Shown: positions 1 through 47,086 of the stretch, in pieces
How positions within the stretch are numbered: position 1 is the first letter of the stretch
Layout: every line of letters begins with the position of its first letter
Origin: Anaerolineae bacterium
Lineage (GTDB): Bacteria; Chloroflexota; Anaerolineae; Aggregatilineales; Phototrophicaceae
NCBI GenBank assembly: GCA_030950085.1
Contig: JAUZRW010000218.1
Span: 1-47,086, forward strand
DNA length: 47,086 nucleotides
Direction: 5' to 3'
Translations under genes and position numbers: made by a program
The notes under the pieces: generated by a model
The model's input: only the letters and a program-made list of their open reading frames with translations
What the model was told of the DNA's origin: nothing
The model's database searches: none

Positions 1-98
1 GGTAATGTTGCTGTTGGTTCTTGTGCTAATAGCGATGGTTGAATAGTTAATAAGGCTAAATATCCTAACCATAGACTAGCTGCCATGTAACGTCGCAT
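1..98 (-). CDS. Exported protein, N-terminal fragment (runs off left edge)
   Basis: Only the first 32 codons are in the window. The minus-strand ATG at 98 is preceded by a GAGGGG ribosome site about 9 bases upstream. The peptide begins MRRYMAASLWLGYLALLTIQ and continues to a likely cleavage site at LLA-QEPTATL, which is a typical Sec signal peptide with two arginines, a hydrophobic core and an Ala before the cut. The Pro/Thr start of the mature part resembles the low-complexity linkers of the other exported proteins in this window. The gene is divergent from the cystathionine beta-synthase gene. Function cannot be assigned from this fragment. Confidence 0.6.
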   Translation of the reverse strand, partial: MRRYMAASLWLGYLALLTIQPSLLAQEPTATL

Positions 99-371
99 TA
101 AGTTTATCCCCTCTTAAAAACAGACATATTCACTAATTTTCCATCTATAACCTAACGATACTCGCAATATTCTCATAATGCAAGTATTTCATAGGTATTC
201 CGCAGGGCAATCATAGGCTAATAGTTGGCGACATCACGTAGCAAGCGAGGCATTATAGCGCAAATTTACTGTCGATATTGCATAAAGTTAAATGGACGTT
301 TTACCCAAGTCAGTGTTATGATGGGCATAGATTAGTAAATCATAATTACTGACTAGGAAAAATTCATCACC

Positions 372-1832
372 ATGACTCTTCATAATACAGAGCAAAGTAC
401 CCATACAGAAGCATCTGCAATGCCACAGATTCACAGTGATATTTTGGGAACAATGGGGCAAACTCCCCTCGTTCGGCTGAATCGCATCACACACGGGATT
501 CGTTGCCAGATGGTGGCAAAGGTCGAATATTTCAATCCCGGTGGGTCTGTCAAAGACCGTATCGGCATTACCATTATTGAAGATGCCGAGCGCAAAGGTT
601 TACTTAAGCCCGGCGGTACGATTGTCGAGGCGACATCCGGCAATACAGGTGTCGGATTAGCGATTGCCGCTATTTTGCGTGGGTATAAATGTGTCTTTGT
701 CATGCCCGACAAAATGTCTGATGAAAAAATCCGTGTTTTGCGTGCCTATGGCGCACGGGTCGTTGTCACCCCTACCAATGTTGAGCCGGATGACCCACGC
801 AGTTACTATAAAGTTTCCGAACGCATCGTCAGCGAAACTTCCAATAGCATCCTTGCCAATCAATATCATAATCCTGTAAATCCCCTCACCCATGAAGCAA
901 GCACGGGACCCGAAATCTGGGAACAAACGGCTGGTCAGATAGATGTCTTTGTCGCAGGTATCGGTACAGGTGGCACGATTACAGGTGTCGGGCGCTATCT
1001 CAAGAAAATGAATCCGAAAATTCAGATTGTTGCTGTAGACCCTGTGGGTTCAATTGTTCATGACCACTTTTATACGGGCAAAATGACTGACGCGGAATCT
1101 TATAAGACAGAAGGTATCGGCGAAGATTTTATCCCTTCCAACTATGATTACAATGTGATTGATGACATGGTAAGGGTGAGCGACAAAGAAACGATGTTGA
1201 TGACTCGCCGCCTGGTGCGTGAAGAAGGTATTTTCGCAGGCAATTCGAGTGGCGCGGCATTGGCAGGCGCTTTACATTATGCCGCAGAGCGTGACCTCGC
1301 GCCGGATAAATTGATGGTTGTCTTACTGCCGGATAATGGCTCGCGCTATCTAAGCAAGGTATTTGATGATAACTGGATGCGTGAAAATCAGTTCTTGGGG
1401 ACGGATTGGTCAGATACGACGGTGAGTACAGTGATGGAGCGCAAAACTCGTAAGGGACTCATCACGGCGAATGCGAAAGAACCTGTCGCCGATGTTATCG
1501 CCAAGATGAAGGCTAACGATGTCTCGCAAATGCCTGTTCTCGGTGAACGCGACCAATTACGGGGACTTGTGACAGAAGTTGGATTGTTGAGTTACTTGCT
1601 CAATAACGCTGGCAGCGATTCGGCATCAACGCCAGTTGAAGAAGCGGGCGTTATCGACACGAGTGTTCCCAATTTGAGTCCCGGCACCCCGATTGAAACG
1701 ATGATGAGCATTTTCTCTACTCATGCCATCGCCCTTGTGACAGAACGGATGGGAGAAAATCAAGACCAGCGTGTTGTCGGTATTCTGACGAAAATTGACT
1801 TGCTAGACTTCCTCTCGAACCGCAACACATAA
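372..1832 (+). CDS. cbs: Cystathionine beta-synthase
   Basis: PLP enzyme that condenses serine (or O-acetylserine) with homocysteine to cystathionine, the first step of transsulfuration to cysteine. The 486-residue protein has the fold-type II catalytic domain at about residues 20-340. The PLP lysine is K61 in NPGGSVKDRIG, followed by the substrate loop EATSGNTGVGLA and the phosphate-binding GTGGTITGVG. Two CBS repeats follow at about 350-485, giving the length and order of full-length CBS rather than the shorter cysteine synthase CysK. ATG 372 has an AGGAAA-like site that is rather distant; ATG 420 is an alternative without a better site. It is convergent with the cystathionine gamma-lyase/synthase gene, the next pathway enzyme. 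A cysteine synthase with regulatory CBS domains is the main alternative. Confidence 0.88.
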   Translation: MTLHNTEQSTHTEASAMPQIHSDILGTMGQTPLVRLNRITHGIRCQMVAKVEYFNPGGSVKDRIGITIIEDAERKGLLKPGGTIVEATSGNTGVGLAIAAILRGYKCVFVMPDKMSDEKIRVLRAYGARVVVTPTNVEPDDPRSYYKVSERIVSETSNSILANQYHNPVNPLTHEASTGPEIWEQTAGQIDVFVAGIGTGGTITGVGRYLKKMNPKIQIVAVDPVGSIVHDHFYTGKMTDAESYKTEGIGEDFIPSNYDYNVIDDMVRVSDKETMLMTRRLVREEGIFAGNSSGAALAGALHYAAERDLAPDKLMVVLLPDNGSRYLSKVFDDNWMRENQFLGTDWSDTTVSTVMERKTRKGLITANAKEPVADVIAKMKANDVSQMPVLGERDQLRGLVTEVGLLSYLLNNAGSDSASTPVEEAGVIDTSVPNLSPGTPIETMMSIFSTHAIALVTERMGENQDQRVVGILTKIDLLDFLSNRNT

Positions 1833-1843
1833 AATCATCGAAT

Positions 1844-1873
1844 AATGGGACGTGATACGTTACGTCCCATTTT
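1844..1873 (+). terminator. Rho-independent terminator after cbs
   Basis: Perfect 10-bp inverted repeat (AATGGGACGT at 1844-1853 with ACGTCCCATT at 1862-1871), 8-base loop, ending in TTTT. It starts 11 bases past the cbs stop codon, between two convergent genes. Confidence 0.75.
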
Positions 1874-1904
1874 CACCCAACACAAAATGACGAATAGCCC
1901 ACTA

Positions 1905-3047
1905 TTAGTCGTTGTGCAATGCTTGGCGCAAATCATTGATGAGGTCATCGACATTTTCGATACCCACGCTGAGACGCACCAATGCTGGGTCTACCGCAAT
2001 ATCGGTGTCAGCAGTGCTGGCATGAGTCATACTATAAGGATGCTCAATCAGGCTTTCGACACCACCGAGACTTTCTGCCAATGCGAATAACTTTGTGCGT
2101 GTGACCATCGTTTTGGCGATTGCTTCACTCTTGAGGATGATACTCACCATGCCGCCAAATAATTTCATCTGACGTTTAGCGAGTTCATGCTGTGGATGAC
2201 TTTCTAATCCCGGATAGTAAACTTTCACAATTTCGGGATGGTCTTCTAGCATTTGGGCAATTTTCATAGCATTTTCGCTGTGACGCTCCATCCGAACGCC
2301 AAGCGTTTTGATACCGCGCATCACGAGAAAACAATCCATCGGACCCGGCACTGCTCCGGCAGCATTTTGCAAGAATTTTAGTTCGGTATAAAGCGATTCG
2401 TCTTTCATAGCCAGTAAGCCACCGACAGCATCACTATGACCGTTGAGGTATTTGGTGCTGCTGTGCATGACAATATCCGCACCCATCGTTAGCGGCTGTT
2501 GGATATAGGGACTAGCGAACGTGTTATCGACACCCACCAAAACATCTTGTGGCGCAGATTCGGCAAGGGCAGCAATATCACCTAATGCCAGCAATGGGTT
2601 TGTCGGTGTTTCGAGCCATAGGAGACGTGTATTAGGCTTAAATGCTGCTTTTACGGCTTCTAGGTCGCTTTGGTCAATCCAGCTAAATTCGAGACCATAA
2701 CGCTGATAAATCTTATCAAACAGGCGGAATGTGCCGCCGTAAACATCGTTACCCACAATTACATGGTCGCCCGGTTTCAGCAAGCGCACAATGGTATCAA
2801 TGGCGGCTAATCCACTAGAGAATGCGAGACCATATTGCCCACCTTCAATTGCGGCAACATTCGCTTCTAATGCCGCACGAGTCGGGTTTCCACTGCGGCT
2901 ATACTCATAACCTTTGTGCTGATTTGGGGCTTCCTGAACAAAGGTTGATGACTGAAAAATCGGGGTCATGATAGCACCCGTTGCAGGGTCGGGTTCTTGT
3001 CCAGCATGAATCGCTAATGTATCTATGTGATAGTCTTGTTCGCTCAC
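1905..3047 (-). CDS. Cystathionine gamma-lyase / gamma-synthase family PLP enzyme
   Basis: Cys/Met-metabolism PLP enzyme of 380 residues, the usual length. The Schiff-base lysine is K199 in MHSSTKYLNGHSD. The cofactor-binding YSRSGNPTRAALE, the GDHVIVGNDVYGGT segment and the C-terminal VRLSVGIENVDDLI are intact. It starts at GTG 3047 with GAGGA 7 bases upstream. Placed tail to tail with cystathionine beta-synthase, it most likely acts as cystathionine gamma-lyase, cleaving cystathionine to cysteine, 2-oxobutyrate and ammonia. Gamma-synthase or methionine gamma-lyase activity cannot be excluded from sequence alone. The two genes together give a complete reverse transsulfuration route from homocysteine to cysteine. 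Confidence 0.88.
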   Translation of the reverse strand: MSEQDYHIDTLAIHAGQEPDPATGAIMTPIFQSSTFVQEAPNQHKGYEYSRSGNPTRAALEANVAAIEGGQYGLAFSSGLAAIDTIVRLLKPGDHVIVGNDVYGGTFRLFDKIYQRYGLEFSWIDQSDLEAVKAAFKPNTRLLWLETPTNPLLALGDIAALAESAPQDVLVGVDNTFASPYIQQPLTMGADIVMHSSTKYLNGHSDAVGGLLAMKDESLYTELKFLQNAAGAVPGPMDCFLVMRGIKTLGVRMERHSENAMKIAQMLEDHPEIVKVYYPGLESHPQHELAKRQMKLFGGMVSIILKSEAIAKTMVTRTKLFALAESLGGVESLIEHPYSMTHASTADTDIAVDPALVRLSVGIENVDDLINDLRQALHND

Positions 3048-3134
3048 AGAAAATTCCTCATCTATCGAATAGTCATTATTACCGACAGTGTAACATGAGA
3101 TAGGCTTACCCTGTGAGACAAAAACCGTTATCAG

Positions 3135-4361
3135 CTAATCTGCTGCCGCAGGTGCTAATGGTTGTGATTTTTCTTGCAGCCCCTTCAAGGTTTGCATCGA
3201 CCAGATACCCACCACGGGACCAATTGCCAAAAACGCAAACGCCCAGTTCCAAGTAAACCTGTTCACTAATGTCGGAATCATGCGAATAGTGAATAGTGTC
3301 AGCAAGAAACCCATACTTGTTTGTAGTGTAAGTGCTGTGCCAAGATAGCGTTTGTCAGCAAGTTCGCTCACACTTGCCGAGAATTGTGCAGAATCGGCAA
3401 CGATGAAAGCCCCCCATATCAGGGCTATAACAGAGACCAAAATGGGATTTGCGCCATAGAAAAAACCGATAATCAGCGCACATACGCCACTAACAAGCAT
3501 TGAAGCAGAGGTCACGGTTGAACGCCCGATATTATCAGCCACTTTGCCCGCAAGCACGCTCCCAACACCACCAATCGCAATTGCAGCAAATGTCACAAAA
3601 CCTGCCCACTGTACACTGACATTTTGTAGCGCAAAACTCGCTGTGAGGAAAGCGAATAGCCAAGCCCACATTGCATAGAGTTCCCACATATGACCGAGAT
3701 AACCCAGATTCGCCAACATAACTTTTTTGTCAGTGAGGACATAACGCACATCTCCAGCACTAAATTTTGCTGCTTTGGTCGTATTGGGACCTTCGTGGAC
3801 AAAGAATAAGCCGATTAATCCGCCGATTGCGGCGAGACCAGCAGCTAGGTATAAAACCCGTTGCCATTGTCCAATACCGCCAAGCGCGTTCAGTAGATGG
3901 GGTGCAGCCGAACCGACAGTCAAAGCACCCACTATCAAGCCAATCCCTAAGCCTCTATCCTTTGTTGTCCAAGTTGCCATAATCTTCATGCCGACAGGAT
4001 AGACCCCTGCAAGGGAAACACCTGTCAAGAAACGTAAAATCATGGCTAATGTAGGTGAATCAGCCGCTATCAGGGGAATTAATGCAGTAGAAGCGGCGGC
4101 AATAAATGTGGCACTAATGAAAAACTGCCGTGCTGGAATACGGTCTGCTAGTGTCAAAATCGCAGACCCTAGCGCCCCAACGACAAATCCTATCTGAACC
4201 GACATTGTAAGCCAAGCCTTGCCACTATCGCCTAATGACCATAATTCGGCTAAATCATTGGTCACGGCTGAGGCGGAAAACCAGACGACCATCGCCAATA
4301 ATTCTGCTAAAGATAGAAGTAATAGTGTGCGCCATTTTGCACCAGAATTTGCTATTGTCAT
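3135..4361 (-). CDS. MFS transporter
   Basis: Polytopic inner-membrane protein of 408 residues with about twelve hydrophobic segments, the size of a major facilitator. The loop between segments 2 and 3 carries a reduced motif-A-like LADRIPARQF, repeated in the second half as KVADNIGRSTV, which fits the two-fold MFS repeat. No substrate is recognisable. I place the start at ATG 4361 (MTIANSGAKWR) with GAG 8 bases upstream; a GTG three codons earlier (4370) is possible. It is divergent from the SUV3-like helicase gene, and no metabolic neighbour suggests a cargo. Confidence 0.8.
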   Translation of the reverse strand: MTIANSGAKWRTLLLLSLAELLAMVVWFSASAVTNDLAELWSLGDSGKAWLTMSVQIGFVVGALGSAILTLADRIPARQFFISATFIAAASTALIPLIAADSPTLAMILRFLTGVSLAGVYPVGMKIMATWTTKDRGLGIGLIVGALTVGSAAPHLLNALGGIGQWQRVLYLAAGLAAIGGLIGLFFVHEGPNTTKAAKFSAGDVRYVLTDKKVMLANLGYLGHMWELYAMWAWLFAFLTASFALQNVSVQWAGFVTFAAIAIGGVGSVLAGKVADNIGRSTVTSASMLVSGVCALIIGFFYGANPILVSVIALIWGAFIVADSAQFSASVSELADKRYLGTALTLQTSMGFLLTLFTIRMIPTLVNRFTWNWAFAFLAIGPVVGIWSMQTLKGLQEKSQPLAPAAAD

Positions 4362-4484
4362 AAAAAACACTCGCTAATGGTATCAATCTTGTCTGTATGG
4401 ACGCAGTATAGCCTGCGAATCTAACAAAATCGCTACAGGCAGCATCATTCCACGATAACGCAACTAACGTAGAGCCATGCTCCC

Positions 4485-4493
4485 TGCTATAAT
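4485..4493 (+). promoter_or_regulatory. Extended -10 promoter for the SUV3-like helicase
   Basis: TGCTATAAT: a perfect -10 hexamer at 4488-4493 with the TGn extension, 36 bases ahead of the start codon. No good -35 is visible, which is acceptable for an extended -10 promoter. This is a consensus match only. Confidence 0.45.
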
Positions 4494-4529
4494 GACAGTG
4501 ACAATTACCCGATAAACGATAAGTAAAAT

Positions 4530-6569
4530 ATGACTCACGAAGATAATCCAATCGACGATACTATCACTTGGGAAGCAGCACGCGCACTTGTGGGAGACAT
4601 GCTCCGTCCTGATGGTCACGATGGCGAAACAGCCATGCAACAAACCATTGCCCGTAGTTATACGGTCAATCGCGCTCGGCATCGCCTTAAGTTAAACAAA
4701 GGCACGATTGACCAAGCCATTAAAGACGGGGTAATCAGTACATTTATAGACCCCGATAGCAACCAACGTATTCCAGCACAAACAATAGAAAGCGCCCTCA
4801 ACAATAGCGAATTATTTGAGAAAATTGCTGAGACAGAACGCATCAAACCGCGTGAGATTGCTGATGCTATGGGTGTCAAAACAGCCACAGCACGCAAACG
4901 ATTACGACGCGGCAAAGTAGACCCGAACAAGCTAATATGGGGGCAGATACGCGGACGCTTTAACCTGCCCGATACTTTGCGCGGATTTCATAAATTGGTT
5001 GCGGATAATAGAGAGGCACGGCGGCGCGAACAACGTGAAAAACGCGAAACAAGCCGTCAGCGCAAACGTGAGAAAAAAGAAATCGAACGTCGTCGTAGAG
5101 CCGAATTACGCGCTCGGCTGGTCGCCAGTTTTCCGGCATGGTCGGAGTTAGACCGTTCGCATCAAATGATGATGTTACATATTGGCCCCCCCAATAGTGG
5201 TAAGACACATGACGCTCTCAATCGTTTGGCAGAAGCCGGCAGTGGTTGGTATCTTGCCCCATTACGCCTCCTCGCATGGGAAGTCTTTGACCGCCTGAAT
5301 CAACGAGGGGCAAAGTGCAACCTGCTCACAGGTGAAGAATTTATCGCCGTAGAAGGTGCAGAGATTACGGCTGCTACAATCGAGATGTTTAACCCAAATC
5401 AGCACGGGGAAGTCGTTATTATCGACGAGGCACAAATGTTAGCCGATGCTGATAGAGGGTGGGCATGGACACGCGCTATGATGAGTTCACTTGCGGCGGA
5501 AATGCACGTTATCGCCCCCGAAACGGCACAAAATCTCATCCAGAAGATGGCAGAAGCCGCGAATATTCCCATGGGAACGGTTTTCCATGAACGCCTGACT
5601 CCTATCAAAGTCGCTGCTAAACATTGGAATCTGGAAAATATTCCACCGAAAACTATTTTAGTCGCTTTTTCGCGCAAGATGGTTTTGGAACTCAAAACAC
5701 GCTTGGAAGCAATGGGACGTGACGTATCGGTTGTATACGGTAGTTTGCCACCCGAAGTTCGTCGTAAACAAGCTGAACGTTTTGCAGCCGGTGAGACAGA
5801 TGTTTGTGTTGCGACAGATGCAGTGGGAATGGGACTCAACCTCCCTGCGGATTGTGTGTGTTTCTACGATGTCGAAAAATTTGATGGGCGTGATATGCGT
5901 CTACTCAAACCGGCTGAAGTGCAACAAATTGGCGGACGGGCTGGGCGCTATGGTTTCTCTCATGCCGGAGAAGTGGGCGCAATTCGTCGTGAAGATTTGA
6001 AGCTCGTTAAGCGGCTATTTTATGACACGCCGAAAGAATTGACTCATGCACGTGTCGCCCCCACAGTTGATGATTTGGCACTGATTCCGGGTAGTTTAGC
6101 AGAAAAACTCGGCGAATGGTCACAATTGCAATCTATTCCGAAAGACTTACGTAGTTCTGTAAAAACGGCAGATATGGCAGAGCGCATCCAATTAGCGAAT
6201 ATGCTCTCCGACTATCAGGTGGCAGAACTTGGACTGACGAATGCTGTGCAATTGGTCAATGCCCCGACACGCAAGAGTACCCGTGAGTTCTGGTATGATT
6301 GTGCCATTGCTATTATTGACCGTGCGCCTATGCCACTCCCACCTGCCCCATCAGACGAGGTTCTCGACACCGGTGATTTAGATTATGCGGAAATGTGTAT
6401 AGCGTGTGCTGACATTTATTTGTGGTTGTCATATCGACGTGAGTTTGCTGAATTTGCTGAACATCAAAAGCTGATTCGTGAGGAGCGACAAGATTGGTCT
6501 AGTCGCATTGATTCTGCGCTTCTGAGCAAAATCAAAACGAATTATATCCGCAATTTTGACAGTCGCTAA
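4530..6569 (+). CDS. SUV3-like DExH RNA helicase with N-terminal HTH region
   Basis: 679-residue superfamily 2 helicase. It has Walker A GPPNSGKT (219-226), motif II DEAQ (299-302), the SUV3-typical YGSLPPEVRRKQAERF, motif V VATDAVGMGLNL and motif VI QQIGGRAGRYG. The spacing and wording of these motifs match Suv3, the RNA helicase of the mitochondrial degradosome, rather than common bacterial DEAD-box proteins. Ahead of the core lie two helix-turn-helix-like segments (about 40-70 and 105-130, the latter KPREIADAMGVKTATARKRL) and a very basic charged helix (about 163-197). A role in 3'-to-5' RNA unwinding for decay or processing is inferred. The gene is monocistronic by context, divergent from the MFS gene and convergent with the amidohydrolase gene. 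Confidence 0.82.
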   Translation: MTHEDNPIDDTITWEAARALVGDMLRPDGHDGETAMQQTIARSYTVNRARHRLKLNKGTIDQAIKDGVISTFIDPDSNQRIPAQTIESALNNSELFEKIAETERIKPREIADAMGVKTATARKRLRRGKVDPNKLIWGQIRGRFNLPDTLRGFHKLVADNREARRREQREKRETSRQRKREKKEIERRRRAELRARLVASFPAWSELDRSHQMMMLHIGPPNSGKTHDALNRLAEAGSGWYLAPLRLLAWEVFDRLNQRGAKCNLLTGEEFIAVEGAEITAATIEMFNPNQHGEVVIIDEAQMLADADRGWAWTRAMMSSLAAEMHVIAPETAQNLIQKMAEAANIPMGTVFHERLTPIKVAAKHWNLENIPPKTILVAFSRKMVLELKTRLEAMGRDVSVVYGSLPPEVRRKQAERFAAGETDVCVATDAVGMGLNLPADCVCFYDVEKFDGRDMRLLKPAEVQQIGGRAGRYGFSHAGEVGAIRREDLKLVKRLFYDTPKELTHARVAPTVDDLALIPGSLAEKLGEWSQLQSIPKDLRSSVKTADMAERIQLANMLSDYQVAELGLTNAVQLVNAPTRKSTREFWYDCAIAIIDRAPMPLPPAPSDEVLDTGDLDYAEMCIACADIYLWLSYRREFAEFAEHQKLIREERQDWSSRIDSALLSKIKTNYIRNFDSR

Positions 6570-6574
6570 AAATT

Positions 6575-6601
6575 AAAAAGGGCGACTACAATCAGCCGCC
6601 C
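6575..6601 (-). terminator. Terminator after the amidohydrolase-CYTH gene
   Basis: Inverted repeat GGGCGACT (6580-6587) / AGCCGCCC (6594-6601) with one mismatch and a 6-base loop. On the minus strand it is followed by TTTTTAATTTTT. It lies between two convergent genes. Confidence 0.65.
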
Positions 6602-6630
6602 AATTTACACATGCCTTTTGTATTGCGCTG

Positions 6631-8613
6631 TTAGGACTGGAGCGCCATTTCCAGATAATCTTTGCGCTCAACTTTACTGACATCAATCTCCAGAATATCC
6701 ATCATCTCATGGACGAAGTTTGCTTTATTTTCGGCATCTGTCTTTGACCATGTGCGCGTCTTGATTTCGATATACATATCCGATAGTTCGGGCTTAATTA
6801 CACGGTCTATATTGATAAAGAATAGCACCCCTTTGTACAACATACGCCAGCGTCGGCGGTCTTTTTGGAGTTTGCGCTGTTCACTGACTTGGAAATACTC
6901 TTCATAGAAGCGCAAGGGATGACTTGCTGGTGCAATGAAGCGTGAATGAGATAGCACAACCGCATCATTAAAGACACGTTCTTTTTCGGCTGATGTATAT
7001 GTCAAGCGCATCCGTACTGACTCAACATTCCCCTCAAGGTCAATCCGGTCATCCTCACGATAGCGAATTCTGCCCTTATCTTGTTCATCGAATATGAAAT
7101 ACGTATCATATTGGCGATAATGCACTGCCCGTAAGACCTCTGAATCTTTGTGACTGAGTAATTCCTCAATAACGGACGGGTCTTCGATTTTAGCCTTCAC
7201 CTGAATCTCGAAACTCTCTGCCCGTTCAACACCAACACCCACAGCTACCAACTTACGAAGCGGATTTTCTTCGACTTCGCCCAAGAATTTACCCACTCGT
7301 TCGGCATAAGAAGCCGCTTCTTCTTTCAGTGCTGTTTCATCAATCGTTAGCAGGTCACGGTCACGCATGAGTATCTTACCGTGGCAAATCGTATGCTGCA
7401 CATCGCTACTTTTGGCAGAATAGACAATTTGTGAGTACGGCGCATCGGGATTGACATCAAAGCGTGGAACATTGTGTAGTGGATGGGCATTAACCACCAC
7501 CACATCTGCAAATTTACCGACTTCTAAGCTACCTGTCACATCGCCTAATCCTAATGCACGCGCCCCGTTGACTGTCGCCATCTGTAAAGCCTGTTTTGCG
7601 GGCAGTGCCGTTGGGTTATTGGGGGTGACTTTTGCAAGTAAAGCTGCTAGTCGCATTTCCTCAAACATATCAAGGTCATTATTACTGGCAGGTCCATCTG
7701 TTCCAATGGCTACATTGAGACCCATCTCTAACATTTGAGAAATCGGCGCAATTCCACTAGCGAGTTTCAAGTTTGCAGAGGGACAATGAGCGACTGACGC
7801 ACCATATTTTTTGAGCATCCGCATTTCATGTTCATCAATATGAACACAGTGGGCAGCGATAATCGGTACATCTAGCACGCCTTGGTCTTTGACCCATGGC
7901 ACAACGGTTTTATCATACTGATTCATACTATCTTCGACTTCACGCGCCGTTTCTGCAATGTGAATCATCATCGGGAAGCCATATTCTTTCGCCAATTCGA
8001 CACTGCGCTTGAGTGTTTCTTCGGTATTAGAATAGGGGGCATGAGGCGCAATCGACGGCGTAATCAGTGGATGGTCTTTCCACTGCTCGATAAATTCGCG
8101 TGTATAGTCCAGACTTTCTTCGTAGGTCGCAGCATCGGGTGTCGGGTACTTTAGAATCGACTCGCCCAAAAATGCACGCAAACCAGCATCAACCGTTGCT
8201 TGTGCAATGTCGGATTCAAAGTAGTACATATCGGAAAATGCGGTCACACCACCGCGAATCATTTCCGCACAGGCTAAAGTCGTTCCGAGTTTCACGAACT
8301 CTGGGCTGACAAATTCACGCTCGACTGGCATGATATAGCCCATGAGCCAAACATCGAGGCGCAAGTCATCTGCCATTGCCCTCAACAGTGTCATTGGCAC
8401 ATGGGTATGGGCATTGACCAAACCCGGCATAATATAATGTCCGCTACAATCAATGGTATCAGATGATTCGTATTGTTTTTCGAGTTCGGTACATGACCCA
8501 ACAGCGACCAGTTTGGTATTAGAAATCACGACCATGCCATCATGAATGATATCAAAATTGTCATTCATGGTGATAATCGTGCCACCTTTAAGGATAATGT
8601 CTGCTTTTTTCAA
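6631..8613 (-). CDS. Amidohydrolase (SAH/MTA deaminase-like) fused to a CYTH-like domain
   Basis: 660 residues, about 200 longer than usual for this family. Residues 1-430 are a metal-dependent amidohydrolase of the TRZ/ATZ/SsnA/MtaD group: metal ligands H69 and H71 (NAHTHVPMT), H218 (MIHIAET), H255 (AAHCVHIDEHE) and D306 (IGTDGPASNNDLDM). The family deaminates S-adenosylhomocysteine, methylthioadenosine or related purines and triazines. Residues about 465-655 look like a CYTH (class IV adenylate cyclase/triphosphate tunnel) fold. The visible marks are an E469-x-Q-x-K473 opening, YDTYF, IRYRED (515-520), RMRLTYT, NIDRV and YIEIK (E616, K618). It starts at TTG 8613 behind AAGGGG; no ATG nearby fits better. 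The deaminase call is firm at family level, not for substrate. The CYTH call rests on motif order. Confidence 0.8.
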   Translation of the reverse strand: MKKADIILKGGTIITMNDNFDIIHDGMVVISNTKLVAVGSCTELEKQYESSDTIDCSGHYIMPGLVNAHTHVPMTLLRAMADDLRLDVWLMGYIMPVEREFVSPEFVKLGTTLACAEMIRGGVTAFSDMYYFESDIAQATVDAGLRAFLGESILKYPTPDAATYEESLDYTREFIEQWKDHPLITPSIAPHAPYSNTEETLKRSVELAKEYGFPMMIHIAETAREVEDSMNQYDKTVVPWVKDQGVLDVPIIAAHCVHIDEHEMRMLKKYGASVAHCPSANLKLASGIAPISQMLEMGLNVAIGTDGPASNNDLDMFEEMRLAALLAKVTPNNPTALPAKQALQMATVNGARALGLGDVTGSLEVGKFADVVVVNAHPLHNVPRFDVNPDAPYSQIVYSAKSSDVQHTICHGKILMRDRDLLTIDETALKEEAASYAERVGKFLGEVEENPLRKLVAVGVGVERAESFEIQVKAKIEDPSVIEELLSHKDSEVLRAVHYRQYDTYFIFDEQDKGRIRYREDDRIDLEGNVESVRMRLTYTSAEKERVFNDAVVLSHSRFIAPASHPLRFYEEYFQVSEQRKLQKDRRRWRMLYKGVLFFINIDRVIKPELSDMYIEIKTRTWSKTDAENKANFVHEMMDILEIDVSKVERKDYLEMALQS

Positions 8614-8710
8614 ACCAATTCCCCTTTTTATGTTGGCAAATTTGCGCGATTATAGCGGTAATGTATGATTTGTGCAGACCGACTTAGCAAAATTTCGATG
8701 CGGAGCAAGC

Positions 8711-10918
8711 ATGATTAAACGTTTTCAGACCACTATCCAGCCTATTTTACACTTCCTTGAAGCAGGATTAATGGGACTGTTTTTTGTACAAGCGATGCGA
8801 ATGTTAGTTGGCGACTTGTATTCACATATCCAGAGTGCCAGTCTATTTGATAGTTACACCCTGCGCGAGATTGAATTTGATACGTCTGTATCGGGTGTCA
8901 TTCTGCCGAGTACGGTCAGCAACGAGATTATCTTACTAGGTGTCATGCTGGCACTCCCTGTATTATTGCTCTTATTAGGGCGCGTGCGTTTTATGTTCAT
9001 TGTGGCAGTCGGCTTAGGGGCATTTGGACGTGCGGCAATGACCATCCCCGACACAGGTATTTCGAGTACGATGGGCGCAATATTGGCTGTCGGTGGCGGA
9101 TTAATATACATTCTGCTTTTAGTCAGCCAGCGAGCAACAAAATTTCCGTACTTTTTTATTCTTGGCTTTGCTGCTGACCAGATGATACGAGCATTTGGCA
9201 GTACATCCGACCCAACTTGGACTTCGCAATTTGCCAATCCACAACTGGCTTTGTCGGTAACAGTTGTCGTGCTGGCCTTAATTAACACATTCCGAAAACC
9301 TCAAATTGAACGTAGCCAACTGAGTGATGGTACACGGATTGACCTCAATAAAGGCAAATTGACCATATGGGGGGCAATCGGCTTGGGTGGATTATTATTC
9401 TTAGAATTTTCGTTACTCGCATTGCCGAATACCATTATGGGACGTAGCGGTACAGAACTTTACACGGTATTCGTGCCGCTTGTACTGGCTGCCACCTTAC
9501 TACCTCTGATTCCGACGGTGCGCTCTCAAGCTCGCCAACTCATTGCCCCATTTGCCCCCAACACACGCGGTTGGATATGGTTGATTTTCATGGCACTATT
9601 GCTCGTTTTCGGGACGCGACTCACACAAATTACGATTGCAATTAGTGGTGGTGCAGCCGTGACTCCTATTGGTGGTATTTTACTGGGAATATGTCAATTT
9701 GCAGCGTCCATGATTTGGTGGTGGTTTGTTCGACCTAAAACTGAAAACGAACATAATTTCGGCGGTTTGTGGCTTGTATTATCTATGCTGATATTTGCCT
9801 TATTCGTCGGGGTAGATATTTTTACTTATGATTATGCCTTCGTACAGCAACTCGCAGCACCATTAGATAGATTGAACAATGTTATTCCGCCGCTATTGCG
9901 TGGATTACGGGGTATGGGACTGGCGTTAATTTTGTTCGCGGCATTCTTATCCACACTGCCGATGATTCAATCGACTCGCCGCATTCCGTGGTCGGGCGCA
10001 AAACCTATTATTTCGTTGATTGTGCTGGTTATCGTCGCTGTCGCCACTGCTGGCAGTTATCGTCTATCGCTTCCGCCGCAGGTACTACCCGTTGTCAATG
10101 TCGATAGGATTCGAGTGGGTACATGGAATATTCATGGCGGATACAGTGAGTTTTTCGCCTATAGTTTGGAAGATGTCGCTGTCACAATATATGAAAGTGG
10201 CGCAGATGTTGTCTTATTGCAAGAGGTGGAAGCAGGGCGCTTAACGAGTTATGGGGTTGACCAATCGTTGTGGCTTGCACGGCGCATCAGTGCGATTGCC
10301 ATTAGTCAGGGCGATAATCGCGGCATGGACAAACGCTTTTTTGCAGCAAATGAAGGGTTACAGGGTTTAGCTGTTTTATCGAGAGTACCGATTGCTTTTG
10401 ATGATGGCGAATTGCTCAATAGCATCGAATCTGAAACAGGGCGCTTTATTGGACAACAAACAGCCTTACAACGGGTGCAAATTATCCCCGACAATGGACC
10501 CGTGACGATTTACAATACATCATTGGGGGTGTTGCTACAAAGTTCAGAACAATCCGTACAAGAAAATAATCAGGAACAACAACTCAGCCAAATTTTAGAT
10601 ATTATTGCACGGCATGTCGAAGATGATTATGGACAGCAGTTAGGGCGTGCCTTACTCGGTGGCACATTCAACAATGTACCGAGTTCGCCTCTAATTCAAC
10701 GCATGTATGATACGCCATTTATTGACCCATTCGCTGGTACGAATCTGACATTATCGGCAACCTTACGACGCGCCAACTTACCACCTGCACGCTATGATTA
10801 CTTGTGGTTATGGTCTCAAACATTGCAACCATCCGGTACAAATGTGATGAATGATAGACCTGCCCATGCTGCCTCTGACCATCGTTTGGCAGTTGTGGAA
10901 ATCATTATTCGACAATAG
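8711..10918 (+). CDS. Polytopic membrane protein with C-terminal endonuclease/exonuclease/phosphatase domain
   Basis: 735-residue protein. About thirteen hydrophobic segments cover roughly residues 15-455, for example IILLGVMLALPVLLLLLGRV and WIWLIFMALLLVFGTRL. An EEP-superfamily domain follows from about 465 to the end: TWNIHGG (catalytic Asn), LLQEVEAGR (metal-binding Glu) and the terminal SDHRLAVVEI (catalytic Asp-His pair). The EEP fold cleaves phosphodiesters in nucleic acids, inositol lipids or sphingomyelin; here it should sit at the membrane surface. ATG 8711 is chosen because GGAG lies 5 bases upstream; an in-frame GTG at 8672 lacks such a site. The gene is divergent from the amidohydrolase gene. 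A role in phospholipid or nucleotide hydrolysis is inference only. Confidence 0.78.
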   Translation: MIKRFQTTIQPILHFLEAGLMGLFFVQAMRMLVGDLYSHIQSASLFDSYTLREIEFDTSVSGVILPSTVSNEIILLGVMLALPVLLLLLGRVRFMFIVAVGLGAFGRAAMTIPDTGISSTMGAILAVGGGLIYILLLVSQRATKFPYFFILGFAADQMIRAFGSTSDPTWTSQFANPQLALSVTVVVLALINTFRKPQIERSQLSDGTRIDLNKGKLTIWGAIGLGGLLFLEFSLLALPNTIMGRSGTELYTVFVPLVLAATLLPLIPTVRSQARQLIAPFAPNTRGWIWLIFMALLLVFGTRLTQITIAISGGAAVTPIGGILLGICQFAASMIWWWFVRPKTENEHNFGGLWLVLSMLIFALFVGVDIFTYDYAFVQQLAAPLDRLNNVIPPLLRGLRGMGLALILFAAFLSTLPMIQSTRRIPWSGAKPIISLIVLVIVAVATAGSYRLSLPPQVLPVVNVDRIRVGTWNIHGGYSEFFAYSLEDVAVTIYESGADVVLLQEVEAGRLTSYGVDQSLWLARRISAIAISQGDNRGMDKRFFAANEGLQGLAVLSRVPIAFDDGELLNSIESETGRFIGQQTALQRVQIIPDNGPVTIYNTSLGVLLQSSEQSVQENNQEQQLSQILDIIARHVEDDYGQQLGRALLGGTFNNVPSSPLIQRMYDTPFIDPFAGTNLTLSATLRRANLPPARYDYLWLWSQTLQPSGTNVMNDRPAHAASDHRLAVVEIIIRQ

Positions 10919-10930
10919 AGCTTGTATTGT

Positions 10931-11000
10931 TTAGAAAAAGCGTAACATAGAGACGCAGAGCATAATTTGAATAGGATTCTTTGCGTTTTTGCGGGGCATC
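10931..11000. repeat. Degenerate inverted-repeat element of the GACGCAGAG / CTTTGCG type
   Basis: Left half AGCGTAACATAGAGACGCAG and right half TTCTTTGCGTTTTTGCGG are roughly inverted to each other around an AT-rich centre. From memory this resembles palindromic intergenic repeats common in environmental bacterial genomes. It is an imperfect copy and lies downstream of the EEP gene. Confidence 0.4.
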
Positions 11001-11050
11001 TTTAGTCTAAGTGTTTTCCAGATTCTACATTGGCAATATATTAAATCAAA

Positions 11051-11088
11051 TCGAATTGGGATTTAGCACGCTAAACCCCTACGAATTA
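11051..11088. repeat. Palindromic intergenic element with 2-base loop
   Basis: GGGATTTAGC (11058-11067) and GCTAAACCC (11070-11078) form a stem with one bulged A and a 2-base loop, followed by CTACGAATT that partly mirrors the CGAATT at the left. It resembles small REP/MITE-like palindromes ending GTAGGGG. It is intergenic, between convergent genes. Confidence 0.4.
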
Positions 11089-11114
11089 TAGAGCCACTTT
11101 TTGCGAGAGCCTGA

Positions 11115-11951
11115 TTATGATGCCTGTGGTGTAACCGCCTCAATATTGACTGCACCACTGACCTCTTCGTTGGCTTCATCAGAGGCTTCATTGGCTGCAT
11201 CTGAGTTATCATCGAGGGCAGCAATCATTAACTGTGCCTCTTCAGACCAGCCGACATCTTCTAGACGTTGTAGTGCCGCACGCGCCGCCGATTGTGCTGC
11301 TGAACGCTTGCTTGTCCCTACCCCTGCTCCGATGACAACATCACCAACCACAACCTCAAGGAAAAATTCTTTCTCATGGTCGGGTCCCGACGCATCTATG
11401 AGGCGATATACTGGTGTCACACGGAGTTCTGCTTGTGTGCGCTCTTGTAACATGCTACGAGCATCTTTGTGTAAATTGTTTTCCAGCACATATTCCAGCA
11501 ATGCCTCTAAACGGGGAATCGCAAATTGCTTCACAGCATCCAGACCGCTATCCATGTAAATAGCCGCAATCACCGCCTCGAAACCGCAACAAAGCGTATT
11601 GACGCGAGTCCGTCCGCCGCTATGTTCTTCACCCTTGCCAATCAGCAAAAATTCGCCTAATCGACAATCGGAGGCAAGCATCGCCAGTGAATCTGTCCGA
11701 ACGAGAGCCGCACGTAATTGGGTTAGCTCCCCTTCAGATACATCCACAAAACGACGAAACAACATATCTCCGACAACAAAATCTAAAATCGCATCGCCCA
11801 AAAATTCCAAGCGTTCATTATCTCGCATATCGCCTTCGACCTCATTGACAAAAGAGCGATGTGTCAACGCCCGTTGGAGCATTTCTGGTTCTCGGAATTT
11901 TACGCCGAGAATTTCCTCAAACTCTTGAATTTGCTTATTTATTTCAACCAT
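11115..11951 (-). CDS. rnc: Ribonuclease III
   Basis: 278-residue double-strand-specific endoribonuclease for rRNA and mRNA processing. The N-terminal catalytic domain shows the signature NERLEFLGDAILD (E46, E49, D53) and FEAVIAAIYMD (E125). The C-terminal dsRNA-binding domain (about 158-228) has QERTQAELRVTPVY and GTSKRSAAQSAARAAL. The metal-binding Asp expected three residues before E125 is Cys (C122, in LCCGFEA; E. coli D114 position). After the dsRBD there is an Ala/Glu/Asp-rich tail of about 45 residues. GGAG sits 5 bases before ATG 11951. The start overlaps the end of fabF by 8 bases, so the two are translationally coupled, an arrangement frequent in bacteria. Confidence 0.93.
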   Translation of the reverse strand: MVEINKQIQEFEEILGVKFREPEMLQRALTHRSFVNEVEGDMRDNERLEFLGDAILDFVVGDMLFRRFVDVSEGELTQLRAALVRTDSLAMLASDCRLGEFLLIGKGEEHSGGRTRVNTLCCGFEAVIAAIYMDSGLDAVKQFAIPRLEALLEYVLENNLHKDARSMLQERTQAELRVTPVYRLIDASGPDHEKEFFLEVVVGDVVIGAGVGTSKRSAAQSAARAALQRLEDVGWSEEAQLMIAALDDNSDAANEASDEANEEVSGAVNIEAVTPQAS

Positions 11952-13185
11952 CGAATCTCCTAAAGATTAATGCTGCATTGTGTCCACCAAAGCCAAATGA
12001 ATTGGTCATGGCGTATTTTATACGAATATTGCGTGCTGTATGAGGTACATAATCCAAGTCACATAAGGGGTCAGGATTATCATGATTCAGTGTTGGAGGT
12101 GCAAGTTGTTCACAAATAGAAAGAACTGTAAATGCAGCCTCCATTGCCGATGTCGCGCCCATACTATGCCCTGTCATCGGCTTTGTTGCACTGATAGGGA
12201 TTTTATAGGCATGGTCGCCAAAAACACGCTTGATAGCTGTCGTTTCCATTGGGTCATTGAGCAATGTTGATGTGCCATGGGCGCTAATAAAATCAATATC
12301 TTCGGGATTCAATTGTGCATCATCTAATGCGAACTGCATGGCTTCTGATGCCCCACGACCATCGGGCAAGGGTGCTGTGCGATGAAAAGCATCCGTGGAT
12401 GAACCCCATCCGACCAATTCTACTAGAATATTCGCCCCACGCTTTTTAGCCGATTCCAAATCTTCAATTGCCAAAACGCCGCAACCGTCTCCAAAAATCA
12501 TGCCTGTACGGTCTTTATCAAAGGGGCGCAAGGCTGTTTTGGGGTCAGGGTGACGGGACATCGCTCGCATCTTATCAAATGCTGCAATCCCTAAGTCGAG
12601 TATCGGATAATCTGAGCAACCTGCCAATGCCCTATCAACACGACCTGCTTTGATGAGGGTATACGCATAGCCAATATTATCTGCCCCTGTCGCACAAGCA
12701 GAAACCAATACCTGTGAGGGACCCGTTGCCCCTGTTTGAATAGCAACAATATTATTGCCCGCATTGACAAGCAACATCGGAATCGCAAAAGGGGTCATTT
12801 TGCGCGGATTACCTGTTGCACGAATTAAATCCATGTATTCTGCATAACGTTTGAGACCACCCGTTGACGATGCAATGAACATACTGCTTCGTGACGCATT
12901 ATCTTGGGTAATTTCAAAACCTGAATCTTTGAGTGCTTCTTGTGCTGCCGCAACGATGTAATGTTGGTGATAATCTAGGCGGCGAACCTCTTTAGCAGCC
13001 ATGTAGTCGAGTGGGTCAAAATCTTTGACCTCTGCTGCAATTTTCACATTAAATCTGCTGGCATCGAAATAGGTAATATAGTCAATACCACAGACACCAT
13101 TTTTGATGTTCTGCCATGTATCTTGAACGTTATTGCCTAGTGCCGTTACAAGACCTAACCCGGTGACAACTACACGTCTTGTCAT
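11944..13185 (-). CDS. fabF: Beta-ketoacyl-ACP synthase II
   Basis: 413-residue condensing enzyme of fatty-acid elongation, adding two carbons from malonyl-ACP. The catalytic triad is visible: C164 in VSACATGADN, H303 in SAHGTSTLLNDP and H340 in ATKPMTGHSMGA, with K335 in the same segment. The C-terminal NSFGFGGHNAALIF closes the thiolase fold. Length is typical of FabF; the two-histidine triad excludes FabH. GGAGG lies 5 bases before ATG 13185. It is followed by rnc with an 8-base overlap. No acyl carrier protein or other fab gene is adjacent in this window. Confidence 0.93.
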   Translation of the reverse strand: MTRRVVVTGLGLVTALGNNVQDTWQNIKNGVCGIDYITYFDASRFNVKIAAEVKDFDPLDYMAAKEVRRLDYHQHYIVAAAQEALKDSGFEITQDNASRSSMFIASSTGGLKRYAEYMDLIRATGNPRKMTPFAIPMLLVNAGNNIVAIQTGATGPSQVLVSACATGADNIGYAYTLIKAGRVDRALAGCSDYPILDLGIAAFDKMRAMSRHPDPKTALRPFDKDRTGMIFGDGCGVLAIEDLESAKKRGANILVELVGWGSSTDAFHRTAPLPDGRGASEAMQFALDDAQLNPEDIDFISAHGTSTLLNDPMETTAIKRVFGDHAYKIPISATKPMTGHSMGATSAMEAAFTVLSICEQLAPPTLNHDNPDPLCDLDYVPHTARNIRIKYAMTNSFGFGGHNAALIFRRFDG

Positions 13186-13211
13186 TTGCCCCTCCTCAAG
13201 AAGTGTACGGT

Positions 13212-13231
13212 ACAGTAACCTGAATTACTGT
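13212..13231. promoter_or_regulatory. Inverted repeat upstream of fabF, candidate operator
   Basis: ACAGTAA-CCTGAA-TTACTGT: perfect 7-bp arms with a 6-base spacer, 26 bases upstream of the fabF start codon. There is no T-run, so it looks more like a dimeric repressor site than a terminator. No matching regulator is encoded nearby. Confidence 0.4.
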
Positions 13232-13288
13232 CCAACGATTTGTCCAGCCGTGTTTTGTACCACAGCAAACTCCTGATTTCTAGCGTTG

Positions 13289-14008
13289 CTATGAGATGCG
13301 GTCATCGGGACTCGGCACATAGCCGCCTTCAATCCATGTTTCGCCATCCGCACCTACCTCTTTTTTCCAGACAGGCACAATCTCTTTCAGGCGGTCAATA
13401 CCATAGCGTGCCGCCTCAAAACATCCTTCGTCTCGATGCCCTGACGAACAAGCAATCAATACTGTATTCTGCCCAACTTTCAATTTGCCGATACGCTGCA
13501 TAATAGCGATTCCTTGTACCAGTGGATAACGGTCTCGGATTTCGTTGGCGACTTGCTGCATCTTTGCTATCGCCATCGACTCGTATGCTTCGTATTCTAA
13601 ATATTCCGTTTTGGGCAGATGCCCCTCTTTTTTCGTCTCGCCACGTACCATACCACTAAACAAGCAAACAGCCCCTGTTGCAGGAGTGGTTATCGCTGCG
13701 ACGATTTCGTCATGGTCAACAGGCTCAGTCGGCAAACGGAAAATTTCGGGATAATCGCCACTTCCCCCACTCACAGGTGGGAAGAATGCCACTTCACCCC
13801 CATCGTTGACGATATCGCTATCAAAAACAAATTCATCATTCAGCGCGGCAGATGCAATTTTCAAGTTCGCTTCCATATTCGGATAGCGGTCTATCATCTG
13901 TTGCCGTACATGCTTAATGGTTGTGCTTTCACCTGCTATAGACAGCACAATTTTCTTTTTACCTGCTAAATCTCTGAGTGTCGCAAATAACAAAACTTCG
14001 ATTTGCAT
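13289..14008 (-). CDS. MoaD-MoaE fusion, molybdopterin synthase
   Basis: 239 residues combining both subunits of molybdopterin synthase, which adds two sulfurs to cyclic pyranopterin monophosphate. Residues 1-82 are a ubiquitin-like MoaD ending in PPVSGG (G81-G82), the double glycine normally thiocarboxylated. Residues about 90-239 are MoaE with SGMVRGE, SSGHRDEGCFEA and VPVWKKEVGADGETWIEGG, which holds the active-site lysines. As encoded, the MoaD tail is not free; the related M. tuberculosis MoaX fusion is cleaved after the Gly-Gly, and the same is inferred here. GGAGG lies 4 bases before ATG 14008, and the start overlaps the moaC stop (TGATG), so the pair is an operon. Confidence 0.9.
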   Translation of the reverse strand: MQIEVLLFATLRDLAGKKKIVLSIAGESTTIKHVRQQMIDRYPNMEANLKIASAALNDEFVFDSDIVNDGGEVAFFPPVSGGSGDYPEIFRLPTEPVDHDEIVAAITTPATGAVCLFSGMVRGETKKEGHLPKTEYLEYEAYESMAIAKMQQVANEIRDRYPLVQGIAIMQRIGKLKVGQNTVLIACSSGHRDEGCFEAARYGIDRLKEIVPVWKKEVGADGETWIEGGYVPSPDDRIS

Positions 14009-14490
14009 CAGTCCTCCGCAATATAATCACCGCGCATTCCACCATGTTTTTCTAGCAAGCGAATATCACCGATTCGCATCGTGCGGTCAACCGCTTTTGC
14101 CATATCATAAATTGTCAGGGCGGCGATGCTCACGGCAGTTAACACTTCCATTTCAATGCCTGTTTTGCCAACAGTTCGCGCCATTGCCTTGATGCGAATA
14201 GCATTCGTCTCGTCATCTAACCAAATATCGACAGCAATTTTCGTAATTGGCACAGGATGGCACAAAGGGATGAGTTCCGATGTTTTCTTAGCACCCATAA
14301 TTCCCGCAATACGGGCCACTGTTAAGACATCCCCTTTTTTCATATTGCCCTCTTTGATGAGACGCAACGTATCGGGCTGAACATACACCGCACCTTCGGC
14401 AATTGCAATACGGTCAGTATCCGGCTTATCACCCACATCCACCATATCGGCTTTACCGTGTTTATCCAGATGAGTCAATTCGTTAGGCAT
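14008..14490 (-). CDS. moaC: Cyclic pyranopterin monophosphate synthase MoaC
   Basis: 160 residues, the normal MoaC length. It converts 3',8-cyclo-7,8-dihydro-GTP to cyclic pyranopterin monophosphate, the step before molybdopterin synthase. Conserved segments are [31 protein letters not shown] and [10 protein letters not shown], with the catalytic Lys and Asp. GGAG lies 5 bases before ATG 14490. It is the first gene of the moaC-moaDE unit. moaA is not in the window; moeA lies 18 kb away on the other strand. Confidence 0.95.
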
Positions 14491-14516
14491 CGTTACTCCA
14501 TTACTATATGAAACCT

Positions 14517-14545
14517 ATTATAGTCTGTATCAGTGGTCTTGTTTA
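14517..14545 (-). promoter_or_regulatory. Promoter for moaC-moaDE
   Basis: On the minus strand: -35 TAAACA (14545-14540), 17-base spacer, -10 TATAAT (14522-14517). It lies 27 bases upstream of the moaC start. Its -35 box overlaps that of the divergent ftsY promoter. Confidence 0.55.
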
Positions 14546-14567
14546 GATTTCGCGCCACAAGTATACT
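14539..14567 (+). promoter_or_regulatory. Promoter for the ftsY operon
   Basis: -35 TTGTTT (14539-14544), 17-base spacer, -10 TATACT (14562-14567), 45 bases before the ftsY start. The -35 is weak; the -10 matches five of six. Confidence 0.5.
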
Positions 14568-14611
14568 CGACTTAAATTTGTATCAATAGGGATAGTGGAG
14601 ACAACGATAAC

Positions 14612-15520
14612 GTGGGTATTTTTCGGCGAGGATTAAGCAAAACACGCGGCTCATTTTTTGGTCGCATCACGCAAATATTCGGCAATAGTGACATTGACGA
14701 TGAGACATGGGATGACCTTGAGGCGCTGCTGATTCAAGCAGATTTAGGGCTTGAGACTACCCAAACTGTCATGGATTTTGTGCGCGATGAAGTTGCCAGT
14801 CAAGGAATTACCAAAGCAGACCAGCTAGAAAAATTAGTCAAAGAATCACTAGAAGCATTACTAGACCATCCCCCGCGTCCCTTAAATATCAGTGGGCGTG
14901 ACTTATCCATTATTCTGATTGTGGGTGTCAATGGTTCTGGAAAAACCACGTCGATTGCCAAAATTGCTAATCGTCTCAAACGTGCCGGACGAAATGTCAT
15001 GATAGCCGCAGCCGATACATTTCGGGCTGCCGCTATCGAACAAATCCAGCGATGGGGTGAACGGATTGATGTGCCTGTTATTGCTAATAAACCGGGTAGT
15101 GACCCCGGTGCAGTCGTCTATGATGCTATTGAAGCGGCAAAAGCACGCAAGGCAGAAATTCTCATCATAGATACCGCCGGACGCTTACACAACAACTATA
15201 ATCTAATGGCAGAACTCGCCAAAATTGAGGGAGTCATCGAAAAAGCTGTTCCCGATGCACCCCATGAGATACTGCTTGTGCTTGATGGTACAACCGGACA
15301 AAATGCGCTTCAGCAAGGGATGAAATTCTCTGATTCAGTCGATATTAGTGGACTCGTCATTACTAAGTTAGACGGCACTGCCAAAGGTGGTATGATTTTC
15401 TCGGTCTACAATGACCTTGATGTTCCAGTGCAATTTATCGGTTTGGGCGAAGGTGTTGATGATTTGGTTTACTTCAATCCTGAAAATTTCGTGAATAGTT
15501 TGTTTGAAGACAAAACATAG
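14612..15520 (+). CDS. ftsY: Signal recognition particle receptor FtsY
   Basis: 302-residue SRP-family GTPase that docks the SRP-ribosome complex at the membrane for co-translational insertion. It has a four-helix N domain (about 1-95) followed by the G domain. The P-loop is GVNGSGKTT (K111), followed by [37 protein letters not shown] and the closing [18 protein letters not shown]. It lacks the long acidic A domain of E. coli FtsY, as in many bacteria; its N-terminal helix with basic residues may serve as the membrane contact. The start is GTG 14612 with GGAG 12 bases upstream. It heads an operon with the methyltransferase one base after its stop. Confidence 0.95.
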
Positions 15521-15521
15521 C

Positions 15522-16325
15522 ATGTCGCGGTCAACCATTACTAGCTTCCAGAATAGCAAAATCAAATTGGCAACTAAGCTAGTCAGCAAGCGCGAACGCC
15601 AAAAACACAATCTTTTTTTGATTGATTATGCCCGTGACCTTGAACGGGCTTTAGCGTGTCACTACACAGTAGAATTCGTATTTTATTGTGAATCGTTGGC
15701 AACAGACGCTGATAAATCTTTGCTCGATACATTAAGCGATAGCGAAATATATGATGTATCGCCTGAATTGATGGAAAAAGCCAGCTATCGGCAAAATCCC
15801 GGCGGATTAGTCGCTATTATGCAGCAAAAACAGCAATTAACGGTCAAAGATGCTGAAAAAAGCCATTCAGATAACATATTAGGGCTGGTCAAGCTGAGTA
15901 AACCGGGCAATATCGGCGCACTACTGCGAACAGCCGATGCCATAGGCTTTGATACGATATTCTTGATTGATACGCCGCTTGATAGTTACAATCCCAATAT
16001 CATTCGTGCCAGTACAGGGGCAGTTTTTCTCGATAATATTTATCAGATGACAACATTTGAAGCCTTAGATTTCTTCGCAGAAAAGCAGATTTCTCTTGTG
16101 GCAACACACCTTGATGGTACAATGAATCTATACGACTTCGATTTTACTGAACATCCGACGGCAATTTTGTTGGGTACAGAAGATACAGGATTAGAGGATA
16201 TATGGGTCAACCACTCTGACGCGCTGGTCAAAATCCCCATGATAGGACGTTTATCAGACTCGCTGAATGTATCAGTCAGTGGGGCTATTTTCATGTACGA
16301 AGCCCACCGCCAACGTCATTCTTGA
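15522..16325 (+). CDS. SPOUT (TrmH/SpoU) RNA 2'-O-methyltransferase
   Basis: 267-residue SAM-dependent RNA ribose methyltransferase. There is an N-terminal SpoU substrate-binding domain (about 1-105) and the knotted SPOUT domain (about 110-267) with its three motifs: PGNIGALLRTADAIGFDTIF (Asn/Arg), AILLGTEDTGLE and IPMIGRLSDSLNVSVSGAI. The paralogue group most likely modifies 23S rRNA (RlmB-like) or tRNA; I cannot choose. ATG 15522 directly after the ftsY stop is preferred over TTG 15504, which would overlap ftsY and add six residues. prfB follows 36 bases downstream. Confidence 0.9.
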   Translation: MSRSTITSFQNSKIKLATKLVSKRERQKHNLFLIDYARDLERALACHYTVEFVFYCESLATDADKSLLDTLSDSEIYDVSPELMEKASYRQNPGGLVAIMQQKQQLTVKDAEKSHSDNILGLVKLSKPGNIGALLRTADAIGFDTIFLIDTPLDSYNPNIIRASTGAVFLDNIYQMTTFEALDFFAEKQISLVATHLDGTMNLYDFDFTEHPTAILLGTEDTGLEDIWVNHSDALVKIPMIGRLSDSLNVSVSGAIFMYEAHRQRHS

Positions 16326-16361
16326 ACCTATCGTCAACCAGAGCAAAAGTGAGATTCATAG

Positions 16362-17468
16362 ATGGATAATCTAATCAATACTTTATCGGGTATGCGTGAC
16401 CAAATCACCCAGATGATGCAACAATTGAATATTGAAGCAAAAGCCCAAGAAATCCGTGTCTTGGAAGAAGAAGCCTCAGCGCCCGATTTCTGGAATGATT
16501 CGGACAATGCACAGAAAAAGATGCAGCGTATGTCACGTCTGAAAAATCAAGTTGATAAGTGGCAAAAAGTATTGCAGCGTTTTGAAGATACCATTGAGTT
16601 AGCCGAATTAGATGACCCTGATTTAGCAGAGGAATTGAATAGCGAAGGTGAAGCACTCGTCAAAATCTTTGATGAACTATCGCTACAAGCTATGCTATCC
16701 GGTGATTACGATGCCGAAGATGCCATTCTATCCATTCATGCGGGTGCTGGCGGAACAGAGGCACAAGATTGGGCGCAAATGCTAGAGCGCATGTACCTCC
16801 GTTGGTTTGACCAGAGTGGCTATAAATATGACATCATCGAAAAAACACATGGTGAAGAGGCAGGCATTAAGAGTGTAACGATTAGCGTCAAGGGTGATTA
16901 CGCCTATGGCTATCTCCAAAGTGAACAAGGTGTGCATCGCTTAGTTCGCATTAGCCCCTATGACTCGAACAGTCGTCGCCATACGTCATTTGCAAAGGTC
17001 GAATTGTATCCTGACATTGCAGGCGAAATCGAAATAGAGGTTAAAGAAGCTGATATTCGCGTTGATAAATACCGTGCATCGGGTCCCGGTGGACAAAGTG
17101 TTAATACAACTGATTCAGCAGTGCGTATTACTCATCTTCCGACTGGAACAGTGGTACAATCACAAAATCAGAAAAGCCAACTCCAAAACAAAGAACAGGC
17201 TTTGCGCGTTTTGAAAGCGCGTTTATTAGAGTTGGAACGGCAAAAACAAGATGCTGAGATTGCGGCTCTAAAAGGTGAAAATGTCGATGCTGGCTGGGGT
17301 AATCAGATTCGGTCTTATGTCTTGCACCCTTATCAGATGGTGAAGGATTTGCGTACTCGCCACGAAACCAGTCAGGCACAATCAGTATTAGATGGCAAAC
17401 TCGATGACTTCATGGAAAGTTATCTACGGTACAAGATTGGTGATAGTATCACCGAGGATACCCAGTAA
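16362..17468 (+). CDS. prfB: Peptide chain release factor 2
   Basis: 368 residues, full RF2 length, reading UGA and UAA stop codons. It has helical domain 1 (about 1-110), codon-recognition domain 2 and the GGQ loop (G243-G244-Q245 in SGPGGQSVNTTDSAVRITH). The anticodon-like tripeptide is SPY (198-200, RISPYDSNSRRHTSF), where RF2 normally has SPF. It is RF2 and not RF1 because RF1 carries PxT at this place. The reading frame is continuous from ATG 16362; the autoregulatory +1 frameshift (CTT TGA C) seen in many prfB genes is absent. Fourth stop-related gene position: third in the ftsY-methyltransferase-prfB run. Confidence 0.94.
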   Translation: MDNLINTLSGMRDQITQMMQQLNIEAKAQEIRVLEEEASAPDFWNDSDNAQKKMQRMSRLKNQVDKWQKVLQRFEDTIELAELDDPDLAEELNSEGEALVKIFDELSLQAMLSGDYDAEDAILSIHAGAGGTEAQDWAQMLERMYLRWFDQSGYKYDIIEKTHGEEAGIKSVTISVKGDYAYGYLQSEQGVHRLVRISPYDSNSRRHTSFAKVELYPDIAGEIEIEVKEADIRVDKYRASGPGGQSVNTTDSAVRITHLPTGTVVQSQNQKSQLQNKEQALRVLKARLLELERQKQDAEIAALKGENVDAGWGNQIRSYVLHPYQMVKDLRTRHETSQAQSVLDGKLDDFMESYLRYKIGDSITEDTQ

Positions 17469-17564
17469 CAACTGTTTTCTTGCCAATCTTGCTTTCGTCA
17501 AATCAAGTTTTGCTTAGAATAGAGATATCGAATAGTTTTGTTCATAGATTTGAGGTAAATTTCC

Positions 17565-18827
17565 ATGCCCAGTAAAAAAAGACCGTCTTTAGCTGAACGG
17601 ATGAAGCAAAAGAGGTTGGCAAAAGCCCCTGCTGAAAAAGAGCAGGTCAAGAAGCATACCGCATCAGTGTTTATGGATCGTAAACAGGCTAAAGAGCAAA
17701 AAGCCTCTAGCCTTGCTGACCGCTTGAAGCAAAAAAGTCAGGGTATTGCCAAAGAAGGTAAAGAAGTCGAAGAAAAAGGCGCGGCGCTATCCGAAGAAGA
17801 AACAGTAGAAATCACGTCTGCTGTTGAGGCAGTTCGTCAACGCTACAATGACCTCATCAGGCGTGTCAAGATGACCGACCTTGTAACCGAAACGACTCAA
17901 CTCGGCAACTTCATTGAGCAATTGCCGGATGGTATCGAAGAGATACGAGACAAAGGGTATAAATATCATTCTTATCTGGAAGACAAGATTGATGTGCTTG
18001 CCGAACAGTGGGATGATGTCAACGACAAAATTGAAGATTGGCTCGAAGAAGAGGTCGAAGAGTTAGAAGATGACCTTGCACGCTGCGAAGCCTACACCAA
18101 TCGTCTCGATACAGGCAAGGTGACATCGGCAACAAAGAGTGTGGCAGATAAACTCAGTGCAATGCTCGATACCCTAGATGCCAAAGTCGATGCTTCGGAA
18201 GAAAAGGTCAAAGCCTTATACAACGAAGTCAACACTGAATCCAATAAAACCAAACAAACGCTGGCAAAAATTGAAAAATATTTAGGTTGGATGGATGAAG
18301 CCGGATTCAATTTGAATGCCGGTGAAGGCTTATATATGGCTGCCGAGGCGGAGTGGGATGATGGTAAAGATAAGCCGGACGGTTTCTTATTCGTCACAGA
18401 CCAACGCATTATCTTTGAGCAAAATGAAAAAACGGGCAAGAAATTCGGCATGTTCGGCGGCAAGCAAACCCAAGAAATCTTGTGGGAAGTGCCTGTACCA
18501 ACAGTCACTGATGTCACTCCCGAAGATAAGGGGATGTTCGGCGGTAAAGATATGATGCACATGAAGATGGGTTCTGGTGCGCCTTATGCCGAACTGACAC
18601 TTGAAATCAAAGGCGGCATTGACTCCAAACAATGGGCAAAAGAAGTTAAGCGCGTGGTCAAAGGCACAATTTCAGCAGAAAGCACCGTTGAAGAAGACCC
18701 TGAATTGATTGAACGGTTGCGGAATGCACCAACAGATTGCCCGAACTGTGGTGGGAGTCTATCTAAACTTGCAGCCGGCGCGAATGAAATTACCTGTAAA
18801 TATTGTGGTACAGTCGTTCGTGTCTAA
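17565..18827 (+). CDS. Coiled-coil protein with PH-like domain and C-terminal zinc ribbon
   Basis: 420-residue cytoplasmic protein of unknown function. It starts with a Lys/Arg-rich tail (about 1-75) containing three similar LAxR(L/M)KQK segments. A long Glu-rich coiled coil (about 80-240) follows, then a bacterial PH/GRAM-like segment (about 245-375; FLFVTDQRIIFEQN is the typical strand). Last is a zinc ribbon with C392, C395, C411 and C414 (CPNCGG...CKYCG). There are no signal peptide or membrane segments. TGAGG lies upstream of ATG 17565. It sits 96 bases after prfB on the same strand and may be the last gene of that operon. A scaffold or nucleic-acid-associated role is conceivable but unproven. 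Confidence 0.75.
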   Translation: MPSKKRPSLAERMKQKRLAKAPAEKEQVKKHTASVFMDRKQAKEQKASSLADRLKQKSQGIAKEGKEVEEKGAALSEEETVEITSAVEAVRQRYNDLIRRVKMTDLVTETTQLGNFIEQLPDGIEEIRDKGYKYHSYLEDKIDVLAEQWDDVNDKIEDWLEEEVEELEDDLARCEAYTNRLDTGKVTSATKSVADKLSAMLDTLDAKVDASEEKVKALYNEVNTESNKTKQTLAKIEKYLGWMDEAGFNLNAGEGLYMAAEAEWDDGKDKPDGFLFVTDQRIIFEQNEKTGKKFGMFGGKQTQEILWEVPVPTVTDVTPEDKGMFGGKDMMHMKMGSGAPYAELTLEIKGGIDSKQWAKEVKRVVKGTISAESTVEEDPELIERLRNAPTDCPNCGGSLSKLAAGANEITCKYCGTVVRV

Positions 18828-18869
18828 ATATACTTTTATTGGGTGGGGGGTTTTGTCCCTATCCAACAA

Positions 18870-18899
18870 TTGACAAACGCCTATTCAATCACTTATACT
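18870..18899 (+). promoter_or_regulatory. rpoC promoter P1
   Basis: -35 TTGACA (18870-18875, perfect), 18-base spacer, -10 TATACT (18894-18899, five of six). Confidence 0.65.
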
Positions 18900-18954
18900 G
18901 TGATTAGGTGCAAAAAATTTATACAAATGTATTTCAACAACACACAATCCTCCC

Positions 18955-18983
18955 TTGACAAATATTACAAAGGTGGGTAGAAT
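18955..18983 (+). promoter_or_regulatory. rpoC promoter P2
   Basis: -35 TTGACA (18955-18960, perfect), optimal 17-base spacer, -10 TAGAAT (18978-18983, five of six). The best-spaced of the three candidates. Confidence 0.7.
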
Positions 18984-19010
18984 GTGTTTTCTATGGTTGC
19001 CTATATGTTT

Positions 19011-19041
19011 TTGCAATCAAAACTCAGCAAGGGGATATAAT
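19011..19041 (+). promoter_or_regulatory. Possible rpoC promoter P3
   Basis: -35-like TTGCAA (19011-19016), 19-base spacer, perfect -10 TATAAT (19036-19041). The spacing is long, so this is weaker than P1 and P2. Confidence 0.35.
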
Positions 19042-19161
19042 CAATTCCAAAATGCTGTTTTATCGTCTACATAGGTATCAATTTTGAACCATCAACACCT
19101 CACAATTAACAGATTTTCCACCAATAATATACGTATTATCTAGCGCAGAGGAGGATACGCC

Positions 19162-22100
19162 TTGGAGGCGAAAGAATTCAGCGCACTTCGTATCAGTCTG
19201 GCATCGCCGGAACAGATACACTCATGGTCATACGGGGAAGTAACCAAACCGGAAACAATCAACTATCGTCGTTTACGCCCTGAAAGAGACGGTCTCTTCT
19301 GCGAGGCTATTTTCGGACCCACACGGGACTGGCAATGCTATTGCGGTAAGTATAAGAACATCCGTTATCGTGGTATCGTCTGCGATAAGTGTGGTGTTGA
19401 AGTAACCCGTTCGTCTGTTCGTCGTGAACGGATGGGACATATTCAACTGGCTGCCCCAGTCGCTCATGTCTGGTATACCCGTCGTGTACCCAGCTACCTT
19501 GGCTTACTCTTAGATGTAAGTCGCCGTAACCTAGACCGTGTCCTATACTTTGCACAGTACGTGATTACAGGGGTCGATGAAGATGCGCGTAACCGTGCCA
19601 TTGGTCGCATCAAGAAAGAACTCGATTTCAAAGAGAAGGAACTCGGTGGCGACATTCAAGAACGCATGAGCGAAATACGTGGGAATCATGATGATTTCGT
19701 CAATCAATATGAAGACCGCGCTCTCGCCGTTACCAAGCACTTTGATAATGAATTCACTCGCCTGAGCGACGAAATTATGCAAGAGGCGCGAACTGTACAA
19801 GAGCGCATTGAATCGCAAAAAGGCAAAACTGCATCTTCTGATGTTAATTTCGAGAAGGCAGACAAGGTCATTGTCGCTAAGGGCGAAAAAGTGGGTAATG
19901 ACCACCTCACGCTTATTCAAGAAGAAGTTAACCTCTATCTGGACAATCTCAAAACCGAGATTGAAGATATGCGCCAGCAAGAACTCGCTAAACTCAGTGA
20001 AGAAATTGACAGTGTATCAACTGAAGTCAACAGCACCTTAGATGTCCATCTTGAAGATTTGGAAACACGTCTGAGCAATATTCGCCAGAGTGCAGAAAAA
20101 CAGATTCAGGAATTGAAAGACTTACAGACACTACAGTTTCTGTCAGAAAATCGCTATCGTGAACTCAAGAGTAAATATGGTAATGTCTTTCAGGCAAATA
20201 TGGGTGCTGAGGCATTCTATGAAATTCTCAAACATATTGACCTTGAGAAGATGTCGAAGGAACTGTGGCATGAAGTCCGTACTACAGGCTCTAAGCAACG
20301 CAAAAAGAAGGCTACCAAGCGCCTACGGGTGGTCGAAAGCCTGAAGAGCAGTACAAATCAACCAGAATGGATGATTCTCACTGTGCTGCCTGTTATCCCA
20401 CCCGATTTGCGTCCTATGGTGCAATTAGATGGTGGGCGTTTCGCCACAAGTGATTTAAACGACCTTTATCGGCGTGTGATTAACCGCAACAACCGTCTTA
20501 AGCATCTATTGGAACTCGGTGCGCCGGATGTCATTGTTCGCAACGAAAAACGGATGCTACAAGAGGCTGTCGATAGCTTAATCGACAATAGCCAGCGTGG
20601 TAAGGCACTCAGTCGGCGTGGTCGGCGTGAACTAAAATCCCTCAGCGATATGCTTAAGGGAAAGAAAGGGCGCTTCCGCCGCAATCTACTGGGTAAACGT
20701 GTCGATTATTCAGGTCGTTCGGTAATCGTCATTGGACCCCGTCTCAAGTTACATCAGTGTGGTCTACCCAAGACAATGGCACTTGAACTGTATCGCCCTT
20801 TTGTGATTAGCAAATTGGTAGAATACAACTATGCGAGTAACGTGAAGGGTGCTAAACGCATCATCGAGCGTGAAAAACCAGAAGTTTGGGAAGTGTTGGA
20901 AGAAGTTATTAAAGCACGTCCGGTACTACTGAATCGTGCGCCTACCCTACATCGTCTCGGTATCCAAGCATTTGAGCCGCAATTGGTTGAAGGCAAAGCT
21001 ATTCAAATCCATCCCTTAGTCTGTTCTGCTTTCAATGCTGACTTTGATGGCGACCAGATGGCTGTTCATGTACCCTTGAGCGAAAAAGCGGTGCAAGAAT
21101 CTCGTAACTTGATGTTGAGTACCCATAACTTGCTCAAACCATCCGATGGTCAGCCGATTGTTGCTCCATCAAAAGATATGGTGTTGGGTATCTACTATCT
21201 GACGATGGATCCCAGTGTAGAAATTGTGGCACGCAAAGAAAATGCCGAGCGATTCCGCAGCATTGAAAATATCTACGATGCTGGTGTTAAGTTGGGTATC
21301 GCCTTCCGTTCCAATGGTTATTATTACACTCAGCACCGCGATGTGCCGAGTATGGTACTGTATCATGACATTACCGAAGAAGACGAAAACGGACAACAAA
21401 AAGTTCTGGAAACGGCTGTTGAAAGAACACTACGAGCATTGGTCGAAGGTGAAGTCGATGCCATGCTTGTCAACACCGTTGTCATGCGTGACATCATTGA
21501 AAAACGTGATTGGCAAGACCAACTCGAAATCACAAACTTGCACCAACGTCGCCATGTTGTTGACCATGATGAGGTTGAATACCTTTACAATTTAGGTGTG
21601 GTTGAATTACATGACCCAATTTTGCTGGGCAATGTGTACGATAATCAGTCGCCGCAAAGCCAACCTGAACCGACAACTGTTGGTCGTGCTATTTTCAACC
21701 GGATTCTGCCAAACGAACTACGTTATGTTCAAGAAACGTTGGGCAAAAAGGGTTTACAAAAACTGGTTTCGCAGGCGTATACCCGTGTCGGTTCCGAAAC
21801 TACAACCGATATCGTAGACAAAATCAAAGACTATGGTTTCCGCTACGCGACAGTATCCGGTACAACTATGGCTGTGACCGACCTAACTATCCCCACTGAA
21901 CGCGATGCGATTCTGGCACGGGCTGATAAAAATGTCCAACGTGCAGAGCGCGATTTCCGTCGTGGCTTGATGACCGAAGAAGAAAAGTCGCAAATCGCTA
22001 TTGATGAGTGGAGTGGCGCAAAGTCTGAACTGGAAAAACTGCTCCAGAACACCCTTGACCCTTATGGACCAGTTGCAATTATGGCACTTTCTGGTTCGAC

Positions 22101-23742
22101 AAAAGGTGGTTTTGGTCCTATCACACAGTTGGCAGGTATGCGTGGTCTTATGGCAGACCCATCAGGTCGTATTATCGAATTGCCGATTCGCAGTCATTTC
22201 CGCGAAGGTCTGACGGCACTGGAATATTTCATCTCGACGCATGGTGCGCGTAAGGGTCTTGCAGATACAGCCTTGCGGACAGCCGATGCAGGGTATCTCA
22301 CCCGTCGTCTAGTCGATGTCGCACAAGATATGATTATCAACCAAGTTGATTGTGGTGTCGAATATGGGCAAATGATTTATCGTCATGATGATGTCGGTGG
22401 TCAAACAATAGATGAGCGCATTGTTGGGCGTTGCTCTACCCGTGATATTCATCATCCAGAAACAGGCGAACTCATCATCGGTAAAAATGGTGTGCTTGAT
22501 GATGAAGTAGCGGAATATATCGCCTCTATCCCAGAAATTGCCGAAGTTGAAGTTCGTAGTCCCATGACCTGCCAACTCAAGAACGGTGTTTGCGTGCTGT
22601 GTTATGGGCGCGACTTGGGTACAGGACAGATGGTCAGTGTGGGTACAGCAGTCGGTATCATTGCCGCCCAATCTATTGGTGAACCGGGTACCCAGCTAAC
22701 ATTGCGGACATTCCATACGGGTGGTACGGCTAGTGCAGGTGGTGATATCACGACTGGTTTACCGCGTGTGGAAGAACTCTTTGAAGGGCGTAAAAAGCCA
22801 AAGGGTGAGTCTGTCATGACAGAGGTGGGTGGCATCTTACGCATTCGTGAGCGTGAAGATGGCAGCCGTGTTGCATTGGTCATTGATAGCGAAGTTACCA
22901 ATCAAGAACATAATATCCCAGAGGGATACGAAATAACCGTCGAAGATGGCGACACCGTTAAAAAAGGTGGTCTTATCGCACAAGAAATTGATGGCGACAC
23001 CAAGGTTGTTTCTGACCTTGAAGGTGAAGTCTACATTGAAGAAGAAAACGGTCAGCATACGGTCTATGTTCGCCATGAAGAGCGTAAAGAACACGAATAT
23101 GATATTCCAGCAAATTCACGTCTGCTGCAAACTATCGTTGATGGTATGACAGTCCGTGCTGGTCAACAATTGACCGAAGGTTCGCGTAATCCCCACCAGA
23201 TTTTGAAAGTATTAGGTGAAGATATGACACAACTTTACCTGCTCAACGAAATCCAGAAGGTTTATCGCAGCCAAGGTGTGAGCATCGCAGACAAGCATTT
23301 TGAAGTAATGATACGCAAAATGCTAAATAAGGTGCAAATTACGGGCAGTGGCGGTAGTGACTTACTGCCGGGTGAACTGATAGATAAGCTGGCATTGCTG
23401 GAACTGAATGACAGCCTACGTGCAGAGGACAAAGAACCTGCAAGTGGTATTCCGGTTTTGCTCGGTATCACAAAGGCAGCACTCAGCACAGATAGCTTCC
23501 TTTCAGCATCTAGCTTCCAACATACTATCAAGGTATTAGCTGGTGCCGCAATCGAGGGTAAGATTGACCCCCTCCATGGCTTGAAAGAGAATGTCATCAT
23601 CGGCAAACTCATTCCGGCAGGTACAGGCTTCCATGCTTATCAAGAGCGTGGGCAAGATAACGCATCCTTTGAAGAAGGTAGTGTTTTCGCGCCGATTACC
23701 TATCATCAGGAAACAAAAGAAAGCGAAGACTTCTTCGAGTAA
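19162..23742 (+). CDS. rpoC: DNA-directed RNA polymerase subunit beta'
   Basis: 1526-residue catalytic subunit of RNA polymerase. It has an N-terminal zinc ribbon C59, C61, C74, C77 (CYCGKYKN...CDKC) and the Mg-binding active site NADFDGDQM (D627, D629, D631). The second zinc site is CSTRD...[11 protein letters not shown], and the trigger-loop region follows [10 protein letters not shown]. Between the first zinc ribbon and the clamp, residues about 150-330 are a long coiled-coil insertion not present in E. coli; lineage-specific inserts at this place are known, for example in Thermus. The start is TTG 19162 with a strong GAGGAGG site. Unusually, rpoB is not adjacent: the upstream neighbour is a zinc-ribbon protein and the gene has its own promoters and terminator. 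Confidence 0.97.
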
Positions 23743-23764
23743 GTTCCCCTGATTGACTAACTAT

Positions 23765-23797
23765 AAAAACGCGAGGTAATTGATACCTCGCGTTTTT
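23765..23797. terminator. Bidirectional Rho-independent terminator after rpoC
   Basis: Perfect 14-bp stem (23765-23778 with 23784-23797, AAAAACGCGAGGTA / TACCTCGCGTTTTT), 5-base loop, T-run on both strands. It serves rpoC (+) and the convergent glycosidase-like lipoprotein gene (-). Confidence 0.92.
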
Positions 23798-23826
23798 GCT
23801 TCCTTTATTCAATCAAGATGAGTTAT

Positions 23827-25257
23827 TTATCGGGGACGGGCAACAAGGGCATCATATAATGGTCGGAATGGTAAGTCTGGTATGAACAGACTATAGCCAA
23901 CCATTTCATTACGCTCTTCTAGCAGCGTGTTATTGGCAAAGTTAAGATTCCACAAGAACATCGGACCCATATAATCACGGGATTGTCCGATTTCAAAAGC
24001 ACGTAACGTATACTCCGCCTGTTGTTCGGGCGTGTTATAGGTCATCCAGACTTCTGGCGGTTCTGATGGAATACCTGACCAAGTTGCCCAACCAAATTCC
24101 GTTGACCACATTTGGTTATCTGCCCAGCCATTCCGCGCCATAATGTCACGATATTCTTCAATCGTGTTCATGAAGAAGAAATGTGGGTCATCATCCCAGC
24201 CGCGATTCGCGACATTGTTACAGCAACGTGCATCTGGTGGATTACCCCAACTATAGGGATGAATACCGATTGCCAAATTAGGGTCATTATAATCACGCAA
24301 ACCAGCATCATACATCTGCTGCAAATAGAGGCGGTCATCAATACTTCCCAATTCTGGATTCGTTCCAGTTGGGGCAAGTCCGGCTGTCACAATTGGCATG
24401 GTTGGACTAAACGCACGAACCGCATCATAGGCAGGTCGGAAAATTTCCATATAGCCCGCCCCATTAAATTGCAGCCCCCCAACCCATTCACGCTGAAGGT
24501 TGGGTTCATTCCAGATTTCTATAGCACTTGTTTGTTCTCCAACAGCGCCCAGTAGAAATGTGATGAAGTTTGCTAACAATTGGGGGTCAATTGGGGGGCC
24601 ATCAGCATCAACGGTATTACGCGCCCAATCTGGGGCTTTTACCACACTAATTAACACATTAAAGCCTTCGTTGTTCGCTCGTTGCACATGCGACTGGAAT
24701 AAGCGAAATGTCGTTTCAAATTCATTGGGACCATTGGGTTGCAGAAATTCCCAACTAGCCTGCATTTTAATCCAACCCACACCTGTAGCCCGAGTACGAA
24801 CAGTCACAAGTTGCCACCATGTATTTATATCTACATTGTAATATAATTGAATGCCCATTTGTTCCGAAGCGAGCGTAGGGACACTGGCAAGTGGTGTCGT
24901 TATCACTATTTCCGGAATAGGTGTTGGTGACGGTTGTTCTGGCGCCGGCGACTGCGTTGGCACAGGTGAGCTTGTAGGGGGTGGTGTATAATCATCACCG
25001 ACAATGGGACCAAAAAAGCGTCCATCTCCTGCTTCTGTAGGGGTAGATGATAGTAGAAATGTCGGCGTGTCACTGGGTACGGCGACAATATCTGTAGGTT
25101 GCACCAAATCAACGGTTGGAATCAATGTCGCTTCTGTTGTCGCTGTTGGCGGATGTGGAGTCGCGGAAACCACAATACGAACAGGCTCTAGCCGCGCACA
25201 TGCTGCGAATAGAAATATTGGAATGACTGCGAAAATAGTGATTTTGAATTGTCTCAT
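23827..25257 (-). CDS. Lipoprotein with glycoside-hydrolase clan A-like (beta/alpha) barrel
   Basis: 476-residue exported lipoprotein. The signal peptide ends in LFAAC with the lipid-anchored Cys at 20. A Pro/Thr/Ser-rich linker spans about 25-120, then an extracellular TIM-barrel domain to the end. The barrel shows the two glutamates expected for a retaining clan-A glycosidase: acid/base E251 in AIEIWNEPNLQREW and nucleophile E387 in WSTEFGWATW. It resembles GH5/GH39-type enzymes, but substrate and family cannot be fixed. ATG 25257 with GGA just upstream is preferred over TTG 25269. It is divergent from gyrA and convergent with rpoC, so its neighbours give no functional clue. Likely acts on surface or environmental polysaccharide. 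Confidence 0.75.
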   Translation of the reverse strand: MRQFKITIFAVIPIFLFAACARLEPVRIVVSATPHPPTATTEATLIPTVDLVQPTDIVAVPSDTPTFLLSSTPTEAGDGRFFGPIVGDDYTPPPTSSPVPTQSPAPEQPSPTPIPEIVITTPLASVPTLASEQMGIQLYYNVDINTWWQLVTVRTRATGVGWIKMQASWEFLQPNGPNEFETTFRLFQSHVQRANNEGFNVLISVVKAPDWARNTVDADGPPIDPQLLANFITFLLGAVGEQTSAIEIWNEPNLQREWVGGLQFNGAGYMEIFRPAYDAVRAFSPTMPIVTAGLAPTGTNPELGSIDDRLYLQQMYDAGLRDYNDPNLAIGIHPYSWGNPPDARCCNNVANRGWDDDPHFFFMNTIEEYRDIMARNGWADNQMWSTEFGWATWSGIPSEPPEVWMTYNTPEQQAEYTLRAFEIGQSRDYMGPMFLWNLNFANNTLLEERNEMVGYSLFIPDLPFRPLYDALVARPR

Positions 25258-25387
25258 AGATTCCGTCAATGTGTATACAAACCTGTTTGCATCCTACCAC
25301 AACACTGATTGCGATTCTATAGACAGCGGCTTAAAGTAGAGCAATAGTCAGATTACAATTGCACTTTTTTAGAACTTATGTTTTAAT

Positions 25388-25416
25388 TTGACAGACAATG
25401 AAGTGATTTCTACAAT
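25388..25416 (+). promoter_or_regulatory. gyrA promoter
   Basis: -35 TTGACA (25388-25393, perfect), 17-base spacer, -10 TACAAT (25411-25416, five of six), 36 bases ahead of the gyrA start. Confidence 0.72.
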
Positions 25417-25452
25417 CATACGAGAGTTGTAAGATAAGATAACGAGGTTTAG

Positions 25453-27942
25453 ATGGATATTGGTGATGTTCAATCTGTAAATATTGAACAAGAAATGCGT
25501 GATGCGTATTTAGATTATGCAATGAGTGTTATTGTATCGCGGGCATTGCCAGATGCCCGTGATGGCTTAAAACCTGTGCATAGACGGATTTTGTATGCCA
25601 TGCACGACATGGGTTTGCGTCCGGCGACAAGCCACAAAAAAAGTGCGCGTATTGTAGGTGAGGTACTAGGTAAATATCATCCACATGGTGACCAATCGGT
25701 CTATGATGCAATGGCACGTCTCGCACAAAATTTTTCAATGCGCTATATGCTCGTTGATGGTCAAGGCAATTTCGGCAGCATCGACGGCGATAGTCCAGCA
25801 GCCATGCGCTATACTGAAGCACGCATGGCTCATCTTGGCGGTGCATTGTTATCTGATATCGAGAAAAATACGGTTGATTTTGTTGAGAATTTTGACGGTA
25901 GCTTAAGTGAACCCTCTGTATTGCCTTCTAGCCTACCGAATATGCTCATTAACGGGTCATCTGGTATTGCTGTCGGTATGTCTACCAGCATCCCGCCCCA
26001 CAATCTGGGCGAGGTAGTTGATGCGCTTGTCTATATGCTCAGTCATTGGAAGCGTGCAGACGAAATCACGGTTGAAGAAGTGATGCAGTTCATTAAGGGT
26101 CCCGATTTCCCGACGGGTGGTATTATCTATAGCCATAAAGATAACGATGGTGCAGATAACCCTGTAGCACAAGCCTATGCTACAGGGCGTGGAAAAATCA
26201 TACTACGGGCAAAGGTTCATATTGAAGATATGGGACGTGGCAAATCTCGGATTATCGTTAGCGAACTGCCCTATCAATCTAGCAAGACCACCATTATTGA
26301 GCGCATTGCCTCATTAGTCGCCAAAGGCAAGTTAGAAGGTCTGGCAGATTTACGTGATGAAAGTGACCGCCAGAATCAAGTACGGCTCGTGATTGAACTC
26401 CAACGTGGGGCGGATGCCACCGAAATTATGGCGGCTTTGTTCAAATACACACCCTTGCAAGAAACATTCAGTGTCATCATGTTGGCATTAGTGGATGGTC
26501 AACCACGGATGCTGACCTTAAAGCAAGCATTACGGGTGTACCTTGAGCATCGTATCGAAATTGTGCGCCGCCGCAGCGAATTTGACCTCCTCAAAGCGAA
26601 AGAACGCGCCCATATCTTAGCAGGTTTGCTAAAAGCCCTTGATAATCTGGATGAAGTTATTGCGATTATTCGTCGCTCACGCACGCCAGAAACTGCACGC
26701 AATAATTTAATGAAAGAAATCAAGGTTAGCGAAGTACAGGCACAAGCTATTCTCGATATGCAATTACGCCGTCTCGCATCACTTGAGCGTAAGAAAATCG
26801 AAGATGAACACAAAGAGAAAATGAAAATCATCAAGCAGCTTGAAGATTTGCTGGCAAACCCAAAAAGAATCCGCATTGTCATTGCTGAGGAACTGGCGAA
26901 TATCAAGAACGAATATAATGACCCGCGCCGTACCATTATCGGCACAGGCACAGCATCAAGTGTTAGTGCATCGGACTTTTTGATGCCGGAAGAGCCCACA
27001 TGGGTCATTTTAGCAGAAGATGGTAAGTTGGGGCGTACATTTAACAACGAACAACCGAGCGTTACGACTCGCACAAAGAATCCGCCGTATTTACTGTTAC
27101 AAAGCAACACAGCACAGATTCTCTATCTCTTTACCCAAAATGGCGAATGTGCGACGATTCCCGTGCAACAACTTCCCCAAATTAACGAAGTCGGCGAAGG
27201 TACGAGTTTTAGCAGTCTCACACCGCTTGCTTCTAGCGATATTATTGCTGCTGGTATCTGTATGCCATCTATGAATCAGGGCTACTTGCTGTTGGCAACC
27301 GCTAAAGACCAGATAAAACGTATCCGATTAGAAGATTTGCCGGGTGTTTCTAGCAAACCATTCACCATCATGAAAATTGATGACGGTGATAAGCTAATCG
27401 CAGCCTTTGTCACGGATGGTAAGCAACAGGTTATGTTAACGACAGCACGCGGACAGTGTATTCGTTTCGATGAAGATGATGTACGCCCAATGGGTCTACC
27501 GGCCGGTGGAGTCCGTGGTATCAAGCGCAAAAGTGACGATGATAGTGTAGTCGGTGTCACCCTAGCGGATGATAGCCAGTATTTATGGTCTATCACGAAT
27601 GATGGTATCGCCAAAATCTCATCGTGTGACGAATATCCCACTCAGGGGCGTGCCGGACAAGGTGTGATTACCATGCGCTTACCCAGTGGCAGCAAAGAAG
27701 TCGCTGCCGTAGCGATAGGTCGTCAGGACGATACTATCATTGTCATGACTAGCAAAGGCAAGCCGCTTTACATGCGTGTTGGACGTGCGCCGCTTGTGCC
27801 GCGTGGTCGTAAGGGGGGTGATATTGTCATTACACTGCACGATGACGAATTTGTGACAGGTGTTGTTGTGTATCAGCCAAAGCTAGAAGCAATTGCTGAA
27901 GACGATACTATCAACAACAAACTTGAAGCTGAAGAGGCTTAA
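25453..27942 (+). CDS. gyrA: DNA gyrase subunit A
   Basis: 829-residue type IIA topoisomerase subunit; with GyrB it introduces negative supercoils. The catalytic tyrosine is Y120 in [10 protein letters not shown]. The quinolone-resistance region reads [20 protein letters not shown] with Asp rather than Ser at the first classical resistance position. The C-terminal half (about 500-805) is the six-bladed wrapping domain. Its GyrA-box, normally QRRGGKG, reads QGRAGQG, so supercoiling strength may be reduced; a ParC-like role is the alternative. gyrB is not in the window. The start has GAGG a few bases upstream. The stop codon overlaps the stop of the convergent mannosyltransferase-like gene by 3 bases. 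Confidence 0.92.
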
Positions 27943-29033
27943 CTAAGCAATCCTGCAAGCCGTTTATCATATTCACCAATCATCATCGCCCAATCGTAAC
28001 GGGCGATGTTTTGTTTCAAGGGAGTGGTATCAACTTTGATAGTACCGTTGAGATGTTGTTCTAAAAGACCTTTGAGAGCGCCATCCCGAAACAAGCACTC
28101 ACGATGATAGCTGTCTGGTATCAAAAATGGGTAATTGAGGCGATTTGCAAGGATGGGAACACAATCACAGTAAATACCTTCTGAAACGGCGATGCCAAAG
28201 AAATCTTGATAAGCTGTACTGACAATATAATCTGCCTGCCACAAAGTACGGGCATAATCCGCCCATGATTCGGCATAGCCATACTGAATTATCTTAGTGC
28301 CAAAACGCGCCTTCGCTGCTTCAAACTCAAGTGGGTGCTGCCGAAAGTTCTCTCCAAACAAGGCAAGGCGGAAGTCGTAACCCTCATCGGCTAAAGTATA
28401 GAGTGCGTCGAAAAATGCTGTTGGGTTTTTGTCTGCTTCCCAGCGATGATTCCATACAATAAGCGGTGAACTGTGGCTGTCTTTATTTACGAAATGGGCA
28501 TCAAAACGCCGTAAATCTAATCCAAGTGGCAAAACAGATGATTTTTCACGCAATTCTGTGACGGTCTGTGATTCATTATTATCGGCAAAGTGCTTTAACA
28601 TGCGCGGTAATTCAGCAAAGAAATTCTGCATATGATAGGTACTGTTAAAGTAAAGCACATCTGCTGCCATTGCGCTGGCATAATTGATGAAGCCATACTG
28701 CCATCCGTGTTTTTGGCGCGAATTTTGTGGATAAGTGAGTTGGTTTTCGTGGAAATAGAGTGCAACGGGGACATCATGCATGGACTGACGTAAAATAGCG
28801 CAAAATAGCGATACATCCATCATATCGGATACCAGTATGATATCCGGTGTAAAGTCGCCTTCTTGCACCATTCTCGCCAAAGTCACCGCTCCACCTTGCA
28901 TTCGCCACTTCCAAAATTGTGCCGGAAGGGTCAGCAGTTTCACATCATATTGTGAATGACGGGCATAGCCATCTGCCCACGCCTGATGACTACCACCATA
29001 ATAGGGTTCAATTAACAGCACTTTCAACATCAT
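27939..29033 (-). CDS. tRNA-queuosine alpha-mannosyltransferase-like glycosyltransferase (DUF3524/GTDC1 family)
   Basis: 364-residue GT-B glycosyltransferase. The opening [36 protein letters not shown] and [11 protein letters not shown] match the DUF3524 domain of animal GTDC1 (QTMAN), which adds mannose to queuosine at position 34 of tRNA-Asp. The C-terminal nucleotide-sugar domain has [11 protein letters not shown] and the [11 protein letters not shown] segment near the donor site. Bacterial members exist, but their acceptor is less certain, so the substrate is inferred. A second ATG one codon later (29030) is equally possible. It lies 13 bases after the SARP-like regulator on the same strand, so the two are probably co-transcribed. 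No queuosine synthesis gene is nearby. Confidence 0.78.
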
Positions 29034-29046
29034 TTTTATACGCTAA

Positions 29047-30180
29047 CTATATGCAACGCGAACGGGCAGTATCGCCCAAATTTTGCAATGTCTTTTGCGG
29101 ATTTAAACCTAGTCCTTGCAAAAACTCCTCTATTTGGTCAAAAACCTTGACTGCCTCGCAAGGCTGGTTACGCTTCAAGTAGATATCCATGATTTTTTCT
29201 GCAACATTTTCATCTGACCAATTCTTTGCCAGAACACGAATATTCAAATTCAGTGCCGTCTCCAAATCACCAGAATCTTGTTTCAACTTTGCGAGGCTTC
29301 GCAACATAACCAGATATTGAAATTCAAGTTCCTCACGACGCGCCTGTATCCATGGCATATCGCTTCCTTGTAAAAATGTGTTTTTGAAGAGTTGATTGGC
29401 TGTCATCAACTGCGCATCATCAAGTTCTAGTGCGCCATTTTGAGATAATTCATGAAAATTATTCACATCATAGGTCACCGCCACATTATCAGTTAGTCGA
29501 TAAAAGCGATTTGAAGACTCTATGAGGTCAAATCCCAAAGCATCATGGACAGTCTTTCTTGTGACAAAAAAAACGTTTGTTGCTGTATTTTCTGGCATAC
29601 ATGGCCAAAATTCTCGGAAAATCGCATCGCGGGTAATAATGGGGTTGTCAATCATATAGAAAAACAAATTACGGGGTAGCGCCCCTCTCCAATTAGTGAT
29701 TTCTTGACCATTCACCCAAGCACGCCCTTGGCCAAAAGCATGAACGTCTAATTGAGGTCGTGCTTCTATTTTTGTAAAATCACTGAGGCGCAATCCTGTA
29801 TCAATGGGAATAACTTGTGTCACAGCCCGTACAGAGACATCATTGATAATGGTAGGCGGTAGGTATCTTGTTAAGATGCAGATTTTTGTTGATGGTAATT
29901 CGTCAAGCATTAAACGAATTATCTCATCTAATGCAGATGGTGTGGCACGGTCACATTCATCAAGCACAAGATAGGGTAAGTGCTTGTTTTCGGCAATAGG
30001 TTCCAATTCAGATTCTATTTGTGATATCATTTGTGCTACAGTGAGACTGTCCCCATGCAGCCGAACATACCCCGAACCATATCGTATCTCAAATTGATTT
30101 AGTAATAGATGTTGACCCAAATAATTTGGATGTGCAATAATAAGCCGACTATGATTTGCAATAGTAGTCTGTAAAAGCAT
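29047..30180 (-). CDS. SARP/BTAD-type transcriptional regulator with degenerate NTPase-like N-terminus
   Basis: 377 residues. The central part (about 145-240) is an OmpR/PhoB-type winged helix, beginning LDVHAFGQGRAWVNGQEITN. The C-terminal BTAD tetratricopeptide-like helical domain covers about 245-375 (for example KQDSGDLETALNLNIRVL). This order is that of SARP regulators. The first 130 residues look like the end of an ATPase: a Walker-B-like YLVLDECDRATPSALDE is present, but no GxxxxGK[ST] P-loop precedes it. AGGGG lies 8 bases before ATG 30180. It is followed after 13 bases by the queuosine mannosyltransferase-like gene, its likely partner or target. Confidence 0.8.
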   Translation of the reverse strand: MLLQTTIANHSRLIIAHPNYLGQHLLLNQFEIRYGSGYVRLHGDSLTVAQMISQIESELEPIAENKHLPYLVLDECDRATPSALDEIIRLMLDELPSTKICILTRYLPPTIINDVSVRAVTQVIPIDTGLRLSDFTKIEARPQLDVHAFGQGRAWVNGQEITNWRGALPRNLFFYMIDNPIITRDAIFREFWPCMPENTATNVFFVTRKTVHDALGFDLIESSNRFYRLTDNVAVTYDVNNFHELSQNGALELDDAQLMTANQLFKNTFLQGSDMPWIQARREELEFQYLVMLRSLAKLKQDSGDLETALNLNIRVLAKNWSDENVAEKIMDIYLKRNQPCEAVKVFDQIEEFLQGLGLNPQKTLQNLGDTARSRCI

Positions 30181-30325
30181 TTTACGAACCCCTAATATCC
30201 TACAATAATATCAATATGTAATCAGGTAATTTACAATGCCGTCAAGAGAATATTATCGCATACACAAGAGACAATGTGAATACGACATGACTATAACATA
30301 TCATAAAAAATGGGAAGACTTGCAG

Positions 30326-30348
30326 AAAAAAGCCCCTTTCGGGGTTTT
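30326..30348 (-). terminator. Rho-independent terminator after rel
   Basis: On the minus strand AAAACCCC-GAAA-GGGGC followed by TTTTTT: a short GC stem with a stable GNRA tetraloop and a T-run, about 70 bases past the rel stop. It lies inside a dispersed repeat copy. Confidence 0.75.
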
Positions 30349-30379
30349 AACGCGCCTCGCACAAAATGGTAAAGTGGGA
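30331..30379. repeat. Dispersed intergenic element, copy A
   Basis: 49 bases aligning without gaps to 35867-35915, 36 identical by eye. The core CGCCTCGCACAAAATG (30353-30368) differs by one base from the other copy. The left half is the hairpin that ends rel transcription. Confidence 0.5.
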
Positions 30380-30417
30380 GCGCGTATCTCGCCAAAGCAC
30401 CTTGTTAAACAAGTGAT

Positions 30418-32652
30418 TTAACCCGGATTGACGCGCCGCGCCTCATGCACACTAGCGATACATTCTATCTTATCAAGCACAAGCAACAGTTGATGGTTAT
30501 TCCGCAACTCTAAGCTGATATAGAGTGTCGCAATTTGCTGACGTGTGACAACTTCAACCATCGTGATATTAATTTTCTCATCAGCGATGACCGTGCTAAT
30601 ATCTCGTAACAACCCTTCGCGGTCTTGTGCAAGAACCTCAATCGGCACGATGTAGGTATGTTCTTCGGACACACTACCCCAGCTGACCTCAACCAAGCGT
30701 TCTGTATCCGAAATGGCGTGAACGTTCACACAATCTACACGATGAACAGTGACTCCGTACCCACGAGTCACATAGCCAATAATGTCATCGCCAGCCGTTG
30801 GGCTACAACAACGTGCCATATTTACAAGAAGCCCGCCTGTACCCATAATATGCACGCCTTGTGATGCGTCTGATACCATATTTTGCCGTACACGGGGTTT
30901 GAACTTTTCGAGTTCTGTTTTTGCTTCCTCACGTTTACGGCGCTCATCTTCCAGAATCTTTTGCGTTATTCCTGAGCCATTGACATCCCCTGCGCCAATC
31001 GCAGCTAGTAAATCTTCTAATTTTTCATAACCCATCAGGTGCGTGATGGCATCGTAGGAGAGTTTATCCAATACGCCCAAGCGTTTCAACTCGCGTTCCA
31101 ATGCAGAGCGCCCCATCGTGATATGCTCATCACGATTCTGCTGACGAAACCAATGGCGGATTTTGCTACGCGCACGCGATGTTTTAACATAGCCTAAGTC
31201 TTGATTCAACCAATCCATACTGGGTCCACCGCGTTTCGATGTCATGATTTCAACTTGGTCGCCTGTCTTCAAGCGATGATTTAGCGGTACGAGTTTACCG
31301 TGAATTCGTGCGCCACGGCAACGATGACCTATTTCGGTATGAATCCAGTAAGCGAAATCGACAGGTGTTGCCCCGACGGGCAAGTCAATAATATCTCCCT
31401 GTGGCGTAAACGCATAAACGCGGTCTTCAAAAACTTCTTCACGAACTTGGCTCATGAAAGTTGTCGCATCTTCTTCATCTTTATCAGGGTTAAAATTCAT
31501 CAAGCGCCGTAGATAGGCTACACGTTCTTCAAAGCCCTTATCTTTTTTGCCGCTACCACGTCCTTCTTTATAACGCCAGTGGGCAGCAATACCGTATTCC
31601 GCATCTTCGTGCATTTTTCTGGTACGAATTTGAACCTCTAGTGTCTTACCTTGTTTGTCCATGACTGCGGTATGCAAGCTACGATAGAAGTTATCTTTGG
31701 GGGCAGCAATATAATCGTCAAACTCGCCCTGAATAGGTCGCCACAGCCTATGAACTATCCCTAGAACCACGTAACAGTGGGGGTCTTCATCGACAATGAC
31801 ACGTAAGGCACGGACATCGTAAATCTGATCTAAAGGCAAATCTTTACGCTTCATCTTTTTATAAATACTGTAGATATGCTTGGGACGTGCGCTAATCTGC
31901 GCCGTTGTAATATCGTATTTTGCCAACTCAGTCCGCAGAACTTCAGCAACAGTCTTGACATATTCTTCACGGCTCGCACGCCGTTCATCTAAACTTTTCG
32001 CAATCCCTCTATAGGCATCGGGTTGTAAATACCGAAAACTCAAATCTTCCAACTCCCACTTAATTTGCCAGATACCAAGACGATTAGCGAGTGGCGCAAA
32101 AATATCGAGCGTTTCTTGGGCAGTCCGTTTTTGTTTATGTTGTGGCATATAACCCAATGTCCGCATATTGTGGAGACGGTCAGCCAGCTTAACGATAACC
32201 ACACGAACATCATCATCCATCGTCAACAACATCTTACGGAAAGATTCGGCTGTTTTAGCCTGCCGATTTGAGTCCGATTTGAGTCCGTTCTGGTCTTTGG
32301 GTAAATTTGTGAGTTTCGTCACACCATCTACAAGTTTGGCAATAGTCGTACCAAATTCGGCTCGTAATTCTTCTGTAGTGGTCGGTGTATCTTCAACAAC
32401 ATCATGCAATAAACCAGCCGCGATAACCTCTGCATCCAAACGCAATTCTGCTAAGATACTGGCGACAGCCACACAATGGATGAAGTAAGGCTCTCCTGAT
32501 TTACGCTTTTGGGTTTCATGGGCTGTTTCTGCCCGATAATAAGCGCGTTCAATGATAGAACGGTCATTAGGTGATAAGTCAGGCAAAAAGCCCAAAAGTG
32601 CTTCTAAATCTTTCGGATAAGTATTTGTTGTTGAATCCATATATCCACCCAT
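30418..32652 (-). CDS. rel: RelA/SpoT-family (p)ppGpp synthetase/hydrolase
   Basis: 744-residue bifunctional stringent-response enzyme. HD hydrolase: YFIHCVAVA, LLHDVVEDT and VKLADRLHNMRT carry the His, His-Asp and Asp ligands (about 45-165). Synthetase: YDVRALRVIV, YRSLHTAV and LEVQIRT (about 250-350). TGS: YAFTPQGDIIDLPVGATPVDFAYWIH is shown here only as its start YAFTPQGD at about 400. A zinc-finger/RIS segment with CCSPTAGDDIIG and VHRVDCVN and a C-terminal ACT domain finish the protein. Both catalytic centres look intact, so it should make and degrade ppGpp, as expected for the single Rel of most non-proteobacteria. ATG 32640 (MDSTTN, GGTGG upstream) is an alternative start. It is divergent from moeA. 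Confidence 0.95.
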   Translation of the reverse strand: MGGYMDSTTNTYPKDLEALLGFLPDLSPNDRSIIERAYYRAETAHETQKRKSGEPYFIHCVAVASILAELRLDAEVIAAGLLHDVVEDTPTTTEELRAEFGTTIAKLVDGVTKLTNLPKDQNGLKSDSNRQAKTAESFRKMLLTMDDDVRVVIVKLADRLHNMRTLGYMPQHKQKRTAQETLDIFAPLANRLGIWQIKWELEDLSFRYLQPDAYRGIAKSLDERRASREEYVKTVAEVLRTELAKYDITTAQISARPKHIYSIYKKMKRKDLPLDQIYDVRALRVIVDEDPHCYVVLGIVHRLWRPIQGEFDDYIAAPKDNFYRSLHTAVMDKQGKTLEVQIRTRKMHEDAEYGIAAHWRYKEGRGSGKKDKGFEERVAYLRRLMNFNPDKDEEDATTFMSQVREEVFEDRVYAFTPQGDIIDLPVGATPVDFAYWIHTEIGHRCRGARIHGKLVPLNHRLKTGDQVEIMTSKRGGPSMDWLNQDLGYVKTSRARSKIRHWFRQQNRDEHITMGRSALERELKRLGVLDKLSYDAITHLMGYEKLEDLLAAIGAGDVNGSGITQKILEDERRKREEAKTELEKFKPRVRQNMVSDASQGVHIMGTGGLLVNMARCCSPTAGDDIIGYVTRGYGVTVHRVDCVNVHAISDTERLVEVSWGSVSEEHTYIVPIEVLAQDREGLLRDISTVIADEKINITMVEVVTRQQIATLYISLELRNNHQLLLVLDKIECIASVHEARRVNPG

Positions 32653-32739
32653 AGAATCAGACGACTAACGATTAACTTATTGTACAGCAGGAAGCGTATA
32701 AAGCGAAATAGCACCCCATAAGAAATATCATAATTACGG

Positions 32740-32745
32740 TATAAT
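32740..32745 (+). promoter_or_regulatory. -10 box for moeA
   Basis: Perfect TATAAT, 41 bases before the moeA start codon. The -35 at the expected distance (CATAAG) is poor, so confidence is limited. Confidence 0.4.
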
Positions 32746-32785
32746 CGGTGACGAAAATTGACAAAATGAAGGTTAAAAGGTTTCT

Positions 32786-34033
32786 ATGAGCAACTTACGT
32801 AATGTCGATGATGCAATTGCTGATATTCTTAGTCATATACATCCATTAGGAAGTGAAGATATTGCCTTGCCCGAATCATTAGGGCGTATTTTAGCAGCAG
32901 ATATTGTTTCTGATATCAATTTGCCACCCTTTGCGAATTCTGCTATGGATGGTTTTGCCATTAAAGCGCATGATAGCGCCCACGCAAGTCCAGATAACCC
33001 AACAACTCTAATCATTACAATGGATATTCCGGCAGGCGTAACCCCTAATCAAGCCCTACAATCAGGTGAGGCTGCCCGTATCATGACAGGCGCACCCGTA
33101 CCAGAAGGGGCTGATGCTGTTATTCCGGTTGAAGCGACCAATGCTGATTTCTCGCAATTAGACCTCTCTACCCTAGCCAAAACAGTTGCCCTGTACCAAG
33201 CCGCATCTATTGGGGCTAATATTCGTTCTATAGGTGAAAATATCCGTATCGGGCAAACAATTTTATCTTCGGGAACAGCTATCCAACCTGCGGACATCGG
33301 GATTTTGGCATCTATTGGCAAATCGGTTATTCCTGTGATTCGCAAACCACGAGTCGTCATTATTGGTACAGGAGATGAACTTGTCGCGCTTGATGAGCCA
33401 ATGACAGTCGGCAAAATTCGTGATAGTAACAGTTATACTCTGCAAGCCCTCGCGTCACAAGATGGGTGTGAGACTATTCGCTTACCCATTGCGCCAGATG
33501 ATTCGGAGGCTATTCGTAAGTTGTTCAATGAGGCATTAGCTCTAAAACCCGATGTGATTATCAGTTCTGCTGGGGTATCTATGGGGGCAGCCGATTATGT
33601 ACGCGCCATTTTGGATGAAATGGGTGAAATAGATTTCTGGCGTATCAATATGCGTCCCGGCAAACCTGTCGCCTTTGGACACTTAGGCAGCATTCCCTTC
33701 TTTGGCTTACCCGGCAACCCTGTTTCTGCCATGGTGACATACGATGTCATTGTGCGCCCTGCCTTGCTTAAACTCGCACAGAAACCGGATGTAGCACACA
33801 TTGTTTCAGCAATTGCCGGCGAAAGGATGGCTTCTGATGGACGGCGCACTTTCGCTCGCGTCACACTGCGGCGCGAAAATGGCGAATTGGTTGCTTATGC
33901 GACTGGGACACAAAGCTCAGGGGCATTAATTTCGATGGTGAAAGCAGATGGCTTACTGATTATTCCCGAAAACATACAAGTGGTTGAGGTGGGAACATCA
34001 TTAGAAGTACGGCTGATACGACCAATTCATTGA
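32786..34033 (+). CDS. moeA: Molybdopterin molybdenumtransferase
   Basis: 415 residues, the usual MoeA length. It inserts molybdate into adenylylated molybdopterin, the last general step of molybdenum cofactor synthesis. Conserved parts are PPFANSAMDGFAIKA, GEAARIMTGAPVPEGADAVI, the MoCF-biosynthesis domain start VVIIGTGDELV with GKIRDSNSY, the metal-binding SSAGVSMGAADYV and RPGKPVAFG...FFGLPGNPVSAM. The C-terminal beta domain ends EVRLIRP. AAAAGG lies 5 bases before ATG 32786. It is separate from moaC-moaDE and divergent from rel. Without a visible MogA, adenylylation must come from a gene elsewhere. Confidence 0.94.
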   Translation: MSNLRNVDDAIADILSHIHPLGSEDIALPESLGRILAADIVSDINLPPFANSAMDGFAIKAHDSAHASPDNPTTLIITMDIPAGVTPNQALQSGEAARIMTGAPVPEGADAVIPVEATNADFSQLDLSTLAKTVALYQAASIGANIRSIGENIRIGQTILSSGTAIQPADIGILASIGKSVIPVIRKPRVVIIGTGDELVALDEPMTVGKIRDSNSYTLQALASQDGCETIRLPIAPDDSEAIRKLFNEALALKPDVIISSAGVSMGAADYVRAILDEMGEIDFWRINMRPGKPVAFGHLGSIPFFGLPGNPVSAMVTYDVIVRPALLKLAQKPDVAHIVSAIAGERMASDGRRTFARVTLRRENGELVAYATGTQSSGALISMVKADGLLIIPENIQVVEVGTSLEVRLIRPIH

Positions 34034-34070
34034 TTGCTAACGAGTGGCATATAGCATAGAACATTAAATA

Positions 34071-34110
34071 AATAGGGTGCTAAATACTACACCCTATTGG
34101 TAGGTTTTTT
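34071..34110 (+). terminator. Terminator after moeA
   Basis: Perfect 9-bp stem AATAGGGTG (34071-34079) / CACCCTATT (34090-34098), 10-base loop, with T6 at 34105-34110. On the other strand the stem runs into TATTTATTTAAT, so it may also serve the convergent S1-domain gene. Confidence 0.7.
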
Positions 34111-34114
34111 GCTT

Positions 34115-34810
34115 CTAAGACGAGTGGTTACGCAAGGTGCGGCTGATAATATCGTCTTGGTCATAGTCGCGGCGACGGTTTTTCTTGCTGCGGCGGCGGT
34201 CATGTTGAGCCTGTTTTTCTGCGCGACGGAAAGCCATTTCCATAGCACTCGGCACATCTTCAGCTGGACTCATGACTTGTTCAATGACTTCCATCGGGGT
34301 CTTCATGCTGAGGTCAATCTGACTATTCTTGCGATTCAGTTTGATAACACGAACATCAACTTCCTCACCGACTTTGACCACATCATTGGGCGATTGCACA
34401 TAGCCATCAGTCAGTTCTGAAACATGCACCATACCCGGACGGACAGCACCGATATCGACGAAAGCACCATAATCTTCAATCCGCGTCACTGTGCCTTTGT
34501 ACGTTTCGCCCTTACGAATTTGATTCCATGGCAATTGGGGCGGTTTTTCCATCGTCAATGCCACACGACCTTCTTTATCCACTTTTAGTACAAAGGCTTC
34601 GACTTCATCACCCACCTTGATAATGTCTTCGATATTGCGGAAGTCACTACGTCCTACTTGGGATATATGTAAGAGAGCTTCTTGTCCGCCGATATCTATC
34701 ATTGCGCCATAGACACCTATATAAGTTACTTTGCCAGAAACTGCTGCACCTGTACTGATTTCTTCTACTGCTTCTACTGCGAGAGGGGCTTTAATTGCTT
34801 CTTCAGTCAT
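34115..34810 (-). CDS. Two-S1-domain RNA-binding protein
   Basis: 231-residue cytoplasmic protein. It has two S1 (OB-fold) domains: about 21-90 (YIGVYGAMIDIGG, ALLHISQVG) and about 100-170 (GTVTRIEDYGAFVDIG, MVHVSELTDGYV, KNSQIDLSMK). A basic tail follows from about 190 to 231 with QHDRRRSKKNRRRDYD. Such proteins resemble short ribosomal protein S1 or the general RNA-binding YhgF/Pnp-type S1 modules; a role in translation or RNA stability is inferred. ATG 34810 is chosen because AAGGAG lies 9 bases upstream; an upstream in-frame ATG at 34837 reads through that ribosome site. It is convergent with moeA. Confidence 0.85.
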   Translation of the reverse strand: MTEEAIKAPLAVEAVEEISTGAAVSGKVTYIGVYGAMIDIGGQEALLHISQVGRSDFRNIEDIIKVGDEVEAFVLKVDKEGRVALTMEKPPQLPWNQIRKGETYKGTVTRIEDYGAFVDIGAVRPGMVHVSELTDGYVQSPNDVVKVGEEVDVRVIKLNRKNSQIDLSMKTPMEVIEQVMSPAEDVPSAMEMAFRRAEKQAQHDRRRSKKNRRRDYDQDDIISRTLRNHSS

Positions 34811-34994
34811 TTTGCCCGGCTCCTTTCCTGTTCTCATTTGAGTATATATAATCCGTTACAAATTATGTGGTGATACATAGTCACCGATAGCAGATTTTTC
34901 TCGCTTCGTAGAAACCGTTTGCGGTCTCTCCACGAGCGTTGATTTACGTGTTTCCGGTTGCCATGCGGTACACAAATTGGCTTGCGCGTAAAAT

Positions 34995-35019
34995 AAAAAC
35001 CCCACAATATCGCGTGGGG
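34995..35019 (-). terminator. Terminator after the small lipoprotein gene
   Basis: On the minus strand CCCCAC-GCGATATT-GTGGGG followed by TTTTTATTTT; perfect 6-bp GC-rich stem, 16 bases past the stop codon. Confidence 0.8.
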
Positions 35020-35034
35020 ATAATTGCCCGTTAT

Positions 35035-35715
35035 TTAATCCGAATCACTGGATTCTTCGTTGTTGGCGGATGCAGGGATAACCGCTTCTCCACTCATCAA
35101 TTGATTGAGTACGCCATAACTATTCCAAGTGAACATGGCTGTTTCATTGAGTAATGCCGTCATTTCAGATGGAGCCATATAGACTGTCCCAATGACCTCG
35201 CTATCCGCAGAAATCTCTCCGTCTGTTACGCCACCAGCGAAGATATAAAGCAACATCGGAACATCAACATAAACCAGTGTCACAAACGATTGGTCATCCG
35301 TTATATCAGTTGCTTGAATGTACTGCGGCTCACCATATTGTTCAATCACTGCATCGAGAGACATTTCCGGCGCGACTAACAACAAAAGCGATGCCAACGT
35401 ACTGCCATCGCGTGTGTAGATGCGACAACATTGTGGACCCTCTCCATAGTGAAAATTGTAAATTTCTTCACCTGTATCACGATTGCGTACCCGTTTAATA
35501 TTAGATACGTCCTCAAAGGTGGGAAGGGTTGCCTCTGCCTCATCCCATGTCGTTTCGCCCGGTGTGAGGTTACGCCAACAGGGAGCAAAACAAGGTTCAC
35601 CATCTACGAGGCTGGTATCTTGGAAGTAAGCATCATTCCGCAATTCTAGCACTGGCGCACAAGCTGTAATAAGCAGCACGATGACAATGATGAGACCCCA
35701 AAGGCGATTGGGCAT
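35035..35715 (-). CDS. Small exported lipoprotein of unknown function
   Basis: 226 residues. The signal peptide MPNRLWGLIIVIVLLITAC gives a clear lipobox (LITAC, Cys19). The mature part opens with a Cys pair in EPCFAPCWRNLTPGETTWDEA, a pattern I associate with small Chloroflexota lipoproteins that place a PCW-x-LxPGxT motif near the start. The rest looks like a single mixed alpha/beta domain ending in an acidic Asp/Ser tail. AAGGA lies 7 bases before the ATG. It is on the same strand as, and downstream of, the PPC-domain gene, separated by 294 bases. No function can be assigned. Confidence 0.75.
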   Translation of the reverse strand: MPNRLWGLIIVIVLLITACAPVLELRNDAYFQDTSLVDGEPCFAPCWRNLTPGETTWDEAEATLPTFEDVSNIKRVRNRDTGEEIYNFHYGEGPQCCRIYTRDGSTLASLLLLVAPEMSLDAVIEQYGEPQYIQATDITDDQSFVTLVYVDVPMLLYIFAGGVTDGEISADSEVIGTVYMAPSEMTALLNETAMFTWNSYGVLNQLMSGEAVIPASANNEESSDSD

Positions 35716-35866
35716 TGGTATCCTTTTCCCGATAATATTACGCGAGGCACAATCCTATCAAAGGCAGGGTTGATTGTACAGGATAGAACAATCGAATGCC
35801 TCATGACAAGCATAGTATAACTGAGGCTATGGGGTCTGACCATATCAAGTTATTTGATAGCACATG

Positions 35867-35915
35867 AGCCCTTGTCAGGGTTTCATCTCGCCTCACACAA
35901 AATGACGATGCAGGA
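35867..35915. repeat. Dispersed intergenic element, copy B
   Basis: Aligns base for base with copy A at 30331-30379 (36 of 49 identical by eye); core CGCCTCACACAAAATG at 35889-35904. The left hairpin (CCCT...AGGG) has decayed and has no T-run. The 13-base piece CACAAAATGACGA also occurs at 1881-1893 after cbs. Confidence 0.5.
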
Positions 35916-35977
35916 TAGTGTTTATCAGTTTATCAAAGATAGGTAGTCAAACAAGAAATCATAACAAACGAAGATAC

Positions 35978-35999
35978 AGGGCGCAGTTTCCTACGCCCT
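35978..35999 (-). terminator. Possible terminator after the PPC-domain gene
   Basis: AGGGCG / CGCCCT 6-bp stem with a 10-base loop, 11 bases past the stop. No T-run follows on the minus strand, so it may act only as an mRNA 3'-end hairpin. Confidence 0.4.
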
Positions 36000-36009
36000 A
36001 GTATTAGCG

Positions 36010-38133
36010 TTAATTGCTTTGCAGTGTGAGACGATATGTCCCGATTGTGCCGCCAAAAACCGTACCAAAACGAGTCGCCACAATCCGATATTCACCATCT
36101 GTCGGGAGTGTAAAGTTGCTGATGAGTGAATCTGTCGGGCGTTGTTGGATACCTGTGATTTGTGATGGGTCGGCATCATCATTAGCGGCAATCTGGATAC
36201 CGTTGGAATCAATCAGAAATAGATTAGTATCCAATGTTTGCGCTGTCGCTTCCATGAAAATGGTCACAACCTGATTAGCACGCCCCTGAAAGGCATAAAT
36301 ATCGAAGGCATTATCAATCGTAATCGACGCATTGATAGGCTGACCTGCCTGAATCGGAAGGATTGTTTCGTTGGCGATATCTAATGGCGCAGTCCCACTA
36401 CTGATAAAACCACCTGCTCCGGCTGTGACAGTACTACCATCACTTGCAATCGTGAAACTCAAGACATATTTATCGCCAATATTGATAACCTGACGTTGCA
36501 CTGCTGCAACACGGTCATTGACTACAATGGTTAAGGTAAATTCTGCGATACGAGTATCATCGCACGTATTCTGGAACCAAATTTCAGTTTCATATGTTCC
36601 CGGACGTGCCAAACCAAGTGGCCAGTAAATATACGATACGGGATTTCCGTCGGATGCTTGGCAATTGACATTGCCGTTCGCTGCCAACAAGCCACCACTT
36701 GTCACAACAGGTTCATCATCGTAGACCGCTTGTCCAACAGGGTCGCGCACGAGAAGTTGCAGGTCATGATTGGTTGACCATGTGAGAAAGACCTCAATAT
36801 CGCCGGGCGGTAAGTTCAAATCAGCAATAGCTGCCGGTAAAGCAGCACTAGTTTCAGAAACAAGCAGTTCAAACTCACCCTCTGTCCCACCGACACCTTT
36901 GCCATAACGAGTCGCCACAACAACATAATTACCCGTCTGGATAATGCGTATATTGTTTATCAGCGAATTGGTACCATTGGCATCATCATTGACAGCAATC
37001 AAATTACCATTCGGGTCAAGTAATTGGAGTAATGTATCCAAGTTGCCCGATGTGGCATTCATAGAAACGCTGACCACTTCATCAGCTTGTGCGCCAAATG
37101 TGTAAACAACAAAATCTTGTTCCTCAAAAATCGCACCTTGTACCACGACATCGCGTGTAATTGGAATGGCACTAGCGACTAAGTCCGCAGCCGGAATAGA
37201 TAATTGATTAATTGCGGTATCAGGATATGCCCCACCGGAATTAACAGTAGCTGTTCCATCGGTAGCGACAACAAAATTTGCGAGATAGACACTATTAACC
37301 GTCGGTGATGGTGGCGCTTGAATCACACCTTGAATTGTATCGAGTGCTTGCCCGTTCACAGTAATTGACACTGTGAATGAGGTCGCTTGGGCGACAGATT
37401 CGCATGATTGATTATAGAATACGAGAATCTCATAGCTACCGGATGGCAAGAAACCGGGTTGCCATGTTGCTGTCTCGGCTGGTGCCGCCGATATCACCTC
37501 GCAGAAGCCATTAGCATCAAAGCCGAATACCCCACCGATTGGACTTGTACGACTATCAAAATAGAGGGTATTCCCGCGTGGGTCACGTACTTCAAGATTC
37601 AAGTCAACTTCGGCATCCCACTGGAGACGCACTTCCATACCATTGTTGATGAGAATGTCTGTCGAAGGGGCTAGGCTTGTCACAATATCGTCGTTTGCTG
37701 GAACTGATACATCCGCAATTTCAGTCGGTGCAACATCAACCGCCGCACCTTTAATCGACAGTGTGATGTCATAATCGCCATCACCCGATGCAGCAAATAC
37801 CGTCACGTAATATTGACCAGAACTAGCAATTGTTACATCAGATAGCGATGCTGTCCCGTTTTCTGATGCCACCTCGCCAAGTGTCGCGCCATTACTATCT
37901 GTCAAGAGGATACCTGCAACAGCATCACTGACAACGGTTATCGTTGCACTACTCCCAACAAGTGCATCAAAACGGTAGACATCCGTGAGATTCTCAGCAC
38001 TCAATGTCCCTGTCATCGTTTCATCTGTACTGAGGGATTGTGCGACATCTTGCGCTTGTAGGGGAATAAATATTAATATCAACAACCCAAGCAGAAGAAA
38101 TAAGGGCTGTAGTCGTTGCCATCGAAAAATCAT
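36010..38133 (-). CDS. Secreted multi-domain protein with PPC-like beta-sandwich repeats
   Basis: 707-residue exported protein. A signal peptide (about 1-27, cut after LQAQ) is followed by at least three copies of a bacterial pre-peptidase C-terminal (PPC) type domain, at about 35-110, 335-440 and 610-705. Repeated phrases are DTLLQLLDPNGNLIAVNDDA and DTNLFLIDSNGIQIAANDDA, and GNYVVVATRYG against GEYRIVATRFG. Between them lie two domains related to each other (VRDPRGNTLYFD against VRDPVGQAVYDD; GSYEILVFYNQSC against GTYETEIWFQNTC), each with a Cys pair. No protease domain is attached, so it is a surface or adhesin-like protein. GGAGG lies 8 bases before the ATG. It follows the M23 peptidase gene on the same strand. 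Confidence 0.78.
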   Translation of the reverse strand: MIFRWQRLQPLFLLLGLLILIFIPLQAQDVAQSLSTDETMTGTLSAENLTDVYRFDALVGSSATITVVSDAVAGILLTDSNGATLGEVASENGTASLSDVTIASSGQYYVTVFAASGDGDYDITLSIKGAAVDVAPTEIADVSVPANDDIVTSLAPSTDILINNGMEVRLQWDAEVDLNLEVRDPRGNTLYFDSRTSPIGGVFGFDANGFCEVISAAPAETATWQPGFLPSGSYEILVFYNQSCESVAQATSFTVSITVNGQALDTIQGVIQAPPSPTVNSVYLANFVVATDGTATVNSGGAYPDTAINQLSIPAADLVASAIPITRDVVVQGAIFEEQDFVVYTFGAQADEVVSVSMNATSGNLDTLLQLLDPNGNLIAVNDDANGTNSLINNIRIIQTGNYVVVATRYGKGVGGTEGEFELLVSETSAALPAAIADLNLPPGDIEVFLTWSTNHDLQLLVRDPVGQAVYDDEPVVTSGGLLAANGNVNCQASDGNPVSYIYWPLGLARPGTYETEIWFQNTCDDTRIAEFTLTIVVNDRVAAVQRQVINIGDKYVLSFTIASDGSTVTAGAGGFISSGTAPLDIANETILPIQAGQPINASITIDNAFDIYAFQGRANQVVTIFMEATAQTLDTNLFLIDSNGIQIAANDDADPSQITGIQQRPTDSLISNFTLPTDGEYRIVATRFGTVFGGTIGTYRLTLQSN

Positions 38134-38251
38134 CTAACAAACCTCCAAAACAGGTTGAAAAATCGTTCTTTACGAAAATGAGTCTAGCCCATTTTAGCGC
38201 GATACGCTATCAGCAGCTTTGAGAATGATAAGGGCGTAGGTCTTTCATCGT

Positions 38252-39538
38252 CTAAAATTCGCTATCATCTTCGGATGTTTCATCTTCAGTGGCAGTTGGT
38301 TCTGGCTCAGGTGGACGCAACTCAACAAAATTAGTCATCCCTTCCAAGACATCAACTTGCCGAATAACGCGCCGTCCGTCAATGCTGACAATGACATCGT
38401 AGCGTCCAACAGGTACATCCGGAATAGCAAAATTCTCGCGCCAAATCGGGTCAGAATTAACTTCATTGACTGTCCCATCAAACACATAAGTAGACGCAGT
38501 AGCAGGGTGCAGCAATCCTGTTACGCGATTTCGCAGTGTCACGATGGCATCATCAAGATAATTACCATTAGAATCCATCACACGACCCGCGACAACCCCA
38601 TGCCCAACAAAAGGCACTATCCAAAGAATTGGATTGTAAGTATCGCCGTAACGCGGGATTTCGCTTGTGCCTTCTGGTGCAATACGTATTTCAACATGCA
38701 CATGAGGACCACTAACACGTCCTGTATCGCCAACTAATGCAATGGGTTGCCCAGCTTCTACGTAGTCGCCCTCTGTGACAAGAGATGCTTGTAGATGACC
38801 GTACAGTGTATAAATAGCCCGTCCCTGATAGCCAAAATCATGCTTAACTAATACGACGTTGCCATATGTCGCCGAATTCTGGAAAATGTCGATTTCACCC
38901 AAGCGCCCATCAGAGGCAAAGACCACTGTTCCTGATGCCGTGGCATACACTTCTTCACCATTTGGATTAGGAATATCAATACCATGATGAATACGCTCTG
39001 AATTAGCTTGTCCATCAGAGCCGTAACTATAATAGAATAAAGCTGTATTATTGGCGTTGGAGGCAAGGGCTCGCCTAAACCAATAATGGTCACGCCCTTG
39101 TGGGTCACGGGATAATGGGGGAAGCAGTGCAGGCGGACTCCAAGGTTGCGAATCACGTTGCACGTCTTGAACAGGCACATCGGCTGTTGGAGGCGGTAAT
39201 GTCGGTGTCACGCCAACAGGTACAGCTGCAACCGCAACACCTTCTACATCTACGGCACTCACAGGGGTAGCAGTCGCGCCGGATGGTTGAATCACAGAGG
39301 CGCGTGTCGGTTGTACATCCGGTATCTCGATAGTAGGTAATGGGGTACTATCATCACCAAAATTGTCACTCAATAACTGCGCCACAACATTCGGATTTTC
39401 GGTAGGTGGCACATCAGCCGGTAAAATAGCTTGCGCCGATTCTGCTTGATTTGAATTCAACCACAATACAGCACCAAACGCACCCATCGCCACGATAAGC
39501 AAAAGAAATGTAGAAAATCCACTTGGAGACCGTTGCAT
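38252..39538 (-). CDS. M23-family metallopeptidase, membrane anchored
   Basis: 428 residues. A short N-terminus and one membrane segment (about 9-27) are followed by a long Pro/Thr/Val linker to about 130. The M23 (LytM) domain at about 155-290 has the zinc ligands H184 and D188 in IHHGIDIP and H281 in GPHVHVE, with catalytic H248 (YGH) and H279. It should cut peptidoglycan cross-bridges outside the cell. A carboxypeptidase-regulatory-like beta-sandwich (about 315-405, GRVMDSNGNYLDDAIVTLRN) and an acidic tail follow. Its ATG lies 3 bases after the TolB-like gene's stop, so the two are coupled; the PPC-domain gene follows 118 bases on. Confidence 0.85.
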   Translation of the reverse strand: MQRSPSGFSTFLLLIVAMGAFGAVLWLNSNQAESAQAILPADVPPTENPNVVAQLLSDNFGDDSTPLPTIEIPDVQPTRASVIQPSGATATPVSAVDVEGVAVAAVPVGVTPTLPPPTADVPVQDVQRDSQPWSPPALLPPLSRDPQGRDHYWFRRALASNANNTALFYYSYGSDGQANSERIHHGIDIPNPNGEEVYATASGTVVFASDGRLGEIDIFQNSATYGNVVLVKHDFGYQGRAIYTLYGHLQASLVTEGDYVEAGQPIALVGDTGRVSGPHVHVEIRIAPEGTSEIPRYGDTYNPILWIVPFVGHGVVAGRVMDSNGNYLDDAIVTLRNRVTGLLHPATASTYVFDGTVNEVNSDPIWRENFAIPDVPVGRYDVIVSIDGRRVIRQVDVLEGMTNFVELRPPEPEPTATEDETSEDDSEF

Positions 39539-39541
39539 GAC

Positions 39542-41707
39542 TTATTGCCCCGCTTCGCAGTTAAAACCTGCAATTTGTGTTGGCAGATAAATTTCTAGCA
39601 TTGCGCCACACCATGTTAAGTTTTCATTTTTGACAAAGAGCCAGTAGTTACGAGAACGTTCATTGGCACGCCAATCTGTTCCCGCAGGTTGCCGAAGCCA
39701 CTCATAATCTGTAACAAGTTGTGTCAAGTCAACATAATAACCAGACGGTACTTCAGACCGTAAGCGTCCACCTTGATTAAAGGCTTCTACATCGCCTCCT
39801 TCTGTAGCAGCAAGGAAGTCCCATGGCAGTTGACGTAGCGGTTCGCCTAATTGTCCCGATTGCGAGTTTTCGTCCACCCGTAGATAGACACGCCAATAGG
39901 TATCGACACCTATTGTTTCGCGCACTATCTCAATCTGCGGCGGAAAACCCAAAATACGATTACGAGCAATCGAAAATGCCCGTCCGGTCATATGCCAATT
40001 ACGACGCGCTTCGCCCGGCTCAGGTCGATTGTCTAGTGTCCAGAAAGCATCGTCTAATTGTGCGAAAAAGTCGTCACCTGTTGCATCCAAAACGCGCTGT
40101 CGCATTTCGCGGAAGGAATCGTTAACGGCATCACTGAGTAAAGGATTTTCGGTCTGCACATTGCCTAATGGTAACAACCGATAAAGACCGTCCGCTTGAT
40201 TATCTGTCGCTTCAACATATAGGGGTTCAGTCACCCCTAATGGCAAGCCGCCGCTATTGACTAATTGGGGTGGAAGCAATTGCCCTGACCAAGTAGGCGC
40301 AGTCGCACCAAATGGCAAGCCAATAACTTGGGTTGGAATACCCCCTTCGCCAAAAGTTACGGCTGTGAGCAATGTACGGCTACCATCAATTGAATCGACG
40401 ACATAGCTTAAGCTGCTACCATCGGGCGACCATGTTGGCGTGCGCCCGACAGCAATCACATCTGGTAGCTGCGAGAGGTCAATAAAAGATTGCACAAAGA
40501 CTGTCTCTATGCCTTGTTCAAGCGCCGTATAAGCAATGCGCCGACCATCCGGCGACCATGCAGGAGTGTCTTCATTGACAAGCGGTGTATTGGTAATATT
40601 GGTAATGCTCAGGTCGTCAAGGTTAATCACATAAATATCTTGATTGCCCTCACGCCATGATACAAAGGCAATTTCACGTCCTGATGGCGACCAGGACGGC
40701 GAGAAATCTGGCGCAGGGTGCGTTGTAATCGCTCGTGGTGGGCTTGAGCCGTCAATTGGCACTGCAAAAATATCCAAGTTTTCACCTTGATAATTTTCAT
40801 AAGCAAGGAAAAAACTATCGGGACTCCATGTCGGGTTCGCTTGGAAGGCAAGGTCAAATGTAACACGCGACGCGGCTTGTGTGGCGACATCATAGACATA
40901 AAGTTCCCAATTGCCATCTTGCCGTGACGTATAGGCTAATCGTGTGCCATCTAAATTCCATTCGGGGTCGCGTTCATCGGCAACATCATTGGTTAAGCGA
41001 ATCGGTGTTGTCGAACCAACATTAATTGCCCAAATATCAGTCTGACCTCGTTCGCGCACAGTATAGGCTAACGAACCGCGTGGTCGCAACGCATCAGGGA
41101 TAGGGGTCGCCGTCGGAATCACAGGTGGCAAGCCCGATGTATCTGCTGCTTGATTGGTTGCATCGGGTGTTGTATCAGGATTTGTAAAAAACGGATTCGT
41201 ATCATTGTTACCACTAGCCACAGGAACGCCACCTGATGACAGACTCGGGTTGGTTGCCCACAAAACAGCCCCGACAGCGACAATACCCAGCAAAATTACC
41301 ATATAACTTAAGCGTCGATTTTGTACTGCTAGTGGGTCTTCTTTGAGTGTCACATCAATTTCATCGCGTGCCGCTCGCCTTGCCATAGCAGCACCGGCAG
41401 ATGAACCAATCGCACTACCGCCTGCCCGTACAGTCCGACCTGTGCGCCGCAAGACAAAACCCAGAATCACCTGAATGCCGTGCCAAACAAAACTGAGTAA
41501 GCGTCCAATAGCCTTGACAAGTGCAAGCACCCCACTAAGGATGAGACTAAGAATCTGCATCACAAACGAGAGAATGCCACCTGTGCCGCGCCCTGTGATG
41601 GCAACAACAACGCCGACACCATCAGCCAACCATTGCATTGCAGCAGCACTGGTTTTCATCATCACAATGCCTAATTTATCGCTTAGGCGGTATAGCCGTA
41701 AAAGCAT
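39542..41707 (-). CDS. Membrane protein with TolB-like beta-propeller
   Basis: 721 residues. The N-terminal about 170 residues have amphipathic to hydrophobic stretches (FVMQILSLILSGVLALVKAI) and a clear membrane helix MVILLGIVAVGAVLWA. Extracellular PD40/TolB-like propeller blades cover about 215-480, each with the form WSPDGxxIAYxS: for example PEWNLDGTRLAYTSRQDG, PTWSPDSFFLAYENYQGE and PSWSPSGREIAFVSWREG. A C-terminal domain (about 520-721) contains the arginine-rich QMRQRV-like helices and two tryptophan motifs of unknown fold. It is first in a minus-strand run TolB-like, M23 peptidase, PPC protein. A role as sensor or scaffold for the wall hydrolase is inferred. Confidence 0.78.
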   Translation of the reverse strand: MLLRLYRLSDKLGIVMMKTSAAAMQWLADGVGVVVAITGRGTGGILSFVMQILSLILSGVLALVKAIGRLLSFVWHGIQVILGFVLRRTGRTVRAGGSAIGSSAGAAMARRAARDEIDVTLKEDPLAVQNRRLSYMVILLGIVAVGAVLWATNPSLSSGGVPVASGNNDTNPFFTNPDTTPDATNQAADTSGLPPVIPTATPIPDALRPRGSLAYTVRERGQTDIWAINVGSTTPIRLTNDVADERDPEWNLDGTRLAYTSRQDGNWELYVYDVATQAASRVTFDLAFQANPTWSPDSFFLAYENYQGENLDIFAVPIDGSSPPRAITTHPAPDFSPSWSPSGREIAFVSWREGNQDIYVINLDDLSITNITNTPLVNEDTPAWSPDGRRIAYTALEQGIETVFVQSFIDLSQLPDVIAVGRTPTWSPDGSSLSYVVDSIDGSRTLLTAVTFGEGGIPTQVIGLPFGATAPTWSGQLLPPQLVNSGGLPLGVTEPLYVEATDNQADGLYRLLPLGNVQTENPLLSDAVNDSFREMRQRVLDATGDDFFAQLDDAFWTLDNRPEPGEARRNWHMTGRAFSIARNRILGFPPQIEIVRETIGVDTYWRVYLRVDENSQSGQLGEPLRQLPWDFLAATEGGDVEAFNQGGRLRSEVPSGYYVDLTQLVTDYEWLRQPAGTDWRANERSRNYWLFVKNENLTWCGAMLEIYLPTQIAGFNCEAGQ

Positions 41708-41887
41708 CCCAAATAATCCATCTGAACTGAGTTAATGTTTCATGCCGCATTGTACTGGCAAATGATAGTGGGGGCAATCACTTCGTAAGAAATCTGAAAT
41801 AAGTTAGAAAATGAACACTTGCTTTGTGCGATTGTGTTTATAGATATAGAATTTAAGTAATAAGTCGTCATGAGAGAGGAAGTTTGG

Positions 41888-42988
41888 ATGAAGAATTACC
41901 GTCTGTTAGTGCTAATATTGTTAGCGATATTCAGTTTCAGTGTGCTACCTGCTTTTGCACAAGATTCTAGTACCCATACAGTGCAGTCTGGCGAAAATCT
42001 GTTTCGGATTGCCTTGCGTTACGGTATTGATATAAACGAATTGGCGGCTGCTAACGGCATTAGCGACCCAACTCATATTTTTGTTGGGCAAGAATTATCC
42101 ATTCCGGGTTTATCGGCACCCAACGCTGGTGATGTCGTTGAAAATCCATTGGTTGCAGCAGCACCTGTTATTCATACTGTTCAACGTGGCGAATATCTAT
42201 CGCAAATAGCAGAATCATATAATGTTTCAGTGGAGCAAATCCTCGCTGCGAACAATATTGCTAGTCCCGATACGGTTTATCCCGGACAAGAATTACAAAT
42301 TTGGACAGACAGTATTTCCGAAGTACAGCAACCTGTCGAAACAGCCGCACCAGAAGCAAATGAAACGATAACGGAAATTATCCCAACACCCAATACACAA
42401 GACTCTGTGACGCATACTGTCGCGCCCGGTGAATATCTCTCGCTGATTGCACGTAATTATGGTGTCCCTTGGACGACAATTGCTGAGGCTAACGGTATCA
42501 CTGACCCTAATCATGTTTATGCTGGGATGCAGTTAACCATTCCCGGTGGCGATGCGTCGGCAGCACCCGTCAGCACATTTGCGAGTATCCCTACGATTGC
42601 CGAAAATCTTGTTGACCCCGGCGCACATTGGGGTGTGGGACGTGAATTAGTTGTCGATTTGAGTACGCAGATGGCGTATGCCTATCAGGATGGCGCATTA
42701 CAATATAGCGCCATTGTTTCGACTGGTCTGCCTGCGACTCCGACAGTACAGGGGGAATATGCTATCTGGCACAGAACACCCTCACAGACAATGACTGGAC
42801 CCGGTTACAATCTACCCAATGTACAGTGGGTGATGTATTTCTATCAGGGTTATGGTTTTCACGGGACATATTGGCACAACAATTTTGGCACGCCGATGAG
42901 TCATGGCTGTGTCAACATGACCAATGCAGATGCCCTGTGGTTCTATAATTTTGCCAGTCTGGGTACAAATGTCTGGGTACAAACCTAA
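41888..42988 (+). CDS. Triple-LysM L,D-transpeptidase
   Basis: 366-residue exported cell-wall enzyme. The signal peptide MKNYRLLVLILLAIFSFSVL ends at AFAQ. Three LysM peptidoglycan-binding domains follow (about 32-80, 97-141, 178-220; each begins HTVxxGExL and ends GQEL or GMQL). The YkuD domain (about 250-366) ends with the catalytic SHGCVNM, with the upstream His in FHGTYW. The Asn after SHGCV, in place of the frequent Arg, also occurs in mycobacterial Ldt enzymes. It should form 3-3 cross-links or anchor proteins to the wall. ATG 41888 is chosen for its GAGGAAG site; an ATG at 41870 would add six residues ahead of the signal peptide. Confidence 0.9.
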   Translation: MKNYRLLVLILLAIFSFSVLPAFAQDSSTHTVQSGENLFRIALRYGIDINELAAANGISDPTHIFVGQELSIPGLSAPNAGDVVENPLVAAAPVIHTVQRGEYLSQIAESYNVSVEQILAANNIASPDTVYPGQELQIWTDSISEVQQPVETAAPEANETITEIIPTPNTQDSVTHTVAPGEYLSLIARNYGVPWTTIAEANGITDPNHVYAGMQLTIPGGDASAAPVSTFASIPTIAENLVDPGAHWGVGRELVVDLSTQMAYAYQDGALQYSAIVSTGLPATPTVQGEYAIWHRTPSQTMTGPGYNLPNVQWVMYFYQGYGFHGTYWHNNFGTPMSHGCVNMTNADALWFYNFASLGTNVWVQT

Positions 42989-43002
42989 ACAAGAGAATTG
43001 CA

Positions 43003-43049
43003 AGTCCCCTCTCCTAATGCTTTGGGGAGGGGATTTTAGGGGTGGGGTT
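43003..43049. repeat. REP-like hairpin element and terminator after the L,D-transpeptidase gene
   Basis: TCCCCTCTCC (43005-43014) pairs with GGGGAGGGGA (43024-43033), 10 bp with one G-T, followed by TTTTAGGGGTGGGGTTAA. The sequence type CCCCTCTCC...GGAGAGGGG-ATTTAGGGGTGAGG is, from memory, a widespread intergenic repeat in Chloroflexota and cyanobacteria. It abuts the 3' end of the HD-domain gene. Confidence 0.6.
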
Positions 43050-43614
43050 AACCTGCTACGCCGAGATTCTCCGCGCAACCCTGCATCGCCTCTAAGACAA
43101 ACATGACGTGTTCTTGCAAATCGACACCGAGCGATTCAACAGCTTTTTCGATTTCATCTCGATGCACACCCGTCGCAAAAGCGGACATGCGCCACTTTTT
43201 CCTGATGGATTTCCACTTCACATCCCGAATGTTTTTTGAGGGGCGGACTAAGGCAACCGCAATCAAAAAACCTGTCAGTTCATCGACAGCATATAATACC
43301 TTCTCCATGTCAGAAGTTGGTTCAATGCCTGTGATTTCCGGCGCATGAGAGAGTATCGCCCGTCGAATTTCTTCCGACACACCGCGTTCTTCCAAAATAC
43401 GCGACCCCACGACGGGATGACCATCAGTTGCCACATCAGGATATTTTTCATAATCAAAATCATGCAATAATCCAACAACCCCCCATAAATCAGGGTCACT
43501 GTCATATTTGGGGGCATAATGGCGCATCGCACATTCGACAGCCAGCATGTGCCGCCGCAGTGTCTCACTCTCAGTAAACTCCGTTACAATTGCCCATGCT
43601 TCATCACGATTCAT
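43048..43614 (-). CDS. HD-domain phosphohydrolase
   Basis: 188 residues. The HD metal-binding pattern is present: RRHMLAVECAM (first His), GLLHDFDYEKYP (His-Asp), DGHPVVGSRIL and SHAPEI with further His, and VDELTG with the late Asp. This is the short single-domain HD type related to predicted nucleotide phosphohydrolases; substrate is unknown. ATG 43614 is chosen because GGAGG lies 5 bases upstream; upstream ATGs at 43617 and 43653 fit less well. The 3' end abuts the hairpin repeat. No functional link to its neighbours is visible. Confidence 0.85.
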   Translation of the reverse strand: MNRDEAWAIVTEFTESETLRRHMLAVECAMRHYAPKYDSDPDLWGVVGLLHDFDYEKYPDVATDGHPVVGSRILEERGVSEEIRRAILSHAPEITGIEPTSDMEKVLYAVDELTGFLIAVALVRPSKNIRDVKWKSIRKKWRMSAFATGVHRDEIEKAVESLGVDLQEHVMFVLEAMQGCAENLGVAG

Positions 43615-43699
43615 CATGACCTCCAAACAAATTAAAAAGCAGTAATCAATCAACTACTGCTATCACGTATATAACAATTTGAACATTATTGTGAGACTA

Positions 43700-44161
43700 C
43701 TACACACCTGCTTGTTCGGCAAGCGATTTGCACATCTTCATGGTTTCAAAGGCTGCATCATCAGTGACCTGACCGACTATCGCATAACCGAGATTCTCAT
43801 AGAAAGCGACTGAACTCGAAGCAGCATCAACATGAATTTCTTGATGTCCGCGTATATGAGCAGCCTCTTCTAATTTTTGCATGAGGGATTGTCCGACAGT
43901 TTGCCCGTGAACATCGGGCGAGATATAAACACGCCGAATTGTGCCATCATCAGTCAATGAACCCAGCGCCACAATCTGACCGTAGAGTTCAGCCACCAAT
44001 GTATATCCGGCTTGCAAATCAGCGCATAAGTCAGACGGGACATTCTTCGATATCGCTTGGAAACGTGCCGCATCAGTCAAGCCTTGCGTGGCGCTGATGC
44101 TGGCATTAATCACATCACAACAGGCTTGGGAAAAGTCCGGCTTAAAGGGTCGAATTAACAT
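43700..44161 (-). CDS. GNAT-family N-acetyltransferase
   Basis: 153 residues, the usual GNAT size. The acetyl-CoA binding motif A is readable: VRI/VYISPDVHGQTVGQSLMQKLEE, where the pyrophosphate loop is HGQTVGQSL. The closing strand-helix is SSVAFYENLGYAIVG. Substrate (small molecule or protein amine) cannot be predicted. GAGGGA lies 3 bases before ATG 44161. It lies between the HD gene and the fumarase-family gene, all on the minus strand but with separate terminators or gaps. Confidence 0.88.
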   Translation of the reverse strand: MLIRPFKPDFSQACCDVINASISATQGLTDAARFQAISKNVPSDLCADLQAGYTLVAELYGQIVALGSLTDDGTIRRVYISPDVHGQTVGQSLMQKLEEAAHIRGHQEIHVDAASSSVAFYENLGYAIVGQVTDDAAFETMKMCKSLAEQAGV

Positions 44162-44307
44162 AGTTCCCTCAATCTCATCAGGTCATTGATGATTTGTATA
44201 TTGCTTATTTGACGTTATTTTTTCGTTTCTACCCTCTAGTATACACCCAAATTGCACCTTGATTGCTACCATTCTATGATACCTAGTCGGCGTTTACCCT
44301 ACGCTAA

Positions 44308-44333
44308 GATAAAAGAGGGACAAATATCCCTCT
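44308..44333 (-). terminator. Terminator after the class II lyase gene
   Basis: On the minus strand AGAGGGA-TATTTG-TCCCTCT followed by TTTATC; perfect 7-bp stem, 13 bases past the stop. Confidence 0.75.
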
Positions 44334-44345
44334 CCAATCCTGACA

Positions 44346-45746
44346 TTAGCTACGAATACCACCTTCTGTCATCGACTTGGCATTGAGCGCCTCATCCAAC
44401 TCTGCCTCGGACATCAAGCCCATTTCGAGGACAACTTGTTTGACACTTTTGCCTTCTGCCAGAGCTTTTTTGGCAACCTTCGCACCATTGTTGTAACCAA
44501 TAATCGGGTTAAGCGCCGTTACCAGAATCGGATTGCGTGATAACCAACCTTCGGCAGTTTCCGCATTTGCCACTAAATCGACCATCAATTTATCTGTGAA
44601 TGCCCGTACAGAGCCAATAACAACTTGCATCATTTCGTTCAGGTTGTGCGAGATAATCGGCATCATCACATTGAGTTCAAATTGACCAGCCGCACCACTC
44701 ATATTGACTGCTGTATCATTGCCCATCACATGATACATCGACTGATTGAGCATTTCCGCCATGACTGGATTCACCTTACCGGGCATAATCGACGACCCCG
44801 GCTGCACTGTCGGGCAGGTTAATTCTGCAATGCCTGTCGTGGGACCCGCCGAAAGTAAACGAATATCGTTAGCGATGCGCGTGAAATCCATTGCGATATT
44901 CCGCAGTGCCGCGCTAAAGAAAACAGGGTCTTGCATCGACTGCATTGATTCAAAGAGATTATCGCTCTCATGTAATTCAATACCTGTCAGTTCAGACAGT
45001 TTTTTCACCATACGACGATGATAATCAGGATGGGCATTTAAGCCTGTTCCTGCCGCAGTTCCGCCGATACCGAGTCGCCGCAAACCCTCTGCCGCAAAGC
45101 GTATTTTGTCCATCTGACGTTCGATTGCTTTTGCCCACGCGCCCACTTCTTGCCCTAAACGAACCGGCACAGCATCTTGCAAGTGTGTACGTCCTGTCTT
45201 GACAATACCATCCCATGCTTCGGCTTTTTTGTAGGTCACATCGACAAAATGTTGCAGCGTATCAAGCAATTCATCTAAGCGCCACAAAACACCCAGTCGA
45301 ATCGCTGTTGGAATCGTGTCGTTGGTGCTTTGTCCCATATTCACATGGTCATTAGGGTGAACAGGCTTATCGTCAGCATCCACCGCATAACCGAGAATTT
45401 GATTAGCGCGATTAGCAAGCACTTCATTGGTGTTCATATTGTGGCTTGTCCCTGCACCTGCTTGGAAAGGGTCAACTACAAAATGTTCTTGATGCTGACC
45501 TGCCAGTATTTCATCCCCTGCTTGAATAATGGCATCGGCTACTTTTTCGTCCAACAAGCCAAGGTCTTTATGAACTTCAGCTGCGGCACGTTTTATCATG
45601 ACCATGCTCCAAATAAATGCCGGATAGGGGCGCATTCCGGTAATGGGGAAATTCTGCAAAGCGCGTTGAGTCTGTGCAGCATAGAGCGCATCTTTCGGGA
45701 CTTGTACCTCACCTAAAGAGTCTTTTTCAATGCGATAATCTGTCAT
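44346..45746 (-). CDS. Class II fumarase/aspartase family lyase (fumarate hydratase or aspartate ammonia-lyase)
   Basis: 466-residue homotetrameric lyase. The family signature GSSIMPGKVNP is intact, with HVNMGQSTND and GRTHLQDAVP as the other two active-site regions. The opening EKDSLGEVQVP...AQTQRALQNFPI and MGNDTAVNMSGAAGQFELNV are fumarase-like (FumC), which would interconvert fumarate and malate in the TCA cycle. Other parts, for example DPFQAGAGTSHNMN and VKQVVLEMGLMSEAELDEAL, are as close to aspartase, which deaminates aspartate to fumarate. I lean to fumarase but cannot settle it. GGAG lies 10 bases before ATG 45746. Confidence 0.88.
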   Translation of the reverse strand: MTDYRIEKDSLGEVQVPKDALYAAQTQRALQNFPITGMRPYPAFIWSMVMIKRAAAEVHKDLGLLDEKVADAIIQAGDEILAGQHQEHFVVDPFQAGAGTSHNMNTNEVLANRANQILGYAVDADDKPVHPNDHVNMGQSTNDTIPTAIRLGVLWRLDELLDTLQHFVDVTYKKAEAWDGIVKTGRTHLQDAVPVRLGQEVGAWAKAIERQMDKIRFAAEGLRRLGIGGTAAGTGLNAHPDYHRRMVKKLSELTGIELHESDNLFESMQSMQDPVFFSAALRNIAMDFTRIANDIRLLSAGPTTGIAELTCPTVQPGSSIMPGKVNPVMAEMLNQSMYHVMGNDTAVNMSGAAGQFELNVMMPIISHNLNEMMQVVIGSVRAFTDKLMVDLVANAETAEGWLSRNPILVTALNPIIGYNNGAKVAKKALAEGKSVKQVVLEMGLMSEAELDEALNAKSMTEGGIRS

Positions 45747-45771
45747 GTTTTTCTATCTCCAATGAGTAAAC

Positions 45772-45797
45772 AAAAAGGCGCTAACCATTGTAGCGCC
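45772..45797 (-). terminator. Terminator after the superoxide dismutase gene
   Basis: GGCGCTA (45777-45783) / TAGCGCC (45791-45797), perfect 7-bp stem with a 7-base loop, followed on the minus strand by TTTTTGTTT. It lies about 100 bases past the sod stop and just ahead of the lyase gene. Confidence 0.75.
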
Positions 45798-45900
45798 CCT
45801 CGTATCTATTGTGAATGTACGTTCAACTTATTTGCATATATGAGGTACAAAACGTGTCATTTGTAGAGGAAAAAAGATGCCATTCCGCTATAACAAACTG

Positions 45901-46509
45901 TTATTTAGCAGCAGCGTACAGTTCTGCAACTTTACCCCAGTTGACCACATTCCAGAACGCGGCGAGATAATCTGGGCGGCGATTCTGATAATTGAGGTAA
46001 TACGCATGTTCCCAAACATCAACACCCAAAATCGGGGTTTTGCCATCACTCAGAGGGTTATCTTGGTTCGGTGTACTGATGACTTCCAAGCCACCATCGC
46101 CATTGACGACCAGCCAGCCCCAACCACTACCAAATTGTCCACCTGCTTTGGCAGAAAATTGGCTCTTAAAATCATCAAGGCTACCGAATGTACTGTCAAT
46201 AGCAGCCGCTAAATCACCACTCGGCGCACCACCGCCATTGGGTGACATCACTTGCCAGAACAAATTGTGATTGTAGAAACCGCCACCATTATTACGAACT
46301 GCGGTACGGATATTTTCCGGTACGGCATTCAAATCGCCAAGAATTTCTTCAATGCTCTTGCTGGCAAGGTCAGACCCTTCAACAGCAGCGTTCAACTTGC
46401 CAGTATAGCCCGTATGATGTTTTTCGTAATGAACTTCCATTGTGTCTGCGCCAATATGTGGAGCGAGTGCGTCTTTTGCGTAGGGAAGTGCAACTTTTTC
46501 AAAAGCCAT
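45901..46509 (-). CDS. sodA: Superoxide dismutase, Mn/Fe type
   Basis: 202-residue cytoplasmic enzyme that dismutes superoxide to oxygen and hydrogen peroxide. Metal ligands are the His of MEVHYEKHH, the His of FYNHNLFW, and the Asp and His of DVWEHAYY. The outer-sphere glutamine lies in STPNQDNPL and the other position is Gly ([12 protein letters not shown]), the arrangement of manganese enzymes; cambialistic use cannot be excluded. ATG 46509 has AAGGAG 6 bases upstream; an in-frame start 13 codons earlier (46548) would read through that site and is rejected. The organism therefore meets oxygen at least at times. Confidence 0.95.
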
Positions 46510-46728
46510 GATTATCTCCTTATGGATGTAAATTGATATTTCATGCAACGTTCGTCATTGTAACACATTGCAGTTTAGGTTTCGATAAGAATTGGTCTGT
46601 TGAACAATAAGAATCTTCTAAAAATTGGACTCATGTACAGGTCTGTTGATTTTGGCTATAGTGCCACTACTTAAGCAATGCTATCCTGCACGTTGCATCT
46701 AGTCTTAATTTTCGATATTAGGAGTTTC

Positions 46729-47086
46729 ATGTCGCAATCTGTCAACATACGCCAAGCACAAAGCCGCACTATTCCGCCAAGTGTTTTTATTGTGCTTTTT
46801 TTTGGTGTGATGGCAATCGCTGTCTCATCTATTTTTGTCAAACTTGCACAAAATGAAGGTGTCCCTTCTATGTTGGTAGCGGCTGCCCGTTTGCTGATTG
46901 CGGCTGCCCTACTCACGCCGATTACACTACAACGCCATTGGTATCACATTCGCAATTTGACGAAACGCGATTTCGGCTTGGTACTGGTGTCAGGGTTATT
47001 TCTTGCGCTGCACTTTGCGGCATGGGTCACATCACTAGAATACACAACGATACTGATTAGCGTTGTATTTGTGACCAGTTCGCCGC
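46729..47086 (+). CDS. EamA/DMT-family transporter, N-terminal part (cut by right edge)
   Basis: 119 codons are present, open to the edge. ATG 46729 follows TTAGGAG by 4 bases. The protein shows hydrophobic segments VFIVLFFGVMAIAVSSIFVK, MLVAAARLLIAAALLTPI and LVLVSGLFLALHFAAWVTSL. The pattern ...SSIFVKLAQNEGVPSMLVAA and ALHFAAWVTSLEYTTI is typical of EamA (DUF6) drug/metabolite transporters: the first helix pair and the third helix of the first repeat. Substrate is unknown. It is divergent from the superoxide dismutase gene. Confidence 0.85.
   Translation, partial: MSQSVNIRQAQSRTIPPSVFIVLFFGVMAIAVSSIFVKLAQNEGVPSMLVAAARLLIAAALLTPITLQRHWYHIRNLTKRDFGLVLVSGLFLALHFAAWVTSLEYTTILISVVFVTSSP

What the first reader, a model, noticed from the sequence alone, without database searches (positions are those of the whole stretch)
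6631..8613. SAH/MTA-deaminase-like amidohydrolase fused to a CYTH-like domain
Seen: a complete metal amidohydrolase (H69, H71, H218, H255, D306) runs without a break into about 190 residues with CYTH-type marks: an E-x-Q-x-K opening at 469-473, IRYRED, RLTYT, NIDRV and YIEIK. Known: CYTH proteins bind triphosphates (ATP, thiamine triphosphate, polyphosphate) in a tunnel of charged residues. Inference: nucleotide deamination and triphosphate binding or hydrolysis are coupled in one enzyme, perhaps linking the methionine/SAM cycle to a cyclic or triphosphorylated nucleotide. I do not recall this fusion being described.
Basis: partly seen in the sequence, partly recalled or inferred. Interest (0 to 1): 0.62.

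Follow-up and report, generated by a model that had tools for sequence, protein, structure and literature searches.

The report
Nucleoside deaminase fused to CYTH-type tunnel
A strongly conserved protein of Chloroflexota bacteria joins an enzyme that probably deaminates adenosine-like leftovers of the SAM cycle to a triphosphate-tunnel domain whose usual metal-binding residues are swapped for others, which suggests that the tunnel binds a phosphate-rich ligand rather than cutting it.

Summary
The fusion is real. The gene lies on the minus strand (6631-8613, TTG start, 660 aa). Residues 60-415 are an amidohydrolase of the MTA/SAH/5'-deoxyadenosine deaminase type with its metal site intact. Residues about 468-660 fold as a CYTH/TTM tunnel (AF2 pLDDT 85; SaTTM, Foldseek E 1.7e-8; PH1819, Z 17.3). 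Pfam's CYTH model recognises this stretch in relatives, though not in the window's own copy. The tail is found in 118 of 399 Chloroflexota genomes (67 of 77 in the window's class). Fused deaminases form one clade, and the two halves diverge in step (r = 0.88). Unexpected: the tunnel is not canonical. Hallmark ExExK is ExQxK in 175 of 175 tails and the later ExE is ExK in 177 of 177, while phosphate-binding RxR and KxR and the site-1 Glu are invariant. Stand-alone CYTH proteins of the relatives keep ExExK and ExE (30 of 30 read). The catalytic second-metal site is probably lost and much of the binding site kept: most likely a non-hydrolytic triphosphate or polyphosphate sensor attached to a deaminase. 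Most relatives also carry SAHH, MTAP and ADA-family enzymes, so this is not the only route for SAH, MTA or adenosine. Substrate, ligand and coupling are untested. My full-text searches found no description.

The parts
6631..8613 (-). whole gene: 660-aa fusion protein, TTG start at 8613, stop at 6631-6633
   Evidence: fused frame in the 37 loci examined
7369..8436 (-). amidohydrolase domain, residues 60-415 (Amidohydro_1); metal ligands H69, H71, H218, H255, D306
   Evidence: 2e-78; these five residues in 173 of 173 N-domains; nearest solved sequences 4f0r, 4dzh
6634..7212 (-). CYTH/TTM-type tunnel domain, residues about 468-660
   Evidence: Pfam CYTH in relatives; model; fold match
7195..7209 (-). 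E469-x-Q471-x-K473 on the first strand (ExExK in canonical CYTH)
   Evidence: E 175/175, Q 175/175, K 176/176
7051..7065 (-). R517-x-R519-E520-D521, phosphate-binding RxR strand
   Evidence: R517 177/177, R519 177/177, E520 177/177, D521 176/177
6850..6864 (-). K584-x-R586-x-R588, phosphate-binding KxR strand
   Evidence: each 177/177
6760..6768 (-). E616-x-K618 on the last long strand (ExE in canonical CYTH): site-1 Glu kept, site-2 Glu replaced by Lys
   Evidence: each 177/177
8649..8676 (-). promoter-like site TGCACA-16-TATAAT, 10 of 12 matches
   Evidence: pattern only; 8 found, 5.0 expected in the region
6580..6601 (-). terminator-like hairpin just after the stop codon
   Evidence: pattern only; 3 found, 2.0 expected

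Best explanation
A metal-dependent nucleoside deaminase carrying a ligand-binding tunnel. The N-terminal barrel deaminates a 5'-substituted adenosine (MTA, SAH, 5'-deoxyadenosine or the like) to the inosine form. The C-terminal CYTH/TTM tunnel binds a triphosphate-bearing or polyphosphate ligand through invariant R517, R519, K584, R586, K473 and one metal at the E616 site. It does not hydrolyse the ligand, because the second, water-activating metal site is dismantled (Q471 and K618 in place of two glutamates, both invariant). Occupancy of the tunnel most likely tunes the deaminase or places it where SAM-derived nucleosides arise. Shown here: fusion, predicted fold, conservation, one clade, invariant residue swaps. 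Inferred from published TTM structures: loss of metal site 2 and retention of phosphate binding. Inferred only: the substrate, the ligand, absence of hydrolysis, and regulation.
For: N-domain: PF01979 2e-78; best solved relative is named an MTA/SAH deaminase (4f0r, 8.1e-100); metal ligands, E98 and E221 173 of 173; of five unfused relatives inspected, three lie beside mtnA, purine-nucleoside phosphorylase or luxS, one does not (87) and one record stretch has no annotation (83). Tunnel: Pfam CYTH in relatives; AF2 pLDDT 85.4; Foldseek 7ns9 E 1.7e-8; 2een_A Z 17.3, rmsd 2.4 over 169, 3n0z Z 16.3, 7ns9 Z 16.2. Invariant or nearly invariant charges sit at i, i+2, i+4 of predicted strands (469/471/473, 517/519/521, 584/586/588, 616/618/620), as expected of one face of each strand. 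Swaps: Q471 175/175 and K618 177/177 against ExExK and ExE in 30 of 30 stand-alone CYTH loci read among the relatives (28, of which 26 ExE by script and 2 by eye; the two that my filter had dropped were read). PMC4641920 (passages): Glu-4, Glu-6 and Glu-162 of YgiF hold metal 2, Glu-160 holds metal 1; changing Glu-6 or Glu-160 impairs activity; Vtc4p keeps only site 1. One unit: r = 0.88 between N-domain and tail identities over 172 proteins, 0 of 999 permutations; one clade, support 100/99, in a tree with 40 fused and 27 unfused rows.
Against: No biochemistry exists. Class IV cyclases also lack the second Glu of ExE and are active (PMC8233210), and Vtc4p works with one metal site, so lost site-2 residues do not prove lack of catalysis. 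W622, D626 and the RED motif are as invariant as a catalytic site would be. The usual triphosphate-binding Lys of the LTYK strand is T/I/L/M/V here (178 of 178), which weakens a simple 'binding site kept' claim. The residue mapping rests on sequence alignment and motif order; the profile comparison is weak (probability 29.6) and one search has gap artefacts near KxR and ExE; model coordinates could not be inspected. The full-length model is poor (pLDDT 63.4), so nothing is known of the domain interface.
Confidence: 0.45

Rival explanations
1. Bifunctional enzyme: the tunnel is catalytic by a non-canonical one-metal or Lys-assisted mechanism (triphosphatase, pyrophosphatase or nucleotide hydrolase), and supplies or removes a product linked to the deaminase reaction.
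For: Charged residues as invariant as an active site over 175-178 tails; Arabidopsis TTM1/2 lack ExExK and ExE yet pyrophosphatase activity is reported for TTM2 (PMC8233210); class IV cyclases lack the second Glu and work.
Against: Q471 and K618 replace two metal-2 ligands in every copy that covers them; changing the Q471 equivalent in YgiF or AtTTM3 impairs activity (PMC4641920).
Confidence: 0.22
2. The tunnel is a structural or protein/RNA-binding module, as the TTM-like fold in Mediator is, used for dimerisation or docking, with no small-molecule ligand.
For: Mediator chains are among the fold matches (Med18/20 entry 2hzm Z 11.9; other Mediator entries up to Z 13.0).
Against: Invariant tunnel-type charges are not expected if only the outer surface matters; the nearest matches are CYTH proteins, triphosphatases and cyclases, Z 16-17.
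Confidence: 0.17
3. VTC-like phosphotransferase or polyphosphate polymerase: Lys in the ExK position and a single metal site as in yeast Vtc4p, making or extending polyphosphate.
For: In Vtc4p the acidic-patch positions are basic and only metal site 1 is present (PMC4641920); K618 falls at one of these positions; a Vtc4/Vtc3/Vtc1 chain is matched, Z 9.0.
Against: No VTC family among the 16 Pfam families matched by 37 tails at E <= 10 (weak matches can be filtered out there); E469 keeps an acidic residue where Vtc4p is basic.
Confidence: 0.06
4. Class IV adenylyl cyclase-like activity that couples the deaminase to cAMP.
For: Class IV cyclases 3n0z and 2fjt are close fold matches, Z 16.3 and 16.2; the second Glu of ExE is missing, as in cyclases.
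Against: No HF motif before the first Glu: residue 463 is E, Q or (once) H and residue 464 R, Q or A in 37; R517 is kept, where cyclases have a small residue (PMC8233210).
Confidence: 0.02

Closest known systems
CYTH family PF01928: SaTTM, PH1819, YgiF, class IV adenylyl cyclase
   Same: Tunnel fold, order of motifs, RxR, KxR, Asp on the LD strand, first Glu of ExE, first Glu and Lys of ExExK; Pfam's own model recognises some relatives' tails over cut-off
   Different: ExQxK in place of ExExK and ExK in place of ExE in every copy covering them; LTYK Lys lost; longer stretch between the LTY and KxR strands in the alignment; fused behind an amidohydrolase instead of alone or joined to CHAD or a kinase (PMC8233210)
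MTA/SAH deaminases (4f0r; TM0936, 1p1m) and 5'-deoxyadenosine deaminase DadD
   Same: Similarity along the whole N-domain, same metal ligands, E98 and E221 conserved
   Different: Scores below the curated NCBIfam cut-offs (486.4 against 540; 371 against 522; 290.4 against 779); extra tunnel of about 190 residues; own conserved residues D87, V88, G92, E133, D160, H181, Y393, shared by at most a third of 15 unfused relatives
Yeast Vtc4p polyphosphate polymerase tunnel
   Same: Metal site 1 only and a basic residue at an acidic-patch position (PMC4641920)
   Different: Weaker fold match (8i6v_D Z 9.0), no Pfam VTC match, no SPX or membrane domain found
Arabidopsis TTM1/TTM2 (phosphoribulokinase-type domain + TTM)
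   Same: TTM domain lacking the ExExK and ExE hallmarks, joined to another nucleotide enzyme (PMC8233210; fold match 7z67 Z 15.0)
   Different: Partner is a kinase-type domain; described from plants and amoebae only; has the W/YxRxR motif, which this tail lacks

Membership tests
CYTH (PF01928) | triphosphate-tunnel fold | tested here: met
   predicted model
CYTH (PF01928) | sequence match over Pfam's cut-off | tested here: inconclusive
   window copy: no match; relatives: 13 fused frames over cut-off, 3 below, in 61 genomes
CYTH (PF01928) | ExExK hallmark (not strict: cluster 7 members lack it) | tested here: not met
   ExQxK in 175 of 175; stand-alone CYTH of the relatives ExExK in 30 of 30 loci read
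CYTH (PF01928), active TTM/ThTPase | ExE on the last strand (metals 1 and 2) | tested here: not met
   ExK in 177 of 177
CYTH (PF01928) | RxR and KxR phosphate-binding pairs | tested here: met
   177 of 177 each
thiamine triphosphatase | W/YxRxR | tested here: not met
   window has R515; over the family R in 158 of 177, W in 2, Y in 3
class IV adenylyl cyclase | HFxxxxExExK and loss of the first Arg of RxR | tested here: not met
   criteria from PMC8233210 section 9
MTA/SAH deaminase (amidohydrolase superfamily) | amidohydrolase metal site and similarity along the whole domain | tested here: met
MTA/SAH or 5'-deoxyadenosine deaminase, NCBIfam equivalogs | score over the curated cut-off | tested here: not met
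   NF006549 486.4/540, NF005557 371/522, NF012037 290.4/779
MTA/SAH deaminase (amidohydrolase superfamily) | deaminates MTA/SAH/5'-dAdo | not testable with these tools
   needs enzyme assay
VTC polyphosphate polymerase | Pfam VTC match; polyP synthesis | tested here: inconclusive
   no VTC among the 16 families matched by 37 tails; fold match Z 9.0; activity not testable

The most novel reading that the evidence does not exclude
A separate subclass of triphosphate-tunnel domains, marked by ExQxK / RxRED / KxRxR / ExKxRTWSxxDA, that has given up its catalytic second metal site to become a sensor of a triphosphate or polyphosphate and controls a SAM-cycle nucleoside deaminase: an allosteric link between phosphate or energy status and clearance of SAM-derived nucleosides, present early enough to be shared by the Anaerolineae-type and the Roseiflexaceae/Oscillochloris-type lineages of Chloroflexota (vertical descent is inferred, transfer not excluded).
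Probability: 0.35. Interest if true: 0.72.

Novelty: new variant of a known kind. Interest (0 to 1): 0.52.

Why it matters
The physiological function of CYTH proteins 'has largely remained elusive' (PMC8233210, section 9). Here one is tied, almost always in single copy and with invariant tunnel residues, to an enzyme whose chemistry can be assayed. That makes the question of what a TTM tunnel senses or does in a cell directly testable: titrate triphosphate ligands against deaminase activity. It also warns against annotating the tail as a triphosphatase or cyclase, and against naming the whole protein merely an SAH/MTA deaminase.

Tried and rejected
Canonical CYTH hydrolase: rejected as best reading because ExQxK and ExK are invariant. 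Class IV cyclase and ThTPase: motifs absent. Replacement of SAHH by the S-inosylhomocysteine route of Methanocaldococcus and Thermotoga: not supported; SAHH is over cut-off in 34 of 37 genomes and the 30 copies laid as loci all carry HxTxE, the SAH-preferring motif of PMC10978960 (passages), none HxExK (one search was a first script whose filter missed 28 of 30). MTAP over cut-off in 34 of 37; MTA/SAH nucleosidase over cut-off in 2 of 37, at E <= 0.001 in 10; ADA family PF00962 over cut-off in 34 of 37 (that family holds other deaminases too). Five of these 37 genomes lack the tail (G001, G016, G017, G019, G050). Gene context: 20 neighbourhoods fetched besides the window, in one (L113) my ORF caller missed the fusion gene. 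The divergent membrane gene lies beside it in the window and six others, five of the window's family and one of its order; CoaE follows in two and a CinA-like gene precedes in two (two genes upstream in a third); no neighbour runs through the set. Profile comparison with 28 stand-alone CYTH: in register, but only probability 29.6, E 5.7e-4. phmmer of the tail and a profile of 37 tails against PDB sequences: 0 matches. Viral contigs: none. Plasmid collection: 1320 records with a match, none covering 80% of the protein. Genome-contig scan with exact peptides of the window tail: 7 loci, all titled as Chloroflexota or families of it; this reaches close relatives only, so restriction to Chloroflexota is not shown. 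Full-length fold: pLDDT 63.4, not used. A CYTH frame other than the fusion is found in 58 of 61 genomes, so the fusion does not replace it. Families absent from the list are not excluded by it. Corrected on recheck: I had taken a short fused frame (L079, G193) for a broken gene; it is cut by the contig end.

Papers: PMC8233210 outline, sections 4 and 7, and section 9 part 1 of 2; PMC4641920, PMC9911596 and PMC10978960 passages only; all others as search listings. Literature searches for the fusion: (open-licence PMC only); none of the listings describes it.

Full report
What is there. The frame 6631-8613 is a 660-residue protein on the minus strand with a TTG start, an AGGGG stretch about 7 nt upstream, and promoter-like and terminator-like sites on either side (weak by count). 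The nearest neighbours on both sides are on the opposite strand, so it looks like a single-gene unit.

N-terminal half. Amidohydro_1 covers residues 60-415 (2e-78). The closest solved sequences are an MTA/SAH deaminase, 4f0r, and related amidohydrolases. NCBIfam's best models are TRZ/ATZ hydrolase, N-ethylammeline chlorohydrolase and 5'-deoxyadenosine deaminase; these scores lie below the curated cut-offs. H69, H71, H218, H255, D306, E98 and E221 are identical in 173 of 173 N-domains. Five unfused relatives from plasmid records were inspected: one lies beside mtnA, one between purine-nucleoside phosphorylase and mtnA, one beside luxS with a phosphorylase next to that; one shows no such neighbour and one stretch has no annotation. 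This points to adenosine-type nucleosides of the SAM cycle but fixes no substrate.

C-terminal half. The window's own tail matches no Pfam family, yet 22 of 37 homologous tails match CYTH, best 4.9e-7, and a CYTH search of 61 genomes rings in 16 fused frames, 13 over Pfam's cut-off, two of them only with the whole frame scored. AlphaFold2 on 8 sequences gave pLDDT 85.4. Foldseek's best match is the Sulfolobus TTM with triphosphate (E 1.7e-8, TM 0.73 by target); VIA-align gives Z 17.3 (PH1819), 16.3 (class IV cyclase), 16.2 (SaTTM), 13.1 (YgiF). The tunnel fold is therefore well supported, as a prediction.

How old and how wide. Tail matches occur in 53 of 61 genomes of the near relatives' set, the window's own included, and in 118 of 399 Chloroflexota genomes asked for at >= 90% completeness: 67 of 77 in the window's class by my count of the listing and 51 of the other 322, the latter in five families only. 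I read 178 tails: 53 from the relatives, 118 from the phylum set (G318 and G405 twice each) and 7 from genome contigs, some of which repeat G genomes (L042 and L081, L044 and L186 have contigs of equal length). Of these, 172 lie in frames of 600 aa or more, and the six shorter frames are all cut by a contig end. In a tree of 67 deaminases, the 40 fused ones (a sample of the 172) form one clade (100/99) needing one change; some unfused rows have long branches. Identities of N-domains and of tails are correlated (r = 0.88, 172 proteins, 14,706 pairs, 0 of 999 permutations). In 27 genomes where the tail had not been found, the best deaminase match is 29-40% identical in 21, absent in 4, 63% in G024, where the gene is cut by a contig end, and 46% in G417, an unfused relative outside the fused clade.

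The unexpected point. Invariant in every tail that covers the position: E469, Q471, K473, D503, R517, R519, E520, R568, F569, E572, K584, R586, R588, D603, E616, K618, W622, D626 (175-178 sequences). In published TTM structures the two Glu of ExExK and the second Glu of ExE hold metal 2, which activates the attacking water, while the first Glu of ExE holds metal 1 and the Arg/Lys pairs hold the triphosphate (PMC4641920 passages; PMC8233210 sections 7 and 9; in SaTTM the Glu at the Q471 position touches metal 1 as well). YgiF E4, E6, K8, R56, K69, E160 and E162 were checked in its sequence. By motif order and alignment, E469/Q471/K473 stand for ExExK, R517/R519 for RxR, K584/R586 for KxR and E616/K618 for ExE. 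Thus the first-metal Glu and the phosphate grips are kept, but two metal-2 ligands are Gln and Lys throughout. Stand-alone CYTH proteins of the relatives keep both ExExK and ExE in 30 of 30 loci read, out of 58 genomes with such a frame (the two loci that my motif filter dropped were read). Against the simple picture, the LTYK lysine is lost in all 178 fused tails.

Mechanism. I judge a non-hydrolytic, ligand-binding tunnel on a nucleoside deaminase most likely (0.45). That the tunnel binds phosphate, and that this affects the deaminase, is inference. Rivals are non-canonical catalysis (0.22), a structural or docking module (0.17), a VTC-like polymerase (0.06) and a cyclase (0.02). Pathway context in 37 genomes, 32 of them with the tail: SAHH over cut-off in 34 with the SAH-type HxTxE motif in 30 of 30 copies read, MTAP in 34, ADA-family proteins in 34, MTA/SAH nucleosidase in 2. 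The deaminase is therefore not the sole outlet for SAH, MTA or adenosine in most of them, which leaves 5'-deoxyadenosine, or a regulated side route, as the more attractive role; this is inference.

Known or new. The SaTTM paper's network of 38,246 CYTH sequences names CHAD and phosphoribulokinase as partners in the multidomain clusters among its ten largest (PMC8233210 section 4). My full-text searches for CYTH or TTM with amidohydrolase, deaminase, Anaerolineae or Chloroflexi listed no paper on this fusion (open-licence papers only). Each half belongs to a known superfamily; the combination and the altered tunnel are, as far as I could check, new. Novelty: new variant of a known kind.

Noticed in passing
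window 8672-10918: Protein with a C-terminal endonuclease/exonuclease/phosphatase domain (PF03372) and a long part that reads as membrane helices, divergent from the fusion gene and beside it in the window and six of the other neighbourhoods.
   Followed up: partly
window 4530-6569: Suv3-type DEXQ-box helicase (PF22527, 5.9e-50) next to the fusion gene on the other strand; relatives of it lie near the fusion gene in L106 and L109.
   Followed up: no
window 372-3047: Two genes that read like transsulfuration enzymes (cystathionine beta-synthase and gamma-lyase/synthase type; label from reading, no search run) within about 8 kb of the fusion gene.
   Followed up: no
G064: One 2.7 Mb Chloroflexota genome has 32 matches to this deaminase, against at most 10 in the other 26 genomes of that search.
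   Followed up: no
G025, G419, G080, G326, G070: Five fused copies are listed with one stop codon inside the tail match; their frames still reach 600 aa or more, so it may be the natural stop overrun by the match.
   Followed up: no
L252 / L127 (G417): Unfused deaminase 46% identical to the N-domain, ending without a tunnel; the nearest unfused relative found inside the class.
   Followed up: partly
P0001 residues 87, 88, 92, 133, 160, 181, 393: D, V, G, E, D, H, Y in at least 172 of 173 fused deaminases but in at most a third of 15 unfused ones; may mark a different substrate or the domain interface.
   Followed up: no
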